This document shows positions 1 to 55,635 of a stretch of 55,635 bases of DNA, piece by piece. Source of the stretch: Arenicellales bacterium (lineage in GTDB: Bacteria > Pseudomonadota > Gammaproteobacteria > BMS3Bbin11); assembly GCA_029287915.1 (NCBI GenBank), contig JARFQE010000029.1, positions 71,245 through 126,879 on the forward strand. Reading direction: 5' to 3'. A model generated the notes under the pieces. It had not been told where the DNA came from. It saw nothing but the letters and a program-made list of their open reading frames with translations, and did not search any database. A program made the position numbers and the translations under genes. The first letter of the stretch is position 1; the number at the start of each line of letters is the position of its first letter.

Positions 1-186
1 ATTCAAGGCAGCCATGACAGCGACACGTTCAGTACCCAGAACTGCACCACTTTGCTGGATTTCTCGCATATTTTTGTCAAGATATGATGCAGCGGCAATC
101 AGTTCATCATTTTTTTCGGGAGGACATGCAACAGTGTACTCTTTACCCAGAATAGTTATCTGACATCCGGTGGTAGTTGATCTCAA
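1..186 (-). CDS. zapA: Cell division protein ZapA (3' end beyond window)
   Basis: The minus strand is open from position 186 to the window edge. It encodes a ZapA-like N-terminus with the typical motifs ITILGKEYTVACP (strand and turn) and ERVAVMAALN. ZapA binds FtsZ and promotes bundling of protofilaments in the Z-ring. The only start available in frame is TTG at 186, which overlaps the TGA stop of the upstream coiled-coil gene as TTGA. This suggests translational coupling. About 62 codons are visible of a family near 100 residues, so the missing part is cut by the window edge. Divergence from ygfB-pepP-ubiH matches the E. coli arrangement. Confidence 0.85.
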   Translation of the reverse strand, partial: MRSTTTGCQITILGKEYTVACPPEKNDELIAAASYLDKNMREIQQSGAVLGTERVAVMAALN

Positions 187-392
187 ACAGATTGCTCCAG
201 TGTTTTTAGTCGGTTAACGATCGATTCCAGTCTTGTACAGGCAATACGATTTTTTTCTGTCAGGCGACCGTTTTCCTTGTTCAACGACCGCTGATCCACG
301 CGCAGGATGCGATTCTGCTCCTCCAGTCGACGCAGGGTCTCTGACAGTTCAAATATACGGGCTTCGAGTTTATCCAGTTCTTCCTGAATCAC
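183..392 (-). CDS. Short coiled-coil protein upstream of zapA (TIGR02449-like)
   Basis: This 69-residue, highly charged protein is one continuous coiled coil: heptads of Leu/Ile between Glu/Arg/Lys/Asn run through the whole length, with no membrane segment or signal peptide. Gammaproteobacteria often carry such a protein (TIGR02449 type) directly upstream of zapA, and it resembles ZapB in size and character. Its TGA overlaps the TTG start of zapA, so the two are probably co-translated. A role in Z-ring organisation is inference from that context. The first codon is ATG at 392, and the AT-rich 257 bp up to ygfB should hold the divergent promoters. Confidence 0.8.
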   Translation of the reverse strand: MIQEELDKLEARIFELSETLRRLEEQNRILRVDQRSLNKENGRLTEKNRIACTRLESIVNRLKTLEQSV

Positions 393-649
393 ATTACAAC
401 CTCTCTTGGGTCATTTATGCTTGAAACAAATGTGTTTCTTAAGAATAGTCTAATTTAGAAAAATTTAAATAGATTACATGTTGTAGTTATATACAGCCAT
501 ATAGTACTTGTTGCACATGGCTATACAAAGATAATATGACTTTTTCGCTCAGGAATAAACCTGAATGAGGCTGTCAAGCCAGATTTATTGCTATTTTGTC
601 CACATCAGTGGGCAAAAACAATAGTTACCGGATAAATAACAAGTCAGAA

Positions 650-1204
650 ATGGAACAAAAAAGGAACGAACTACCAAAATATGAGGTATTAAGCACCGCA
701 TTACGTGAGGCAAACAGCCAGTTATCTGCTGCAGAATGCCATGGTTTGATAGCTGCTGCATTAAATACTCAAAATACCGCTTTGATTTCCAGATATTTTA
801 CTGATGACACCGAGCTGTTGAAAGATGATGGAGAATTCGCAGAGCTTATTTCTCAACTGGTCCATGTAAGCGCCGAAGGCTACAGAGATGAGGATTTCAA
901 TTTCCAGCTATTGTTGCCAGATGATGATGCTCCTCTGCGGGAAAGAAGCAGGGCACTTGCGGAATGGTGTGGTGGATATGTGATGGGTCTGCTTGAATCC
1001 GGTATAAAAGATTTTGACTCCTTGCCGGAGGATGCCGCTGAAGCAATAAAAGACCTGATTGAAATTTCTCAACTTGATGTGTCGATGGATGATGGCGGCT
1101 CAGAAAATGATCTGATGCATTTGCAGGAGTATGTGAGGGTAGGTGTACAAATAATTTATGCTGAGCTGACAAAATTAAGAGAGCAACGGACGATAAAGAA
1201 ATGA
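650..1204 (+). CDS. ygfB: YgfB/YecA family protein (UPF0149)
   Basis: This is a 184-residue acidic helical protein of the UPF0149 family. The family signature AAECHGL lies near residue 30, and the pattern FQLLLPDDD followed by ALAEWCGGYVMGL is the usual core. Function is not firmly known; YgfB of Pseudomonas has been linked to regulation of ampDh3. ATG at 650 is preferred because it gives the family's short N-terminus (an N-x-L/M-P-x-Y motif about five residues in). An in-frame TTG at 596 would add 18 residues. The gene overlaps pepP by 4 bp (ATGA), so they form one operon. Confidence 0.88.
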   Translation: MEQKRNELPKYEVLSTALREANSQLSAAECHGLIAAALNTQNTALISRYFTDDTELLKDDGEFAELISQLVHVSAEGYRDEDFNFQLLLPDDDAPLRERSRALAEWCGGYVMGLLESGIKDFDSLPEDAAEAIKDLIEISQLDVSMDDGGSENDLMHLQEYVRVGVQIIYAELTKLREQRTIKK

Positions 1205-2502
1205 ACAGTAAATTCGCAAAACGTCGAAAAGAAGTAATGCAAATGATGGGCGGTGGGGTAGCAATTATTCCCACAGCCAGAGAAAGTGTGCGGAGTCGCG
1301 ATGTGCTCTACCCGTTTCGTGCTGCCAGTGATTTTTACTATTTGACGCATTTTAGTGAACCTGAAGCCGTTGCAGTTCTTGTTCCTGGCAGGGAACATGG
1401 TGAGTTTATTCTTTTCTGCCGTGAAAGAGATCCCGACAAAGAGGTTTGGGATGGACGGCGCGCAGGGCTGGAAGGTGCCTGTGAGTACTATGGTGCGGAT
1501 GATGCTTTTCCGATTGCTGATATAGACGAGATAGTTCCCGGTCTGCTGGAGAACAGAGAAAAAGTGTTTTACAGCATGGGCGCAAATGATGAATTCGACC
1601 CGCGGCTAATGACATGGGTTAACGAGGTGCGTAGTAAATCTCGTACAGGCATATCCGCACCGGCTGAAATTCTTGATCTTGGCCACATTCTTCATGAAAT
1701 GCGACTTGTTAAACGCTGTGAAGAAAAAACGTTGATACAGAAAGCCTGTAATATTTCTGCACGTGCACACAGGCAGGCGATGAAAGTGTGTAAGCCGGGT
1801 ATGAAAGAATATGAAATCGAGGCAGAGTTTCAGTATATCTTCCGAAAAAAAGGCAGTAATTTTCCGGCTTATCCGCCTATCGTGGCTACAGGAGGAAATG
1901 CCTGTGTTTTGCATTACATTGAGAATTCTGCTGAATTAAAGGATGGCGACATGCTGTTGATTGATGCAGGCTGTGAAATTGATGGTTATGCAGCAGATAT
2001 ATCACGCAGCTTTCCCGTCAATGGCAAATTTTCTGCAGAGCAACGTGCGCTTTATGAAGTAGTACTGAATGCACAGCAGGCTGCAATGGAGACCATTAGA
2101 CCCGGTGCTTCATGGGATATGCCTCATAATGCGGCAGTGCGAGTAATAACCGAAGGCCTGCTTGAACATGGTCTATTAAAGGGTGATGTTGATGAACTGA
2201 TTGCTAGCAGCGCCTATCAACGTTTCTATATGCACAAGACCGGGCACTGGCTGGGTCTTGATGTCCATGATGTAGGGGATTACAAGGTCAATGATCGCTG
2301 GCGTGAACTTGAATGTGGGATGGTGATGACAGTTGAGCCCGGTCTCTATATTAGTGCAGGAGCCGAAGACGTTGATGAACGCTGGTGGAATATCGGTATT
2401 AGAATCGAAGATGATGTAGCAGTCACAAAGAATGGATTTGAGGTCCTGAGTAAGGATGCGCCCAAGCAGATTGATGATATCGAGCATTTGATGAAGAGAT
2501 AA
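1201..2502 (+). CDS. pepP: Xaa-Pro aminopeptidase (aminopeptidase P)
   Basis: This cytosolic dimetal exopeptidase removes an N-terminal residue that precedes proline. The 433-residue length matches E. coli PepP. An N-terminal creatinase-like domain (about residues 1-170) is followed by the pita-bread catalytic domain. The five metal ligands are visible in order: Asp in LLIDAGCEIDG, Asp in AADISRSF, His in HKTGHWLGLDVHD, Glu in MVMTVEPGLYI and Glu in GIRIEDD. The start ATG overlaps the ygfB stop as ATGA. The gene precedes ubiH, as in E. coli, so the operon arrangement is conserved although no pathway link is known. Confidence 0.95.
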   Translation: MNSKFAKRRKEVMQMMGGGVAIIPTARESVRSRDVLYPFRAASDFYYLTHFSEPEAVAVLVPGREHGEFILFCRERDPDKEVWDGRRAGLEGACEYYGADDAFPIADIDEIVPGLLENREKVFYSMGANDEFDPRLMTWVNEVRSKSRTGISAPAEILDLGHILHEMRLVKRCEEKTLIQKACNISARAHRQAMKVCKPGMKEYEIEAEFQYIFRKKGSNFPAYPPIVATGGNACVLHYIENSAELKDGDMLLIDAGCEIDGYAADISRSFPVNGKFSAEQRALYEVVLNAQQAAMETIRPGASWDMPHNAAVRVITEGLLEHGLLKGDVDELIASSAYQRFYMHKTGHWLGLDVHDVGDYKVNDRWRELECGMVMTVEPGLYISAGAEDVDERWWNIGIRIEDDVAVTKNGFEVLSKDAPKQIDDIEHLMKR

Positions 2503-2556
2503 GAAATATGGAAGTTTCAAGATGAAAGACGAAAGTTATTATGCTCCGGTGAGATT

Positions 2557-3822
2557 ATGGCTATGACGTCAACTCAATATGATCTGATAATCGTCGGTGG
2601 AGGCATGGCAGGAGCCAGCCTGGCTTGTGCACTGGCCGATACTGAATTGCGAATTGCTATTATCGAAGCCGTGCCCTGGAGGTCCGACCAGCAACCGAGT
2701 TATGATGTGCGGACCATTTCCCTTTCACATGGTTCTCGCCTGATCTATGAATCGATGGATATCTGGCAGCAGATAGACCAACGGGCCATTTGTCCGATCC
2801 ACAGTATCCATATATCTGACCGCGGCCATCCCGGTTTAACACATCTCGACAGAAAGGATGCAGGGGTAGAGGCGTTGGGTTATGTGATCGAGAACAGGGC
2901 GCTGGGCGCGGCACTGATGAACAGGTTGGAGAAGATAGAACATGTTGATATCTTTAGTCCGGCAACGGTTAGTGACGTGGAGATTGATACAGACCTGGCT
3001 ACTCTAAGCTGTGCTGCTGGGGAAAAGGAATTTATCACTCAGGGGAAGCTGGTTGTCATTGCTGATGGTGGTCGTTCCGGTCTGCGAGATAAACTTAACT
3101 TTAAGACTGTTGTTGATGACTATCAGCAGACCGCAATCGTATGCAATGTAACCCCAGGAAAGTCTCATCAGCATTGCGCCTTTGAGAGGTTTACCCCGGC
3201 CGGCCCACTTGCCATATTACCAATGAATGAAAACCGCTGTTGGTGTGTATGGGCTGTCGATGATGAGGATGTCGATGAGATACTATCTTTGTCTGAAAAA
3301 CAGTTTTTAGAACGATTGCAGCAGCAGTTTGGTGACCGTCTGGGTCGTTTCAGCAGGGCAGGCAAACGCTATGCATATCCGCTGGCAAGAAAGAGGGTCG
3401 ATACAACAATTCGTTCGCGTGCTGTGCTGGTTGGAAACGCTGCACATACCATTCATCCCGTTGCAGCACAGGGCTTCAACCTGGGACTTAGGGACGTGGC
3501 CTGGTTGGCGGAAGTTCTTGCTCAGGCACAGGCACGCCAACAGGATGTGGGGACGCTTGGAGTATTGCAGGGCTATGAAGATATTCGCGCAACGGATACT
3601 AAGCGTGTTACAGCTTTCACTCACGGTATGATCAAGATTTTTACCAGCCAGTTTTGGCCAGTGGTTGGTAGCAGAAGCCTTGGCTTGTTGCTGACCGACC
3701 TGGTTCCTGAATTGAAACATGCCCTGCTCAGGCGAACGATGGGATTGACCGGACGTCAGTCAAGGCTGACGCGGGGGTTAGCATTGAAAAAGTCATCTGA
3801 GTCTACAGAGAAAGCATGGTAA
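2557..3822 (+). CDS. ubiH: UbiH: 2-octaprenyl-6-methoxyphenol hydroxylase
   Basis: This FAD-dependent aromatic monooxygenase of the UbiH/COQ6 family acts in aerobic ubiquinone synthesis. The N-terminal FAD motif VGGGMAGASLA lies at about residues 11-21. The second FAD motif (GNAAHTIHPVAAQGFNLG) follows near residue 290; most relatives have GDAAH, so Asn replaces Asp here. The length of 421 is slightly long for the family. GGTGAG lies 4 bp before the ATG. The gene overlaps the next hydroxylase by 7 bp (ATGGTAA). UbiH rather than UbiI is chosen from the order pepP-ubiH-ubiI known in E. coli; substrate position cannot be proved from motifs. Confidence 0.9.
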   Translation: MAMTSTQYDLIIVGGGMAGASLACALADTELRIAIIEAVPWRSDQQPSYDVRTISLSHGSRLIYESMDIWQQIDQRAICPIHSIHISDRGHPGLTHLDRKDAGVEALGYVIENRALGAALMNRLEKIEHVDIFSPATVSDVEIDTDLATLSCAAGEKEFITQGKLVVIADGGRSGLRDKLNFKTVVDDYQQTAIVCNVTPGKSHQHCAFERFTPAGPLAILPMNENRCWCVWAVDDEDVDEILSLSEKQFLERLQQQFGDRLGRFSRAGKRYAYPLARKRVDTTIRSRAVLVGNAAHTIHPVAAQGFNLGLRDVAWLAEVLAQAQARQQDVGTLGVLQGYEDIRATDTKRVTAFTHGMIKIFTSQFWPVVGSRSLGLLLTDLVPELKHALLRRTMGLTGRQSRLTRGLALKKSSESTEKAW

Positions 3823-5000
3823 AGAAGGATCATCGGTCTGATATTACTATTGTTGGTGCAGGCATGGTGGGTTCTGCTGCTGCCTTGTCGCTGGCAAGAG
3901 CCGGTTTCAATATTACTCTGATTGAAGCCAATGAGATACCGCAATGGTCTGCGGAGGAATATTATTTACGTGTTAGCGCAATCAGCCTGGCATCTGAACA
4001 ATTATTAGAGGATATTGGTGTCTGGCAGCAGATAAAGAATCGACGGGTATCCTCTTATGAGCATATGCGCGTCTGGGATGCCAGTGGTACAGGCCGTCTG
4101 GAATTTGATGCTGCAGAAAGCGGCGTGGCCTATCTGGGACACATCGTTGAAAATAATCTGATCAACGACAGCCTGATAGAGCAGCTACAGGGCATGTCAA
4201 ATGTAAGATTTGTCATTGGGGTCCGACTTTCTTCAATGACATGGTTGGAGGAAGCTGTACAGCTCAGGCTGGAAAATGGTGACGAGATCCGCAGCACTTT
4301 AGTGATTGCAGCCGATGGTGATAATTCTAGCGTGCGGCAGCTTTGTGGGATAGAGAGTAGCAGGCATGATTACCTGCAAACGGGTATTGTTGCAAGGGTC
4401 AGAACATCCCTGTCCCATAATAGTACAGCATGGCAGCGTTTTCTCCCTTCTGGTCCTTTGGCCTTTCTGCCGCTGGCTGATGGTAGTTGTTCAATTGTAT
4501 GGTCAGCAGATCAGCAACGTGCCTCGGACTTACTGTCACTGAATGATGAAGATTTTTCTAAACAACTGGCCGATGCATTCGAAAACCAGCTGGGCAGTGT
4601 AGAACTGCTCAGTCCACGGGTGGCCTTTCCATTAATGCTGGCCAATGCCAATAGTTATAGCGCAGAGCGGGTTGTGTTGCTGGGTGATGCTGCGCACAGG
4701 GTGCATCCCCTCGCTGGTCAGGGTGTGAACCTGGGTTTTCAGGATGTTATTGACCTGACATCTATACTGCGAGAGGCCAGCCAGCATCAGCGCGGCCTGG
4801 CTGATCCACTGTATTTAAGAAGGTTCGCACGTCGACGTCGTGCTGATGCAAGTTTAATGCTGGCAGGAATGGATGGAATTCAACGTGTTTTTGCAAGCAA
4901 GCAACAGTTTGTATGCAAGTCTCGTAACCTGGCTATGGACCTGATTAACCAGTTGCCCGTGCTGAAACAGTTTTTCGTCAATCGGGCACTGGGCAACTGA
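3816..5000 (+). CDS. ubiI: UbiI/VisC-type FAD-dependent ubiquinone hydroxylase
   Basis: This is a second monooxygenase of the UbiH/COQ6 family, 394 residues, overlapping ubiH by 7 bp. It has the Rossmann motif VGAGMVGSAAALSLA near residue 13 and the classical GDAAHRVHPLAGQGVNLGF motif near residue 290. It is presumably the C5 hydroxylase of ubiquinone synthesis (UbiI, formerly VisC), by position and by its similarity in kind to E. coli visC. UbiF or UbiM activity is an alternative. About 250 bp of AT-rich DNA follow before the next gene, so this looks like the end of the ygfB operon. Confidence 0.88.
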   Translation: MVKKDHRSDITIVGAGMVGSAAALSLARAGFNITLIEANEIPQWSAEEYYLRVSAISLASEQLLEDIGVWQQIKNRRVSSYEHMRVWDASGTGRLEFDAAESGVAYLGHIVENNLINDSLIEQLQGMSNVRFVIGVRLSSMTWLEEAVQLRLENGDEIRSTLVIAADGDNSSVRQLCGIESSRHDYLQTGIVARVRTSLSHNSTAWQRFLPSGPLAFLPLADGSCSIVWSADQQRASDLLSLNDEDFSKQLADAFENQLGSVELLSPRVAFPLMLANANSYSAERVVLLGDAAHRVHPLAGQGVNLGFQDVIDLTSILREASQHQRGLADPLYLRRFARRRRADASLMLAGMDGIQRVFASKQQFVCKSRNLAMDLINQLPVLKQFFVNRALGN

Positions 5001-5252
5001 AACTGCTCTATAATATCAACAATAAATCTTATTTAGTTGAAAATACTTAAAAAAACTTGTCGGATACAAACTCTCGGCTAGAATATATAAGTAAATATTG
5101 TAATATCTATATTTAAAGTATCTACAAATATAAAAACAGGGTGCGGAAATATAATCGCATCAGCATGTATATAATTAGCTGAAAAATAATTAAACAAATA
5201 ACAAGTTTTTGCCAATTACCATTGGTGAAAGGGTTTTTAGAGGAAGGGTCTG

Positions 5253-6095
5253 ATGAGTCAATTAATTCATGGAAAAAAAGTCTTATACACTGGCATATGT
5301 GGACTGGGTCTCGTCCTTAGTACAGTATTTCAGCCAGTCATGGCAGCAACACTGGATTTTGCCATTCAGCCAATTCTTGGCGAGGAAGAAACCAGGAAGG
5401 CTTTTGCACCACTGGCCAAGTTCATTGCCAGCGTCACTGGTGACGAGGTAGTGATCCATACGGCGCGTGATTTTCCTGAGTATCTGGTGAATCAGAAAAA
5501 GAACAATCCATATGAAATCATGATGGATAATGCGTTCTTTACCGATTATCGTAATGAGAAACAAAACTGGACCTCAATAGCCAAGATACCCGGCCTGGTC
5601 AGTTACACACTCATTGTTTCATCGGATAATGCCGTTTTTGACACTGATGAGCTTGTTGGCAAGACAATAGCATCATTGATGCCTCCTGCACCGTCCGGAA
5701 TCTTTCTTGGTCAGATGTTCAGGAATCCTTTACGTCAACCTTCCATCGTAGCTACAAATTCATCCGAAGAGTCATTGCAGAAAGTGCTCGATGGTCAGGT
5801 TGTCGGTGCGATCATACCGACCCCCCTGGTGAATAATGCGCTGCAGGATGGTAAAGATCTTGTTGTAGTCAAAACCAGTGTTCAGATTCCTCATGTCGCC
5901 ATATCTGTCTCTCCGAATGTCCCTGAGGAAACTCGTGAAAAAATTAGGAAGGCACTGCTGGAAGCAGATAAAAATAAGGAAGGCCAGGCAATGTTGAAAA
6001 AACTGGGATTTTCAAATTTCGAACCCGCCGACCCCAGCGGTTATGCAGGCTTGATGCAGTATCTGATAGAATTTTCCTTTGCAGATGAAGAGTAG
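5253..6095 (+). CDS. PhnD/SsuA/transferrin-type periplasmic binding protein, orphan
   Basis: This 280-residue protein has a Sec signal peptide (basic MSQLIHGKK, hydrophobic core, cut near PVMAA at about residue 31). The mature part has the type II periplasmic binding fold of PhnD-like proteins: a FAIQPILGEEETRKAF start, FPEYL about residue 70, MDNAFFTDYR near 90, and the LVGKTIASL hinge strand. Relatives bind phosphonates, phosphite or thiamine precursors for ABC transporters, or act as sensor domains. No ABC permease or ATPase gene is adjacent, so the ligand and partner are unknown. A strong ribosome site (AGAGGAAGGG) precedes the ATG, and a 250-bp AT-rich leader lies upstream. Confidence 0.75.
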   Translation: MSQLIHGKKVLYTGICGLGLVLSTVFQPVMAATLDFAIQPILGEEETRKAFAPLAKFIASVTGDEVVIHTARDFPEYLVNQKKNNPYEIMMDNAFFTDYRNEKQNWTSIAKIPGLVSYTLIVSSDNAVFDTDELVGKTIASLMPPAPSGIFLGQMFRNPLRQPSIVATNSSEESLQKVLDGQVVGAIIPTPLVNNALQDGKDLVVVKTSVQIPHVAISVSPNVPEETREKIRKALLEADKNKEGQAMLKKLGFSNFEPADPSGYAGLMQYLIEFSFADEE

Positions 6096-6145
6096 CTAGC
6101 CTGACTGCAGCGAGCGCCACCAATAGAGCCTGATCAGCAGCTGCG

Positions 6146-7393
6146 ATGGATCTATTGCAGATTACTGCTGTCCTGATAAGTCTGACAGCACTCTTTAGTT
6201 TTCTTAATCATATCTATTTGAAATTGCCCTCAACCATTGGTGTGATGGCAATTTCTATCGCCTTGTCACTGATGCTGTTAATACTTGGCAGCATGGGTTA
6301 CCCACTACTGCTAGAACAGGAGAAAACCCTGCTCGAAGGCATAGATTTCAGTACCACATTGCTTCATGGCATGCTCAGCTTTCTTTTGTTTGCCGGTGCT
6401 TTACATGTTGATCTGAACCGACTGGCGAGTTTGAAGTGGGTCGTTGCATCACTGGCGACTCTCGGTGTTCTGCTCTCTACCATTATTGTGGCCTGGCTGA
6501 TCTGGTTAGTTGCATCACTACTGGAGCTGCCACTGGAATTTATTCATTGCCTGTTATTTGGTGCATTGATCTCACCGACAGATCCGGTGGCAGTAATCAG
6601 CACATTAAAAACACTGGGTGTTCCTGTTTCGCTGGAAACAAAAATTGCCGGTGAATCCCTGTTCAATGATGGTGTCGGTGTTGTTTTATTCCTCGTTATC
6701 TTTAACATCGCCTATAGCAGTGAACAGATGCATGCAGCCGAGGTGGCAGAGTTGTTTATCACTGAAACCCTGGGTGGAGCTTTATTCGGTATTCTGGCCG
6801 GTTACATAGCCTACAGAATGTTAAAGCGAGTTGATAACTATCAGGTAGAGATAATTATTTCTCTTGCCCTGGTCATGGGCGGCTATGCCTTTGCTGAGGC
6901 ATGGCACCTGTCTGCGCCGATTGCGATCGTTGTAGCTGGGCTGCTTATAGGCAATCACGGTCGTCAGTTCGCAATGTCAGATAAAACTCGCGAACACCTC
7001 GACACATTCTGGGAGCTGATAGACGAAATTCTCAATGCTGTCTTATTCGTGTTGCTGGGCCTCGAAGTGCTGCTGATTATTCCTATTTCTATAAATACCC
7101 TGCTACTGGCGATAATTGCTATTCCAGTAGTTTTGCTGGCACGATTTGTAAGTGTTTCTTTGCCTGTAACTGCACTGAGAAAATGGTATCGGTTTTCGCC
7201 CGGGGTGGTAAAGATACTGACCTGGGGTGGTTTACGAGGTGGAATTTCAGTCGCACTGGTACTGTCTTTACCGGCAGATGAGGTACGGATGTACCTGTTG
7301 CCGATTACCTATGCTGTCGTTGTGTTCGCAATGCTGGTTCAGGGTTTGACGCTTGGCACAGTGATAAAGAGACAGGGCTTGCAGCAATCCTGA
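6146..7393 (+). CDS. CPA1-type Na+/H+ antiporter (NhaP-like)
   Basis: This inner-membrane cation/proton antiporter has 415 residues and about 12 hydrophobic segments. CPA1 hallmarks are visible: GALISPTDPVAVIS near residue 135, the ion-binding FNDGVGVVLF near 173, and TWGGLRGGISVALVLSLP near 355. It probably exchanges Na+ or K+ for H+ and helps keep pH and sodium homeostasis. It starts 50 bp after the periplasmic binding protein and has no long C-terminal regulatory domain. Together with that gene it separates ubiI from the gcv operon, which are neighbours in E. coli. Confidence 0.88.
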   Translation: MDLLQITAVLISLTALFSFLNHIYLKLPSTIGVMAISIALSLMLLILGSMGYPLLLEQEKTLLEGIDFSTTLLHGMLSFLLFAGALHVDLNRLASLKWVVASLATLGVLLSTIIVAWLIWLVASLLELPLEFIHCLLFGALISPTDPVAVISTLKTLGVPVSLETKIAGESLFNDGVGVVLFLVIFNIAYSSEQMHAAEVAELFITETLGGALFGILAGYIAYRMLKRVDNYQVEIIISLALVMGGYAFAEAWHLSAPIAIVVAGLLIGNHGRQFAMSDKTREHLDTFWELIDEILNAVLFVLLGLEVLLIIPISINTLLLAIIAIPVVLLARFVSVSLPVTALRKWYRFSPGVVKILTWGGLRGGISVALVLSLPADEVRMYLLPITYAVVVFAMLVQGLTLGTVIKRQGLQQS

Positions 7394-7460
7394 CTTCTTT
7401 TTTTCTACAGACATGGAAAAAAAGATTGAACTTTCGTATAGTCTACAACCCGACAAGGGT

Positions 7461-7645
7461 TTATTGAGGGAGAGACCGGCAGCTGGCTTATAACCAATAC
7501 TGCCGGCGCCGAAGGCGCAACCCGCCCGGAATCGCTCAGGCAAAAGGACCACAATAAACCGTCGGCTCTGGAGAGCGGTCTTTTTAGTTTCTCGTGAAAG
7601 GCACACCGAAGGGGGTAAATCTCTCAGGTGAACGGACAGATGGGC
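7461..7645 (+). promoter_or_regulatory. Tandem glycine riboswitch
   Basis: Two glycine aptamers lie head to tail directly before gcvT. Aptamer 1 (about 7465-7551) shows GGGAGAGACC, GCCGAAGGCGCAA and CTCAGGCAAAAGGACC. Aptamer 2 (about 7565-7643) shows GGAGAGCGG, CACCGAAGGGGGTAAA and CTCTCAGGTGAACGGACAG. These are the conserved blocks of the gcvT RNA motif. Glycine binding is expected to turn on the glycine cleavage operon. No strong rho-independent terminator is visible between aptamer 2 and gcvT, and the ribosome site lies about 30 nt downstream. Control of translation is therefore more likely than attenuation; that part is inference. A TATAGT sequence at 7437 could be the -10 box. Confidence 0.93.
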
Positions 7646-7673
7646 GAATGCACTGTATCCGTTTTTGCATCCT

Positions 7674-7677
7674 GGAG
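7674..7677 (+). promoter_or_regulatory. Ribosome binding site that fixes the gcvT start
   Basis: GGAG lies 7 nt before ATG at 7685. This marks that ATG as the real gcvT start. The frame is also open from a GTG at 7628, but that codon lies inside the second glycine aptamer. Confidence 0.75.
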
Positions 7678-7684
7678 CGCCACT

Positions 7685-8797
7685 ATGAAAGCAAGAAAAA
7701 CCCCTTTGTACCAACAGCATATTGCCGCCGGGGCAAAAATTGTTGATTTTTCCGGCTGGCAGATGCCAATCCACTATGGCTCACAGATTGAAGAGCATCA
7801 TGCTGTCCGTTCATCTGCCGGCGTATTCGATGTATCGCATATGAATGTCATTGATCTTCATGGCACTGGCAGCACGCTCTTTCTGCAAAAACTACTGGCT
7901 AACGATGTCTCCCGACTCAAAAATCCGGGCAAGGCTATGTACAGCTGCATGCTCAATGAAAATGGCGGCATCATAGATGATCTGATCGTCTACTTCATGA
8001 CTGATGAATGGTATCGGCTAATACTCAATGCCGCTACACATGACAAGGATATGGCATGGATCACATTACAGCTGGAAGGCTGTGCGGATGTGAACCTAAC
8101 GGAAAGACCTGATTTGGCCATGCTGGCCATCCAGGGGCCAGAGGCTATAAGTAATTTTACTTCTTTGCTTTCAAAAAAAGTTGCCGATACAGTTGCCAAA
8201 CTGGCCGCGTTCCAGGCCTGTGAGGTCGATGATATGTTTATTGGTCGTACCGGTTATACCGGTGAGGATGGTGTCGAAGTTATTCTAGCCGCTGATGCGG
8301 CGATAGATCTCTGGCAGCGTCTGATGAAGATAGGGGTACAGCCAGTTGGATTAGGAGCACGTGATACATTGCGGCTGGAAGCTGGCATGGCGCTATACGG
8401 TCTGGATATGGACGAAACAACCTCTCCACTTGTATCAGGGCTCGGCTGGACCATAGCCTGGCAGCCAGCATCACGTGAATTTATTGGTCGCAAGGCACTG
8501 GAAACGGAAAAAAGGCAGGGAGTAGAGCAGCGGATGGTGGGTCTTCTATTAACAGGACGAGGAGTACTGCGCTCACACCAGCAAGTTAAATTTACTGATG
8601 AACTCAACGGTGAAATTACCAGTGGCAGCTATTCCCCGACATTGGCAAGATCAATTGCCCTGGCGCGCGTGCCGGCAGCTGTTAAAACAGGTGATGACTG
8701 TGTAGTGGATATTCGTGGTCGTCAGATTCCGGCAGTTGTTGTGAAATACCCCTTTGTCCGTCATGGCAAAGCTGTCATTGAAACAGAGCAACTATAA
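7685..8797 (+). CDS. gcvT: Aminomethyltransferase, T-protein of glycine cleavage
   Basis: The T-protein transfers the aminomethyl carbon from lipoyl-GcvH to tetrahydrofolate and releases ammonia. The product has 370 residues, the usual length. The N-terminal TPLYQQHIAAGAKIVDFSGW, the VFDVSHMN motif, GRTGYTGEDGVE near residue 200 and GLGARDTLRLEAGMALYG near 220-235 are typical of GcvT. The start at 7685 follows a good GGAG and begins MKARKTPLY, as in relatives. It is the first gene of gcvT-gcvH-gcvPA-gcvPB and is controlled by the riboswitch. Confidence 0.95.
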   Translation: MKARKTPLYQQHIAAGAKIVDFSGWQMPIHYGSQIEEHHAVRSSAGVFDVSHMNVIDLHGTGSTLFLQKLLANDVSRLKNPGKAMYSCMLNENGGIIDDLIVYFMTDEWYRLILNAATHDKDMAWITLQLEGCADVNLTERPDLAMLAIQGPEAISNFTSLLSKKVADTVAKLAAFQACEVDDMFIGRTGYTGEDGVEVILAADAAIDLWQRLMKIGVQPVGLGARDTLRLEAGMALYGLDMDETTSPLVSGLGWTIAWQPASREFIGRKALETEKRQGVEQRMVGLLLTGRGVLRSHQQVKFTDELNGEITSGSYSPTLARSIALARVPAAVKTGDDCVVDIRGRQIPAVVVKYPFVRHGKAVIETEQL

Positions 8798-8814
8798 AAT
8801 ATTAAAGGAGAACA

Positions 8815-9207
8815 ATGATGAGTAATGTACCGCAGGAATTAAAGTATACCCAGTCACATGAATGGGTACTGGCTAGCGAAGATGGACAGGCCACCATAGG
8901 CATCACCGACCATGCACAGGAATTACTTGGTGATATGGTTTTTATAGAATTACCGGAAATGGATCGTGAACTGGATGCCGGTGAGGAATGTTCTGTGGTT
9001 GAATCGGTAAAAGCGGCTTCTGATGTCTATTCCCCCGTCGCTGGCACAGTTATCGCAGTCAATGAAAGACTTGCTGACGCACCTGAACTCATTAATGAAG
9101 ACCCTTATGGCGATGGATGGATGTTTCGCCTGCAAATTTCAGATACCAGTCAGCTTGACGATTTGCTGGATGCTACTGCCTATGAAGAGCTTGAGTCTGA
9201 AGAGTAA
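8815..9207 (+). CDS. gcvH: Glycine cleavage H-protein
   Basis: This lipoyl carrier protein has 130 residues and shuttles the aminomethyl group among P-, T- and L-proteins. The lipoylation site is Lys66 in VESVKAASD. The fold-defining TQSHEWVL (near residue 12) and [12 protein letters not shown] are present. AAGGAG lies 7 nt before the first of two successive ATG codons (8815 and 8818); either could be used. An 18-bp gap separates it from gcvT, consistent with one operon. Confidence 0.96.
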
Positions 9208-9235
9208 ACCTGGAAACTAAAGATGATTTTCTGAT

Positions 9236-10609
9236 ATGTCTTTTATACCTCATACCGAAGATGAAATTCGTCAAATGCTTAATGCGATTGGCGTCGATCG
9301 TATTGATGAACTGTTCGATGAGATTCCGGCAGAGTTGATCAACGAAAAGCTGGACTATGTTCCTGCAGCCATGAATGAAGCGGGTATTCGCAGATTATCA
9401 AGGCAGCGCGCAGAGAACGATGGCCATCATATTAATTTTATTGGTGCCGGTGCCTATGAGCATCATATTCCTGCTGCTGTCTGGCAGATCGCTACCCGCG
9501 GTGAATTTTATTCTGCCTATACGCCTTACCAGGCTGAAGCCAGTCAGGGTACGCTGCAGTTACTATATGAATATCAGTCAATGATGGCATCACTGACCGG
9601 GATGGAAGTCTCTAATGCCAGTCTTTATGAAGGAGCCAGTGCTCTTGCTGAAGCAGTCCTGATGGCAGTTCGTGCACAGCGAGAAAAACAACGGATTCTG
9701 ATGCCCGAGACTATTCATCCAGGCTATCGTGAGACAACAGAAACAATAGTAAAAAACCAGGGTATAGTACTGAGCAGTATTTCCTACTCAGGCATTACTG
9801 GAACCATAGACCTTGAGCAGCTTGGTAAAGAAATTACCGATGATGTGGCTGCACTGGTGATCCCGCAACCGAATTATTTTGGTGCCCTGGAAGCTGTTGA
9901 TGAACTGACCAACCTGGCACATGAGCGAGGTTGCCTGGTTATTGCGGTCGTTAACCCAGTGTCGCTGGCGATATTGAAAGCACCGGGTGAATGGGGTGAC
10001 AAGGGCGCAGATATCGTAGTCGGTGAAGGGCAACCTCTGGGTATACCATTATCATCGGGTGGGCCGTATTTTGGCTTCATGTGCTGTACCCAGAAACTGA
10101 TTAGACAAATGCCAGGGCGTCTGATTGGGCGCACTGTGGATGCAGATGGAAAACAGGGCTTTGCTCTGACCTTACAGGCCAGAGAGCAGCATATAAGGCG
10201 TTCCAAGGCGACATCAAATATTTGTACCAACCAGGGCCTGATGGTTACAGCGGCTACCCTCTATATGTCCTTGATGGGGCCCGCTGGTATAGAACAGGTA
10301 GCGAAAGCTTCACATGCCAATACACGATTACTGGTAGAAAAACTGACTGCAATTGATGGTGTCGATGTTGTCTTCAATAGCCCCTTCTTTCATGAATGTG
10401 TACTGCGAATCAATGCCCCTATGGAGGATCTCATACCGGCGATGACGGTACAGGGTGTTATAGCGGGCAAGGCATTGTTTGCTGATTACGCAGACTTACA
10501 CGATTGTTTGTTAGTTTGCGCGACGGAATTAAGAACAGAAGAAGAGATGGACGTGTATGCAATGCATCTGCAACGCTTTGTTAGCAAGCACCAGCTGGAA
10601 ACTCCCTGA
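9236..10609 (+). CDS. gcvPA: Glycine dehydrogenase (decarboxylating) subunit 1
   Basis: This is the alpha half of the two-subunit P-protein, 457 residues, the usual length for GcvPA. It starts with [13 protein letters not shown] and contains [16 protein letters not shown] near residue 70, a family hallmark, and [19 protein letters not shown]. It lacks the PLP lysine, which lies in the partner subunit. The heterotetramer decarboxylates glycine and loads the aminomethyl group on GcvH. E. coli has a single fused GcvP, so the split form here differs from that otherwise similar gene order. Confidence 0.95.
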
Positions 10610-10687
10610 GCGCAGATGATAAAGCAATCTGTGATAACAGGCATCGATAGCAATTATTTTCAAAGCGAAAAATAGATATAAAACATC

Positions 10688-12160
10688 ATGACAAAACTGA
10701 TATTTGAACAATCTACCAGCGGGCGTATCAATAAGGCACAATTTCTGCCAGCAGAGATACCTTTAGATGACATACCTGATGTTTTTCTGCGTAAAACCAG
10801 CCCGATGTTGCCGGAGGTTTCTGAGATGCAGGCGGTCAGGCATTTCACGCGCCTCAGTCAGTTGAATTTTTCAATCGATACGCACTTCTACCCACTGGGT
10901 TCGTGCACGATGAAACATAACCCAAGGATATGCAATGAAGCCGCACTCTATGATGGTTTCAGCGGACGTCACCCTTCTGCACCGGACTCAACAGGGCAGG
11001 GCCTTCTAAGCTGTTTGTTCGATTTGCAGGAGATACTTAAAGACATATCCGGAATGAACGAAGTTAGTCTTGCGCCGATGGCTGGTGCTCAGGGTGAATT
11101 TACTGGCATCGCAATGATTCGGGCTTATCATGATGCCAGGAATGATGACGCGCGTGAGGAGATCCTGGTGCCTGATGCAGCGCACGGTACAAACCCGGCA
11201 ACTGCTGTCATGTGCGGCTACAAAGTTCGTGAAATTCCGACCCTGGACAATGGTGATGTTGATATCGATGCGCTGGCAGCTGTGGTCGGCCCGCGTACTG
11301 CTGGGCTGATGCTGACTAACCCGTCGACTCTTGGGGTGTTTGAAAGGCAAATCAGGGAAATTGCCACGCTGGTTCACGACGCGGGTGGACTGCTTTATTA
11401 CGATGGCGCCAATATGAATGCCATTCTTGGTAAGGTAAAACCGGGAGAAATGGGTTTCGATGTCATCCATCTTAATCTGCACAAAACATTTTCTACCCCG
11501 CATGGCGGTGGTGGTCCGGGGGCAGGACCTGTTGGTGTCAGTGAACGCCTAATTCCCTTCCTGCCGGTACCAAGGATTGTCGAATCATCGGGTCAGTTTA
11601 CTGTGCTTGATAAGAAAGATTGTCCGCAGAGTATTGGGCGTCTATCGTGTTTTATGGGAAATGCCGGTATTCTTTTACGTGCCTGGATTTATGCACGCCT
11701 GCTGGGGCGGGATGGAATGAAGCGTGTTGCTGATTTTGCCACCCTGAATGCGAATTATTTGAAAGCAAAACTTGAACAGGCTGGTTTCGAGATGGCCTAC
11801 AAAAATCGTCGGGCAACGCATGAATTTATCCTCACCCTGAAAAAGGAGAAGGCTGAAACCGGTGTCACTGCCATGGACTTTGCCAAGCGGCTGCTGGATA
11901 AAGGCTATCATGCGCCAACAACCTATTTCCCATTGCTGGTACCTGAGTGTTTTCTTATTGAGCCAACCGAAACTGAAAGTCTGGAAGAGCTGGATGGCTT
12001 TATCGGAGCGATGCAGGAAATCAGCAAGGAGGCTGCAGAACAGCCTGATTTGGTCAAGTCGGCACCCCATAATTTACCTATCAGGAGACTGGATGATGTC
12101 CGTGCTGCACGGCAGCTTGATGTCGTCTGGAAAAATGATTTGGGTGATTCAAAAAAATAA
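10688..12160 (+). CDS. gcvPB: Glycine dehydrogenase (decarboxylating) subunit 2
   Basis: This is the PLP-carrying beta half of the P-protein, 490 residues. The PLP lysine is Lys266 in [20 protein letters not shown]. Other hallmarks are [14 protein letters not shown] near residue 68 and [13 protein letters not shown] near 162. With GcvPA it catalyses the decarboxylation step of glycine cleavage. The 78-bp gap after gcvPA contains no terminator. No gcv lipoamide dehydrogenase gene is adjacent; the L-protein is normally shared with 2-oxoacid dehydrogenases and encoded elsewhere. Confidence 0.96.
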
Positions 12161-12281
12161 TATTCTACGTCTATAGGGATATACTTTAAGCGGTGGAAGT
12201 TTCTGGTCTTAAGTTCTGCTTTTCAGATATGTTCGTTTCCTTTCAGAATAAAAACATCTTAATTTATAGTGGATAAATAAA

Positions 12282-13217
12282 ATGACAGCATTAATCTGTG
12301 GTTCGATGGCCTTTGATACAATTATGGTATTCGAGGACCGCTTTAAAAATCATATTCTTCCCGATCAGGTTCACATCCTGAACGTTTCATTTCTGGTACC
12401 CAGTTTGCGCCGCGAATTTGGTGGTTGTGCAGGCAATATTGCCTATAACCTGAAGTTGCTCGGAGGTGATGGTAGGCCGATGGCCACAGTCGGCATAGAT
12501 TTCGCTCCCTATGCTGACTGGATGGACAAGACAGGGGTCAGTCGACAGTCTCTTCAGGAACTTGCAGATGATTATACGGCACAGGCCTACATAACTACTG
12601 ACCAGGATGATAACCAGATAACTGCATTTCATCCCGGCGCTATGAACCAGTCCCATCTTAACAAGGTATCTAGTGAAGCGGATGTTAGCATTGGTATCGT
12701 CTCGCCGGATGGTCGTCAGGGTATGATCGAACATGCTGAGCAGTTTGCTGAAGCCAGCATTCCGTTTATTTTCGATCCAGGCCAGGGTATGCCAATGTTT
12801 GATGGTGATGAATTGAATCAATTCCTTAAGCAGGCAACATGGCTGACACTGAATGATTATGAATTTCAGCTATTTTCAGAGCGAACAGGAAAAAGTGCCA
12901 GGGAAATTGCTCGTGAAGTAGATGCTTTAGTGGTAACTCGCGGTGCAGAGGGTTCAATTATCTATGCTAATAATAAGGAAATAAGTATTCCGGTGGCAAA
13001 GATTGATAGTATTAAAGATCCAACTGGTTGTGGAGATGCCTATCGATCAGGTCTGCTTTATGGCCTGATGAATAATATGGACTGGGAAACCACAGGCCGT
13101 CTGGCCGCAACAATGGGAGCCTGTAAGATCGAAGTCAATGGTACACAAAACCATACGCCTGCACGAGACGAGATCAACAGACGTTTTCAGGAAAATTTCG
13201 ACTACAAACCCTGGTAG
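12282..13217 (+). CDS. PfkB-family kinase (adenosine kinase-like)
   Basis: This soluble 311-residue ribokinase-fold enzyme carries the family N-terminal glycine motif (FGGCAGNIAYNLKLLGG, about residues 46-62) and the C-terminal DPTGCGDAYRSGL (residues 246-258), with Asp252 as the catalytic base. Relatives in proteobacteria are annotated as carbohydrate or adenosine kinases. The anion-hole motif is DPTGCGDAY rather than the usual DTxGAGDxF, as in adenosine kinase-like members. Substrate cannot be set from sequence. It lies 121 bp after gcvPB on the same strand and may have its own promoter; adenosine salvage would fit the methyl and one-carbon setting, but that is inference. Confidence 0.85.
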   Translation: MTALICGSMAFDTIMVFEDRFKNHILPDQVHILNVSFLVPSLRREFGGCAGNIAYNLKLLGGDGRPMATVGIDFAPYADWMDKTGVSRQSLQELADDYTAQAYITTDQDDNQITAFHPGAMNQSHLNKVSSEADVSIGIVSPDGRQGMIEHAEQFAEASIPFIFDPGQGMPMFDGDELNQFLKQATWLTLNDYEFQLFSERTGKSAREIAREVDALVVTRGAEGSIIYANNKEISIPVAKIDSIKDPTGCGDAYRSGLLYGLMNNMDWETTGRLAATMGACKIEVNGTQNHTPARDEINRRFQENFDYKPW

Positions 13218-13446
13218 CACTAGTAAAGGATACAAGAAAAGGAGAAAGTGCTTCTACAGATCTGATTTTTTATCCTCAATGTGAGATATGAAAAATTAAT
13301 TGATGCGACTGGAAGGTCAATTTCTATCTTTCTCCCTAATAATATTATATAATTGAATGCTTATATTATAATTCCGGTAAGTTTCACATATTCGTTGTAG
13401 CAGCGAACACGGATTTTGGATTAAATTTTCAAGCGGAGTGTCAGAG

Positions 13447-14508
13447 ATGGCTGATGAAGACAAGATTGTAGTAGATAATGCAGCTGGTGGTGCTTCAGAA
13501 AAAAGCACCAAAAAGAAAACTGTAAAAAAAGCAGCAAAAAAGGCTGTTAAGAAAAAGGCTGTAAAGAAAAAGACTGTCAAGAAAAAGGCTGTCAAGAAAA
13601 AGGCTGTAAAGTCAACTGCTTCTGCAATGCAGGGTAGTGCTGCCACCAATAGCAACGGACAGAAAGAAAAAGCAAAAATTCGACTTAAAGATGATGCCGC
13701 TAAAGCAGAAAAAGCACAGAAGGCTACTACATCAAACGCAGCGACATCAAATATAGTAAAACCACCTGTTAAACAGAAAAAGGACAGCCTTGGTTTACTG
13801 TCAACTCTATCAATTGCTCTGCTTGTAATTGTTGGTATCTGGACAGTCGTATCCTATATGTCTGATGATGAAGTGACGACAGAGCTAAAGACAGAGGTCC
13901 CTGCTGAAGCTGCTCCTGAAACAGTACCCGTTGCTCCAGCATCCGTCCCTGCTGTGACTGTCCCCGCGCAGATGCCTGTGCCTGTGCAGACTGAGAAAAT
14001 TGTTGCTGAACAACCAGCCACTGAGTCCAAGCCTGAAGGCGCAGCGGATGCTGCCCTGGAGACTTCTGCAGCTGAGACAGATGTTAACGAAAAAACAGCG
14101 CCGGCAGAAAAATCTGAAACAGCTGGGGAGACCAAAAACTTTTTTGAATCCATCTTCGGACGGAAGGACGAACCATCTGACGAAACCAGCGAAGCCGCAC
14201 GATCTGAAAAAGCTAGTGAAGCGCTAACAGAAGAAACACCTGCTTCAGCACCTTCAGCATCAGTAACTGACCCAAGACCCATGCGTCAGCCATATGACCA
14301 GCCTGCTCCGTGGGGTGCACCACCGGGTTATGGACGTCCGCCTTTTGGCCAGCCAATGCAGCCAGCACCATGGGGGGCGCCGCAGGACTTTGGACCTGCA
14401 GAAGATTTTGGGCCACCCCCCGGTTACTATGAAGGCATGCCACAATCTGGCCCAATGCCACCGATACCAGCAATGCCTCCAATGCCGGAATATGGAACTG
14501 ATTGGTAA
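13447..14508 (+). CDS. Lysine-repeat, membrane-anchored, proline-rich protein of unknown function
   Basis: I do not recognise a family. The 353-residue product has four parts: an acidic start (residues 1-12), a histone H1-like lysine repeat (about 22-55, five KKKAV/T-type pentapeptides), a single membrane segment (about 115-137, LGLLSTLSIALLVIVG), and a long Ala/Glu/Pro-rich region ending in a proline-, glycine- and aromatic-rich tail with two PAPWGAP units. With no signal peptide, the positive N-terminus is predicted to stay in the cytoplasm and the proline-rich tail to be periplasmic. The lysine block could bind DNA or another polyanion; this is inference. ATG 13447 is chosen because GGAG lies 8 nt upstream; an in-frame GTG at 13438 overlaps that site. 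A terminator follows. Confidence 0.8.
   Translation: MADEDKIVVDNAAGGASEKSTKKKTVKKAAKKAVKKKAVKKKTVKKKAVKKKAVKSTASAMQGSAATNSNGQKEKAKIRLKDDAAKAEKAQKATTSNAATSNIVKPPVKQKKDSLGLLSTLSIALLVIVGIWTVVSYMSDDEVTTELKTEVPAEAAPETVPVAPASVPAVTVPAQMPVPVQTEKIVAEQPATESKPEGAADAALETSAAETDVNEKTAPAEKSETAGETKNFFESIFGRKDEPSDETSEAARSEKASEALTEETPASAPSASVTDPRPMRQPYDQPAPWGAPPGYGRPPFGQPMQPAPWGAPQDFGPAEDFGPPPGYYEGMPQSGPMPPIPAMPPMPEYGTDW
13537..13611 (+). repeat. Five tandem 15-bp units coding for KKAVK/KKTVK
   Basis: Five 15-bp units follow one another without gaps, with consensus AAAAAGGCTGTNAAG. They differ only in a few positions (one unit has GACTGT). Their near-identity suggests recent slippage or unequal recombination, so copy number may vary between strains. 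Confidence 0.9.
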
Positions 14509-14565
14509 GTATCTGTAATAATTAAATAGGAAATTGCTGTCAGTCTGAAGCTGATACATTTGAAA

Positions 14566-14589
14566 GGCCGCGAATATCGCGGCCTTTTT
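14566..14589 (+). terminator. Rho-independent terminator after the lysine-repeat gene
   Basis: A perfect 7-bp stem, GGCCGCG / CGCGGCC with loop AATAT, is followed by TTTTT. It separates the lysine-repeat gene from the MATE gene. Confidence 0.9.
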
Positions 14590-14657
14590 GTTTTCCTGAA
14601 TCATAGCTTCCTGATTTAATATTCTTTTCCGGGCAGTCATAGAATAGCTAGGACGCA

Positions 14658-15995
14658 ATGTTAGAAAATAAAACCGCGCTTATAAGAGAATACGGTCACC
14701 TGGTAAGGTTGTCACTGCCGATCACAATTGGACAGGTTGCACTTGTTGCTACCGGTTTTGTCGATACTATTATGGCTGGTCGTATCAGTCCACTCGCTTT
14801 AGCTGCTATCGCTGTTGGTGCAAATCTATGGATACCTGTTTATCTATTTTGCGTTGGCTTGATGATGGCAGTATCCAGCATGGTGTCTCATTATTATGGT
14901 GCAGGGCAATTTGCGCCAATCCGCGATCTGATCAAACAGTCACTGCTGGTATCAGTTGTACTGGGTTTGCTAGGCCTGTATGCAGTTCGTTTACTGTCCG
15001 AGGTGATGCTATGGATTGGAATCGATAGCAGGATAGTGCCGGTGGCAACGGAGTATCTATTCGCCGTTTCATGGGGAATCCCCGCTATTTGTGCATACCT
15101 TGTGCTGCGTTTTGTTAGTGAGGGTATTGGGTATACCCGACCAATGATGGTTATTCAGATTGTTGGTCTGATTCTGAATGCCCTGCTGAATTATATATTT
15201 ATGTTCGGCAAGCTGGGCCTGCCTGCAATGGGTGCAGTGGGTGCTGGATGGGCAACTGCCACAGTGATGTGGATCAATCTATTTATGTTGGTGTTTTATA
15301 TCCTCACCCACCACCGATATGCAGATATCTGGCAATCTTCGAAGCAAAAAGTCGACTGGTCGCGCATGACAGAGATGTTACGGCTCGGTCTGCCAATTGC
15401 CCTGACTCTAGTAAGTGAAGTCGGGATGTTCTCTGCTGTCGCGCTATTAATGGGAAGCCTCGGGGTAATCGAGGTTGCTGCGCATCAGGTCGCGATCAAT
15501 TTTGCCGGCATGATGTTCATGATTCCTCTTGGTATTTCGGCTGCAACGACTATTCGGGTTGGGCATGCACTTGGCGAGCAGCAAGTAACCGAGGCACGCT
15601 TCCGTGGTATGGCCGGTATCAGCCTTGCCGGTATGTGCATGTTTGGTACTGCCAGCATCATGCTGATGTTTCCAGAATTGATCGTCTCAATATATACAAC
15701 AGACGTTGATGTGGGGCGCATGGCTGTCGGCCTGTTGTTGATGGCAGCCCTCTTCCAGTTGTCCGATGGAATACAGGTGTCAGCAGCTGGAGCGTTGAGA
15801 GGCATGAAGGACACGTTGTATCCGATGCTCGTCAGTGTCATGGTTTACTGGTTCTTTGGTCTGCCTGTTTCCTACTATCTTGGAATTCGACAGGAATTTG
15901 GGCCGCAGGGCTTGTGGATGGGTTTAGTTGCCAGCCTGACCTTTGCCGCGGCATGGCTGGTGTCACGTTTTCAGCGTATCAGCAGGCCTGTCTGA
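14658..15995 (+). CDS. MATE-family efflux transporter (NorM-like)
   Basis: This 445-residue inner-membrane protein has about 12 hydrophobic segments in two similar halves, each starting with a MATE signature: LSLPITIGQVALVATGFVDT near residue 18 and LGLPIALTLVSEVGMF near 243. MATE proteins export cationic drugs, dyes or metabolites in exchange for Na+ or H+. Substrate is not predictable. The ATG lies about 70 bp after a terminator. The gene is convergent with the DUF255 gene, with 67 bp between them. Confidence 0.93.
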   Translation: MLENKTALIREYGHLVRLSLPITIGQVALVATGFVDTIMAGRISPLALAAIAVGANLWIPVYLFCVGLMMAVSSMVSHYYGAGQFAPIRDLIKQSLLVSVVLGLLGLYAVRLLSEVMLWIGIDSRIVPVATEYLFAVSWGIPAICAYLVLRFVSEGIGYTRPMMVIQIVGLILNALLNYIFMFGKLGLPAMGAVGAGWATATVMWINLFMLVFYILTHHRYADIWQSSKQKVDWSRMTEMLRLGLPIALTLVSEVGMFSAVALLMGSLGVIEVAAHQVAINFAGMMFMIPLGISAATTIRVGHALGEQQVTEARFRGMAGISLAGMCMFGTASIMLMFPELIVSIYTTDVDVGRMAVGLLLMAALFQLSDGIQVSAAGALRGMKDTLYPMLVSVMVYWFFGLPVSYYLGIRQEFGPQGLWMGLVASLTFAAAWLVSRFQRISRPV

Positions 15996-16062
15996 TTAGA
16001 TCGAGCCATTTATCAGTTCAGATAACGTCCCTGCCTCGTTCTGGTTTGTTATCTCTGGCAGT

Positions 16063-18120
16063 TTATTGCTCAATATAGTCACGAAACTCATCTATATCTG
16101 TAATAGCAGGATGGCAGGCCGTTCCACGGCAGGGATAAGCGATTACACCGTCATCGGGAGCTACTTTTGATGCCAGAAATGCAGGCAGATCTTCAGCATC
16201 AGCTGGAATGGCGAGGACTATCAGGTTGGGTCGGATGTATTGTCTTGCCAGGCCCCGCCAGCGTTCCAGCTTACTTGCTTCGCCACGCAGGATGACTATT
16301 TCCGGTGGGTAGAAAAACGATTCAAGCGCAGACAGCAGGCTGCCATGACCAATGGGATAGTTATTGATATCTTGCCACATAGCACGCAATGTTTTTTCAG
16401 CAGCATCCAGATATCTCTGTTCACCGACAAGGTGCCCCAATTGTATTAATAGTTGAGCAGCAATTCCGTTGCCCGAAGGAATGGCATCATCAGAACCGGG
16501 CTTTATTCGGCTAAGTAAATGTTCATGATCATCTGATGTGAAAAAGAAACCACCGTTTTCACTGTCTTCAAAGTGCTCAAGTACACTTTCTAATAGTTGC
16601 ATCAGCATTTGCATGTCATCAGCCGACCAGCGAACCTTCAATAATTCAAATATGCCAGTGGCTAATAACACGTAGTCATCGAGATAGGCATTCAACTGAC
16701 TTTTACCTTCTCGTGCAGTTGCCTTGAGACGTTTACCATCCCATAAATGGTTACGAATAAATGTCAGTGATTGTTCCGCCGACTGGATATATTCGATCTT
16801 TCCGAGGACATCTGCAGCCTGAGCCATGGCAGCAATCATCATGCCGTTCCATGACGTAAGTATTTTATCATCAAGTCCAGGGCGGATACGCTTTGAGCGA
16901 CTATCGTGTAGCAGTTCAAGCGACTGTCGAATCTCTGCGCCGGCTGTTTCTTCATCGAGCCCATAGTCTTCTGCTATGGACCGGATAGATTTTTTTGCAT
17001 GCAGATGCCAGCTGCCCTCGAAGTTTGGTTTGCCCCGCAGGCCATAGCGTGACTGCAGTAGCTTCCATTGCAGGGGACTAACAAGACCTTGTATTTCTTC
17101 AGTTTGCCAGACATAGAAACGCCCCTCCTGTGCTTCCGAATCGGCATCCAGACTGGAGAAGAAGCCACCATCGGTGGACTGCATTTCCCGGCACACCCAG
17201 GCGCAGGTCTGGTCAGCTACTTCATTCATTTGAGTCTCACCGCAGACTCTTGCAGCATCAAGATATAATGGGATCAGCTGCGCATTGTCATAGAGCATTT
17301 TTTCGAAATGCGGGATCATCCAGAACACATCAGTAGAGTAACGATAGAAACCACCTCCAACGTGATCATTTAGTCCGCCTTCAGACATTTTGTCTAGTGT
17401 GAATCGGCACATTTCCAGTAATTGCGAGGCTGTGTTTTCATCGTCACAAAAATAAGCATATCGAATACAGCGTTCCAGCTTAGTCGGGTGTGGGAACTTC
17501 GGCGCACCGCCAAAGCCTCCATGTACGCTATCAAAACTGTCTTGCAGGGCTATGGCGGCTCGCTCGATTGGCTCAGGCGTTAATAATATTGCTTTGCTGG
17601 CGATCTTGTTCCCTGTCATACCATCAAAAGCAGCCTTTATTTGTTGATTTTGCTGGCGCAGCTGCGTTCGGTGGCTCTTAAAATGTTCGATAATACGCTC
17701 CAGGATGATCTTGAATGGCGGCATGCCGTAGCGGTCATCAGGAGGGAAATAGGTGCCTGCAAAAAATGGTGTGTGGTCCTCGGGACTGAGAAATATATTT
17801 AACGGCCAGCCACCGGGTTTCTGGTTCAGCATCTGATATGCCGTTTGATATATCTTGTCAAGATCCGGGCGTTCTTCACGATCCACCTTGATGCAGACGA
17901 AATGGCGATTCATGATGTCAGCTGTAGCCTGGTCTTCAAAAGACTCATGCTCCATGACATGGCACCAGTGACAGGCAGCATACCCTATGGAAAGCAGTAT
18001 TGGCTTATCTTCTTTTACCGCCAGTTCAAGTGCTACAGGAGTCCATGGGTACCAGTTAACTGGATTTTGCGCGTGCTGCAGCAAATAGGGACTAGTTTCG
18101 TTTATCAGTGAATTTGCCAT
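16063..18120 (-). CDS. DUF255 thioredoxin-fold protein with six-hairpin glycosidase-like domain (YyaL/SSP411 type)
   Basis: This 685-residue protein starts with the family-typical N-terminus ([18 protein letters not shown]). The thioredoxin-like domain (about 1-170) has CHWC at residues 50-53, within [15 protein letters not shown]. The rest resembles the alpha/alpha toroid of six-hairpin glycosidases, with repeats such as [16 protein letters not shown] near residue 200 and [16 protein letters not shown] near 420. Its role in bacteria is unclear; redox function is assumed from the CxxC. ATG at 18120 is preferred over ATG at 18132 because it matches the family start. No neighbour shares its strand, so it is probably monocistronic. 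Confidence 0.9.
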
Positions 18121-18253
18121 GCTGTTGAGCATGACTTTTTTCTATAGTACTAACAAGACAGGGAGAGTAGGGGAATTGGTACGATCTGGATTACCAGTCC
18201 TTATCTTGCAGTATTGATTCGTCGTAAATGATGTTTATCATGCATTCGGTATT

Positions 18254-18472
18254 CTATTTCCTGTCGTTTTCATTACCGTGATGCTTGGCGTTTTTGCTGA
18301 AGGTGGGTGCTAAAGCAAGGTAGACGACCAGCATGATCGTCATTATCAGATTATGTGCTAAATCAAACTCGTGGCTGTGGATAAAGGATAGCTGTATCAA
18401 AAGGTTTGTCAGCACTCTGGCAAAGAGTAGTGACACAGCACAGAAAAATATAGCAAACAGGAGTCCTCGCAT
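18254..18472 (-). CDS. Putative small two-helix membrane protein
   Basis: This 72-codon frame has two hydrophobic stretches (about residues 3-27 and 43-58) separated by a polar loop with HSHEFDLAHN, and a charged tail (KNAKHHGNENDRK). The pattern is plausible for a small inner-membrane protein, but no clear ribosome site precedes the ATG and I do not recognise a family. A competing frame with a good ribosome site starts on the other strand at the same place. It may be real or a coincidence. Confidence 0.35.
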   Translation of the reverse strand: MRGLLFAIFFCAVSLLFARVLTNLLIQLSFIHSHEFDLAHNLIMTIMLVVYLALAPTFSKNAKHHGNENDRK

Positions 18473-18593
18473 GAATTATCGGTACTACAGCCAGAAGATG
18501 GCGGCACTTGTTGTGTATTGCATTATGTTAGTGGGCTTGACGCTGCGCTTTCCAAGTCTATGGAGCGATATTATATCACGCTGCCACCATTAG
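18471..18593 (+). CDS. Putative 40-residue single-span membrane peptide
   Basis: ATG at 18471 is preceded by AGGAG at a spacing of 7 nt. The 40-residue product begins MNYRYYSQKM and has one hydrophobic stretch (ALVVYCIMLVGLTL). Its ATG overlaps, on the opposite strand, the start of the 72-residue frame. Only the ribosome site and the single span support it. Confidence 0.3.
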   Translation: MNYRYYSQKMAALVVYCIMLVGLTLRFPSLWSDIISRCHH

Positions 18594-19039
18594 AAGACTG
18601 CTAAAGTAGCCAGAAAGGGACGCTATTTATCGAAGCCTGTCAGTTAAGCTCCATTGTCTATTTCCTACCATACCGCTGCCGGTACAATCCCGCAAGATAT
18701 TGCATCAGGAAAATCATCCGCCATGTTAGTCGGCCACATCAATGGCCCGACGTAATATCACCCCAGAAGTTAGATCCACCATTTATTGAAGATTCGCTAC
18801 TAGAAGCTAACAGCAAGGACTCGGATAAAGAGCTGGGGGGATACGTGATAAGCTGGCCAGCAATTACTTCATGCATTGCTGCTGGCGGAATGTAATGTCG
18901 TGTAGCGTCATGCCAGTTCTCAATATACCGCATGGGCTGTCGCCAACAGGAGGCGTTTCGCGGATTTAGAAAGAATATTATCCACTAAATTTCATATTTA
19001 GTATTTTTCTCATCTGCGTTTAGGGCGATAATAAAAAAT
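18594..19039. other. Intergenic stretch without a recognised gene
   Basis: About 445 bp before lgt. A minus-strand frame at 18739-18933 is low in complexity (many Ser) and has no convincing ribosome site. An imperfect inverted repeat based on GTCGG/CCGAC lies near 18728-18750. The lgt promoter should lie in the last 100 bp, which are AT-rich. Confidence 0.5.
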
Positions 19040-19852
19040 ATGTTGAATTATCCCGAGATCGATCCAGTCCTGCTTAGTATTGGCCCACTGAAAGTGCACT
19101 GGTATGGCATGATGTACCTGTTTGGATTTTTAGCCGCCTGGGTGCTAGGGGTATCACGAGCCTCGCACAGCGACAGCTGGAACAAAGATCAGGTCAGTGA
19201 TTTGGTACTGTACTGTGCGTTGGGGGCAGTAATCGGCGGTCGAATAGGGTATATCCTGTTTTACAAGTTGGATGACTATCTGGCACAGCCACTTGATATT
19301 TTTCGAGTCTGGGAAGGCGGGATGTCTTTCCATGGCGGTATGCTTGGAGTTTTTGTTGCGATCTGGCTATTTGGCAATAAGACTAACCGGACCTTCTTTC
19401 AGGTTAGCGATTTTGTTGCACCGCTGGTGCCAATTGGTCTTTTTTTTGGACGCATCGGTAATTTTATCAATCAGGAATTATGGGGACGTGTAACTGACTT
19501 ACCGTGGGGCATGGTTTTCCCTCTTGCAGGAAGTGCGCCGCGTCACCCGTCTCAGATCTATGAAGCCCTGCTTGAAGGTGTAGTACTGTTTTCCATTCTC
19601 TGGATTTACAGCGCTACGCTGAGACCTGTTGCCCGGGTTTCAGGCCTATTCCTTGTGCTTTATGGTGTGTTCAGGTTTTTTGTGGAGTTCACTCGAGAAC
19701 CTGATGACTATCTTGGTTTCGTTGCCCTTGACTGGATGACGATGGGCCAGCTACTGTCACTGCCAATGATAGTGGCTGGCTTGATAATCATGCTGCTAGC
19801 TGGCGGTCAGCGCTTTCACTATAAGGGCGAGGCCGGTAAGAAGGGTAACTAG
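19040..19852 (+). CDS. lgt: Prolipoprotein diacylglyceryl transferase
   Basis: Lgt transfers diacylglycerol from phosphatidylglycerol to the lipobox cysteine of prolipoproteins, the first step of lipoprotein maturation in the inner membrane. The 270-residue product has about seven membrane segments. The family signature [14 protein letters not shown] lies near residue 140, and [11 protein letters not shown] near residue 20 holds the conserved histidine. [13 protein letters not shown] near 172 is also typical. The 3' end overlaps the convergent TauE/SafE gene by 57 bp. thyA, a common neighbour of lgt, is absent here. Confidence 0.96.
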
Positions 19853-20566
19853 TTCGAACGCACGTTTGATAGAGCTATTGTGGCTTTTGATCGCGAGATG
19901 TGCACCGAAATAGCCGCCTGTTAAAGATCCCACTATCAGGGCCGGCAGCCATGACCATTTAACCGTACCCAGCAGTGCCAGGGTAATGGCCCCGGTCCCA
20001 TTCCAGAAGATACCCACGACTACCAGTGTATAAGCGATAGCGATTTTGTAATCCAGGCCAAACCAGCGCACTAGCCAGAGTGTGCAGAATAGTCCGGTAC
20101 CTGAGGTCAGTGATCCGTTAAGGATTCCAATAAGGAACAGGACAGTTCCTCCTATCAGGTATCCACTTTTATCACGGTGAAAGCTGTTTTCTTTAACACC
20201 CAGATCTGGTCGGCGCCAGGAGTATATGGCCAGTCCCACTGTCATTATGCCTAGAGCAAGGTTTGCAGTGTTTTCGGGTATGGTAAGAATGAGGCTTGCG
20301 CCAGGAATAACACCTGCAACACCGGTGACAAGAATAAAAAGGGCAAATTTCCACTGCAGTTTTTTTTCCCGGGAATGGCGAATTGCCGCCCCGAAACCGA
20401 GGGCCACACTGGCGATTTTATGTGTTGCCAATGCGACGGCAAACGGCAGCCCAAGAAAAATCAGTGCAGGGAGCTGCAGTAAACCAGCACCGCCACCGGC
20501 GTAGGACGAAAAGGTATTGGCCAGTGTGGAGATGATAAACAGCAGGATTTGATCAAATACATTCAT
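19796..20566 (-). CDS. TauE/SafE-family permease (sulfite exporter type)
   Basis: This 256-residue integral membrane protein has about eight hydrophobic segments and the family's two glycine-rich repeats: [18 protein letters not shown] near residue 23, and [19 protein letters not shown] near 150. TauE/SafE proteins move sulfite, sulfoacetate or other organosulfur anions across the inner membrane. Sulfite export would fit the sat and apr genes in this window, but the family is broad and substrate is inference. It is divergent from the DUF4124 gene, and its last 57 bp overlap the end of lgt on the other strand. Confidence 0.85.
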
Positions 20567-20649
20567 TTTTCTGTTCTTGTAAGCTTGTACTATGGTATTT
20601 GTGTCTTATTATTATGTCATTGTCACTATTTTTAACGGTAGGAATAAAT

Positions 20650-21267
20650 ATGCCGATTTTTAGATTTCAGTCAGTACACATTGTCTGGCTATTAGCGATA
20701 TTTTTTATCATTGATTGTGGATCAGCTTTTGCGATATCCAAATGTCAGGACGCAAGTGGAAAGTGGCACTATGGTGACAATGCAGCCGCTGCCTGTGGCG
20801 ATACCAGGATAACCATTATCGATAAAAGAGGCCGCAAGATTGATGAAGTTGCTCCTCCTATGACAGAGGAAGAAATCAATGCAAAGAAAGCAGAGGAAGA
20901 ACGCATAAAGGCAGAACAGAAACTAAAAGCTGAACGCGATCTTGAAAAGAAGCGCATTCTGGCAATTTACCCCAGGGAAGAGGACATTATTAGCGCAAGA
21001 GATAGCAGGCTCAGCGGAATGGACAAAAATATCAAGATGCAGGAAAGGTTGCTGGATGACATGCGACTTGAGATGAAAAAACTGGAAGCAAAAGAAATAC
21101 CAAATAATGAAAAAGACAGGGCAAAACTTGAGTCGCGAAAGGAAACTCAACAGCAGGACATTAATGAATTCTATCAGTCAATTACACGTTTACGTCGTGA
21201 AAGAGAAAAAACTGCTGAAAAGTATGAGAAAATTCTGACGGAATTTCGTGAATTGACAGCCGAATAA
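20650..21267 (+). CDS. DUF4124-domain periplasmic protein with long coiled coil
   Basis: The product has 205 residues: a signal peptide (MPIFRFQSVHIVW start, cleavage after GSAFA about residue 28), a short DUF4124-like beta domain (SKCQDASGKWHYGDN, residues about 30-60, with Cys and aromatic residues), then a charged coiled coil rich in Glu, Lys and Arg to the end. DUF4124 domains are common in gammaproteobacterial envelope proteins; their function is unknown. ATG 20650 is chosen because AGGAA precedes it and because it gives a compact signal peptide; an in-frame start at 20599 would add 17 residues. It lies 189 bp before sat. Confidence 0.75.
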   Translation: MPIFRFQSVHIVWLLAIFFIIDCGSAFAISKCQDASGKWHYGDNAAAACGDTRITIIDKRGRKIDEVAPPMTEEEINAKKAEEERIKAEQKLKAERDLEKKRILAIYPREEDIISARDSRLSGMDKNIKMQERLLDDMRLEMKKLEAKEIPNNEKDRAKLESRKETQQQDINEFYQSITRLRREREKTAEKYEKILTEFRELTAE

Positions 21268-21456
21268 TCTGTTTTAAAGTACACTTCTTATCTATTTCTC
21301 CCTGTTTTGGATGACAGATCCGAGTTTTCAGGCCCTTTACTGGTACTGTTCGCAATATCCACATAAAAAGCATTGATTGACAGATGCGTCCGAAATCTGA
21401 AGAATCGTCCGATCAATCTTTACAATCTGAATAATCAAGCAAGGAGTTTCTGAGTA

Positions 21457-22644
21457 ATGATTAAACCTCACGGTTCCGATGAGTTGAATCCGCTATTCGT
21501 TTACGATACGGAAAAACATGAAACACTATCCAAAGAGGCAGAAACCTTGCCTTCCCTGTTATTGAGTTCATCTGCTGCCGGCAACGCCGTCATGCTGGGT
21601 GCAGGCTACTATAATCCACTGACTGGATACATGAATGTTGCCGATGCTGTCAGTTGTGCAGAAAAAATGATGACAACTGGTGGCATTTTCTTTCCTGTCC
21701 CTGTGCTCAATTTGACCGAGAAGGCCGATGGCTTTGCTGTGGGTGACCGCATTGCCCTGCGTGATCCAAATGTAGATGGCAACCCGGTGCTGGCAGTGCA
21801 GACTGTTACAGGTATCGAGGATGTCACTGATGAGCAAATGGCCCTGATGACCGACAAAGTCTATCGTACTGACGACATGGAGCATCCGGGTGTGGCTGCT
21901 TTTAATGCCCAGGGGCAGGTTGCTGTCTCGGGGCCAATTGAAGTACTGAATTTCAGTTACTTCCAGTCAGAATTTCCTGACACCTTCCGCACAGCGGTTG
22001 AAATTCGCAATGAGATTATTGAACATGGCTGGAAGAAAATTGTTGCTTTCCAGACCAGAAATCCGATGCACCGTGCCCATGAAGAGCTGTGCAAAATGGC
22101 TATGCAGGCTGTAAATGCTGATGGATGTGTCATTCACATGCTGCTTGGCAAGCTGAAACCTGGTGATATTCCTGCACCGGTACGCGATGCATCGATTCGC
22201 AAAATGGTTGAGCTATATTTCCCGCCAAATTCAGTCATGATCACAGGCTATGGTTTTGATATGTTATATGCCGGTCCTCGTGAAGCCGTGCTGCATGCAT
22301 TGTTTCGCCAGAATATGGGGGCTACTCACTTCATTATCGGTAGAGACCATGCCGGCGTTGGAGATTACTATGGCGCTTTTGATGCACAGACCATTTTCGA
22401 CGATGAAGTGCCAGCAAGCGCGCTGGAGATTGAAATTTTCAACGCTGATCACACTGCCTACTCGAAAAAACTCAACAAGGTGGTCATGATGCGCGATGTA
22501 CCTGATCATACTAAAGATGACTTTATTCTTCTTTCCGGCACTCGTGTACGTGAAATGCTCGGTAACGGCGAAGCCCCGCCACCTGAATTTTCGCGCCCGG
22601 AAGTAGCGCAAATCCTGATGGACTACTATCAGAGTCTTGATTAG
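21457..22644 (+). CDS. sat: Sulfate adenylyltransferase (ATP sulfurylase), dissimilatory type
   Basis: This 395-residue monomer-type Sat of the kind found in sulfur oxidisers and sulfate reducers has no kinase domain. The active-site motif QTRNPMHRAHE (QxRNPxHxxHE) is near residue 199, and GRDHAGVGDYYGAF near 292 is the second conserved block. In oxidative direction it converts APS plus pyrophosphate to sulfate plus ATP, giving substrate-level phosphorylation downstream of AprBA (encoded at 45.6-48 kb). AAGGAG lies 10 nt before the ATG. A terminator follows, so transcription is probably monocistronic. The GC and codon use look like the neighbours. Confidence 0.96.
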   Translation: MIKPHGSDELNPLFVYDTEKHETLSKEAETLPSLLLSSSAAGNAVMLGAGYYNPLTGYMNVADAVSCAEKMMTTGGIFFPVPVLNLTEKADGFAVGDRIALRDPNVDGNPVLAVQTVTGIEDVTDEQMALMTDKVYRTDDMEHPGVAAFNAQGQVAVSGPIEVLNFSYFQSEFPDTFRTAVEIRNEIIEHGWKKIVAFQTRNPMHRAHEELCKMAMQAVNADGCVIHMLLGKLKPGDIPAPVRDASIRKMVELYFPPNSVMITGYGFDMLYAGPREAVLHALFRQNMGATHFIIGRDHAGVGDYYGAFDAQTIFDDEVPASALEIEIFNADHTAYSKKLNKVVMMRDVPDHTKDDFILLSGTRVREMLGNGEAPPPEFSRPEVAQILMDYYQSLD

Positions 22645-22670
22645 GCCCAGCTCACCTGTCTAAGTGAAAC

Positions 22671-22700
22671 AAAAGCCGCCAGTTAATGGCGGCTTTTGTT
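22671..22700 (+). terminator. Terminator after sat
   Basis: The hairpin AAAAGCCGCCA / TGGCGGCTTTT has an 11-bp stem with loop GTTAA and ends in TTTTGTTTG. The A-tract on the other arm means it could also act on the minus strand. Confidence 0.88.
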
Positions 22701-22856
22701 TGCCAGTTTGTGAGGTGTTTTTTCAGAATTTCTGGTAGCATGCACGGTCGATCGGGACGGCTGGACTTAAATAAGTCAACCGTATGCTGAATGTCAGATA
22801 GATGCTGGTTGATGTTCGTTTAAGGATTATCCGATTGTAGTAAGGAGCTAAAAATA

Positions 22857-23018
22857 ATGCCCACTTATATTCTTACTAATAAATTTGATGCCTGTGAGAG
22901 CCATAATATACTCACAGGCATGCATATTCGCCCGCACGGCCTGATGCGTCTCGATATAGACGGTTCTGAAACCAGCCATGCAATGAAACCCTACAACAAG
23001 GGTAACGAGAAGGCTTGA
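22857..23018 (+). CDS. 53-residue protein of unknown function, coupled to a phosphodiesterase gene
   Basis: ATG at 22857 follows a very good ribosome site (AAGGAG with 7 nt spacing). The 53-residue product (MPTYILTNKF... to GNEKA) is polar and without a membrane segment. Its TGA overlaps the TTG start of the next gene as TTGA, which supports real translation. I recognise no family. An 11-bp perfect inverted repeat (22888-22921) lies within the frame and may be a hairpin or operator. An alternative view is that this stretch is a structured leader for the downstream gene. Confidence 0.6.
   Translation: MPTYILTNKFDACESHNILTGMHIRPHGLMRLDIDGSETSHAMKPYNKGNEKA
22888..22921. repeat. Perfect 11-bp inverted repeat inside the 53-codon gene
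   Basis: ATGCCTGTGAG and CTCACAGGCAT are separated by 12 nt. No T-tract follows, so it is not a standard terminator. It could form a hairpin in the mRNA or be a protein-binding operator. Confidence 0.8.
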
Positions 23019-23533
23019 ATACGACATTAGTAGGTATTCTATCTGACACCCATGGCGTAATTCACCCCGGGGTGCTTGCAAGAATGAATGACTGCGAGGT
23101 CATTGTACATGCCGGGGATATCTGTGGCGGTGATGTACTGGAACAGCTGGCACCAAAGTCGGGTCAGCTGGTTGCAGTGCGAGGGAATAATGATGTTCTT
23201 CAACACTGGCAACGGGAAAGCCGTTTTAACCTTAAAGATCTGCCCGACGAGCAAAGTGTTGAATTACCAGGTGGAACACTGGCGGTCATTCATGGACACC
23301 AGTACTGGAGTCGTAACAATCCGCAGGCGTCCATCCTCTCACACTTTCCAAAAGCACGTGCCGTTGTCTATGGACACAGTCACTACGTGCAGCATGAAAA
23401 GGTAGACGGGCGCTGGCTGCTAAATCCAGGCGCCGCAGGAAATCGCCTGAATCGCGGTGGTTCGTCATGTCTCATTCTGAAGGCCAGCCAGCAGTCATGG
23501 CAGGTCGAGATGTTCAGGTTCGTCAATGATTAG
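23015..23533 (+). CDS. YfcE/MJ0936-type metallophosphodiesterase
   Basis: This 172-residue calcineurin-like phosphoesterase has the metal-binding blocks GILSDTHG (residues 7-14), VIHAGDICGGDVLE (near 31), VRGNNDV (near 55), VIHGHQ (near 90) and VVYGHSHY (near 115), in the right order for the small YfcE group. These enzymes hydrolyse phosphodiesters in vitro; physiological substrate is unknown. The start is TTG, overlapping the TGA of the 53-codon gene by 4 nt. It ends 12 bp before the convergent MscS gene. Confidence 0.88.
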   Translation: MNTTLVGILSDTHGVIHPGVLARMNDCEVIVHAGDICGGDVLEQLAPKSGQLVAVRGNNDVLQHWQRESRFNLKDLPDEQSVELPGGTLAVIHGHQYWSRNNPQASILSHFPKARAVVYGHSHYVQHEKVDGRWLLNPGAAGNRLNRGGSSCLILKASQQSWQVEMFRFVND

Positions 23534-23545
23534 AATCGGTGGTCT

Positions 23546-24652
23546 TTAGTTGTTCGCTTTGAATCCAGCGCCAGGCATTTCTTTAATATAGATATCGCGC
23601 TTGCCATACGGTATCTCAATACCTTCCTGCTTAAAGCGTTTGTATACTGCACTGTTAAGGTCATCCACTGCTCTACCTTTCAGTACAGGTTCATTGATCC
23701 AGCATAACAGCTCAAACTCCAGGCCATCATTGCCAAAATTTCTGAAGCGTACTCGTGGTTCAGGTACATCAACGGCAAAAGTTGAGTGGCTGGCTTCTTC
23801 AAGCAGGTACTTACGTACCTGGTCTATATCAGTCCCGTAGGCAACACTGACCTTTATCCTGATTCGGTATTTTTCATGAGGTCCACCTGTTTCATTGATA
23901 ACAGAGGTATTGCCCATGATTGAATTTGGAATAGTGACTTCTACATCATCCCGGGTCAGTAAACGAGTGCTGCGTATTCCAATGTGTCTTACCTCGCCAC
24001 GCTGGCCATCTTCAAGTACCACATAGTCGCCGATCTTGTATGGCGCATCTGCCATAATGAAGACGCCAGATATGAGGTTGCCCAGGGTATCCTTGGCCGC
24101 AAAACCGATAGCAATACCGAGCACACCGGCAGAGGCTAGCCATGCGGTCATATCGACATTCCAGGTCGTAAACAGCAGGTAAATTGCAATCGAAGAAATG
24201 ATCACCAGCGTCAGGTTTTGCAGCAACGGTAGTGTGTGCGTTGTAACAATTCCTTCATTCTTGTAGCTGATGCGGGTAAGGATGACGCGTGTCAGGCGGA
24301 AAAAAAACAGTGTCCATACCAGGATCAGTAGACTCATAAAAAAAGAGTCAAGAACACGCAGAATACGTCCGCTGCCGATAAGGATATCTGTCGTAATGTC
24401 TATCCCGGTCAGCACAATGGTGACAAACAGAGGACGTCCCAGCTGTTCAAGTATATCTTCATCAAGCGGAGTTTCTGTTTTACGTAACAGCCTAAGTAGA
24501 TATTTATGTACGACTTTTGATAGCAACCACGCCAGCGAGATGGTTAGCAATAAAATAATCAGGGCGACGACATAACGGTTATTCCCAAACAGGTTAAAAA
24601 CCGGGATCAACCAACCCATGATGGATGCCTGCAAGTTAGTGAATGCATCCAT
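23546..24652 (-). CDS. MscS-family mechanosensitive channel
   Basis: This 368-residue protein has four to five hydrophobic helices, then the pore-lining TM3 and beta domain typical of MscS: GVLGIAIGFAAKDTLGNLISG near residue 178, DYVVLEDGQRGEVRHIGIRST near 212, and VTIPNSIMGNTSVIN near 240. It would release solutes on hypo-osmotic shock. It is longer at the N-terminus than E. coli MscS. ATG 24652 is preferred: it starts 2 bp after the Nudix stop. A GTG at 24667 is in frame but would overlap that gene by 13 bp. Confidence 0.92.
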   Translation of the reverse strand: MDAFTNLQASIMGWLIPVFNLFGNNRYVVALIILLLTISLAWLLSKVVHKYLLRLLRKTETPLDEDILEQLGRPLFVTIVLTGIDITTDILIGSGRILRVLDSFFMSLLILVWTLFFFRLTRVILTRISYKNEGIVTTHTLPLLQNLTLVIISSIAIYLLFTTWNVDMTAWLASAGVLGIAIGFAAKDTLGNLISGVFIMADAPYKIGDYVVLEDGQRGEVRHIGIRSTRLLTRDDVEVTIPNSIMGNTSVINETGGPHEKYRIRIKVSVAYGTDIDQVRKYLLEEASHSTFAVDVPEPRVRFRNFGNDGLEFELLCWINEPVLKGRAVDDLNSAVYKRFKQEGIEIPYGKRDIYIKEMPGAGFKANN

Positions 24653-24654
24653 GC

Positions 24655-25194
24655 TCAGCGATTCCACTTTTCTATTGTGCAGTTGTGCAGTGTGAATGTT
24701 CCAGTTTTACGATCGATAAAGAAGCAACGTAGTGTGCTTTCAATGGTCTTAAAGGCAAGCGACCGCCATGGGATCTCATCTTCACTGAACAATTTTGTTT
24801 CAAGGCTTTCGGCACCGGGGAAGAAATCGGTATTTTTCAGGTCGGCAAGGAACATCATGTATACCTGCGAGATGTGGGGCAGGCTGATGACGGAATAGAG
24901 GCGAAGATTTTCCAGTGCGGCGTTCGCTTCTTCAATGCTTTCCCGCTGTGCGGCCTGTTCCAGTGTTTCTCCATTCTCCATAAAACCTGCAGGTAATGTC
25001 CAATAGTTATATCGCGGCTCGATAGCACGCCTGCATAACAGCACGCTGTCATCCCAGACTGGAACACAGCCAGCCACAATCTTTGGATTCTGATAGTGGA
25101 TATCACCACAATCAGTACAGACATGGCGCTGGCGATTATCACCATCAGGGACAATCAGGTCGACGGGCGATCCGCAGGACTGGCAATATTTCAT
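24655..25194 (-). CDS. Nudix hydrolase with N-terminal zinc ribbon
   Basis: The product has 179 residues. CQSCGSP (residues 4-10) and CTDCGDIH (26-33) form a zinc ribbon of the NudC type. The Nudix box follows near residue 71 as [20 protein letters not shown], with the REx2EE core that binds Mg2+. The domain order resembles NADH pyrophosphatase (NudC) and related short hydrolases; substrate is unproved. It is directly upstream of the MscS gene with a 2-bp gap, so the pair is co-transcribed. Confidence 0.88.
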
Positions 25195-25428
25195 AATCGG
25201 AAAGTCATCTTGTAATGAATTGCATCTGCAACAGCATCCTGTATTCGAGAGTATCTTTCAAGTACTACGGGCAAAACTTTCATTTGCTTGCTGCACTGAT
25301 ACAGGATTGTCGAATTATGCAGGCTGGAATTCCTTTCTCGACCTACTGCTCGAGTAAGTTATACGGACACCGCTATTGACTGATTATGCTAAAATTAACG
25401 GTTATTTTTCATCTAAGGTCTTTTTCTT

Positions 25429-26013
25429 ATGCCCCGACTGAGAGCGCAGCTAGCTTCCTCCACTGATCCCGAGTGGGTAAAGGTCATTCTTGAAAATTTT
25501 GATGATTTCCTTATTGATCATGCTAGTTGTGAACGGAAGGCTATGGCCTATGCCATGTCTGTGGTGGTGAAATACCCGGACCGTACTGAAATTATTCCTG
25601 ATTTACTGCAGGTGGCGCAGGACGAACTGGACCATTTTCGTGATGTTCTGCTATTGATGAACGAGCGTGGTCTGCAGATGACACCTGATGAGCCCGATCC
25701 TTATGTCAATCAGCTGATCCAGGTGTGCCGGCATGGGCGTGAAAAAAGATTGCTCGACAGATTGCTGGTTGCATCGGTGATTGAGACGCGTGGGGCAGAG
25801 CGTTTCAGGATCATAGCCGAGGCGCTTGAAGATCCCAGATTAAAAGATTTTTATCGCGACCTGTGGGCGACTGAGGCCAGGCATGGTGACGTGTTTAAAA
25901 AAATGGCATTGAATTATTTTGATGAAGATGAGATTGACTCACGTAATCAGGAAATTATCGATGCTGAGGCTAAAATTATTGCAAATCTCGAGTGGCGTCC
26001 GTCACTGCATTGA
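25429..26013 (+). CDS. miaE: tRNA-(ms2io6A37) hydroxylase MiaE
   Basis: This ferritin-like diiron enzyme of 194 residues hydroxylates the isopentenyl group of ms2i6A at position 37 of tRNAs that read U-starting codons, and needs oxygen. The four-helix bundle ligands are visible: Glu in HASCERKAM, ExxH in QDELDHFRD, Glu in IETRGAERF and ExxH in TEARHGDVF. The length matches the short proteobacterial form. No SD is obvious in the 15 bp before the ATG. It precedes prfC by 50 bp on the same strand; both act on translation, so co-expression is plausible. Confidence 0.88.
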   Translation: MPRLRAQLASSTDPEWVKVILENFDDFLIDHASCERKAMAYAMSVVVKYPDRTEIIPDLLQVAQDELDHFRDVLLLMNERGLQMTPDEPDPYVNQLIQVCRHGREKRLLDRLLVASVIETRGAERFRIIAEALEDPRLKDFYRDLWATEARHGDVFKKMALNYFDEDEIDSRNQEIIDAEAKIIANLEWRPSLH

Positions 26014-26062
26014 AGGTGGAATTGGTACCCCTTCAGATACTGAATAATGACTGGTTATGTAA

Positions 26063-27637
26063 ATGAGTGAACTGCAAGATCAATTATCGAGGCGTCGAAC
26101 TTTTGCCATCATCTCGCACCCGGATGCTGGCAAAACCACGTTGACTGAAAAACTGTTGTTGTTTGGTGGTGCAATACAGCTGGCCGGGGCCGTCAAGGGA
26201 CGCAAGGCGGAACGCCATGCGACTTCTGACTGGATGGAGATGGAACAGCAACGCGGTATCTCTGTAACTACCTCGGTGATGCAGTTCCCCTACAGGGATC
26301 GGATCGTTAACCTGCTTGATACTCCAGGACATGAGGATTTTTCAGAGGATACCTATCGTACTCTGACTGCGGTTGATTCCGCCCTCATGGTTATCGACAT
26401 TGCCAAGGGGGTTGAGGCACGTACGATCAAGTTGATGGAAGTCTGTCGTCTGCGAACGACGCCGATTATGACATTCGTCAACAAGATGGACCGCTTCGGT
26501 CGTGATCCACTGGAGATACTTGACGAGGTTGAATCTGTACTGGATATTCGCTGTGCACCGATGACCTGGCCGATTGGGATGGGCAAAGAGTTTCGTGGCG
26601 TTTACCATCTCTATGAAGATCGTATCTATCTTTATGAACCAGGCAGCAAGGCCATTGATGGTGAAGTGATTGAAGGCATAGATTCAGAACAGGCTGCTAG
26701 CCGACTGGGCTCAGTTTTTGATGATCTGAAAGAGGAGATTGAACTGGTACGTGGTGCCAGTCATGAGTTTTCAGTTGATGCATATCTGGCAGGCACGCTG
26801 ACGCCGGTTTTCTTCGGATCGGCAATTAATAATTTTGGAGTACAAATTTTGCTCGATAGTTTTGTTGAGCATGCACCTCATCCTCAGCCAAGAGAAGCAA
26901 AACAACGAGAAGTTGAACCGGGAGAAGAAAAATTTACCGGTTTTGTATTCAAAATTCAGGCAAATATGGATCCAGCTCACCGTGACCGCATTGCTTTCCT
27001 GCGAGTGACTTCCGGCAAGTACCAGCGTGGAATGAAAATACGACACGTCAGGCTGGCCAGAGATGTACAGATCAATAATGCGCTGTCTTTCATGGCAGGT
27101 GAACGTTCTACTGCAGATGATGCATGGCCTGGAGATATCCTCGGCTTACATAACCACGGTACAATCCAGATTGGTGATGCCTTCTCGGAGGGAGAAGAAT
27201 TGAAATTTCTCGGTATCCCTCATTTTGCACCTGAACTTTTTCGTCGGGTTATTCTGAAGGACCCACTGAAGAATAAAGCGCTGTTGAAAGGTCTGCAGCA
27301 GCTCAGTGAAGAGGGTGCTACACAATTGTTCAGACCGCTGGAATCGAATGATTTGATACTGGGCGCAATCGGTATCTTGCAGTTTGATGTGGTAGCACAG
27401 CGTCTGAAATCTGAATATCGAGTTGAATGTGTATTTGAAACGGCAAATGTGGCTACTGCGCGCTGGATTGAATCGGACAAAGAACACGATATTGAATCGT
27501 TGAAACAAAAGTCCGCTAGCAACCTGGCTCTTGATGGCTCAGGCTGCCTGACTTACCTGGCACCAACACGGGTCAATCTTGACCTGGCGATTGAAAGATT
27601 TCCCGCTGTTGAGTTCAGGGCGACGAAAGAACATTAG
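26063..27637 (+). CDS. prfC: Peptide chain release factor 3
   Basis: RF3 is a GTPase that recycles RF1/RF2 from the ribosome after termination. The product has 524 residues. GTPase motifs are in order: [12 protein letters not shown] (G1, near residue 19), the switch [27 protein letters not shown] (G3, near 87) and NKMDR (G4, near 141). [13 protein letters not shown] (G5 region) and the beta-barrel domains follow. The distribution of prfC in gammaproteobacteria makes the presence unremarkable. Confidence 0.96.
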
Positions 27638-27813
27638 AAATTAATTTAACTATTCCGTTTTATCTTTTTAGGCAAAATATCTAACACCAGTAATGCCAGA
27701 TCAGTAATCCGGCACTATTGTTGACAGATATAGTTCTACTCCAATATCCAGCTAAAGGTGAGCTGTAGTCGTGACTGAATACAGTCATGCAACGGTTCAA
27801 CAATTGTCCGCTG

Positions 27814-28776
27814 TCAAAGCCATTTAATTCTCCTGAATATTATTAACAACAACGTAGCAATGGCAGCCATAATAGACAGTAAGATAAAATAACCTGACTT
27901 TGAGTGTAGCTCTGGCATATTTTCAAAGTTCATTCCGTAAATACCCGCCAGAAAACTAAGTGGAACAAATACTGCCATGACGATGGTAAGTACTTTCATA
28001 ATCTTGTTCAGTCGATGAGACGCAACAGAAATATATCCATCGATAAGATCCGATGCAGTTTCGTAGTAAAGCTGCGACAGGCTCTGGGTACGTTCCTGCT
28101 GCTCCCATACGTCGATGATTTCATGTCTGGTCTTTTCGGTAAAGCCGCTGAAGTCTCTGTCCTTCAGCAATCTGAATAACTGTTCATGATAGGTGGCAAA
28201 TCTGTGCATCCGATTAAGATCACTCTTATACTGAATTAACTCAGCCAGCATAGAGTCATCTGGTTTCTCAACTATAAGCATCTCCAGCTCTTCAAGCCGG
28301 GACTCCAGTTGCAGAAGAACATCCAAAAATCTCAGCGCCACGAGACGACATAATTTCAAAGCAAGTTTCGATCCACTACCATAACTCTCGGGATCCTGCT
28401 CTACGATCTCATGCAGCCTGTTTATACTCAGTGACTGGCCTGAATGTCGCGTTATAAGAAAATTTTTACCGATGAATAACGCAAGCTGAATTGTTTTGAA
28501 ATCGATTTCTTTAGAATCAGCTGAAAGGCCTCTTAACAGTATAAAAGTATAATTATCGAAAGATTCAATCTTTGGCGGATGACGATCACGCTGGGCGTCC
28601 TGTATGGCCAATGGGTGAATCCCAAATTCTGACCGAAGTAAGTTTTCTTCTGTAGCTATATCAATTTCAAACAGGTCCAGCCAGATTATTGAATCAGGCT
28701 CCTTGTGCCATAATTCAATCAACTCCTCACCACCACTCATCAGGTTGCCGGAGATAAACAAATGGGTTTTTATCAT
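27814..28776 (-). CDS. CorA/ZntB-like divalent cation transporter
   Basis: This 320-residue protein has a large cytoplasmic N-terminal domain and two C-terminal membrane helices. The family signature YGMNF follows the first helix (FLAGIYGMNFENMPEL, near residue 275). CorA channels carry Mg2+, and also Co2+ or Ni2+, while ZntB relatives move Zn2+; substrate is not clear from sequence. It is one of two CorA-like genes within 4.4 kb (the other starts at 31051) and differs clearly from it in the loop after GMN. It stands alone on the minus strand. Confidence 0.9.
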   Translation of the reverse strand: MIKTHLFISGNLMSGGEELIELWHKEPDSIIWLDLFEIDIATEENLLRSEFGIHPLAIQDAQRDRHPPKIESFDNYTFILLRGLSADSKEIDFKTIQLALFIGKNFLITRHSGQSLSINRLHEIVEQDPESYGSGSKLALKLCRLVALRFLDVLLQLESRLEELEMLIVEKPDDSMLAELIQYKSDLNRMHRFATYHEQLFRLLKDRDFSGFTEKTRHEIIDVWEQQERTQSLSQLYYETASDLIDGYISVASHRLNKIMKVLTIVMAVFVPLSFLAGIYGMNFENMPELHSKSGYFILLSIMAAIATLLLIIFRRIKWL

Positions 28777-29611
28777 TGTATTCAGGCTCCATTGTCGGGT
28801 TTATGCTTTGATTCTATGCTTTGATATAAACATGCATCAAATAAATCACAGGACATTTATCTTAAGTTTCTGTCCGGCGAGCCATCAAAATGACATCAAG
28901 CACTCCTGTTCGTCATAATGATTTGTAAAGTGGCATTACCTACAATGAAGATTTAAAAGAGTTCGAGATGTGCTGGGGAATTAGTGAAATTAAATCCACT
29001 CAGTTTAGAAGAACCCAAACAAGTCAATTTATTACTGGGTTTTGCTTAATCAACACAACCACAACAATTGCGATAGTGTGGACGACATCACCTACCAGAC
29101 CAGAAATTAACGCAGCAGCCAGAAGAACAAGAAACATAAAGTCTCTAAACTGTTGGAAAAAGATATGCGACGATGAGTGTCGCTGATCTTCATGTAAACC
29201 ACTTGAGCCATACTGATCAAGACGCGCAGCAGATTCTGCTTGGTCTAAACCTTGTTCAAAATCAGTTTTGAGCTAAATTTGTAGCTGTTCTAATGTCAGC
29301 GTGTGCCAGTGCGTTATGCTCACAGTCTACCCTTAAAAACTATCAGTAGCTGGCTATTTGGCAAGGAAGTGTTGTTAGTTGGTCGACAGCAGGTTAACCC
29401 AGTTATATACATAGGACGTGTGGAAGAAGCTGAACCTTTAGGTATAACCAGCACTCTGAGATGGTATTTGTTCATCCTGGGTTTGTCCCGCAAACAATAA
29501 ATAAACTAAATCAACCAAATATATGAGAGGCGTCCAGTTGTTTTACAAATAGCCGTCTCTTTATCATTTATTCTGTTCTCCGAACACGGGATTTATTTGT
29601 CATCTTAATTT
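28777..29611. other. Gene-poor stretch with a decayed P-type ATPase
   Basis: No intact gene is visible in these 835 bp. The middle part (29024-29323, minus strand) holds a P-type ATPase relic, listed separately. The left part (28777-29023) should contain the promoter of the CorA gene. The right part (29324-29611) has an open plus-strand frame from about 29303 to 29500 whose product I do not recognise and which runs antisense to the relic's start. Confidence 0.6.
29024..29323 (-). pseudogene. N-terminal relic of a Ca2+-type cation-transporting P-type ATPase
   Basis: From GTG at 29323 the minus strand reads MSITHWHTLTLEQLQ, then an in-frame TAG, then continues LKTDFEQGLDQAESAARL, DQYGSSGLHEDQR, FFQQFRDFMFLVLLAAALIS and GLVGDVVHTIAIVVVVLI before a TGA at 29024. 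This is the order seen at the N-terminus of SERCA/PMR1-like P2A ATPases: the WHxL start, the E-A-x-x-R-L-x-x-Y-G cation-ATPase N domain, and the first membrane pair. The phosphorylation motif DKTGT and all later domains are missing. One nonsense codon plus the truncation make it a pseudogene. Confidence 0.75.
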
Positions 29612-30511
29612 TTATCTGTGCGAGTCTGATGCCTGAAATGTCTGAATAATTTCCCAGGCCTGTTTTGCTGTTTCGACATATTGAAACAGTTCAATATCCT
29701 GAGGATCGATAGCACCCTCATCTACCAGTGCTTCGAAATTAATAATTCGTTGCCAATACTCTCTACCAAACAATAGTACTGGAACCGGTTTAATTTTTTT
29801 TGTCTGGATCAATGTCAGGGTTTCAAAGAGTTCATCAAGAGTCCCAAATCCACCTGGAAATGCGACTAACGCTCGCGCACGCATCAGAAAATGCATCTTG
29901 CGGATAGCGAAATAGTGAAACTGGAAATTAAGTTCCGGTGTAATGTATGAATTGGGCTGTTGCTCATGCGGTAAAACGATATTAAGACCTATACTTTTTC
30001 CGCCTACATCCATAGCGCCGCGATTGGCCGCTTCCATAATACCTGGGCCACCACCGGTAATAACCACAAGCTCACAATTACCCTTGTGCCGCGATTCGGC
30101 AGTGATCATATGTCCCAGTTCTCGCGCATGATCATAGTAGTGCGCCTTGGTGTGAATATTCCTGGCAACTTTCACCTTATGGGCCAAGATCACATCATCT
30201 GGATTAGATCTCAATTGCAGTTCTGCTTTTTGCACACGTTCAGTGGCAGTTTGTAGATCCGGGATACGGGCACTGCCGAACACAACTACAGTTGATTGAA
30301 TACCATTTTCCTGCTGCAGCAACTCCGGCTTGAGTAGTTCCAGCTGCAGACGTACTGGGCGCAATTCATCCCGAAGCAGAAAATCCACGTCGGTATAGGC
30401 CAGGCGATAAGATTGTGATCGCGCCTGTTTGGTATCAGGCACCAGTACGGCAGCATCTGCATCTTCCTCAGCAGAGGGGAACAGATGATCGGTTTTCTCA
30501 GACTCTGTCAT
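29612..30511 (-). CDS. LOG-family protein (TIGR00730-type nucleotide-processing Rossmann fold)
   Basis: This 299-residue protein has a Rossmann-like lysine-decarboxylase-homology domain in its C-terminal two thirds. The family motifs GGGPGIMEAANRGA (near residue 152) and PGGFGTLDE (near 218) are intact. LOG-family proteins cleave nucleoside 5'-monophosphates to ribose 5-phosphate plus base; plant and some bacterial members make active cytokinins. The N-terminal 85 residues are an extra, charged region seen in the longer bacterial group. The ATG directly follows the TAG of a small upstream frame (30512-30682), so translation is probably coupled to that relic. Confidence 0.88.
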   Translation of the reverse strand: MTESEKTDHLFPSAEEDADAAVLVPDTKQARSQSYRLAYTDVDFLLRDELRPVRLQLELLKPELLQQENGIQSTVVVFGSARIPDLQTATERVQKAELQLRSNPDDVILAHKVKVARNIHTKAHYYDHARELGHMITAESRHKGNCELVVITGGGPGIMEAANRGAMDVGGKSIGLNIVLPHEQQPNSYITPELNFQFHYFAIRKMHFLMRARALVAFPGGFGTLDELFETLTLIQTKKIKPVPVLLFGREYWQRIINFEALVDEGAIDPQDIELFQYVETAKQAWEIIQTFQASDSHR

Positions 30512-30682
30512 CTAATAACTCCCTGTTGTCTGGAATTTTTTTGATCGAAATGTAATAGTTTTACCATGATGACTATCCTGTTGCAGACCATGTTCCAGTA
30601 ATACACTGCTACTTACGATTTCAAGCAGACAGATGGAACCAGTCATCCCTTCTGTAGCGCCATAAAAAGTCAGCTTTGTCAT
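30512..30682 (-). pseudogene. Truncated N-terminus of an MBL-fold RNA/DNA exonuclease
   Basis: ATG at 30682 has GGAG 8 nt upstream. The 56-codon frame starts MTKLTFYGATEGMTGSICLL and goes on to EIVSSSVLLEHGLQQDSHH. This fits the first strands of metallo-beta-lactamase-fold exonucleases, which read like L-T-F-x-G-A-x-x-x-V-T-G-S-x-x-L-L-E and then a C-G-L-F/Y-Q-G motif. The metal-binding HxHxDH block, the beta-CASP domain and everything later are absent, and the key Cys-Gly is replaced by His-Gly. The frame ends with TAG immediately before the ATG of the LOG gene. The remaining leader may now serve only to deliver ribosomes to that gene. Confidence 0.6.
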
Positions 30683-30835
30683 TACATCGTCTCCAGTGAC
30701 TAGTTTATGCTGCAGTATAACAATACCAATATTCTATAAACCATCTGATATCACAGGGCGATGCAGATTTATGTAATTGCCAAAATATATTGGGTATACT
30801 ATAAAAATGCTACATTGCCCTATCATGAGTTAATA

Positions 30836-31054
30836 ATGAACATCAGAGCTTATATCAGCCTGTTACTTCTGCTACTGGTTGTGGTCTTTATCGTTCAAAA
30901 TGCTAATGTTGTGGACATCCAGTTTCTGTCCTGGAAGATATCCACGTCCCTGATGATCTTCTCCGTGTTGGCCACCAGCTTTATCATCGGCTGGATTACC
31001 GCGGGGCATTTTCATAACAGACATGATCTGACCAGCAAGAAAAGACTGGAATGA
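30836..31054 (+). CDS. lapA: LapA-domain (DUF1049) membrane protein
   Basis: This small inner-membrane protein of 72 residues has two hydrophobic helices (about 7-25 and 41-60) joined by QNANVVDIQFLSWK, the signature of LapA/YciS proteins. In E. coli LapA works with LapB in control of lipopolysaccharide synthesis. Here lapB is not adjacent. ATG 30836 gives the family start (MNIRAYIS); longer in-frame starts upstream are unlikely. Its TGA overlaps the ATG of the next corA (ATGA), so they are co-translated. Confidence 0.82.
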   Translation: MNIRAYISLLLLLLVVVFIVQNANVVDIQFLSWKISTSLMIFSVLATSFIIGWITAGHFHNRHDLTSKKRLE

Positions 31055-32127
31055 GCTATTTTACAAAACAGTATCATCCTCCCGGCACACCACCGGGTAC
31101 GTTAACAGAAAGACCAGTTACTCAAGCCGGTGAGCTCAAAATCAGCCTCATTGATTATTCTCCTGGCGAACTGATCGAAAAACAACTTGCAAGCGCAAAG
31201 GAATGCCAGCCGTTCCTTAAGGCCCCTTCTGTTACCTGGATCCACATTCAGGGACAACCAGCTCCGCAGAACTTGCAGGAGCTGGCGCGGATTTTTGAAC
31301 TCCACCCGCTCGCGCTTGAGGACGTTCTCAACACTGGCCAACGCCCAAAAGTTGAGTCATATGACAGCCAGCTTTTTGTCATTGCCAGTTTACCAGTCAT
31401 GCGAGATGGCAAGGTCCTTACTGAACAGATTAGTATATTTGCCAACAAGGATTACATTATCAGCTTCCATCAGGGTGTTTCTGATCCTTTTGAACTGATA
31501 CGCAAGCGATTACGCATTCAGGCCGGGAAAATACGGTCTCGTGGGACGGACTACCTGCTCTACTGCCTATTGGATATCATCATTGACGAAGGCTTCCCTG
31601 TACTGGAAAGTTTCGGCGAGGTGGTCGAAATCCTGGAGGAGGAACTGCTGCAAGCACCCGGCAAGGAGACCTTGAGAAAACTGCATGAGGTCAAGCGCGA
31701 ACTGCTATTTCTGCGCCGCATGTTGTGGCCCCAACGCGATCTACTAAATAAACTCATACGAGATGAAGATGAGTTTCTGAATGAGGAAACCCTATTTTAT
31801 CTTCGTGACTGCTATGACCATACCGTTCACATCATGGACTTACTGGATACTTACCGAGAAATGACAACAAGTATGATGGATGTTTATCTTACCAGTATCA
31901 GCTATCGCTTGAATGACGTAATGCGTGTATTGACAATAATTGCCACAATCTTTATTCCACTGACTTTTATTGTCGGCGTCTATGGTATGAACTTCAGTAC
32001 TAACAGCAGCAGCCCATGGGCTATGCCTGAACTTAACTGGTATTACGGTTATCCTCTACTCTGGCTGATAATGGTAATTATTGCAGGTGGAATGATTCTA
32101 TTCTTCAGGCGCAAAGGGTGGTTTTAA
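31051..32127 (+). CDS. corA: CorA magnesium/cobalt transporter
   Basis: This 358-residue CorA has the large cytoplasmic funnel domain and two C-terminal helices. YGMNF lies near residue 311, followed by an unusual serine/asparagine-rich insert (STNSSSPW) before MPELNWYYGYPLLW, the conserved periplasmic loop that selects Mg2+. The RRKGWF end is typical. It overlaps lapA by 4 bp. The PELNW motif makes Mg2+ uptake more likely here than for the CorA-like protein encoded at 27.8 kb. Confidence 0.94.
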   Translation: MSYFTKQYHPPGTPPGTLTERPVTQAGELKISLIDYSPGELIEKQLASAKECQPFLKAPSVTWIHIQGQPAPQNLQELARIFELHPLALEDVLNTGQRPKVESYDSQLFVIASLPVMRDGKVLTEQISIFANKDYIISFHQGVSDPFELIRKRLRIQAGKIRSRGTDYLLYCLLDIIIDEGFPVLESFGEVVEILEEELLQAPGKETLRKLHEVKRELLFLRRMLWPQRDLLNKLIRDEDEFLNEETLFYLRDCYDHTVHIMDLLDTYREMTTSMMDVYLTSISYRLNDVMRVLTIIATIFIPLTFIVGVYGMNFSTNSSSPWAMPELNWYYGYPLLWLIMVIIAGGMILFFRRKGWF

Positions 32128-32239
32128 TATTTTGTGTAGTTCTTCTTTCGAATACTCCGCATCGAATTTTTCAGTTTAGAATAAAACTGAACACTATGGG
32201 GAATCAAAAAAATGCGGAGTAATTATTTGACAGCCAATT

Positions 32240-32593
32240 TTGACTACCGGTCTGTCAGTGTTTCTATTGGCTCTCGCGGTCAGCAATGCAGCTATCGCTG
32301 ATCAGCGGAAATATGAAGAATGTCTGCTGCGTGAAATTCACAGTGCCCGCTATGGCATGACAGTTGAAGATCTGAAAAATGCCTGCTCCGCTTCCAAACT
32401 AGACACGGTAGAACCTATAAGCGAAACCCTGCTTGAAGATGAGAAGAAACAGCAGCAGATAGCTGCAGTGGATGAACGCCTTAAATGTATGACAATATTT
32501 TATATGTCTTCGGAATCGGTTTTGCCTTTTCAGACTGGCTGTAGGGCCATCTATCAGGTTCCTCTGCACATTTCTATACCGGTGTACAGTTAG
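32240..32593 (+). CDS. Putative secreted protein; N-terminus like phospholipase A (OMPLA), possibly truncated
   Basis: The 117-codon frame opens with a signal peptide (hydrophobic LSVFLLALAVSNAAIA, cut before DQRKYEE). KYEECLLREIHSARYGMTVE followed by LKNACSA resembles the Cys-containing leader of outer-membrane phospholipase A proteins in gammaproteobacteria (CLL, a short helix, then a second Cys). The expected beta-barrel after the spacer is missing: the frame ends with a short unrelated tail. The start is uncertain. TTG at 32240 is in frame, and an ATG at 32212 is out of frame by one base, so a frameshift near the start is possible. It may be a pldA relic. Confidence 0.45.
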   Translation: MTTGLSVFLLALAVSNAAIADQRKYEECLLREIHSARYGMTVEDLKNACSASKLDTVEPISETLLEDEKKQQQIAAVDERLKCMTIFYMSSESVLPFQTGCRAIYQVPLHISIPVYS

Positions 32594-32641
32594 TCAGTTG
32601 TGCAGGGAGTTATAAACTATTAGCGTTATTGCCGACTCAAG

Positions 32642-32884
32642 ATGACCATGGTTACAATCGGCCAGCACCAGCTTTTAGGTATACAAAAGGCATACAAAGA
32701 AAAACAGCCCCGTGGGGAGATTCTTAATCATGCTGCGAAAATATAATATTGGCAACGTCAATTATTGAAATCATGTAAAGAGTTGCTTCGTCCCGGTTCG
32801 GAAGCAGAACTTAATTTATCTTTGTCCGACAAACGAAAATTAAACAATTTAGAAAAACCTAATTCTGTTTCACTAGTGGTTTGA
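32642..32884 (+). pseudogene. Possible decayed small gene with one nonsense codon
   Basis: A plus-strand frame from ATG 32642 reads MTMVTIGQHQLLGIQKAYKE and continues through one TAA (32744-32746) to YWQRQLLKSCKELLRPGSEA, ending at TGA 32882 inside the end of fixH on the other strand. The composition after the stop (regular Leu/Lys/Glu helices) looks protein-like. I recognise no family. Support is weak and rests on composition only. Confidence 0.25.
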
Positions 32885-33371
32885 TAATCACCTTGCTTTC
32901 ATCAGGCATCCGCATTGATCCCATCAGGCGCCAGTCATCGGAGGCAATCTGTACATTCCAGCGTCCGCTCTCCAGTTCTGGAATGTTCCCCTTGTAGATG
33001 CCTGGCTGTGACTGTTCGACAAAGATGGTTTTATCCAAACCTGCACGGGTAGAATATATAAAACTGATTTCCAGTGCTGGCGAAGGAGTGTAGCTCTGAT
33101 TACTAGCGAGAAAGACGTTAATACTTCCACTGTTTATCATCAGCTGAGCTGTCAGGCCATGCTCAGCTGCAGCTTTATCCCGTTTTAACTCACGGTTAAT
33201 CTGTTTGCCGACCTTGTAGTAATCATCCACCACCATGCCATCAAATGAGGAGATGGATACAGTCAGGAAGAATACCCCGTAGATGACAGCAGACAGTGGA
33301 ATACCAATAACAAGCCATACAACTGGAATTTTGTACCATGGACTTGGTAAGTTTTTAGTAGAATCATTCAT
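32859..33371 (-). CDS. fixH: FixH-like cbb3 oxidase assembly protein
   Basis: This membrane-anchored protein of 170 residues has one N-terminal helix (about residues 14-36) and a periplasmic beta domain of the FixH family. The DGMVVDDYYKVGKQIN motif just after the helix is the family hallmark. FixH (CcoH) is needed for cbb3 oxidase assembly together with CcoI. ATG 33371 lies 2 bp after the ccoG stop; an in-frame GTG at 33386 would overlap ccoG. It is the last gene of the minus-strand cco cluster. Confidence 0.88.
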   Translation of the reverse strand: MNDSTKNLPSPWYKIPVVWLVIGIPLSAVIYGVFFLTVSISSFDGMVVDDYYKVGKQINRELKRDKAAAEHGLTAQLMINSGSINVFLASNQSYTPSPALEISFIYSTRAGLDKTIFVEQSQPGIYKGNIPELESGRWNVQIASDDWRLMGSMRMPDESKVIIKPLVKQN

Positions 33372-33373
33372 GT

Positions 33374-34780
33374 TTACTGGAACCAATCTGCCGGTGCAAT
33401 AAAACGAGCATCTTCTTCATCCGTTAGTTTTTCATCGTCGACGGCGGTAATTCGAAGAGTGATGTTTGTGCTTCGATCCTTGATGATATCCCCACTGGCA
33501 CGAATTCTCACCAGTGTCTCGACAATTTCCCCGCTTTCAGCATAAGTTTCCGGCTGATCAGGATCAAGTACAGCACCCGGCATGCCATCAATCGAGATAA
33601 CGAAATTGTGTCCCTTGCGGTCCTGATTCATGATTTGTATCATGAAGACATTTTCCAGATCACCATTAGCTGCTTCGCGGTAAAGAATATTCCGGTCACG
33701 GGTTATATCTACACCGACCGGGACGCGCATAATCAACGACCAGATCATTGCAACAATGAGACCGATAAGTATCGCTGAATAAACAAACACGCGTGGCCTG
33801 AAGATATGCAGGCCTCTACCTTTTACCTCGTTAAGTGTTGTATAACGAACCAGACCTTTGTCATAGTTCATTTTATCCATCACATCATCACAGGCATCAA
33901 TGCAGGCTGCACAGGCAATGCATTGATATTGCAGCCCTTCCCGTATATCAATGCCTGTTGGACAGGCCTGAACGCAGAGGCCGCAGTCTATGCAATCGCC
34001 TTTGTCTTTGGGCTTATCCCTACCGCGTTTGCGTGTGCCGCGAGGTTCACCGCGTTTATCGTCATAAGAGATAATTAGCGTGTTGTCATCAAACATCACA
34101 CTCTGGAATCGGGCATAAGGGCACATATAGATACAGACCTGTTCCCGCAGCCAGCCGGCATTGCCATAAGTGGCAAAGGCATAGAATAATATCCAGAATG
34201 TTTCCCAGGGCCCATAATCCAGGGTAGGTATTGCTGCAGCAAGTTCACGAATCGGTGTAAAGTAGCCGACAAAAGTAAAACCGGTCCACAGTGAAAACAG
34301 GACCCAGATGATGTGTTTACTTGCCTTTTTTATCAGCTTTTCTGTATTCCACGGTGATTTGGCCAGCTTCATTTGTTGTGGCCTGCTACCTTCTACCCTG
34401 CGCTCTATCCACAGAAAGACTTCGGTCCAGACTGTTTGTGGACAGGCATAACCACACCATAATCGACCGCCAACTGTGGTAAACAGGAACAAAGCAAGCG
34501 CAGAAATGACAAGTACGGCTGACAGATAAATGAGATCCTGAGGCCACAGCGTCATCATAAAGATATTGAATTTTCTGTTGGGCAGGTCAAACAACAGCGC
34601 CTGACGTCCTTCTCCCCAGTTGATCCATGGCAGGATGTAATAAAGGCCAAGTGTCAGCAGTACCATTGCCACTCGCCAGCGAGCGAATATCCCATGTACC
34701 TGGCGCGGGTAGATCTCTTTGCGCTTGGCGTACAGGGAATCCTGTTCTCGCTTTACATTCTTTGGCTCGGCTGATGACAT
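33374..34780 (-). CDS. ccoG: Cytochrome c oxidase accessory protein CcoG
   Basis: This polyferredoxin of 468 residues has about five membrane helices. A ferredoxin-like site near residue 265 reads CIDCGLCVQACPTGID, with the second cluster in CIACAACIDACD. WCGYACPQTVWTE near residue 108 is also conserved. A C-terminal periplasmic Ig-like domain (about 370-468) completes the family layout. CcoG reduces Cu(II) to Cu(I) for insertion into the cbb3 oxidase. The gene sits between fixH and a small membrane-protein gene. An 8-bp inverted repeat lies just upstream at 34818-34840. Confidence 0.95.
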   Translation of the reverse strand: MSSAEPKNVKREQDSLYAKRKEIYPRQVHGIFARWRVAMVLLTLGLYYILPWINWGEGRQALLFDLPNRKFNIFMMTLWPQDLIYLSAVLVISALALFLFTTVGGRLWCGYACPQTVWTEVFLWIERRVEGSRPQQMKLAKSPWNTEKLIKKASKHIIWVLFSLWTGFTFVGYFTPIRELAAAIPTLDYGPWETFWILFYAFATYGNAGWLREQVCIYMCPYARFQSVMFDDNTLIISYDDKRGEPRGTRKRGRDKPKDKGDCIDCGLCVQACPTGIDIREGLQYQCIACAACIDACDDVMDKMNYDKGLVRYTTLNEVKGRGLHIFRPRVFVYSAILIGLIVAMIWSLIMRVPVGVDITRDRNILYREAANGDLENVFMIQIMNQDRKGHNFVISIDGMPGAVLDPDQPETYAESGEIVETLVRIRASGDIIKDRSTNITLRITAVDDEKLTDEEDARFIAPADWFQ

Positions 34781-34817
34781 AACCGTTTTCTCTTCGGTAT
34801 TGGATTTGATAGTAGTC

Positions 34818-34840
34818 TGTGAGTGTTGACTGCACTCACA
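34818..34840. repeat. Perfect 8-bp inverted repeat upstream of ccoG
   Basis: TGTGAGTG and CACTCACA are separated by TTGACTG. It lies in the 72-bp gap between the small membrane-protein gene and ccoG. There is no T-tract, so it is more likely an operator or an mRNA processing hairpin than a terminator. Confidence 0.7.
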
Positions 34841-34852
34841 AATTTGGTCTGT

Positions 34853-35107
34853 TTAGTTACAGCGATTACAGGGTCGCAGGAAATAACATGACAGCAGGCA
34901 CGAAACCAGGGTCGTGAGCCACAAAAACAGGAAGGTCACAGAATAAAAAGCCATGTTACTGACTCCACTGGCGTAAAGCTCAGGAAAAACTTCACCAGGA
35001 GAAAAGACCCAGTAAAACAGGATCATTGCGACCCCGGATGTCAGAAATGATGGCCATAGTACGGCGATCACGCGCTGAATTTTTGGAATTTCATCTTTAT
35101 CAGTCAT
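34853..35107 (-). CDS. Small two-helix membrane protein of the cco cluster
   Basis: This 84-residue protein has two hydrophobic helices (about residues 17-35 and 51-76) and a cysteine-bearing end (LLSCYFLRPCNRCN) with four Cys in the last 17 residues. I have no family name for it, though proteins of this kind do occur in proteobacterial cco loci. Its place between ccoP and ccoG suggests a role in oxidase or copper assembly (inference). ATG 35107 is preferred; an in-frame TTG at 35125 would add six residues. The ccoNOQP terminator lies upstream, so read-through or a separate promoter must supply it. Confidence 0.65.
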   Translation of the reverse strand: MTDKDEIPKIQRVIAVLWPSFLTSGVAMILFYWVFSPGEVFPELYASGVSNMAFYSVTFLFLWLTTLVSCLLSCYFLRPCNRCN

Positions 35108-35160
35108 TTTCACGTCAAGAATCAATGGTAGAAAACTAATATCACACTGTATGGTTAGAT

Positions 35161-35189
35161 AAAAATACCGGGCTCATTGCCCGGTATTT
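35161..35189 (-). terminator. Terminator of the ccoNOQP operon
   Basis: An 11-bp perfect stem, AAATACCGGGC / GCCCGGTATTT with a 5-nt loop, is followed on the minus strand by further T residues. It lies 50 bp after the ccoP stop. Confidence 0.88.
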
Positions 35190-35240
35190 ACTAAAACACA
35201 GCCTGGTCTTGTTGCTGTTGGGGGCTGCCTGATAATGACA

Positions 35241-36161
35241 CTACTCTAGTGACAGGCTGTACACGTAGGCAGAGAGGAGGTGCGTCTTTCCTTCTCCAAG
35301 AAATTCCCCGAATGCCGGCATTTTGCCATTGCGGCCTTCTATGATGGTTTTCTCAATGCTGCGGCGTGAAGCGCCATAGACCCAGCTGTCGTCAGTTAGA
35401 TCAGGGGCGCCAAGAGCGATATTTCCAGTTGCTTCTGCACCGTGGCAGGCAACACACAATTGCTGGAATTTTTCTTTACCAGCATCAAGATCTCCAGCCG
35501 TTTTCCTGCCGCTTAAAGACATCACATAGGCGGTGACATTTTTCACGCCATCGTCACCCAACACCTCACCCCAGGCAGGCATTACACCCATGCGGCCACT
35601 GTAAATCGTCTGCTTGATCTGGGCAGGTTCTCCACCCCATAACCAGCGACTATCACGCAGGTTTGGGAAACCCGGGCCACCACCAGCATCGCTACCGTGG
35701 CATTGTGTGCAATAGGTGCTGAACAAACGGCTGCCGGTCTTGATGGCTTCCTTGTTCTGTGCCAGCTCGGTAATGTCCTGTTTCAGATAGTTCACATACT
35801 GGGCTCCAAATTTCTCATCAGCAGCTTTTCTTTCATTCTCGTATTGACCGACCGATGTCCAGCCAAGTACACCGCCAAAAACTGCACTGCCTGGGTATAA
35901 CACCAGGTAGACGAGGCCAAATATATTGGTAGCAATAAACATCTGCAGCCACCAGCGTGGCAGTGGAGTGTTAAGTTCTTCCAGCGTTTCATCCCATTTA
36001 TGACCAGTTGGCTGCGCTTCCTCGTGTGAAGCGGCAGTATCTCCCTTTGACTGGGACAGCAGCAGGTAGAAACACCAGAATATACCACCTACAGTAATAA
36101 TAAAGATAAACCATGCCCAGAAGGGACTGGTGAAATCAGACATCAAATCATACTCAGACAT
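35241..36161 (-). CDS. ccoP: cbb3 oxidase diheme subunit CcoP
   Basis: This 306-residue cytochrome c has two N-terminal membrane helices (about 12-35 and 73-100) and two periplasmic c-type heme domains. Heme motifs are CTQCH (residues 151-155) and CVACH (236-240), with axial methionines available in MGVMPAWG and GKMPAFGE. It passes electrons to CcoO and CcoN. It overlaps ccoQ by 8 bp. The start could be ATG 36161 or the in-frame ATG six codons later. Confidence 0.96.
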   Translation of the reverse strand: MSEYDLMSDFTSPFWAWFIFIITVGGIFWCFYLLLSQSKGDTAASHEEAQPTGHKWDETLEELNTPLPRWWLQMFIATNIFGLVYLVLYPGSAVFGGVLGWTSVGQYENERKAADEKFGAQYVNYLKQDITELAQNKEAIKTGSRLFSTYCTQCHGSDAGGGPGFPNLRDSRWLWGGEPAQIKQTIYSGRMGVMPAWGEVLGDDGVKNVTAYVMSLSGRKTAGDLDAGKEKFQQLCVACHGAEATGNIALGAPDLTDDSWVYGASRRSIEKTIIEGRNGKMPAFGEFLGEGKTHLLSAYVYSLSLE

Positions 36162-36336
36162 TGTCTTTTTCCTCTGATTTTGTTGTTTTGTCTACAAATT
36201 TGTCCTCTTCCAGAGGCAGGTGCGCAAGTGCATCAAACCCGGTTTTGCGTTTGCTGCTCCATGCCCAGATCACAATCGCGATGAATAGCACGAACAGGGC
36301 CAGGGTCCAGTAGCTGTGAAATTCTATAGCGTCCAT
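36154..36336 (-). CDS. ccoQ: cbb3 oxidase subunit CcoQ (FixQ)
   Basis: This 60-residue single-span protein has a hydrophobic helix (YWTLALFVLFIAIVIWAW, residues 9-26), then SKRKTGFDALAHLPLEED, the usual CcoQ tail. CcoQ stabilises the interaction of CcoP with the core complex. It lies 8 bp after ccoO and overlaps ccoP by 8 bp. Confidence 0.9.
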   Translation of the reverse strand: MDAIEFHSYWTLALFVLFIAIVIWAWSSKRKTGFDALAHLPLEEDKFVDKTTKSEEKDNV

Positions 36337-36344
36337 GGTATTGG

Positions 36345-36956
36345 TTACCTCACAGCCGGGATGGTTGATCCCAGGTTTTGCAGATAGGCAATCATCGCAT
36401 CCATTTCTGTTTTACCTTTTAGCATTTCTGCTGCACCGGCGATATCTTCATCTGTATAGGGAACGCCCAGGGTCTTCAGGGTCTGTATCCGTTCGGCGAT
36501 GTTTGAGCCTTCTACACTGTTTTCAGCCAGCCATGGATAACCCGGCATAATTGAGCCAGGCACCACATCACGAGGGTTAATCAAATGTATACGATGCCAC
36601 TCGTCACTGTAGCGACCGCCTACGCGGTGTAGATCAGGACCAGTCCGCTTGGACCCCCAGAGGAAAGGGCGATCATAGATAAACTCACTGGCCAGTGAGT
36701 AATGGCCATAGCGTTCAGTTTCTGCGCGGAAAGGACGAATCATCTGCGAATGGCAGGTGTTGCAACCTTCGCGGACGTAGACATCACGTCCTGCCAGCTG
36801 CAATGCAGTATAGGGTTTGAGCCCCTCAATCGGTTGCGTGGTTGATTTCATGAAAAACAGCGGCACAATTTCAACCAGCCCTCCGAATAAGACCACAATA
36901 ATGCTTAAAATGATCAGGAGAGGTACGCTTTTTTCCGCTTTTGCTTGGATAGACAT
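36345..36956 (-). CDS. ccoO: cbb3 oxidase monoheme subunit CcoO
   Basis: This 203-residue membrane-anchored cytochrome c has one N-terminal helix (about 12-36) and one heme motif, CNTCH, at residues 65-69, followed by [18 protein letters not shown], conserved in CcoO. The C-terminal part [11 protein letters not shown] supplies the axial methionine. It lies between ccoN and ccoQ in the standard order. Confidence 0.97.
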
Positions 36957-36970
36957 AAATTTTCTCCTTC

Positions 36971-38395
36971 TCAGTGAGCTGGTTCCGGGATGATCGCATC
37001 GACAGCAGAAGCATCATCAGCGGTTACTGTTTTCCAGACGTTGTAAGCCATTAATAACATTCCACTGAGGAAAATCAGGCCACCCACGGTACGCGCAACA
37101 TAGAATGGATGCATGGCGGTGACCGTCTCAATGAAACTATAGGTCAGCGTGCCGTCAGTATTGGTCGCGCGCCACATCAGGCCTTGCATGACACCGGAGA
37201 TCCACATGGAAGCGATGTAGAGTACAACCCCCAGAGTTGATATCCAGAAATGGGTTTCTATCAGGCGGACACTGTACATCTCAGTCTTGCCGAAAAGGCG
37301 GGGAATGAGGAAGTACATACTGCCGATTGAGATCATCGCTACCCAGCCGAGAGCACCGGAATGCACATGGCCGATGGTCCAGTCAGTGTAATGTGAAAGG
37401 GCATTGACCGTCTTGATAGACATCATCGGGCCTTCGAAAGTCGACATGCCATAGAAAGAGATAGAAACGACCAGGAACTTCAGAATCGGGTCGGTACGTA
37501 ACTTATCCCATGCGCCAGAAAGCGTCATGATGCCATTGATCATACCCCCCCAGCTGGGTGCCAGCAGGATCAGAGACATAATCATTCCCAGTGACTGGGT
37601 CCAGTCAGGCAATGCGGTATAGTGAAGGTGATGTGGGCCAGCCCATATGTAGGTAAAGGCGAGTGCCCAGAAATGCACCACCGACAGTCGATAGGAATAG
37701 ACCGGACGGCCAGCTGCTTTAGGCATGAAATAGTACATCATGCCCAGGAAGCCGGCGGTCAGGAAGAAACCCACAGCATTATGCCCATACCACCATTGAA
37801 TCATTGCATCCTGCACCCCTGCATAGGCTGAGTAGGATTTCATGCCGGTTAGACTGACAGGCAATGCAGCACTATTACCAAGATGGAGAATGGCTACGGT
37901 CAGAATAAAGGCGCCCAGGAACCAGTTGGCTACATAAATATGTTTGATCTTGCGTGTAGCGATGGTGCCAAAGAAGACGATGGCATAGGATACCCATACA
38001 AGCGTGATTAGCAGATCGATCGGCCACTCCAGCTCGGCATATTCTTTTGCAGTGCTAAAACCCAGTGGAAGGGTTACTGCAGCGAGTAATATAACCAGTT
38101 GCCAGCCCCAGAATGTGAATGCAGCCAGTGCAGGTGCAAAGAGTTTAGTATGACAGGTACGCTGAACAATATAATAGGAGGTTGCAAACAGCGCGGATCC
38201 GCCAAAGGCGAATATCACAGCATTGGTATGCAGGGGGCGTAAGCGGCTGTATGTTAGCCAGGGTAAGTCAAAATTCAGGGCAGGCCAGGCTAGCTGGGCG
38301 GCAATAATTACGCCTACCAGCATCCCAACAATACCCCAGACTACTGTCATTATTGAAAATTGACGTACCACTTTGTAGTTGTAGGTTTCTTGCAT
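36971..38395 (-). CDS. ccoN: cbb3 oxidase catalytic subunit CcoN
   Basis: This 474-residue heme-copper oxidase subunit has about 12 membrane helices. Conserved pieces include [17 protein letters not shown] (low-spin heme His), [13 protein letters not shown] (CuB His with the active-site Tyr region), [13 protein letters not shown] (two CuB His) and [12 protein letters not shown] (heme ligands). It reduces O2 to water with high affinity and pumps protons. It is the first gene of ccoNOQP. The 250-bp gap to ccoI holds the control region with the FNR-type box. Confidence 0.97.
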
Positions 38396-38589
38396 TGGTA
38401 TTCCTCAACTTAAAGTTTGGGTCGTTTGTAGTGATTTTTTGTTACCAAAAAAGTATATTATGATTTACTTATAATTCATCATCTGCCGACACTATCCCAT
38501 CCGTTTGACATAAGCGAGCAAACGCGTATCCAGATATAATATTTGTTCAGATGCGGCGATAATTATACATATATCTTTCTTTCGGTACT

Positions 38590-38603
38590 TTGATTTATAT
38601 CAA
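38590..38603. promoter_or_regulatory. FNR/ANR-type box in the ccoN-ccoI divergent region
   Basis: TTGATTTATATCAA is a perfect match to the FNR consensus TTGAT-N4-ATCAA. Its centre is 61 bp before the ccoI ATG. A class II site at -41.5 would put the start of transcription near 38638, with TTAATA as a possible -10. It may also act on ccoN, whose ATG is about 200 bp away in the other direction. Confidence 0.85.
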
Positions 38604-38657
38604 ATTTTTTCTGATACGGGCATAAAGCTGCATTAATACAATCACTTGCATTTAAGA

Positions 38658-41093
38658 ATGGCATCTGAAACTGAACAGGACAAACACTGCTTCCATTGTG
38701 GTCTACCGGTACCACCGGGGCTGGATTTACAGGTGGTTATTGATCAGCAGCCACAACCGATGTGCTGTAAGGGCTGCCAGGCCGTTGCCCAGGCGATCGT
38801 TGATGGCGGAATGGAAAATTATTATCGCTATCGTACAGAAACCAGTCACACTGTTCGTGATCTGGTGCCTGAAGTGCTGCGCCAGATGGAAGTCTATGAC
38901 CGCGAAGAAGTGCAGAAAAGTTTTGTTCGTCAGAGTGATGGACACCTGCGGGAAGCTTCACTAATTCTTGAGGGGATCGATTGTGCAGCCTGTGTATGGC
39001 TCAATGAGCAACACATAAGGGCACAGTCGGGTGTTCATGAAGCACAGGTTAATTATTCAACCCATCGCGCGCGTGTAGTTTGGGATGATCGTAAAACAAA
39101 GCTGTCGGATATCCTTAAATCGATATCGGAAATCGGATATATCGCACATCCGTATGATCCCAGCAAGCATCACCAGCTACTTGAGAAACAGCGCAAGGAT
39201 TACCTGAAGAGGCTGGGATTGGCCGGTGCACTGGGGATGCAGGTAATGATGTTCGCAATTGCCATGTATAGCGGAAGCTGGTGGGGAATGGAACCACAGT
39301 ACCGTACTTTTATGCAGTGGGTAAGCTTTTTGCTGACATTGCCTGTTTTTCTGTATAGCGGTTGGCCTTTTTATCATGCAGCATGGCGTGATCTACGCCA
39401 TAAAAGAGCAGGTATGGATGTCCCTATTAGCCTCGGCATAGGGATCGCCTTTGCCGGCAGCGTGTTTACCATGATGGGTCTGGGTGAGCATGTGTATTTC
39501 GATTCTGTTGTGATGTTTATTTTCTTTTTGCTGACTGCACGCTACCTGGAACTGGTTGCGCGAAAAAAAGCCAGTGAGCATACAGAAGCACTCATACAGT
39601 CACAGGCTACGGTCGCAATACGTGAGCAGCAAGGTAATGTTACCGAAGTGGTTGCTGCACAGGAACTGGAGCCTGGTGACATCGTGCAGGTGAAACCTGG
39701 CGAAACGCTGCCTTCAGATGGAGAAGTCATTGACGGTAGTTCATCAGTTGATGAATCACTGATTAGTGGTGAAAGCCGTCCTTGTGCAAAACACACAGGT
39801 GATAAAGTGATAGGCGGCAGTATCAACATCGATAGTCCGCTAAGAATTCGTGTGACAAAGAGTGGTCAGGAGACCGTACTGTCAACAATCCTGCGCCTGG
39901 TTGAACGGGCGCAATCTGAAAAGCCGGCAATCGCCCGCCTGGCTGACCGCGTTGCCAGCCATTTTGTCGTAGCAATACTTTTACTGGCTGCAGCGGTAGC
40001 AAGCTACTGGTTTTTTCATGACCCAGGCCAATGGTTGCCAATTACTATCGCTGTACTGGTCGTCACCTGTCCGTGTGCTCTGTCGCTGGCCACTCCGGCG
40101 GCAATTACTGCGGCTACCGGAACATTAATTCGTGACGGGTTGTTGTGCAGCAGGGGACACGCACTGGAAACATTGGCTAAGGTCAGCCACTTCGTGTTTG
40201 ACAAAACGGGTACTCTGACAGATGGGCGCCTGACTATAAAACAGATAAAGAATCTTAGTGAAGAATTTGATGAAGAAGGATGCCTGTTACGGGCGGCATC
40301 GCTTGAGTCACGCTCTGAGCACCCTGTTGCGCGGGCTTTTCTGGACCTCAATAGTGGTGATCTGCTGGCAGTAACTGAAATCATCAGCACACCGGGAGCT
40401 GGAATAACAGGAACTGTCGAGAGTAAGCGGCTATTTCTGGGTAGTAGCGCCTATATCCATCAGAACACTGGACTCGCCCTGTCTGCAGCACAACAAAATA
40501 GCCTGAACAATGGAACCCGTGTATTACTGGCAGATGATTCACAGCTGCTGGCTGTTTTTGTGTTGCAGGATACTATACGCGATAAAGCCGAATCGTTGAT
40601 TAATTCGCTTCATCGTTGCAACGTCCAGACCTTTCTTTATTCCGGCGATGATGAAACGGCAGTCAGTATTGTGGCCGACCAATTACACATCAGCGAATAC
40701 CAGTCGAGCATGCTGCCCGCTGATAAATTACATCATTTACGACAGCTGCAGCAGAGCGGTGCCAGTGTAGCGATGCTCGGTGATGGTGTGAATGATGCAC
40801 CGGTGCTGGCCGGCGCTGATGTGTCGATTGCCATGGGTGAAGGTGCGCGATATGCTGCTGCAGCCGCCGACATGGTGTTATTCAGAAACGACCTGAATAT
40901 CCTCTACCGAGGAATGACTGTGGCAAGAAAAATGATGCGAATTATTCGTCAGAACCTTGGTTGGGCATTGGCGTATAATATTACGGCATTGCCGCTGGCT
41001 GCGATCGGTCTAATACAGCCCTGGATGGCGGCATTGGGGATGTCAGCAAGCTCATTAATTGTTGTTGCAAACGCGATGCGCTTAACGAAATAA
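38658..41093 (+). CDS. ccoI: Copper-translocating P-type ATPase for cbb3 oxidase (CcoI/FixI)
   Basis: This 811-residue P1B-type ATPase supplies copper for cbb3 assembly. A Cys-rich N-terminus (CFHC at 11-14, then MCCKGC) precedes a heavy-metal domain with CAAC at residues 109-112. CPC (471-473) in the membrane defines metal transport, DKTGT starts at Asp515, and GDGVNDAPVL is the P-domain hinge. The N-terminal extra Cys cluster is typical for CcoI rather than CopA. ATG 38658 is favoured; an in-frame TTG at 38646 would add four residues. It is followed by ccoS with an 84-bp gap. Confidence 0.96.
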   Translation: MASETEQDKHCFHCGLPVPPGLDLQVVIDQQPQPMCCKGCQAVAQAIVDGGMENYYRYRTETSHTVRDLVPEVLRQMEVYDREEVQKSFVRQSDGHLREASLILEGIDCAACVWLNEQHIRAQSGVHEAQVNYSTHRARVVWDDRKTKLSDILKSISEIGYIAHPYDPSKHHQLLEKQRKDYLKRLGLAGALGMQVMMFAIAMYSGSWWGMEPQYRTFMQWVSFLLTLPVFLYSGWPFYHAAWRDLRHKRAGMDVPISLGIGIAFAGSVFTMMGLGEHVYFDSVVMFIFFLLTARYLELVARKKASEHTEALIQSQATVAIREQQGNVTEVVAAQELEPGDIVQVKPGETLPSDGEVIDGSSSVDESLISGESRPCAKHTGDKVIGGSINIDSPLRIRVTKSGQETVLSTILRLVERAQSEKPAIARLADRVASHFVVAILLLAAAVASYWFFHDPGQWLPITIAVLVVTCPCALSLATPAAITAATGTLIRDGLLCSRGHALETLAKVSHFVFDKTGTLTDGRLTIKQIKNLSEEFDEEGCLLRAASLESRSEHPVARAFLDLNSGDLLAVTEIISTPGAGITGTVESKRLFLGSSAYIHQNTGLALSAAQQNSLNNGTRVLLADDSQLLAVFVLQDTIRDKAESLINSLHRCNVQTFLYSGDDETAVSIVADQLHISEYQSSMLPADKLHHLRQLQQSGASVAMLGDGVNDAPVLAGADVSIAMGEGARYAAAAADMVLFRNDLNILYRGMTVARKMMRIIRQNLGWALAYNITALPLAAIGLIQPWMAALGMSASSLIVVANAMRLTK

Positions 41094-41177
41094 AAAAGGT
41101 TTCAAGTTTCATTGTGAATTTCAAGGCTGGGATTTTCTGTTGAAAGTTGATACTTAACACTTGAAACTACAATTATT

Positions 41178-41378
41178 ATGGAAATTATCTACTTTCTTAT
41201 CCCCATAGCCCTGGTGCTGGTTGCCGGCATCGTTGCTGGCCTGTTCTGGGCAGTGAAATCTGGACAGTTTGATGACATGGAAGGGCCTGCGCACCAGATT
41301 CTGATGGACGAAGAGGTCTATCCAGAGAAAAAGACAGATAAAAATAAAGCGGACAAACAGAAACAACAGAAGAAATAA
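41178..41378 (+). CDS. ccoS: cbb3 oxidase maturation protein CcoS
   Basis: This 66-residue protein has one N-terminal helix (IPIALVLVAGIVAGLFWAV) and the CcoS signature SGQFDDMEGPAHQILMDEE. CcoS is needed for insertion of the hemes and copper into CcoN. The lysine-rich tail (KKTDKNKADKQKQQKK) is longer than usual. A decayed copy of this gene lies at 44341-44450. Confidence 0.93.
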   Translation: MEIIYFLIPIALVLVAGIVAGLFWAVKSGQFDDMEGPAHQILMDEEVYPEKKTDKNKADKQKQQKK

Positions 41379-41606
41379 AATATTGAGCTTAACAATATTG
41401 GTTATGCATTAACTACTGCAGCATTGTTTAATACAGGAAACCTCAGGCTTATTCTGAATATCTATCAATGTCATAGCTCAGCCCTTGATTGGGATGGCGC
41501 GATAGTAGATCAGTATTATTTCCCGGCTATTAAATAGTTCCATAATATCATTAAGCACCTGTATCATTTTCAGTTTTCAGCATACATTGATTACCTGGTA
41601 AAAATT

Positions 41607-41867
41607 TCAGCAGGTCTTTTTCGAATTCTTTAGTTCTTTAAGCAGCTCCAGTCCCTTATAACGTTGGGTGTCGATGATTTTGAGTTTGGCCTCTAATTCC
41701 TTCTTTTTCATTTTATCATCCGTACTGGAAATTTTTTCTTCAAGCTCAATGTGTTTTTTCCTTAGTTCCTTGAGTAATTTTTTTAATTGTTTGTACTGTT
41801 CCAGCTGCGTATCTCTCTCAGCGCTGGTCAATTCTGCAATACGTTCGAGCACGTTTTTAAGTTTCAT
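41607..41867 (-). CDS. Small coiled-coil protein
   Basis: This 86-residue, lysine- and glutamate-rich protein is a nearly continuous coiled coil (residues about 5-80), without membrane segment. No family is recognised. It follows the 75-codon frame at 41889-42116 by 21 bp on the same strand, so the two are probably one unit. Confidence 0.55.
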   Translation of the reverse strand: MKLKNVLERIAELTSAERDTQLEQYKQLKKLLKELRKKHIELEEKISSTDDKMKKKELEAKLKIIDTQRYKGLELLKELKNSKKTC

Positions 41868-41888
41868 ATCCAGTGTGTATCCCGGTGC

Positions 41889-42116
41889 TTAGCCTTCTTC
41901 ACTCTCAGGCTGGATGATGGAGGCCATCTCATCCTTATTCAGTTCAATATCCCGATCCAGTTGTACAGTCGTTGCATCCCGGCCGCTGAACAGGATCTTG
42001 GCCATTGAAATCAGGTTACGACAGGCGTTGTGTGCATAGTCGGTGTCTGTCATCAACGAGGTTGCCATTTCTGTTGATATGCTATGGTTCCTTATCAAAG
42101 TCTCGATGGTAAGCAC
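41889..42116 (-). CDS. Small protein resembling the C-terminal tail of Na+/Pi cotransporters
   Basis: The 75-residue product starts at GTG 42116. LIRNHSISTEMATSLMTDTD, then YAHNACRNLISMAKILF and a short acidic end, resemble the cytoplasmic PhoU-like tail of gammaproteobacterial Na/Pi-cotransporter family proteins, where a similar MATSLMNDS motif occurs. The membrane part that should come before it is not present upstream, so this may be a gene remnant or a free-standing helper. Its first 33 bp overlap a plus-strand DUF2282-like frame. Confidence 0.45.
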   Translation of the reverse strand: MLTIETLIRNHSISTEMATSLMTDTDYAHNACRNLISMAKILFSGRDATTVQLDRDIELNKDEMASIIQPESEEG

Positions 42117-42233
42117 TGCTGTGCCGGTCAGGCTAAATCTAGTAACAGCACGCAGGAATGGGTTTATGTTCCTGAAGGAACATGCACCAGGATTACCGGT
42201 GGTACGGTCGCGGCAGTGAAACCGGCAAAATAA
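42084..42233 (+). pseudogene. C-terminal fragment of a DUF2282 (bufferin-like) protein
   Basis: The 49-codon frame ends with GKHCCAGQAKSSNSTQEW, VYVPEGTCTRITGGT and a short Lys tail. The order CAGQAK, EWVYVP.GTC and GG matches the last half of DUF2282 proteins (BufA-type precursors of copper-binding bufferins). The signal peptide and the first Cys motif (KCxG...NDC) are missing, and a TGA stands three codons before the only ATG. No bufB (DUF692) or bufC gene is adjacent. It is therefore read as a relic. Confidence 0.5.
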
Positions 42234-42344
42234 GTTAGACAGAGATATGAAAGAACAGCCTGCCTGTAAATGCCACCATCCTTAACAGGTTGCGAGTAGG
42301 TCGTATTCCGATTATCGGGGGGCTTATCCAATGTCGCTAGGTCG

Positions 42345-42872
42345 TTATTGAATTGCTTTAGCCGGTTCTCTACTGATATAGATCAGGCCAGTGGTCAGCA
42401 ATCCTTCCACTGCGTGACCATACAGGACAGGCAGAGTGTTATCCCTTTGTGAGTCGGATAATCCTGTAACGACTTTTTCTTTATCCACCTGCTGGATTTG
42501 TAGGCCGAGAAGCAACGTCACGACACTACTCGTAAGGTTGAGCCACGCGTCATCATCTTTTTTGTCATGTGCTGCGTGAAAGTCATTGATACAATCCGAT
42601 AGCACTCCACTGACCATCACTTCTGGAGCGACCGTCGACTCAGAGCTGGTGATGCGGGAAAAAATGTCGATGATTACATCAATCTTATCTGCAGTCGGGA
42701 TCATGAATGGCACTGAAATATCACCAGCTTTATCATCAGCCAGTACCAGTAAGCCGTGATCCGCAGGGACATTGACACCGTTTTCAGTCATGAACGGGGC
42801 TATTGCGCGATTGAGTAAATCCTCATGGATTCTGTCTTCGTCAGCACTTTGTATATCGCTTTCGTTATCCAT
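42345..42872 (-). CDS. Conserved-looking hypothetical acidic protein
   Basis: This 175-residue protein is rich in Asp and Glu, with no signal peptide. A central segment (VPFMIPTADKIDVIIDIFSR) and a more hydrophobic end (VVTLLLGLQIQQVDKEKV, then AVEGLLTTGLIYIS) suggest a soluble folded protein. I do not recognise the family. Codon composition is like that of neighbouring genes. A purine-rich GGAG lies a few bases before the ATG. Confidence 0.55.
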   Translation of the reverse strand: MDNESDIQSADEDRIHEDLLNRAIAPFMTENGVNVPADHGLLVLADDKAGDISVPFMIPTADKIDVIIDIFSRITSSESTVAPEVMVSGVLSDCINDFHAAHDKKDDDAWLNLTSSVVTLLLGLQIQQVDKEKVVTGLSDSQRDNTLPVLYGHAVEGLLTTGLIYISREPAKAIQ

Positions 42873-43180
42873 ACATGCTCTCCGGATTCTATCTCCTTAA
42901 TTCATATTCGGCTCTGTGGCTGAAGCATTTCATCATTCAATCTTCCACAGACCAGGAAAATAACCAACACAATTGTACTTGATTAATTGCGATAACGAAC
43001 TATTGAGAAGACGATGAAAGTCAGTTCCTGGTTAGTGTCTGTTCAGAACCACCTAGTTTCATTAATTAGTGTAATATTTAATAGCTGTAGATGCTTTCGT
43101 TTCGGCCAGACTAAGAAGTTAAAAATTTTGCCTGTGTTTGTCGATAATCATCATTCATTCTGTCCAGGGTTCGCTGTCTA
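42873..43180. other. Intergenic stretch, nothing recognised
   Basis: These 308 bp are AT-rich and lie between divergent genes. They should hold both promoters. I see no ORF, repeat or terminator of note. Confidence 0.5.
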
Positions 43181-44203
43181 ATGCAATTTGTGTGTTACCA
43201 CGACTGGGAGTCGCTGCCAGAGAGTGCCGATACATTATTTGCAATGGGCGAGAAAGAAAGCATATTTTATTCTCGTTTATGGTTTGAGAGCCTGGCCAGT
43301 CATGCCCTCATGGATAATCAGGTTATGTCGCTGGCCTGTGTGGTTGATGGTGATACTGTCCTGGCAATCCTTCCCCTGGTCAGTCGCACAGCGGAGAGCT
43401 GGCATTCCCTTGGAAATATCTGCACAACACATTTTACCCTGCTGCTCGCTGCGCACGGTCAGCAGGATGTCATTGCCTGCATGGCCAAGGGATTGAAACA
43501 GTTGCCATTTCACGTATTGCGGCTCGATGCCATTTCTGAAAATGACAGCAATATAGACAACTTGCAGCAGGCCATGCAATCCTGCGGATTTTCCTGCTAT
43601 CGAAGGTTCCATTTCTATAACTGGACACACCGGTTAAAAGGGCATTCATACGAAGAGTACATGGCCGCACGACCCACCAGGATGCGAAATACTATCGCAC
43701 GCAAACGCCGCAAGCTGGAACGTGAACACCCTTACGACATACGTCTTTATACTGGAGATGAACTAAAACAGGGAAAGGCAGATTATGATTCTGTCTATAA
43801 GGCCAGTTGGAAGGCGGGAGAACGCTTCCATGAATTTATCAATAGCCTGCTGGTGAGTATGTCAGCAGCGGGCTGGTTAAGGCTCGCCATCCTCTATATC
43901 GAAGGACGACCTGCGGCCGCACAGATCTGGTTTGTTGCGCATTGCAAGGCCAGTATCTTCAGGCTGGCCTACGATGAGAGCTGGAAGCGATATTCACCGG
44001 GTTCAATCCTCACCAGTTACCTGATGGAATATGTGATTGATATCGACAAGGTCGAGGAGATCGACTTTCTTAACGGCAACGATGCCTACAAGCAGGACTG
44101 GATGTCAGAACGCAGGGAGTGTTGGGCACTGATATGCATCAAGCATGATAAGCCTAAAAGCTGGATAAACGTGTTTATCGGGTCACTGAAGAATTGGCTG
44201 TGA
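43181..44203 (+). CDS. GNAT-fold acyltransferase of the BcsL/CelD (FemAB-like) type
   Basis: This soluble 340-residue protein has the double-GNAT layout of the Acetyltransf_6/CelD group: an N-terminal domain beginning FYSRLWFESLASHAL near residue 29, then RPTRMRNTIARKRRKLE near 165, which is typical, and a C-terminal GNAT domain ending DFLNGNDAYKQDWM near 310. Members transfer acyl or aminoacyl groups in polysaccharide, peptidoglycan or lipid pathways. Here no polysaccharide genes are near, so substrate is unknown. It is monocistronic by position, with a terminator-like hairpin about 100 bp downstream. Confidence 0.78.
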   Translation: MQFVCYHDWESLPESADTLFAMGEKESIFYSRLWFESLASHALMDNQVMSLACVVDGDTVLAILPLVSRTAESWHSLGNICTTHFTLLLAAHGQQDVIACMAKGLKQLPFHVLRLDAISENDSNIDNLQQAMQSCGFSCYRRFHFYNWTHRLKGHSYEEYMAARPTRMRNTIARKRRKLEREHPYDIRLYTGDELKQGKADYDSVYKASWKAGERFHEFINSLLVSMSAAGWLRLAILYIEGRPAAAQIWFVAHCKASIFRLAYDESWKRYSPGSILTSYLMEYVIDIDKVEEIDFLNGNDAYKQDWMSERRECWALICIKHDKPKSWINVFIGSLKNWL

Positions 44204-44303
44204 ATAGGAAAGGATTCAGTCCATAAAAAGCAGTAAACAGGGTAATCATCAGGCTGCACGAACCAAATAGGTGGCGCGGCCAAAGTGAAAAAAATATTCT
44301 CTG

Positions 44304-44327
44304 AAAAGCCATCGGCAGGCTTTTTTT
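44304..44327 (+). terminator. Terminator after the acyltransferase gene
   Basis: AAAAGCC / GGCTTTT form a 7-bp stem with loop ATCGGCA, followed by TTT. The hairpin is about 100 bp after the stop codon. Confidence 0.65.
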
Positions 44328-44340
44328 GACTTGCTGACAG

Positions 44341-44450
44341 GTCCCGGGTGTCACAGCCGGGTTGTTCCCGCCAGTAAAACCGGTCCATTCGTTGGGCTGC
44401 AAGGGCCCGCATATCTGATGTTGATCGATGAAGAAATTTATCCAGGTAAA
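44341..44450 (+). pseudogene. Frameshifted second copy of ccoS
   Basis: The first frame reads VPGVTAGLFPPVK, which lines up with VAGIVAGLFWAVK of the intact CcoS (41178-41378). After a one-base loss the next frame reads ASKTGPFVGLQGPAYLMLID then EEIYPGK, matching AVKSGQFDDMEGPAHQILMD then EEVYPEK. The helix before it is lost and a TGA precedes the fragment. This is a decayed paralogue, not a working gene. It lies directly upstream of the aprM control region. Confidence 0.78.
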
Positions 44451-44738
44451 GGATGTGAAGGTGGAATAAAATCAACTAATAATTATGTCTGTATTATGTT
44501 TTCTTGGGATTAGCAGGCATGGTGAGGGCATGAAAAATATCGCATAAGCTAATGTAAAGAAAGGAAATTATGCTTACGTATGATTGGTTTTTATAGCACA
44601 GCATATAATAATTTTATGCCTTACTATAAGTACAATCAATAGAATTAAAGGATAATCATATAGTAATAAATGGTGTAATCAATTAGAATTTGCTCCCGCT
44701 TTAAACAACCGAATACTTTACTGAGGAGTACTCAAGTC
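44451..44738 (+). promoter_or_regulatory. Upstream region of the aprMBA operon
   Basis: This AT-rich stretch between the ccoS relic and aprM must hold the apr promoter. A possible pair is TTGCTC near 44690 and AATACT 16 nt later. AGGAG lies 14 nt before the aprM ATG, a long spacing. No clear FNR box was found. Confidence 0.4.
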
Positions 44739-45575
44739 ATGTTGACTACCAATCCTTTCGCTGAAATGTCCGCGTATATACCCGCAGAAGTGATGCAAGC
44801 TTATATCGTAATCATGGTGCTTTTTGTTATTGGCGGCACCATGCTGGACATGATTCACAAGAAAAGCGCTAAATACTTTTTCGAGAATGCAAAAAAAGCT
44901 GAAAAGGCCGCAAAGCGCACTGTTAGCGGCGGCGAAAAAACATCACTCGCTATCCAGACTGTCACAAATGAAGTGTTGACTTCCTCAGAATTCAAAAACC
45001 CTAAGCGCAGAATTTCTCACATTCTGACTATGTACGGGTTCATCCTGTTCGTTGTGACCACTGCCATTATGATATTTTCAGATGCTGTATCAGGCATCGT
45101 TCCCCTGCTGTGGCATATTGGCGCACTGATGCTGTGTGTCGGCGGTTACTGGTTCTGGTTCGCCATCCGTGTCGACGTCAATTCAGAAGGCAAGAAATGG
45201 TATCAATTAGATCGTGCTGACTTGTTTATTGTTTCACTGCTTATGATGTGCACATGGGCACTTATCTGGTCAGTTCTGCAGTCAAATGGTGTTTCTGCAT
45301 GGAGTCAACTGGCCTTTATGCTGTTTATTTTAGCTAGCACTGTACTGTTTGTCGGTGTGTACTTCTCTAAATTTGCTCACATGTTTTTCAAGCCTGCTGC
45401 GGCTTATCAGAAAAAGCTTACCCGGGCAGATGGTTCAAACGAGAATTTGCCTGCTGACTACGATCTGACGGATCCTGCCACTCAGGCGAAGTTTCCGGAT
45501 ATTCCTGAATATATGGGCGACAACCCACCCTACATGGGGCTTGGTATCAAGCGTGAGTCACCAAACCACTACTAG
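44739..45575 (+). CDS. aprM: APS reductase membrane anchor AprM
   Basis: This 278-residue protein is predicted to have about five membrane helices. It starts with a helix near residues 19-38, has a Lys/Ala-rich cytoplasmic loop (about 40-75), then HILTMYGFILFVVTTAIMIF and three further helices, and ends with a Pro-rich soluble tail. AprM is found beside aprBA in sulfur-oxidising gammaproteobacteria such as Chromatiaceae and is thought to pass electrons from AprBA to the quinone pool, in place of the Qmo complex. It is the first gene of aprM-aprB-aprA. Confidence 0.9.
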   Translation: MLTTNPFAEMSAYIPAEVMQAYIVIMVLFVIGGTMLDMIHKKSAKYFFENAKKAEKAAKRTVSGGEKTSLAIQTVTNEVLTSSEFKNPKRRISHILTMYGFILFVVTTAIMIFSDAVSGIVPLLWHIGALMLCVGGYWFWFAIRVDVNSEGKKWYQLDRADLFIVSLLMMCTWALIWSVLQSNGVSAWSQLAFMLFILASTVLFVGVYFSKFAHMFFKPAAAYQKKLTRADGSNENLPADYDLTDPATQAKFPDIPEYMGDNPPYMGLGIKRESPNHY

Positions 45576-45610
45576 GATAAATTAACTATTACTTAATAAG
45601 AGAGAATATT

Positions 45611-46093
45611 ATGCCAACTTTTGTATATATGACTCGTTGTGATGGTTGCGGACAGTGTGTTGATATCTGCCCATCTGACATTATGCACATCGATAAAGGT
45701 CTTCGTCGTGCATACAACATCGAACCTAACATGTGCTGGGAGTGCTACTCCTGTGTAAAAGCCTGTCCGCACCACGCGATTGACGTACGTGGTTATGCTG
45801 ATTTTGCTCCGCTGGGCCACTCGGTACGCGTGCATCGTGATGAAGAAAAAGGCGTCATAGCCTGGCGTATCAAGTTCCGCAACGGCAAAAAAGACATGGA
45901 TCTGCTGGCGCCTATCACAACCAAGCCCTGGGGCACCGGGATTCCACAGCTAGCAAACGAAGCAGCACCTAGCAGCGATATGCGTGATAGCCAGCTATTG
46001 TTTAACGAGCCTAAGTATGTCCGCCTGGATGATGGTGATTTACATACGCTGGAATCAAACGGCTTGAAACTTAAAGAAGGGGTTTACTACTAA
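45611..46093 (+). CDS. aprB: Adenylylsulfate reductase beta subunit AprB
   Basis: This 160-residue ferredoxin-like subunit carries two [4Fe-4S] clusters. The first motif is C10-C13-C16-C20P in TRCDGCGQCVDICPSD; the second is C42-C45-C48-C52P in CWECYSCVKACPHHA. Trp43 next to the second motif matches the tryptophan that sits between the cluster and FAD in known AprBA structures. The C-terminal part wraps the alpha subunit. Its stop and the aprA ATG share one base (TAATG). Confidence 0.96.
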   Translation: MPTFVYMTRCDGCGQCVDICPSDIMHIDKGLRRAYNIEPNMCWECYSCVKACPHHAIDVRGYADFAPLGHSVRVHRDEEKGVIAWRIKFRNGKKDMDLLAPITTKPWGTGIPQLANEAAPSSDMRDSQLLFNEPKYVRLDDGDLHTLESNGLKLKEGVYY

Positions 46094-47964
46094 TGGGCTA
46101 CAAGACAATTATTGAAGACGATATCGACGTCCTGGTTGCAGGTGCAGGCCTTGGTGGTACCGGTGCTGCATTCGAAGCAAGATATTGGGGCAAGGACAAA
46201 AAGATTGTCATTGCCGAAAAAGCAAACATCGACCGTTCCGGTGCTGTAGCCCAGGGTCTGTACGCTATCAACTGTTACATGGGTACCCGCTTCGGCGAGA
46301 ACAACCCGGAAGACCATGTTCGCTATGCACGTATCGACCTGATGGGTATGGTCCGTGAGGATCTGGCCTTTGATATGGCGCGCCACGTTGACTCTGCCGT
46401 GCACCAGTTCGAAGAATGGGGTCTGCCTCTGATGAGAGATCCAAAGACCGGTGCTTATCAGCGTGAAGGTCGCTGGCAGATCATGATTCATGGTGAATCC
46501 TACAAGCCGATTGTTGCTGAAGCTGCCAAGAAGTCAGCTGACAAGGTTTTCAACCGTATCTGCGTTACTCATCTGCTGATGGACGAAGCTAAAGACAACC
46601 GTGTTGCAGGTGCTGTCGGCTTCAACGTACGTACCGGTAACTACCACGTATTCAAGTCGAAGACTGTTATCTGTGGCGCTGGTGGTGCTTCTAACATCTT
46701 CAAGCCACGTTCAGTCGGTGAAGGTGCTGGTCGTGTATGGTACGCACCATGGTCTTCTGGCTCTGCATACGGCCTGATGATCGAAGCAGGCGCGAAGATG
46801 ACGCAAATGGAAAACCGTATCGTACTGGCCCGATTCAAAGATGGTTACGGTCCAGTAGGTGCATACTTCCTGCATCTGAAAACTTATACTCAAAACGCCT
46901 ATGGCGAAGAGTACGAATCAAAATGGTTCCCTGAGCTGCAGAAGATGGTTGGTAAAGAGTATCTGGACCCAGAGGCGTCTCACCGTACGCACCGTCCTAT
47001 CCCAACCTGTCTGCGTAACCACGCATTGATCAACGAGGTTAATGCTGGTCGTGGCCCGATTCACATGGTCACCATGGAAGCCTTCCAGGATCCTCATCTT
47101 GAAGAGATCGGTTGGCATAACTTCCTGGGTATGACTGTTGGTCAGGCCGTACTGTGGGCTGCAACTGACGTTGATCCAAAGTATGAGAACCCGGAGCTGA
47201 CTACTTCTGAGCCTTATGTCATGGGTTCACACGCAACCGGTTGTGGTGCATGGTGTTCAGGTCCTGAAGACGTATCACCGGAAGAATACTTCTGGGGATA
47301 TAACCGTATGACCACTGTCGAAGGTCTGTTCGGTGCGGGTGATGCCGTGGGTGGTACGCCACACGCGTTCTCATCAGGTTCTTTCACAGAAGGTCGCCTG
47401 GCTGCAAAAGCTGCCTGTAAGTACATCGATGATGGTAAAGGTGAAGGCATCCGTGTTTCTGATGCCCAGATCAATCGCCGTAAGGAAGAGATCTACAAGC
47501 CACTGGAAACTTACACTGTTGGCCGTAACGAAATTGTTGCAGGCTCAGTTAATCCAAACTACATCAACCCACGTCAGGGTCTGGATCGTCTGCAGAAACT
47601 GATGGATGAGTACTGTGGTGGTTTTGGTGTTAACTACATGACCAACGACAAGCTTCTGAACATCGGCCTGAAGAAGATGGCTGCTCTCGGTGAAGATCTT
47701 GACAAGGTTGCTGCATCAGATATCCACGAGCTGCTGCGTGCATGGGAACTGAAGCATCGTTTCCTGACTTCTGAAAGTGTATTTCACCATACCCTGTTCC
47801 GTGAGGAGACTCGTTGGCCTGGTTACTACTACCGTGGTGACGCGATGAAGGTTGATGACGAAAACTGGCACGTACTGACAGTTTCTCGTCGCGATCCTCA
47901 AACAGGTGAGTACACGATGGAAAAAGCACCTCTTTACCACCTGGTAGGTGACGAAGAGAGCTAA
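46093..47964 (+). CDS. aprA: Adenylylsulfate reductase alpha subunit AprA
   Basis: This FAD enzyme of 623 residues oxidises sulfite plus AMP to APS in the sulfur-oxidising direction. The FAD-binding motif VAGAGLGGTGAAFEARYWG is at about residues 15-33. SGAVAQGLYAINCYMG and the RTHRPIPTCLRNHALINEV region are hallmark AprA blocks. Codon choice is strongly biased to CTG, CGT, GGT and AAC, unlike most neighbours, which points to high expression. A terminator lies 50 bp downstream. With AprM and Sat it forms the sulfite-to-sulfate branch. Confidence 0.98.
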   Translation: MGYKTIIEDDIDVLVAGAGLGGTGAAFEARYWGKDKKIVIAEKANIDRSGAVAQGLYAINCYMGTRFGENNPEDHVRYARIDLMGMVREDLAFDMARHVDSAVHQFEEWGLPLMRDPKTGAYQREGRWQIMIHGESYKPIVAEAAKKSADKVFNRICVTHLLMDEAKDNRVAGAVGFNVRTGNYHVFKSKTVICGAGGASNIFKPRSVGEGAGRVWYAPWSSGSAYGLMIEAGAKMTQMENRIVLARFKDGYGPVGAYFLHLKTYTQNAYGEEYESKWFPELQKMVGKEYLDPEASHRTHRPIPTCLRNHALINEVNAGRGPIHMVTMEAFQDPHLEEIGWHNFLGMTVGQAVLWAATDVDPKYENPELTTSEPYVMGSHATGCGAWCSGPEDVSPEEYFWGYNRMTTVEGLFGAGDAVGGTPHAFSSGSFTEGRLAAKAACKYIDDGKGEGIRVSDAQINRRKEEIYKPLETYTVGRNEIVAGSVNPNYINPRQGLDRLQKLMDEYCGGFGVNYMTNDKLLNIGLKKMAALGEDLDKVAASDIHELLRAWELKHRFLTSESVFHHTLFREETRWPGYYYRGDAMKVDDENWHVLTVSRRDPQTGEYTMEKAPLYHLVGDEES

Positions 47965-48013
47965 GCAAATAAAGGCTTGGTAATACAAGCCAGCTAACAT
48001 ATTTGCGTAAAGA

Positions 48014-48047
48014 AAGGACCGACATGATCAGTGTTGGTCCTTTTTTT
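48014..48047 (+). terminator. Terminator after aprA
   Basis: The stem AGGACCGACA / TGTTGGTCCT (one mismatch) has a 7-nt loop and is followed by TTTTTT. It should end most apr transcripts. Confidence 0.9.
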
Positions 48048-48123
48048 ATCTATCTCGAGAGTGGTTTGACCTTGCCGTAGATGATATTGAAAAACTCAAA
48101 CGTTTTTTAATGGAGATGTTTAG

Positions 48124-48474
48124 ATGAATATTCTTGAAAAAACAGATGAAGAGATATTGGAACTTGCTCACCCAATGTGGGCGGATCTTGTAAAGTACTC
48201 TAATGAACAAAACTACGGTGCTTTCACGCGTAACTTTTCGAGTACTTTGATCAAGGGTGCTAATGAAGTTGAAATGGGCAGGCAGTTTGCCAGAAGTGAG
48301 CTTGCGAAAAACCTGTCAGAAGATTATGAATACCTTGGCATGATACGTCGCGGTGAACATGTCACGGTTTTGTACAAAGTAACCAATAAAAATGATGGTG
48401 GTGAATGGCTCGGCAGACTGGTACTGGGTTACGAAAAAGACAAGGTGAAAATTTTTGGTTGTACGCTGTTCTAA
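48124..48474 (+). CDS. Hypothetical small soluble protein downstream of aprA
   Basis: This 116-residue protein has no signal peptide. Its helix-strand pattern (WADLVKYSNEQNYGAFTRNF, EYLGMIRRGEHVTVLYKVT, GEWLGRLVLGYE, VKIFGCTLF) is like a small SnoaL/DUF4440-type alpha+beta barrel, but no motif proves that. GGAGATG precedes the ATG by a few bases. It is followed by the SlyD-like and TPR genes on the same strand, which suggests a small operon behind aprMBA. Confidence 0.6.
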   Translation: MNILEKTDEEILELAHPMWADLVKYSNEQNYGAFTRNFSSTLIKGANEVEMGRQFARSELAKNLSEDYEYLGMIRRGEHVTVLYKVTNKNDGGEWLGRLVLGYEKDKVKIFGCTLF

Positions 48475-48521
48475 GCTGTAATTATTTGCGGCAGGATTAG
48501 ACAAAACAGGATTTAGTAGAT

Positions 48522-49031
48522 ATGTCAGATACAATTGAAGACGAAAAATTCGTTGAACTGAATTACAAGGTCGTCGATGACAAAACAGGTGATGTACTTG
48601 TTACTGTGGATTATCCCCTCGGCTATGTTCATGGTGTGAATGATGTGATGTCTGAAGAGGTAACAAAACAACTGTATGGTAAAAAAGTCGGAGATATCAT
48701 CGAAGTGCCCATTGATACAACCCAGTTATATGGCGAAAGAGATGAGTCCCTGGTATTTACCGACCGTATCGAAAATGTCCCGGAGGAATACCGGGAGATT
48801 GGTATGACCATCACCATGGAAAATGAAAAGGGTGAAATGAAGAATTTTATTGTCACCCGTTTCGATGACAAGACCTTAACCATCGATGGTAATAATCCAC
48901 TTTGTGGCCGGGAAGTGACTTTTGTACTGGAAGTTCTATCTATACGTGACGCGACCGATGAAGAAATCGACCTGGGTGGCGCAGTCGATGACAACCCGGA
49001 TATCAATGAAATACTCGAACGAGCAGAATGA
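48522..49031 (+). CDS. SlyD-like FKBP-type peptidyl-prolyl isomerase
   Basis: The 169-residue protein follows the SlyD plan: an FKBP half (VELNYKVVDDKTGDVL, then GYVHGVNDVMSEEVTKQLYG), an inserted IF chaperone domain (about residues 70-125, TTQLYGERDESLVF), and a return strand (DGNNPLCGREVTFVLEVLSI). SlyD proteins catalyse proline isomerisation and help insert metals such as nickel. The His-rich tail of E. coli SlyD is missing and the end is acidic. Its ATG context overlaps the TPR gene by 4 bp (ATGA). Confidence 0.75.
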   Translation: MSDTIEDEKFVELNYKVVDDKTGDVLVTVDYPLGYVHGVNDVMSEEVTKQLYGKKVGDIIEVPIDTTQLYGERDESLVFTDRIENVPEEYREIGMTITMENEKGEMKNFIVTRFDDKTLTIDGNNPLCGREVTFVLEVLSIRDATDEEIDLGGAVDDNPDINEILERAE

Positions 49032-50050
49032 AGTTCTCAAATAATTACATCCTTTACCCTGACAACAGGGCCCTGCAAGAGGCGATTTCAGACTCTCGAG
49101 ACCTGCTGACTCCTGAACAGTCTAAATCACTTTTCCCAGACAGGAGTGTTACCGTTGCTGACAATTTTCTTTACACAAGGGGAAATTTTGAACAGCAGCG
49201 TTACAGTACAGCTATTTATGAAAGCCTGCGTGATGCACTGGAGTCAACACTTTCTGATGATTTTCGTAACAAAGATCCACTAGCCTGGGCTGAAACACAG
49301 AATAAACTCGGCAGTATTCTTGCCGCACTGGGGCAACATCAGAGTAGTGCAGAATTGTATGAAGAGGCCATACAGCATTTTAAAGAAGCATTGAAAGAAA
49401 CTGACCAGGTGAGGTCACCTTCTGAATGGGCAACCACGCAGTTTAACCTGGGTACGGCAAACCAGGCACTTGGCCGCCTGGTTAATGAAAAAAAATCATT
49501 AAAAACTGCTGTAGATGCCTATACCAAAGCCTTATTGGTATGGTCTAAAGATGAAACACCTGAACAGTGGATGTTGGCCATGCATCAGCTTGGCGTAACA
49601 CTGCATACCTATGGATGCCTGCTACAAGGTAACCGAAATCTTCAAAAATCCGTCGTCGCTTATAAGAACGCACTTTCGGTACTCGATGCAGATAATTATG
49701 CTTTCGAGTTAGCCGCGACGCACAATAATTGTGGGGCGGTGTTACATAACCTTGCTGAATCAGAAGAAAATCCGGAACGGCTAGAAGAAGCAATAAGGTC
49801 CTACGAAAAGGGCTGGAAGGTCTGTATGGAGCAGCAACTTCCTGTACACCTTGCAGTGCTATGCAGGGTAAACAAGACGACGGCGCGATGTGTACTGGCT
49901 GAATTAACCAACGATACGGTCCTTGCAGAAGAAGTGGCCGATGAATTTGAAGTTATCCTGGAATGTTTTCCACACGCTTTACAACCTCTATGCGCAAAAC
50001 ATTGCGAAGTGCAGGTAAACAAAGCGCGAGGATTAGCGAAATCGGGGTGA
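49028..50050 (+). CDS. Tetratricopeptide-repeat protein
   Basis: This soluble 340-residue helical protein has at least four to five TPR-like units of about 45 residues, seen from repeated lines such as WAETQNKLGSILAALG, WATTQFNLGTANQALG, WMLAMHQLGVTLHTYG and LAATHNNCGAVLHNLA. It lacks a signal peptide, so the protein is cytoplasmic. TPR proteins act as scaffolds. Overlap with the SlyD-like gene suggests a joint chaperone or assembly function; whether AprBA is the client is inference. Confidence 0.78.
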   Translation: MKFSNNYILYPDNRALQEAISDSRDLLTPEQSKSLFPDRSVTVADNFLYTRGNFEQQRYSTAIYESLRDALESTLSDDFRNKDPLAWAETQNKLGSILAALGQHQSSAELYEEAIQHFKEALKETDQVRSPSEWATTQFNLGTANQALGRLVNEKKSLKTAVDAYTKALLVWSKDETPEQWMLAMHQLGVTLHTYGCLLQGNRNLQKSVVAYKNALSVLDADNYAFELAATHNNCGAVLHNLAESEENPERLEEAIRSYEKGWKVCMEQQLPVHLAVLCRVNKTTARCVLAELTNDTVLAEEVADEFEVILECFPHALQPLCAKHCEVQVNKARGLAKSG

Positions 50051-50256
50051 GCGCCAGGAATATGAATAAACTACAGAATTTATTAATTAGCTCATGCCCT
50101 GTATAAAAAATATTATATGAATTCAATTTAATGTTTTTGCTTCAAAAGGGTGAAAGTGAGATAATTATCGATTGTGAACTGCATTTCTCGCAGTGCTTAA
50201 CAAGAATTTCAGATAGAAATTCGATTGCGAATTTCAATTAAATTAGGAGATTACAA

Positions 50257-50424
50257 ATGAGCGGAGCCGGCCCTACAACCCGACCAAAAGTACCTGAAGG
50301 AAAAGCACGTTTTGTGACGACTACTCAGGGTGAGATTAAAGAAGGTGCTTTCTTTGTTGGTTACAAGACTACCTGGGAACCATTTCAAAAGGAAGCGAAG
50401 TACCAAACTCCCAAAAAACCATAG
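50257..50424 (+). CDS. 55-residue protein of unknown function
   Basis: ATG 50257 is preceded by AGGAG with 7 nt spacing, and a strong terminator follows about 65 bp after the stop. The 55-residue product (MSGAGPTTRPKVPEGKARFV, later FQKEAKYQTPKKP) is basic and rich in Pro, Lys and Thr, with no signal or membrane segment. The frame is confirmed by a frameshifted paralogue at 51797-51960 that keeps KVxEG, RF, and QKEA-Y--PK-P in register. I do not recognise the family. A role in the apr neighbourhood is only suggested by position. Confidence 0.75.
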   Translation: MSGAGPTTRPKVPEGKARFVTTTQGEIKEGAFFVGYKTTWEPFQKEAKYQTPKKP

Positions 50425-50483
50425 TATATTAATCGTGCTGACCTGTAAGGCCTGGCAGCAAGACTCAAAGTTGGATCCAGGTA

Positions 50484-50516
50484 TAAAAAAAGCACGCTCA
50501 TAGCGTGCTTTTTTTT
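50484..50516 (+). terminator. Terminator after the 55-codon gene
   Basis: AGCACGC / GCGTGCT form a perfect 7-bp stem with loop TCATA, flanked by an A-run and a T-run. It works for either strand. Confidence 0.92.
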
Positions 50517-50632
50517 GCCCCCCCCCATAAACAGTGAAGCAGTGAAGGGATTATATTGCGGCAGGTTCCATGTGCCTTTTTACGATGGCATAGAATATTG
50601 CTGGGAAAGCTGAATACTGGCTGCACTCACGT

Positions 50633-51061
50633 CTATATCCGCTCGGAAAGTTCGTAATCCACATTAATAAAGGCACCAATCTCAGCACAAAACTTGATCA
50701 CTCTTGAACCGAAACCCACTTCCGGGCAGCTTTCATCTTTATCTACCGACAGGGTCAGGACGACGCCTATTCTGGGCGATAAATTATGGCTCTTACAAAC
50801 TTCTATAATTTTGTCTTTAGCCGGTTCAATTTTTTTAAGTATTTCATCGTCAATGAGTTTATAAATATCCATTTCCTGATTATCTGACGTGATTGTGTCG
50901 GTTGATAATTCCCAGGAACTGATGACAGGCTTGTCGAGGCTGCTAGTGGCACCGGCATCATCAGTTGAGGTGGGTTCCAGATCCAGCAATCGCGTAATGT
51001 CATCGGGATTGAAATGATAACCAACAAGAGCGAAGTAAGCCCGTCCTTTGTTCGATGCCAA
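50633..51061 (-). CDS. DUF4279-domain protein
   Basis: This 142-residue protein begins with the DUF4279 pattern: AYFALVGYHFNPDDITRLLD near residue 8, then SSWELST and a C-terminal VDKDESCPEVGFGSRVIKFC and INVDYEL. Function of the domain is unknown. It stands alone on the minus strand, and the nearest upstream promoter region (51062-51299) is shared with the HIT gene. Confidence 0.7.
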   Translation of the reverse strand: MASNKGRAYFALVGYHFNPDDITRLLDLEPTSTDDAGATSSLDKPVISSWELSTDTITSDNQEMDIYKLIDDEILKKIEPAKDKIIEVCKSHNLSPRIGVVLTLSVDKDESCPEVGFGSRVIKFCAEIGAFINVDYELSERI

Positions 51062-51299
51062 GATATTTTCCTCGTCAACAAATAGTAGATACGGAATCGG
51101 ATTATAGCGTGTAAGTCGAATATTTACTGTATTAACTTTATTACGGGCGATGTGACGAACTATTAATTACATTTTTGTTTAAAAAGGTGTGAAAATATAA
51201 AAACATGTGTAGTTTTCAGCTGCATTTTTTTGTAGAGGCTGTCAAAGTATTTCTGAATTCTTTGGCTAACAAAGTGAGTTAGACGAAAGGTATTAAAGT

Positions 51300-51713
51300 T
51301 TGTCGACTGAAGAAAAACAGGAGAAAAAAAGAGACCCCAATAATCCATGTCTGTTTTGTACTGATCCACGTGGGGTATCATTGCAGAATGAACTTGCTTA
51401 TAGTGCCCGCGACACCTACGCGGTGAGCCCGGGGCATACCGTGGTTATCCCGCGTCGCCATGTTGCTAGCTTTTTTGACCTGACACCGCAAGAGATAAAC
51501 GCCTGCATGGAACTGATTACCGAGGAGCGCGAGCTGCTGGACGAGGAATTTAACCCTGATGGCTACAATATCGGCGTTAACGTGGGGCCGGCGGCAGGGC
51601 AGAGTATCCTGCATGTCCATATTCACATTATTCCCCGCTATAAGGGTGATGTTGAGAATCCCCAGGGGGGTGTGCGGCATGTGATTCCCAAGAAGGCACA
51701 TTACAAGCGCTAG
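51300..51713 (+). CDS. HIT-family protein with zinc-binding CxxC
   Basis: This 137-residue histidine-triad hydrolase has HVHIHIIPRYKGD (His-x-His-x-His) near residue 109 as the catalytic loop. An N-terminal CLFC near residue 17 and the RHV motif complete the zinc site of the Hint/HinT group. HIT proteins hydrolyse nucleoside phosphoramidates or dinucleotides. The only start in a good place is TTG at 51300, with GAAAGG upstream. It is not linked to other genes in an obvious way. Confidence 0.85.
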   Translation: MSTEEKQEKKRDPNNPCLFCTDPRGVSLQNELAYSARDTYAVSPGHTVVIPRRHVASFFDLTPQEINACMELITEERELLDEEFNPDGYNIGVNVGPAAGQSILHVHIHIIPRYKGDVENPQGGVRHVIPKKAHYKR

Positions 51714-51796
51714 ATGGCGTTATTTGAGTCAGATAAGTGGGAGGGGTCAACATAACTTTCTATATTCCTCCCTACTCAGCCATTAGCGACAGCATG

Positions 51797-51960
51797 ATGA
51801 GTGCTACATATGTGATGCCAGGTCCAAGGTTGCCGAGGGCTATTCACGCTTTCTGAAAACCAGTCAGATGGAGACTAATCAAAATGGTTTCGTTGATTAC
51901 CAAACCATCAGAAAGTCTTTGCAGAAAGAGGCCGAATATACTATCCCAAAACGGCCTTAA
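51797..51960 (+). pseudogene. Frameshifted paralogue of the 55-residue protein
   Basis: From ATG 51797 ten codons are followed by a one-base loss; after it the frame reads KVAEGYSRFLKTSQ, then NGFVDYQTIRKSLQKEAEYT and PKRP to TAA at 51958. This lines up with the gene at 50257: both have exactly ten residues before KVxEG, then RF, then QKEA-Y and PK-P. No good ribosome site precedes it. The match proves the reading frame of both copies and shows this one is broken. Confidence 0.75.
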
Positions 51961-52163
51961 GTCAGCCGGTTGCGCATATCTATAGGTGCCGATCAATCAT
52001 TGAATCCAGAGCCAGCGCTTGAAGAAACCTGAACACATTAACTGTTTGCATATAAAATGAATCTCTGTGCTGCTTCTCTGTCAAAATTATGGCGTAAATT
52101 GTCAATCAATTTTTTTTTATTAACCCTAGTATTCAATCTATAAATCTAACCGGAGAAAGGGTA

Positions 52164-52259
52164 ATGAGTAAAGGCAATATACAAGATGATGGTAAGCAGG
52201 AATTGATAGATGTGGCCACATTTCTGGCGCGGACTGATAGTTATGCTGGATGTAATTGA
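52164..52259 (+). CDS. Possible 31-residue peptide
   Basis: ATG 52164 follows GGAGAAAGG. The product MSKGNIQDDGKQELIDVATF then LARTDSYAGCN is short and soluble. No family is known. It could be a small gene or the truncated start of a longer one. The flanks (51961-52163 and 52260-52393) show nothing else I can name. Confidence 0.3.
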   Translation: MSKGNIQDDGKQELIDVATFLARTDSYAGCN

Positions 52260-52393
52260 AACCAGGTGGTGTATTCCTGTAAATGCGACAGGCACTGATC
52301 GGAACAGAAGCCTGTATTGAAGAATCCAAATTAGTCAGCATATATAGCTAGATGTACTTTTTAATATTCAGTTCTACACTTATTGCTCTGCGG

Positions 52394-53137
52394 ATGAGCA
52401 GGTTCTACCTGTCCGCTATCCTGTTATCTGCTGCATTGTCTATCAGTACTTCCGCATTGTCAGATGATTCGGTGGCCGAAGATAAGCAATGTGTCATTCT
52501 GCTTCATGGGCTCGCGCGCACCAGTAATTCGATGGATAGAATGGAACAGGCACTGCTCGATGCTGGCTATTATACTGTCAATGTCGACTACCCCTCCCGC
52601 ACGATGAAGATCCAGGATCTGGCAACATTGGCTGTTAAACAGGGGCTAGACGGGTGCGAGTCAAAAGGTGCGAGCGATATACATTTTGTCACCCATTCAC
52701 TGGGCGGTATTCTTGTTCGCTACTATCTGGCAAAAAATGAGCTCAAACAACTTGGCAGGGTAGTCCAGCTTGCCCCGCCGAATCAGGGATCTCTGATTGT
52801 CGACAAGTTTCGTCATGAACAATGGTTCCAATGGTTGACCGGGCCGGCGGGTCAACAACTGGGTACCGGCAAGGACGGCATTCCGGGGCAGCTTGGCGGC
52901 GTTGATTATCCAACCGGAGTCATTGCCGGGAACGAACACAGCCCCATTGATAACTGGATGGCTGAAATGTTACCCGGAGACAGTGACGGAAAGGTACTGG
53001 TTGAGCGGGCAAAGGTCGAGGGTATGAGTGATTTTATCATTTTACCCTATACTCATATTACTATCATGAAGCAGGACCAGGTGATCAAGCAGTCGCTGTA
53101 CTTTCTCAATACTGGCAGTTTCAATCATCCTGGTTAG
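52394..53137 (+). CDS. Secreted alpha/beta-hydrolase, lipase-like
   Basis: The 247-residue product has a Sec signal peptide (MSRFYLSAILLSAALSISTS). It has VILLHGLARTSNSMDRM near residue 35 (oxyanion region) and HFVTHSLGGILVRYYL with the nucleophile Ser in T-H-S-L-G near residue 102; the usual first Gly is Thr. LPYTHITIM near the end carries the likely catalytic His. It resembles short bacterial lipases and esterases. An in-frame ATG at 52352 would put a second hydrophobic stretch before the signal and is less likely. It is convergent with the next gene (12-bp gap). Confidence 0.82.
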   Translation: MSRFYLSAILLSAALSISTSALSDDSVAEDKQCVILLHGLARTSNSMDRMEQALLDAGYYTVNVDYPSRTMKIQDLATLAVKQGLDGCESKGASDIHFVTHSLGGILVRYYLAKNELKQLGRVVQLAPPNQGSLIVDKFRHEQWFQWLTGPAGQQLGTGKDGIPGQLGGVDYPTGVIAGNEHSPIDNWMAEMLPGDSDGKVLVERAKVEGMSDFIILPYTHITIMKQDQVIKQSLYFLNTGSFNHPG

Positions 53138-53149
53138 TTGTCGAATTCG

Positions 53150-54496
53150 TCAGAGTTCGGGCTTTCGCTCGAACTTTTCCATCAGTTTTTCAACAGCCTG
53201 TTTAACGTGTGTTTCATAGTCGTTAGGGAAGTACCAGATCCGCGCCTTTTTTTCGGTATCATGATAGGAAAGGCCGCGATCCTCTGGCAAGGCATGGAAG
53301 TTAAGATCCAGTAGTGCATCCGTGCTTGCCCAGCTGTTCTGGTACCAGTAGTCATGAGATCCTTTGGCCAGGTCCGGTATGGTGGCCGGATCAATGTAGA
53401 GGACGGTGAAGTTTGGTTGCTTTGTCTGTTTGATTATCCAGGTAGCCTGCTCCTCAGTAAGATCTTCGAGGTCCGGTTTTCCGAGCCGGGATTTACTACT
53501 CCTTTGTTCTTCTGTTTCAATGATAGGTTCATTTTTCGACTGGTGATCCCGCATCGCAATGCCGAGTACTGAGTCGTATTGATTAATAGTCACCGTCACA
53601 TTCTCAACTATATCCTGATAGCTACGGTATTCATCGACAAAGTCATCAAAATCGGTATCAGGAGCGGCAAAGTAGATGGATCCCAGTCTTAATGATTTAC
53701 GGTAGATGTCGCGATCTAGCTGCGTAGTGTCCTGGCCAAGCACGGCCAGTGATTTGGTGGTCAGGGTAGCACCGGCACTGTAGGCGAGGATGTTGATCTT
53801 TCGTGCGGAAGTATGCTTTGCCAGAAGTTTAACGAAGCGGACGAATGTTGGCACCGTTTCCATGATATGCCGGATATCGGTACCATAGCGAATTATGCTC
53901 TCGGCCGATGGCCAGGAAAAAAGAACAACAATGGCCTGGCGGCCGGTAAAATGCCTGTATTGAGCTGCCTGTGAGGCCGTACGATAAAAGTTATTGTTGG
54001 CGCCGTGGACGTAGATAGTAATATCTTTTGTAGGACTTTCTTCAATCGCCCTGTTGAATCGTGAAAACAAATCCAGCAGTTCAGGCGACAGGGTTTGCAG
54101 TGAATCATCTTCTTTGAGCACGCCATGTTCCGATACCTGTTGCAGGGTCAGCAGTGATTCATGTTTCTCAATGCCTTTGATGGATAACTGACGAATTTCA
54201 TCCCAGCTCTGATCACCGGCACCAATCTGTACTTCTGCTACCCCCATTCGTATATCCTGATCAAAATCACGACTATAAAAACGGCTTTGTTTTGCACCTA
54301 TAGGCAAACGATTGGTGGCATAACCGATGGCGATAGAGCTGCCTCTTTGATTTTCTGGTGTGTAGGTGAACGGGTCAATTTTTCCTTCCTGCATGACAAC
54401 CGGTGTTGGCATCAAATACACCGCAGGCTGACATCCAGAAAGAAATAAAATTGAAAGAATTAATAGAGGTTTGCTGATGTATCCAGGAAGATTCAT
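53150..54496 (-). CDS. Lipoprotein with DUF900-type alpha/beta-hydrolase domain
   Basis: This 448-residue lipoprotein has a signal ending in the lipobox LFLSGC (Cys at about residue 22). The hydrolase domain has IYVHGANNNFYRTASQAAQY near residue 160 and the nucleophile elbow INILAYSAGATLT near 232. FAAPDTDFDDF supplies the likely acid residue. DUF900 proteins are serine hydrolases of unknown substrate, and a lipid anchor puts this one at the envelope. It is one of two envelope serine hydrolases in convergent orientation here. Confidence 0.82.
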   Translation of the reverse strand: MNLPGYISKPLLILSILFLSGCQPAVYLMPTPVVMQEGKIDPFTYTPENQRGSSIAIGYATNRLPIGAKQSRFYSRDFDQDIRMGVAEVQIGAGDQSWDEIRQLSIKGIEKHESLLTLQQVSEHGVLKEDDSLQTLSPELLDLFSRFNRAIEESPTKDITIYVHGANNNFYRTASQAAQYRHFTGRQAIVVLFSWPSAESIIRYGTDIRHIMETVPTFVRFVKLLAKHTSARKINILAYSAGATLTTKSLAVLGQDTTQLDRDIYRKSLRLGSIYFAAPDTDFDDFVDEYRSYQDIVENVTVTINQYDSVLGIAMRDHQSKNEPIIETEEQRSSKSRLGKPDLEDLTEEQATWIIKQTKQPNFTVLYIDPATIPDLAKGSHDYWYQNSWASTDALLDLNFHALPEDRGLSYHDTEKKARIWYFPNDYETHVKQAVEKLMEKFERKPEL

Positions 54497-54663
54497 ATGG
54501 GTGGTAATCGTTTCAAAAGTTAATGATATTGTTGCCAGAAAGTCTAATTTTAGCAGCTATTCTCTCGCAGCAGCGAGTCGTGGGCAAATCGAAAAATGGT
54601 CTGGGTTTAAATTTTTTCTGATAAAGCTGTTGACGAAATCAATTCCCGGCGTTACTCTCTCAA

Positions 54664-54679
54664 CCACAATATATAGTGG
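54664..54679. promoter_or_regulatory. NrdR box 1 upstream of nrdJ
   Basis: CCACAATATATAGTGG matches the NrdR consensus (ACACWATATATWGTGT type) with a near-perfect palindrome. NrdR with bound dATP represses ribonucleotide reductase genes. Confidence 0.75.
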
Positions 54680-54695
54680 TAAATATAATCAAATA

Positions 54696-54711
54696 TAACA
54701 ATATATGGTCA
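54696..54711. promoter_or_regulatory. NrdR box 2 upstream of nrdJ
   Basis: TAACAATATATGGTCA is a second, weaker box. It starts 32 bp after box 1, leaving a 16-bp spacer. This three-turn spacing is the known arrangement of NrdR box pairs. Confidence 0.7.
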
Positions 54712-54748
54712 TAATGTGAAAATTATGAACCTGTGCAAGAGGAGAAGC

Positions 54749-55635
54749 ATGAGCGTCGTAAAATTAAAAAACCAGTCTAGTAATATCCTGCCTGACTTAC
54801 AACCTGCCTCTCAGGATATCTGGGACAAGAAATATCGCCTGAAGACGATGAATGGCGATGCAGTTGATGCAGACATACATGATACTTTTAAGCGTGTAGC
54901 GCGAGCACTGGCAGATGTAGAAGCCGATGATGCAAAGCGTGAGAAATATTATGAGCAATTTCTCTGGGCACTGGAAAATGGTGCGATTCCTGCCGGTCGA
55001 ATTATTTCCAATGCCGGAGCCCAGGCACATAAACCTGCTACCAGTACCATTAACTGTACTGTAGCCGGACTGGTGCCCGACTCAATGGACGGCATACTGA
55101 CTTCTGTACATAAGGCAGGACTGACGCTGAAAGCAGGCTGTGGTATTGGTTATGAATTTTCTACCCTGCGACCAAAAGGTGCATTTGTCAGCGGTGCAGG
55201 TGCTTACACGTCAGGGCCTCTCTCTTTCATGGACATCTTCGATGCCATGTGCTTTACCGTCTCTTCTGCCGGTGGACGTCGCGGTGCTCAAATGGGTACC
55301 TTCGATATCTCGCACCCTGATATACGTGAATTCATACGTGCCAAACGCGAAGATGGGCGTTTGCGTCAGTTTAACCTGTCATGCCTCATCACTGATGATT
55401 TTGTGCAGGCGGTCAGAGATGATGCTGACTGGGATCTGGTCTTTCCAGCATCTGAACATGAAATTGAAGACAAGGATACAAGAATAGTATGGCGACACTG
55501 GCCGACTACCAAAGGTTACACGACTAATGATCTCAACCAGGTAGCCTGCCGTGTCTACGAAACAATCCAAGCTCGACGGTTATGGGACATGATCATGTCG
55601 TCGACCTATGACTTTGCCGAACCGGGATTTATTCT
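54749..55635 (+). CDS. nrdJ: Class II (adenosylcobalamin-dependent) ribonucleotide reductase, 5' part
   Basis: ATG 54749 is preceded by AAGAGGAG with 4 nt spacing. About 295 codons are visible before the window ends. PAGRIISNAGAQAHKPATST, INCTVAGLV (the first redox-active Cys), KAGCGIGYEFSTLRPKGAFV and SAGGRRGAQMGTFDISHPDI are typical of class II NrdJ. The enzyme reduces ribonucleotides with a cobalamin radical and works with or without oxygen, which suits a microaerobic life. Paired NrdR boxes lie upstream. The second catalytic block and the C-terminal Cys pair lie beyond the edge. Confidence 0.9.
   Translation, partial: MSVVKLKNQSSNILPDLQPASQDIWDKKYRLKTMNGDAVDADIHDTFKRVARALADVEADDAKREKYYEQFLWALENGAIPAGRIISNAGAQAHKPATSTINCTVAGLVPDSMDGILTSVHKAGLTLKAGCGIGYEFSTLRPKGAFVSGAGAYTSGPLSFMDIFDAMCFTVSSAGGRRGAQMGTFDISHPDIREFIRAKREDGRLRQFNLSCLITDDFVQAVRDDADWDLVFPASEHEIEDKDTRIVWRHWPTTKGYTTNDLNQVACRVYETIQARRLWDMIMSSTYDFAEPGFI

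Follow-up and report, generated by a model that had tools for sequence, protein, structure and literature searches.

A conserved 55-residue protein family beside the AprM-type APS reductase genes and its predicted structured leaders

The locus and its two fam55 copies

The genes of an AprM-type APS reductase and, behind them, two copies of a gene for a small protein lie in the window, the whole stretch of 55,635 nucleotides that was analysed. The name fam55 is used here for the family of the 55-residue protein encoded at 50257-50424. Its genes can be preceded by one of two leaders, a hairpin (class 2, model R1) or a pair of interleaved stems (class 1, model R2). The features of the locus are the following:

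44739-45575, plus strand: aprM, coding for the membrane protein of lineage I apr loci (name given from position and literature; distribution)
45611-46093, plus strand: aprB (named from its position ahead of aprA and from a cysteine motif)
46093-47964, plus strand: aprA (TIGR02061, 1093 bits)
48124-48474, plus strand: p116, 116 residues, without a known family and constant in the locus (family and locus searches)
48522-49031, plus strand: SlyD-like FKBP protein (NF008008, 60.8 bits, below the cut-off of 174)
49028-50050, plus strand: TPR protein (PF13424)
50163-50206, plus strand: diverged class 2 hairpin leader of copy 1, with the inner stem ACTGC/GCAGT kept (R1, 12.4 bits, E 0.64)
50257-50424, plus strand: fam55 copy 1, intact 55-residue protein (open reading frame, six-frame and profile searches, dN/dS)
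50485-50515, plus strand: probable copy 1 terminator, formed by a perfect inverted repeat (14 nt) and a T run (repeat search)
50633-51061, minus strand: DUF4279 protein, a frequent fam55 neighbour (PF14106, E 1.8e-19)
51201-51248, plus strand: class 2 hairpin leader before the HIT gene, not before fam55 (R1, 31.7 bits, E 2.2e-6)
51300-51713, plus strand: HIT-domain protein, a frequent fam55 neighbour (PF01230, E 2.1e-22)
51725-51802, plus strand: class 1 leader belonging to copy 2, with part of stem 1 disrupted (R2, 31.0 bits, E 1.1e-6)
51797-51960, plus strand: fam55 copy 2, frameshifted and apparently decaying (six-frame search, profile, conserved columns)

The aprM product has no Pfam match above cut-off. 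Present in all ten lineage I loci without fam55 and in 66 of 80 fam55 loci (the best 80 of 211), p116 seems to belong to the apr locus as a constant component so far undescribed. The SlyD-like protein, which matches models of FKBP peptidyl-prolyl isomerases far under their cut-off, is constant in lineage I apr loci, and the HIT gene is found in 39 of the same best 80 of 211 fam55 loci. By its position, Alvin_1122 of Allochromatium is presumably p116 rather than fam55. The expression of this gene, a conserved hypothetical whose tag follows that of aprA, falls with the dsr genes on pyrite (available part of PMC11267869).

Copy 1 is an open frame of 55 codons preceded by an AGGAG ribosome site and followed by the inverted repeat running into T residues, in agreement with the preliminary description, which had seen there a gene with a ribosome site and a terminator. 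The terminator pattern scan found none by its rule, and it missed this repeat because the T run is part of the stem. All 23 columns conserved at 90% or more across fam55 are intact in copy 1.

Copy 2 is found with copy 1 as query in a six-frame search of the same genome (E 1.1e-6, 47% identity), and the fam55 profile, of which copy 2 is one of the 21 rows, matches it at E 9.1e-24; with these two values, the resemblance is not due to chance. The translation of 51826-51957 reads KVAEGYSRF...PKRP, and the ATG at 51797 is separated from the KV codon by 29 nt instead of the 30 expected, which bears out the single deleted base proposed for this copy. Copy 2 has also lost five of its 19 covered columns conserved at 90% or more (P, G, W, F, and T), and both a ribosome site and a terminator repeat were looked for there and are absent. 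Because of these losses it looks like a decaying gene, as had been suggested along with the frameshift.

The same description took the copies to be recently duplicated, and this part does not stand. They share 48% identity over 44 residues, a divergence which, judged from the sequences, excludes a recent duplication. A 32-row clade with a one-residue insertion (SH-aLRT 99) includes copy 1 and leaves copy 2 outside, their leaders are of different types (a diverged class 2 for copy 1, class 1 for copy 2), and their two positions are each singly occupied in other genomes. Within the genus, two copies occur in one genome, one copy at differing places in two (the first place in G004, the second in G002), and none was found in four, G005 included. 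The G002 gene (L114) is the nearest homologue of copy 2 with unsaturated dS (dN 0.22, dS 0.43). An AU test, on 55 columns only, does not reject the grouping of the copies as sisters (p 0.494). A separate origin of the two copies, rather than a sister duplication, is likely.

A conserved family and its tie to the AprM-type APS reductase

A search with the single protein recovers fam55 in 21 of 144 related genomes, while the profile recovers it in 37 of 369 genomes of the class and in 10 of 398 genomes of the phylum, eight of these ten belonging to other classes. A scan of named genomes yielded 211 stretches encoding fam55 relatives, the best 80 of which, including a few near-identical pairs, were kept for the analysis of loci. 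Cultured Thiohalophilus thiocyanatoxydans and Thioalkalivibrio strains carry the gene, which is thus open to experiment. Members from the best 80 of 211 loci are 51-56 residues long, with a net charge of +1 to +9 (median +3.5) and a cysteine in only four of the 80. Over 328 pairs with dS between 0.2 and 1, which are not independent of each other, dN/dS has a median of 0.22, and on this pattern of substitutions fam55 is a real protein under purifying selection. The preliminary description had proposed a real protein family, naming the absence of homologues and a missing dN/dS constraint as the findings that would speak against it; homologues exist and dN/dS is low.

No match above cut-off was obtained for 63 members in Pfam or NCBIfam (best E 0.021, Menorin, 6/63), nor one in PHROGs, nor any sequence match among the solved structures of the PDB, so that the protein still has no recognised family. 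With 63 rows, the AlphaFold prediction has two strands but lacks a compact core (pLDDT 79, pTM 0.45), as for a protein that would fold on a partner; with 21 rows the model is poor (pLDDT 67). Foldseek with the fam55 model gave no match under E 3.6, and neither it nor the PDB search returned a structural or sequence relative pointing to a binding mode.

At 69 of the 80 loci (best 80 of 211), fam55 lies beside at least one of AprM, AprB, AprA, p116, and the SlyD-like protein, and the eight loci found in other classes of the phylum are linked to apr without exception. Eleven loci fall outside this linkage: eight stand alone, and three, on short contigs, have TPR, HIT, or DUF4279 genes as neighbours. 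Among the 144 genomes, fam55 is present in 17 of the 22 with AprM vs. 4 of the 122 without (Fisher p 2.6e-14, uncorrected for kinship); completeness is 60-88% in these last four, and in three of them the contig with fam55 also bears other genes of the locus. AprA scores form two groups, with at least 1041 bits in 39 of 369 genomes, and fam55 accompanies 29 of these 39, vs. 1 of the 61 genomes that have lower-scoring AprA alone, this one being 55% complete. The high group is assigned to SOB lineage I because AprM co-occurs with it (the 22 AprM genomes include all 17 with high-scoring AprA) and because the available part of PMC2211403 pairs lineage I AprA with aprM, and lineage II with qmo. The AprA score alone is an imperfect divider, since G046 and G007 have AprM with lower scores, the AprA of G007 being a fragment. 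What fam55 accompanies is thus AprM, or AprA of lineage I, but not AprA of the Qmo type, a label taken from the AprA score and not from qmo genes. Co-occurrence with aprMBA was the check initially proposed, and together with the linkage it supports fam55 as a candidate accessory gene for sulfur oxidation.

Ten of the 39 lineage I genomes are devoid of fam55 though aprM-aprB-aprA, p116, and the SlyD-like gene are in place, which is why fam55 is considered optional and is not called an obligate subunit. In the eight stand-alone genomes, lineage I AprA is full in three, a fragment in one, and absent from four; p116 is present in five and DsrA in seven, while three have neither AprA nor p116 (for one of the eight there is a completeness figure, 88%).

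Two conserved leaders upstream of fam55

One of two conserved leaders, either a covarying hairpin or pseudoknot-like interleaved stems, is present at 49 of the 80 loci (best 80 of 211), and neither model finds a leader at the other 31. At E <0.001, class 2 is matched at 21 and class 1 at 28 of these 80 loci, counts which take in the training rows. In the 1.06 Mb of loci searched, fam55 begins 1-31 nt after each of the 49 matches: 19-31 nt after class 2 leaders and 1-7 nt after class 1 leaders. The class 2 alignment (A4) leaves out the window copy, L071, and L080, and the class 1 alignment (A3) leaves out the window copy, L075, L103, L112, L136, and L140-L142. Beyond the training rows, class 2 matches include L080, L040, L041, L215, and L212 (from another class), and class 1 matches include L075, L213, and genome matches in G040 and G138. 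Strong matches in the 144 genomes number seven for R1 (E ≤1.1e-4) and eight for R2 (E ≤5.4e-5), all directly upstream of fam55 except the one before the HIT gene in the window. Each model also has seven weak genome matches; at those in G016 and G005 no gene of the apr locus is near.

The class 2 hairpin has GCTGC/GCAGY as its inner stem, together with an outer stem, and 92% of cells are paired. Cells changed on both sides number 16, vs. 6.3 ± 2.0 in shuffles, and the pairs that are not Watson-Crick comprise 52 G-U vs. 6 A-C. In class 1, GTCAG/CTGAC is interleaved with GGGAGG/CCTCCC and 94% of cells are paired, with five pairs changed on both sides (2.1 in shuffles), 16 G-U vs. 5 A-C pairs, and loop lengths that vary among loci. 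With two interleaved stems kept by paired changes, it is a predicted H-type pseudoknot. A TATAAT-like box lies about 3 nt before its stem 1 (19 of 27 within one mismatch), which puts the full transcription of this stem in question. The type of leader does not track the type of fam55 protein. Compared with Rfam, 12 loci gave no family at its gathering score, the ten matches listed for the window up to E 10 all fall short of it, and no publication naming fam55 or its leaders was found in a search mostly confined to literature outside subscription. Both elements are apparently undescribed and may be cis-acting RNA elements.

In the window, the R1 match of the copy 1 leader is not significant by itself (fold z -0.89). 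At 50198-50240, this leader contains extra overlapping hairpins (GAATTTC / GAAATTCG / CGAATTTC) that could form alternatively and are absent from the relatives' leaders inspected. The HIT gene starts 51 nt after the class 2 leader at 51201-51248, whose single-sequence fold is not significant; the arrangement at 51201-51299 is as if this leader had once served a fam55 gene whose place HIT and copy 2 have since taken. Elsewhere, two Thioalkalivibrio leaders (L138:4672-4738 and L140:9923-9993) have C-rich interleaved stems (GGGGGG/CCCCC) and lack the TATAAT-like box. The Woeseiaceae-type copies (L089-L095, L104) have neither leader and show a short upstream palindrome, GTCACGYGTGAC in several.

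Proposed role and comparison with known systems

The family, the selection acting on it, its linkage, and its phylogenetic profile are shown by sequence comparison, and the role proposed here builds on them. We hold with about even confidence that fam55 is a conserved small soluble protein serving as an optional, cofactor-free accessory or regulatory subunit of membrane-bound AprMBA, the Apr partner being what we infer. It would act on this sulfite-oxidising complex by binding AprBA, AprM, or the AprBA-AprM interface via its conserved V-G-Y-x-T-x-W...FQKE...PKxP half, and the binding would tune docking, assembly, or activity. Electron transfer by fam55 itself is not expected, since its cysteines are very rare and it lacks a membrane segment. 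In many lineages it would have a short messenger to itself, headed by a structured 5′ leader, in which case the amount of fam55 would probably be controlled beyond transcription initiation and independently of the apr operon. More tentatively, and with some doubt on our part, the two unrelated leaders might exist almost solely to control fam55, and fam55 in its turn would determine how active the AprM-type APS reductase is or how it docks at the membrane. The last step of sulfur oxidation would then have a dedicated valve that works post-transcriptionally.

Could the leaders instead act as DNA, as operators or parts of a promoter to which a transcription factor binds? The TATAAT-like box of class 1, from which a usual start would omit part of the stem, and the weakness of single-sequence folds (z +0.5 to -2.0) would fit such elements, but the excess of G-U over A-C in both classes is a strand-specific mark of RNA and leads us to consider the leaders as RNA rather than DNA. 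The double changes in class 2 and the variable loops of class 1 also argue against operators, which we find unlikely. As RNA structures, the leaders might be bound by fam55 itself, a small basic protein that would act as an autoregulator or translational regulator on structured leaders, its own first. The gene specificity of the 49 matches and the positive median charge agree with this, but the leaders are of two unrelated types, 31 of the best 80 of 211 loci have neither, their type is independent of that of the protein, and the family libraries contain no RNA-binding match to fam55; we judge autoregulation quite improbable.

The remaining alternatives bear on the link to Apr. If the proximity to apr were a mere clustering of sulfur genes, fam55 could serve reverse-Dsr sulfur oxidation or general sulfur handling, a reading suggested by the stand-alone genomes, where DsrA is found in seven of eight vs. 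any AprA sequence in four. The single occurrence among the 61 genomes with the other AprA type alone, and a linkage to apr clusters that extends over at least two classes, make it a doubtful one in our view. A selfish or hitch-hiking gene without any role in sulfur metabolism would suit the frequent gains, losses, and moves, such as those in the genus of the window, but the strong selection, the tight tie to one enzyme type across classes, and a search for plasmid-borne copies that found none render it very improbable.

Several known systems resemble fam55 or its leaders. Ribosomal protein leaders are autoregulated, short, gene-specific, and structured, with several leader types per gene. The fam55 leaders are similar in being short structured elements of several types before a small basic protein, but fam55 has no ribosomal family match, and its autoregulation is a hypothesis. 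SAM-II and preQ1 are small pseudoknot riboswitches. The class 1 leader is like them in its two interleaved stems close to the ribosome site, but differs in having no Rfam match at gathering score in the 12 loci and the window. CsrA (56-58 residues) is close to fam55 in length and strand content, and as a relative it was rejected, its Foldseek values (E 3.9-8.9, probability ≤0.18) being at chance level.

For fam55 as an accessory of AprMBA, the closest comparison is the AprM-type (SOB lineage I) aprMBA locus itself. The native electron partner of this APS reductase is still unknown in the available part of PMC2211403, and AprM is without a recognisable cofactor site in that of PMC3779200. A protein that follows one enzyme type across classes and has a structured leader would be a handle on AprMBA assembly or control. 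The order aprM-aprB-aprA described in these papers is identical in the window, and fam55 tracks the enzyme type they define. Their accounts, in the parts available, comprise aprM, aprB, aprA, and sat; the p116, SlyD-like, TPR, and fam55 genes behind them are a feature of the window, and with p116 and the SlyD-like gene the apr locus has constant members beyond these accounts.
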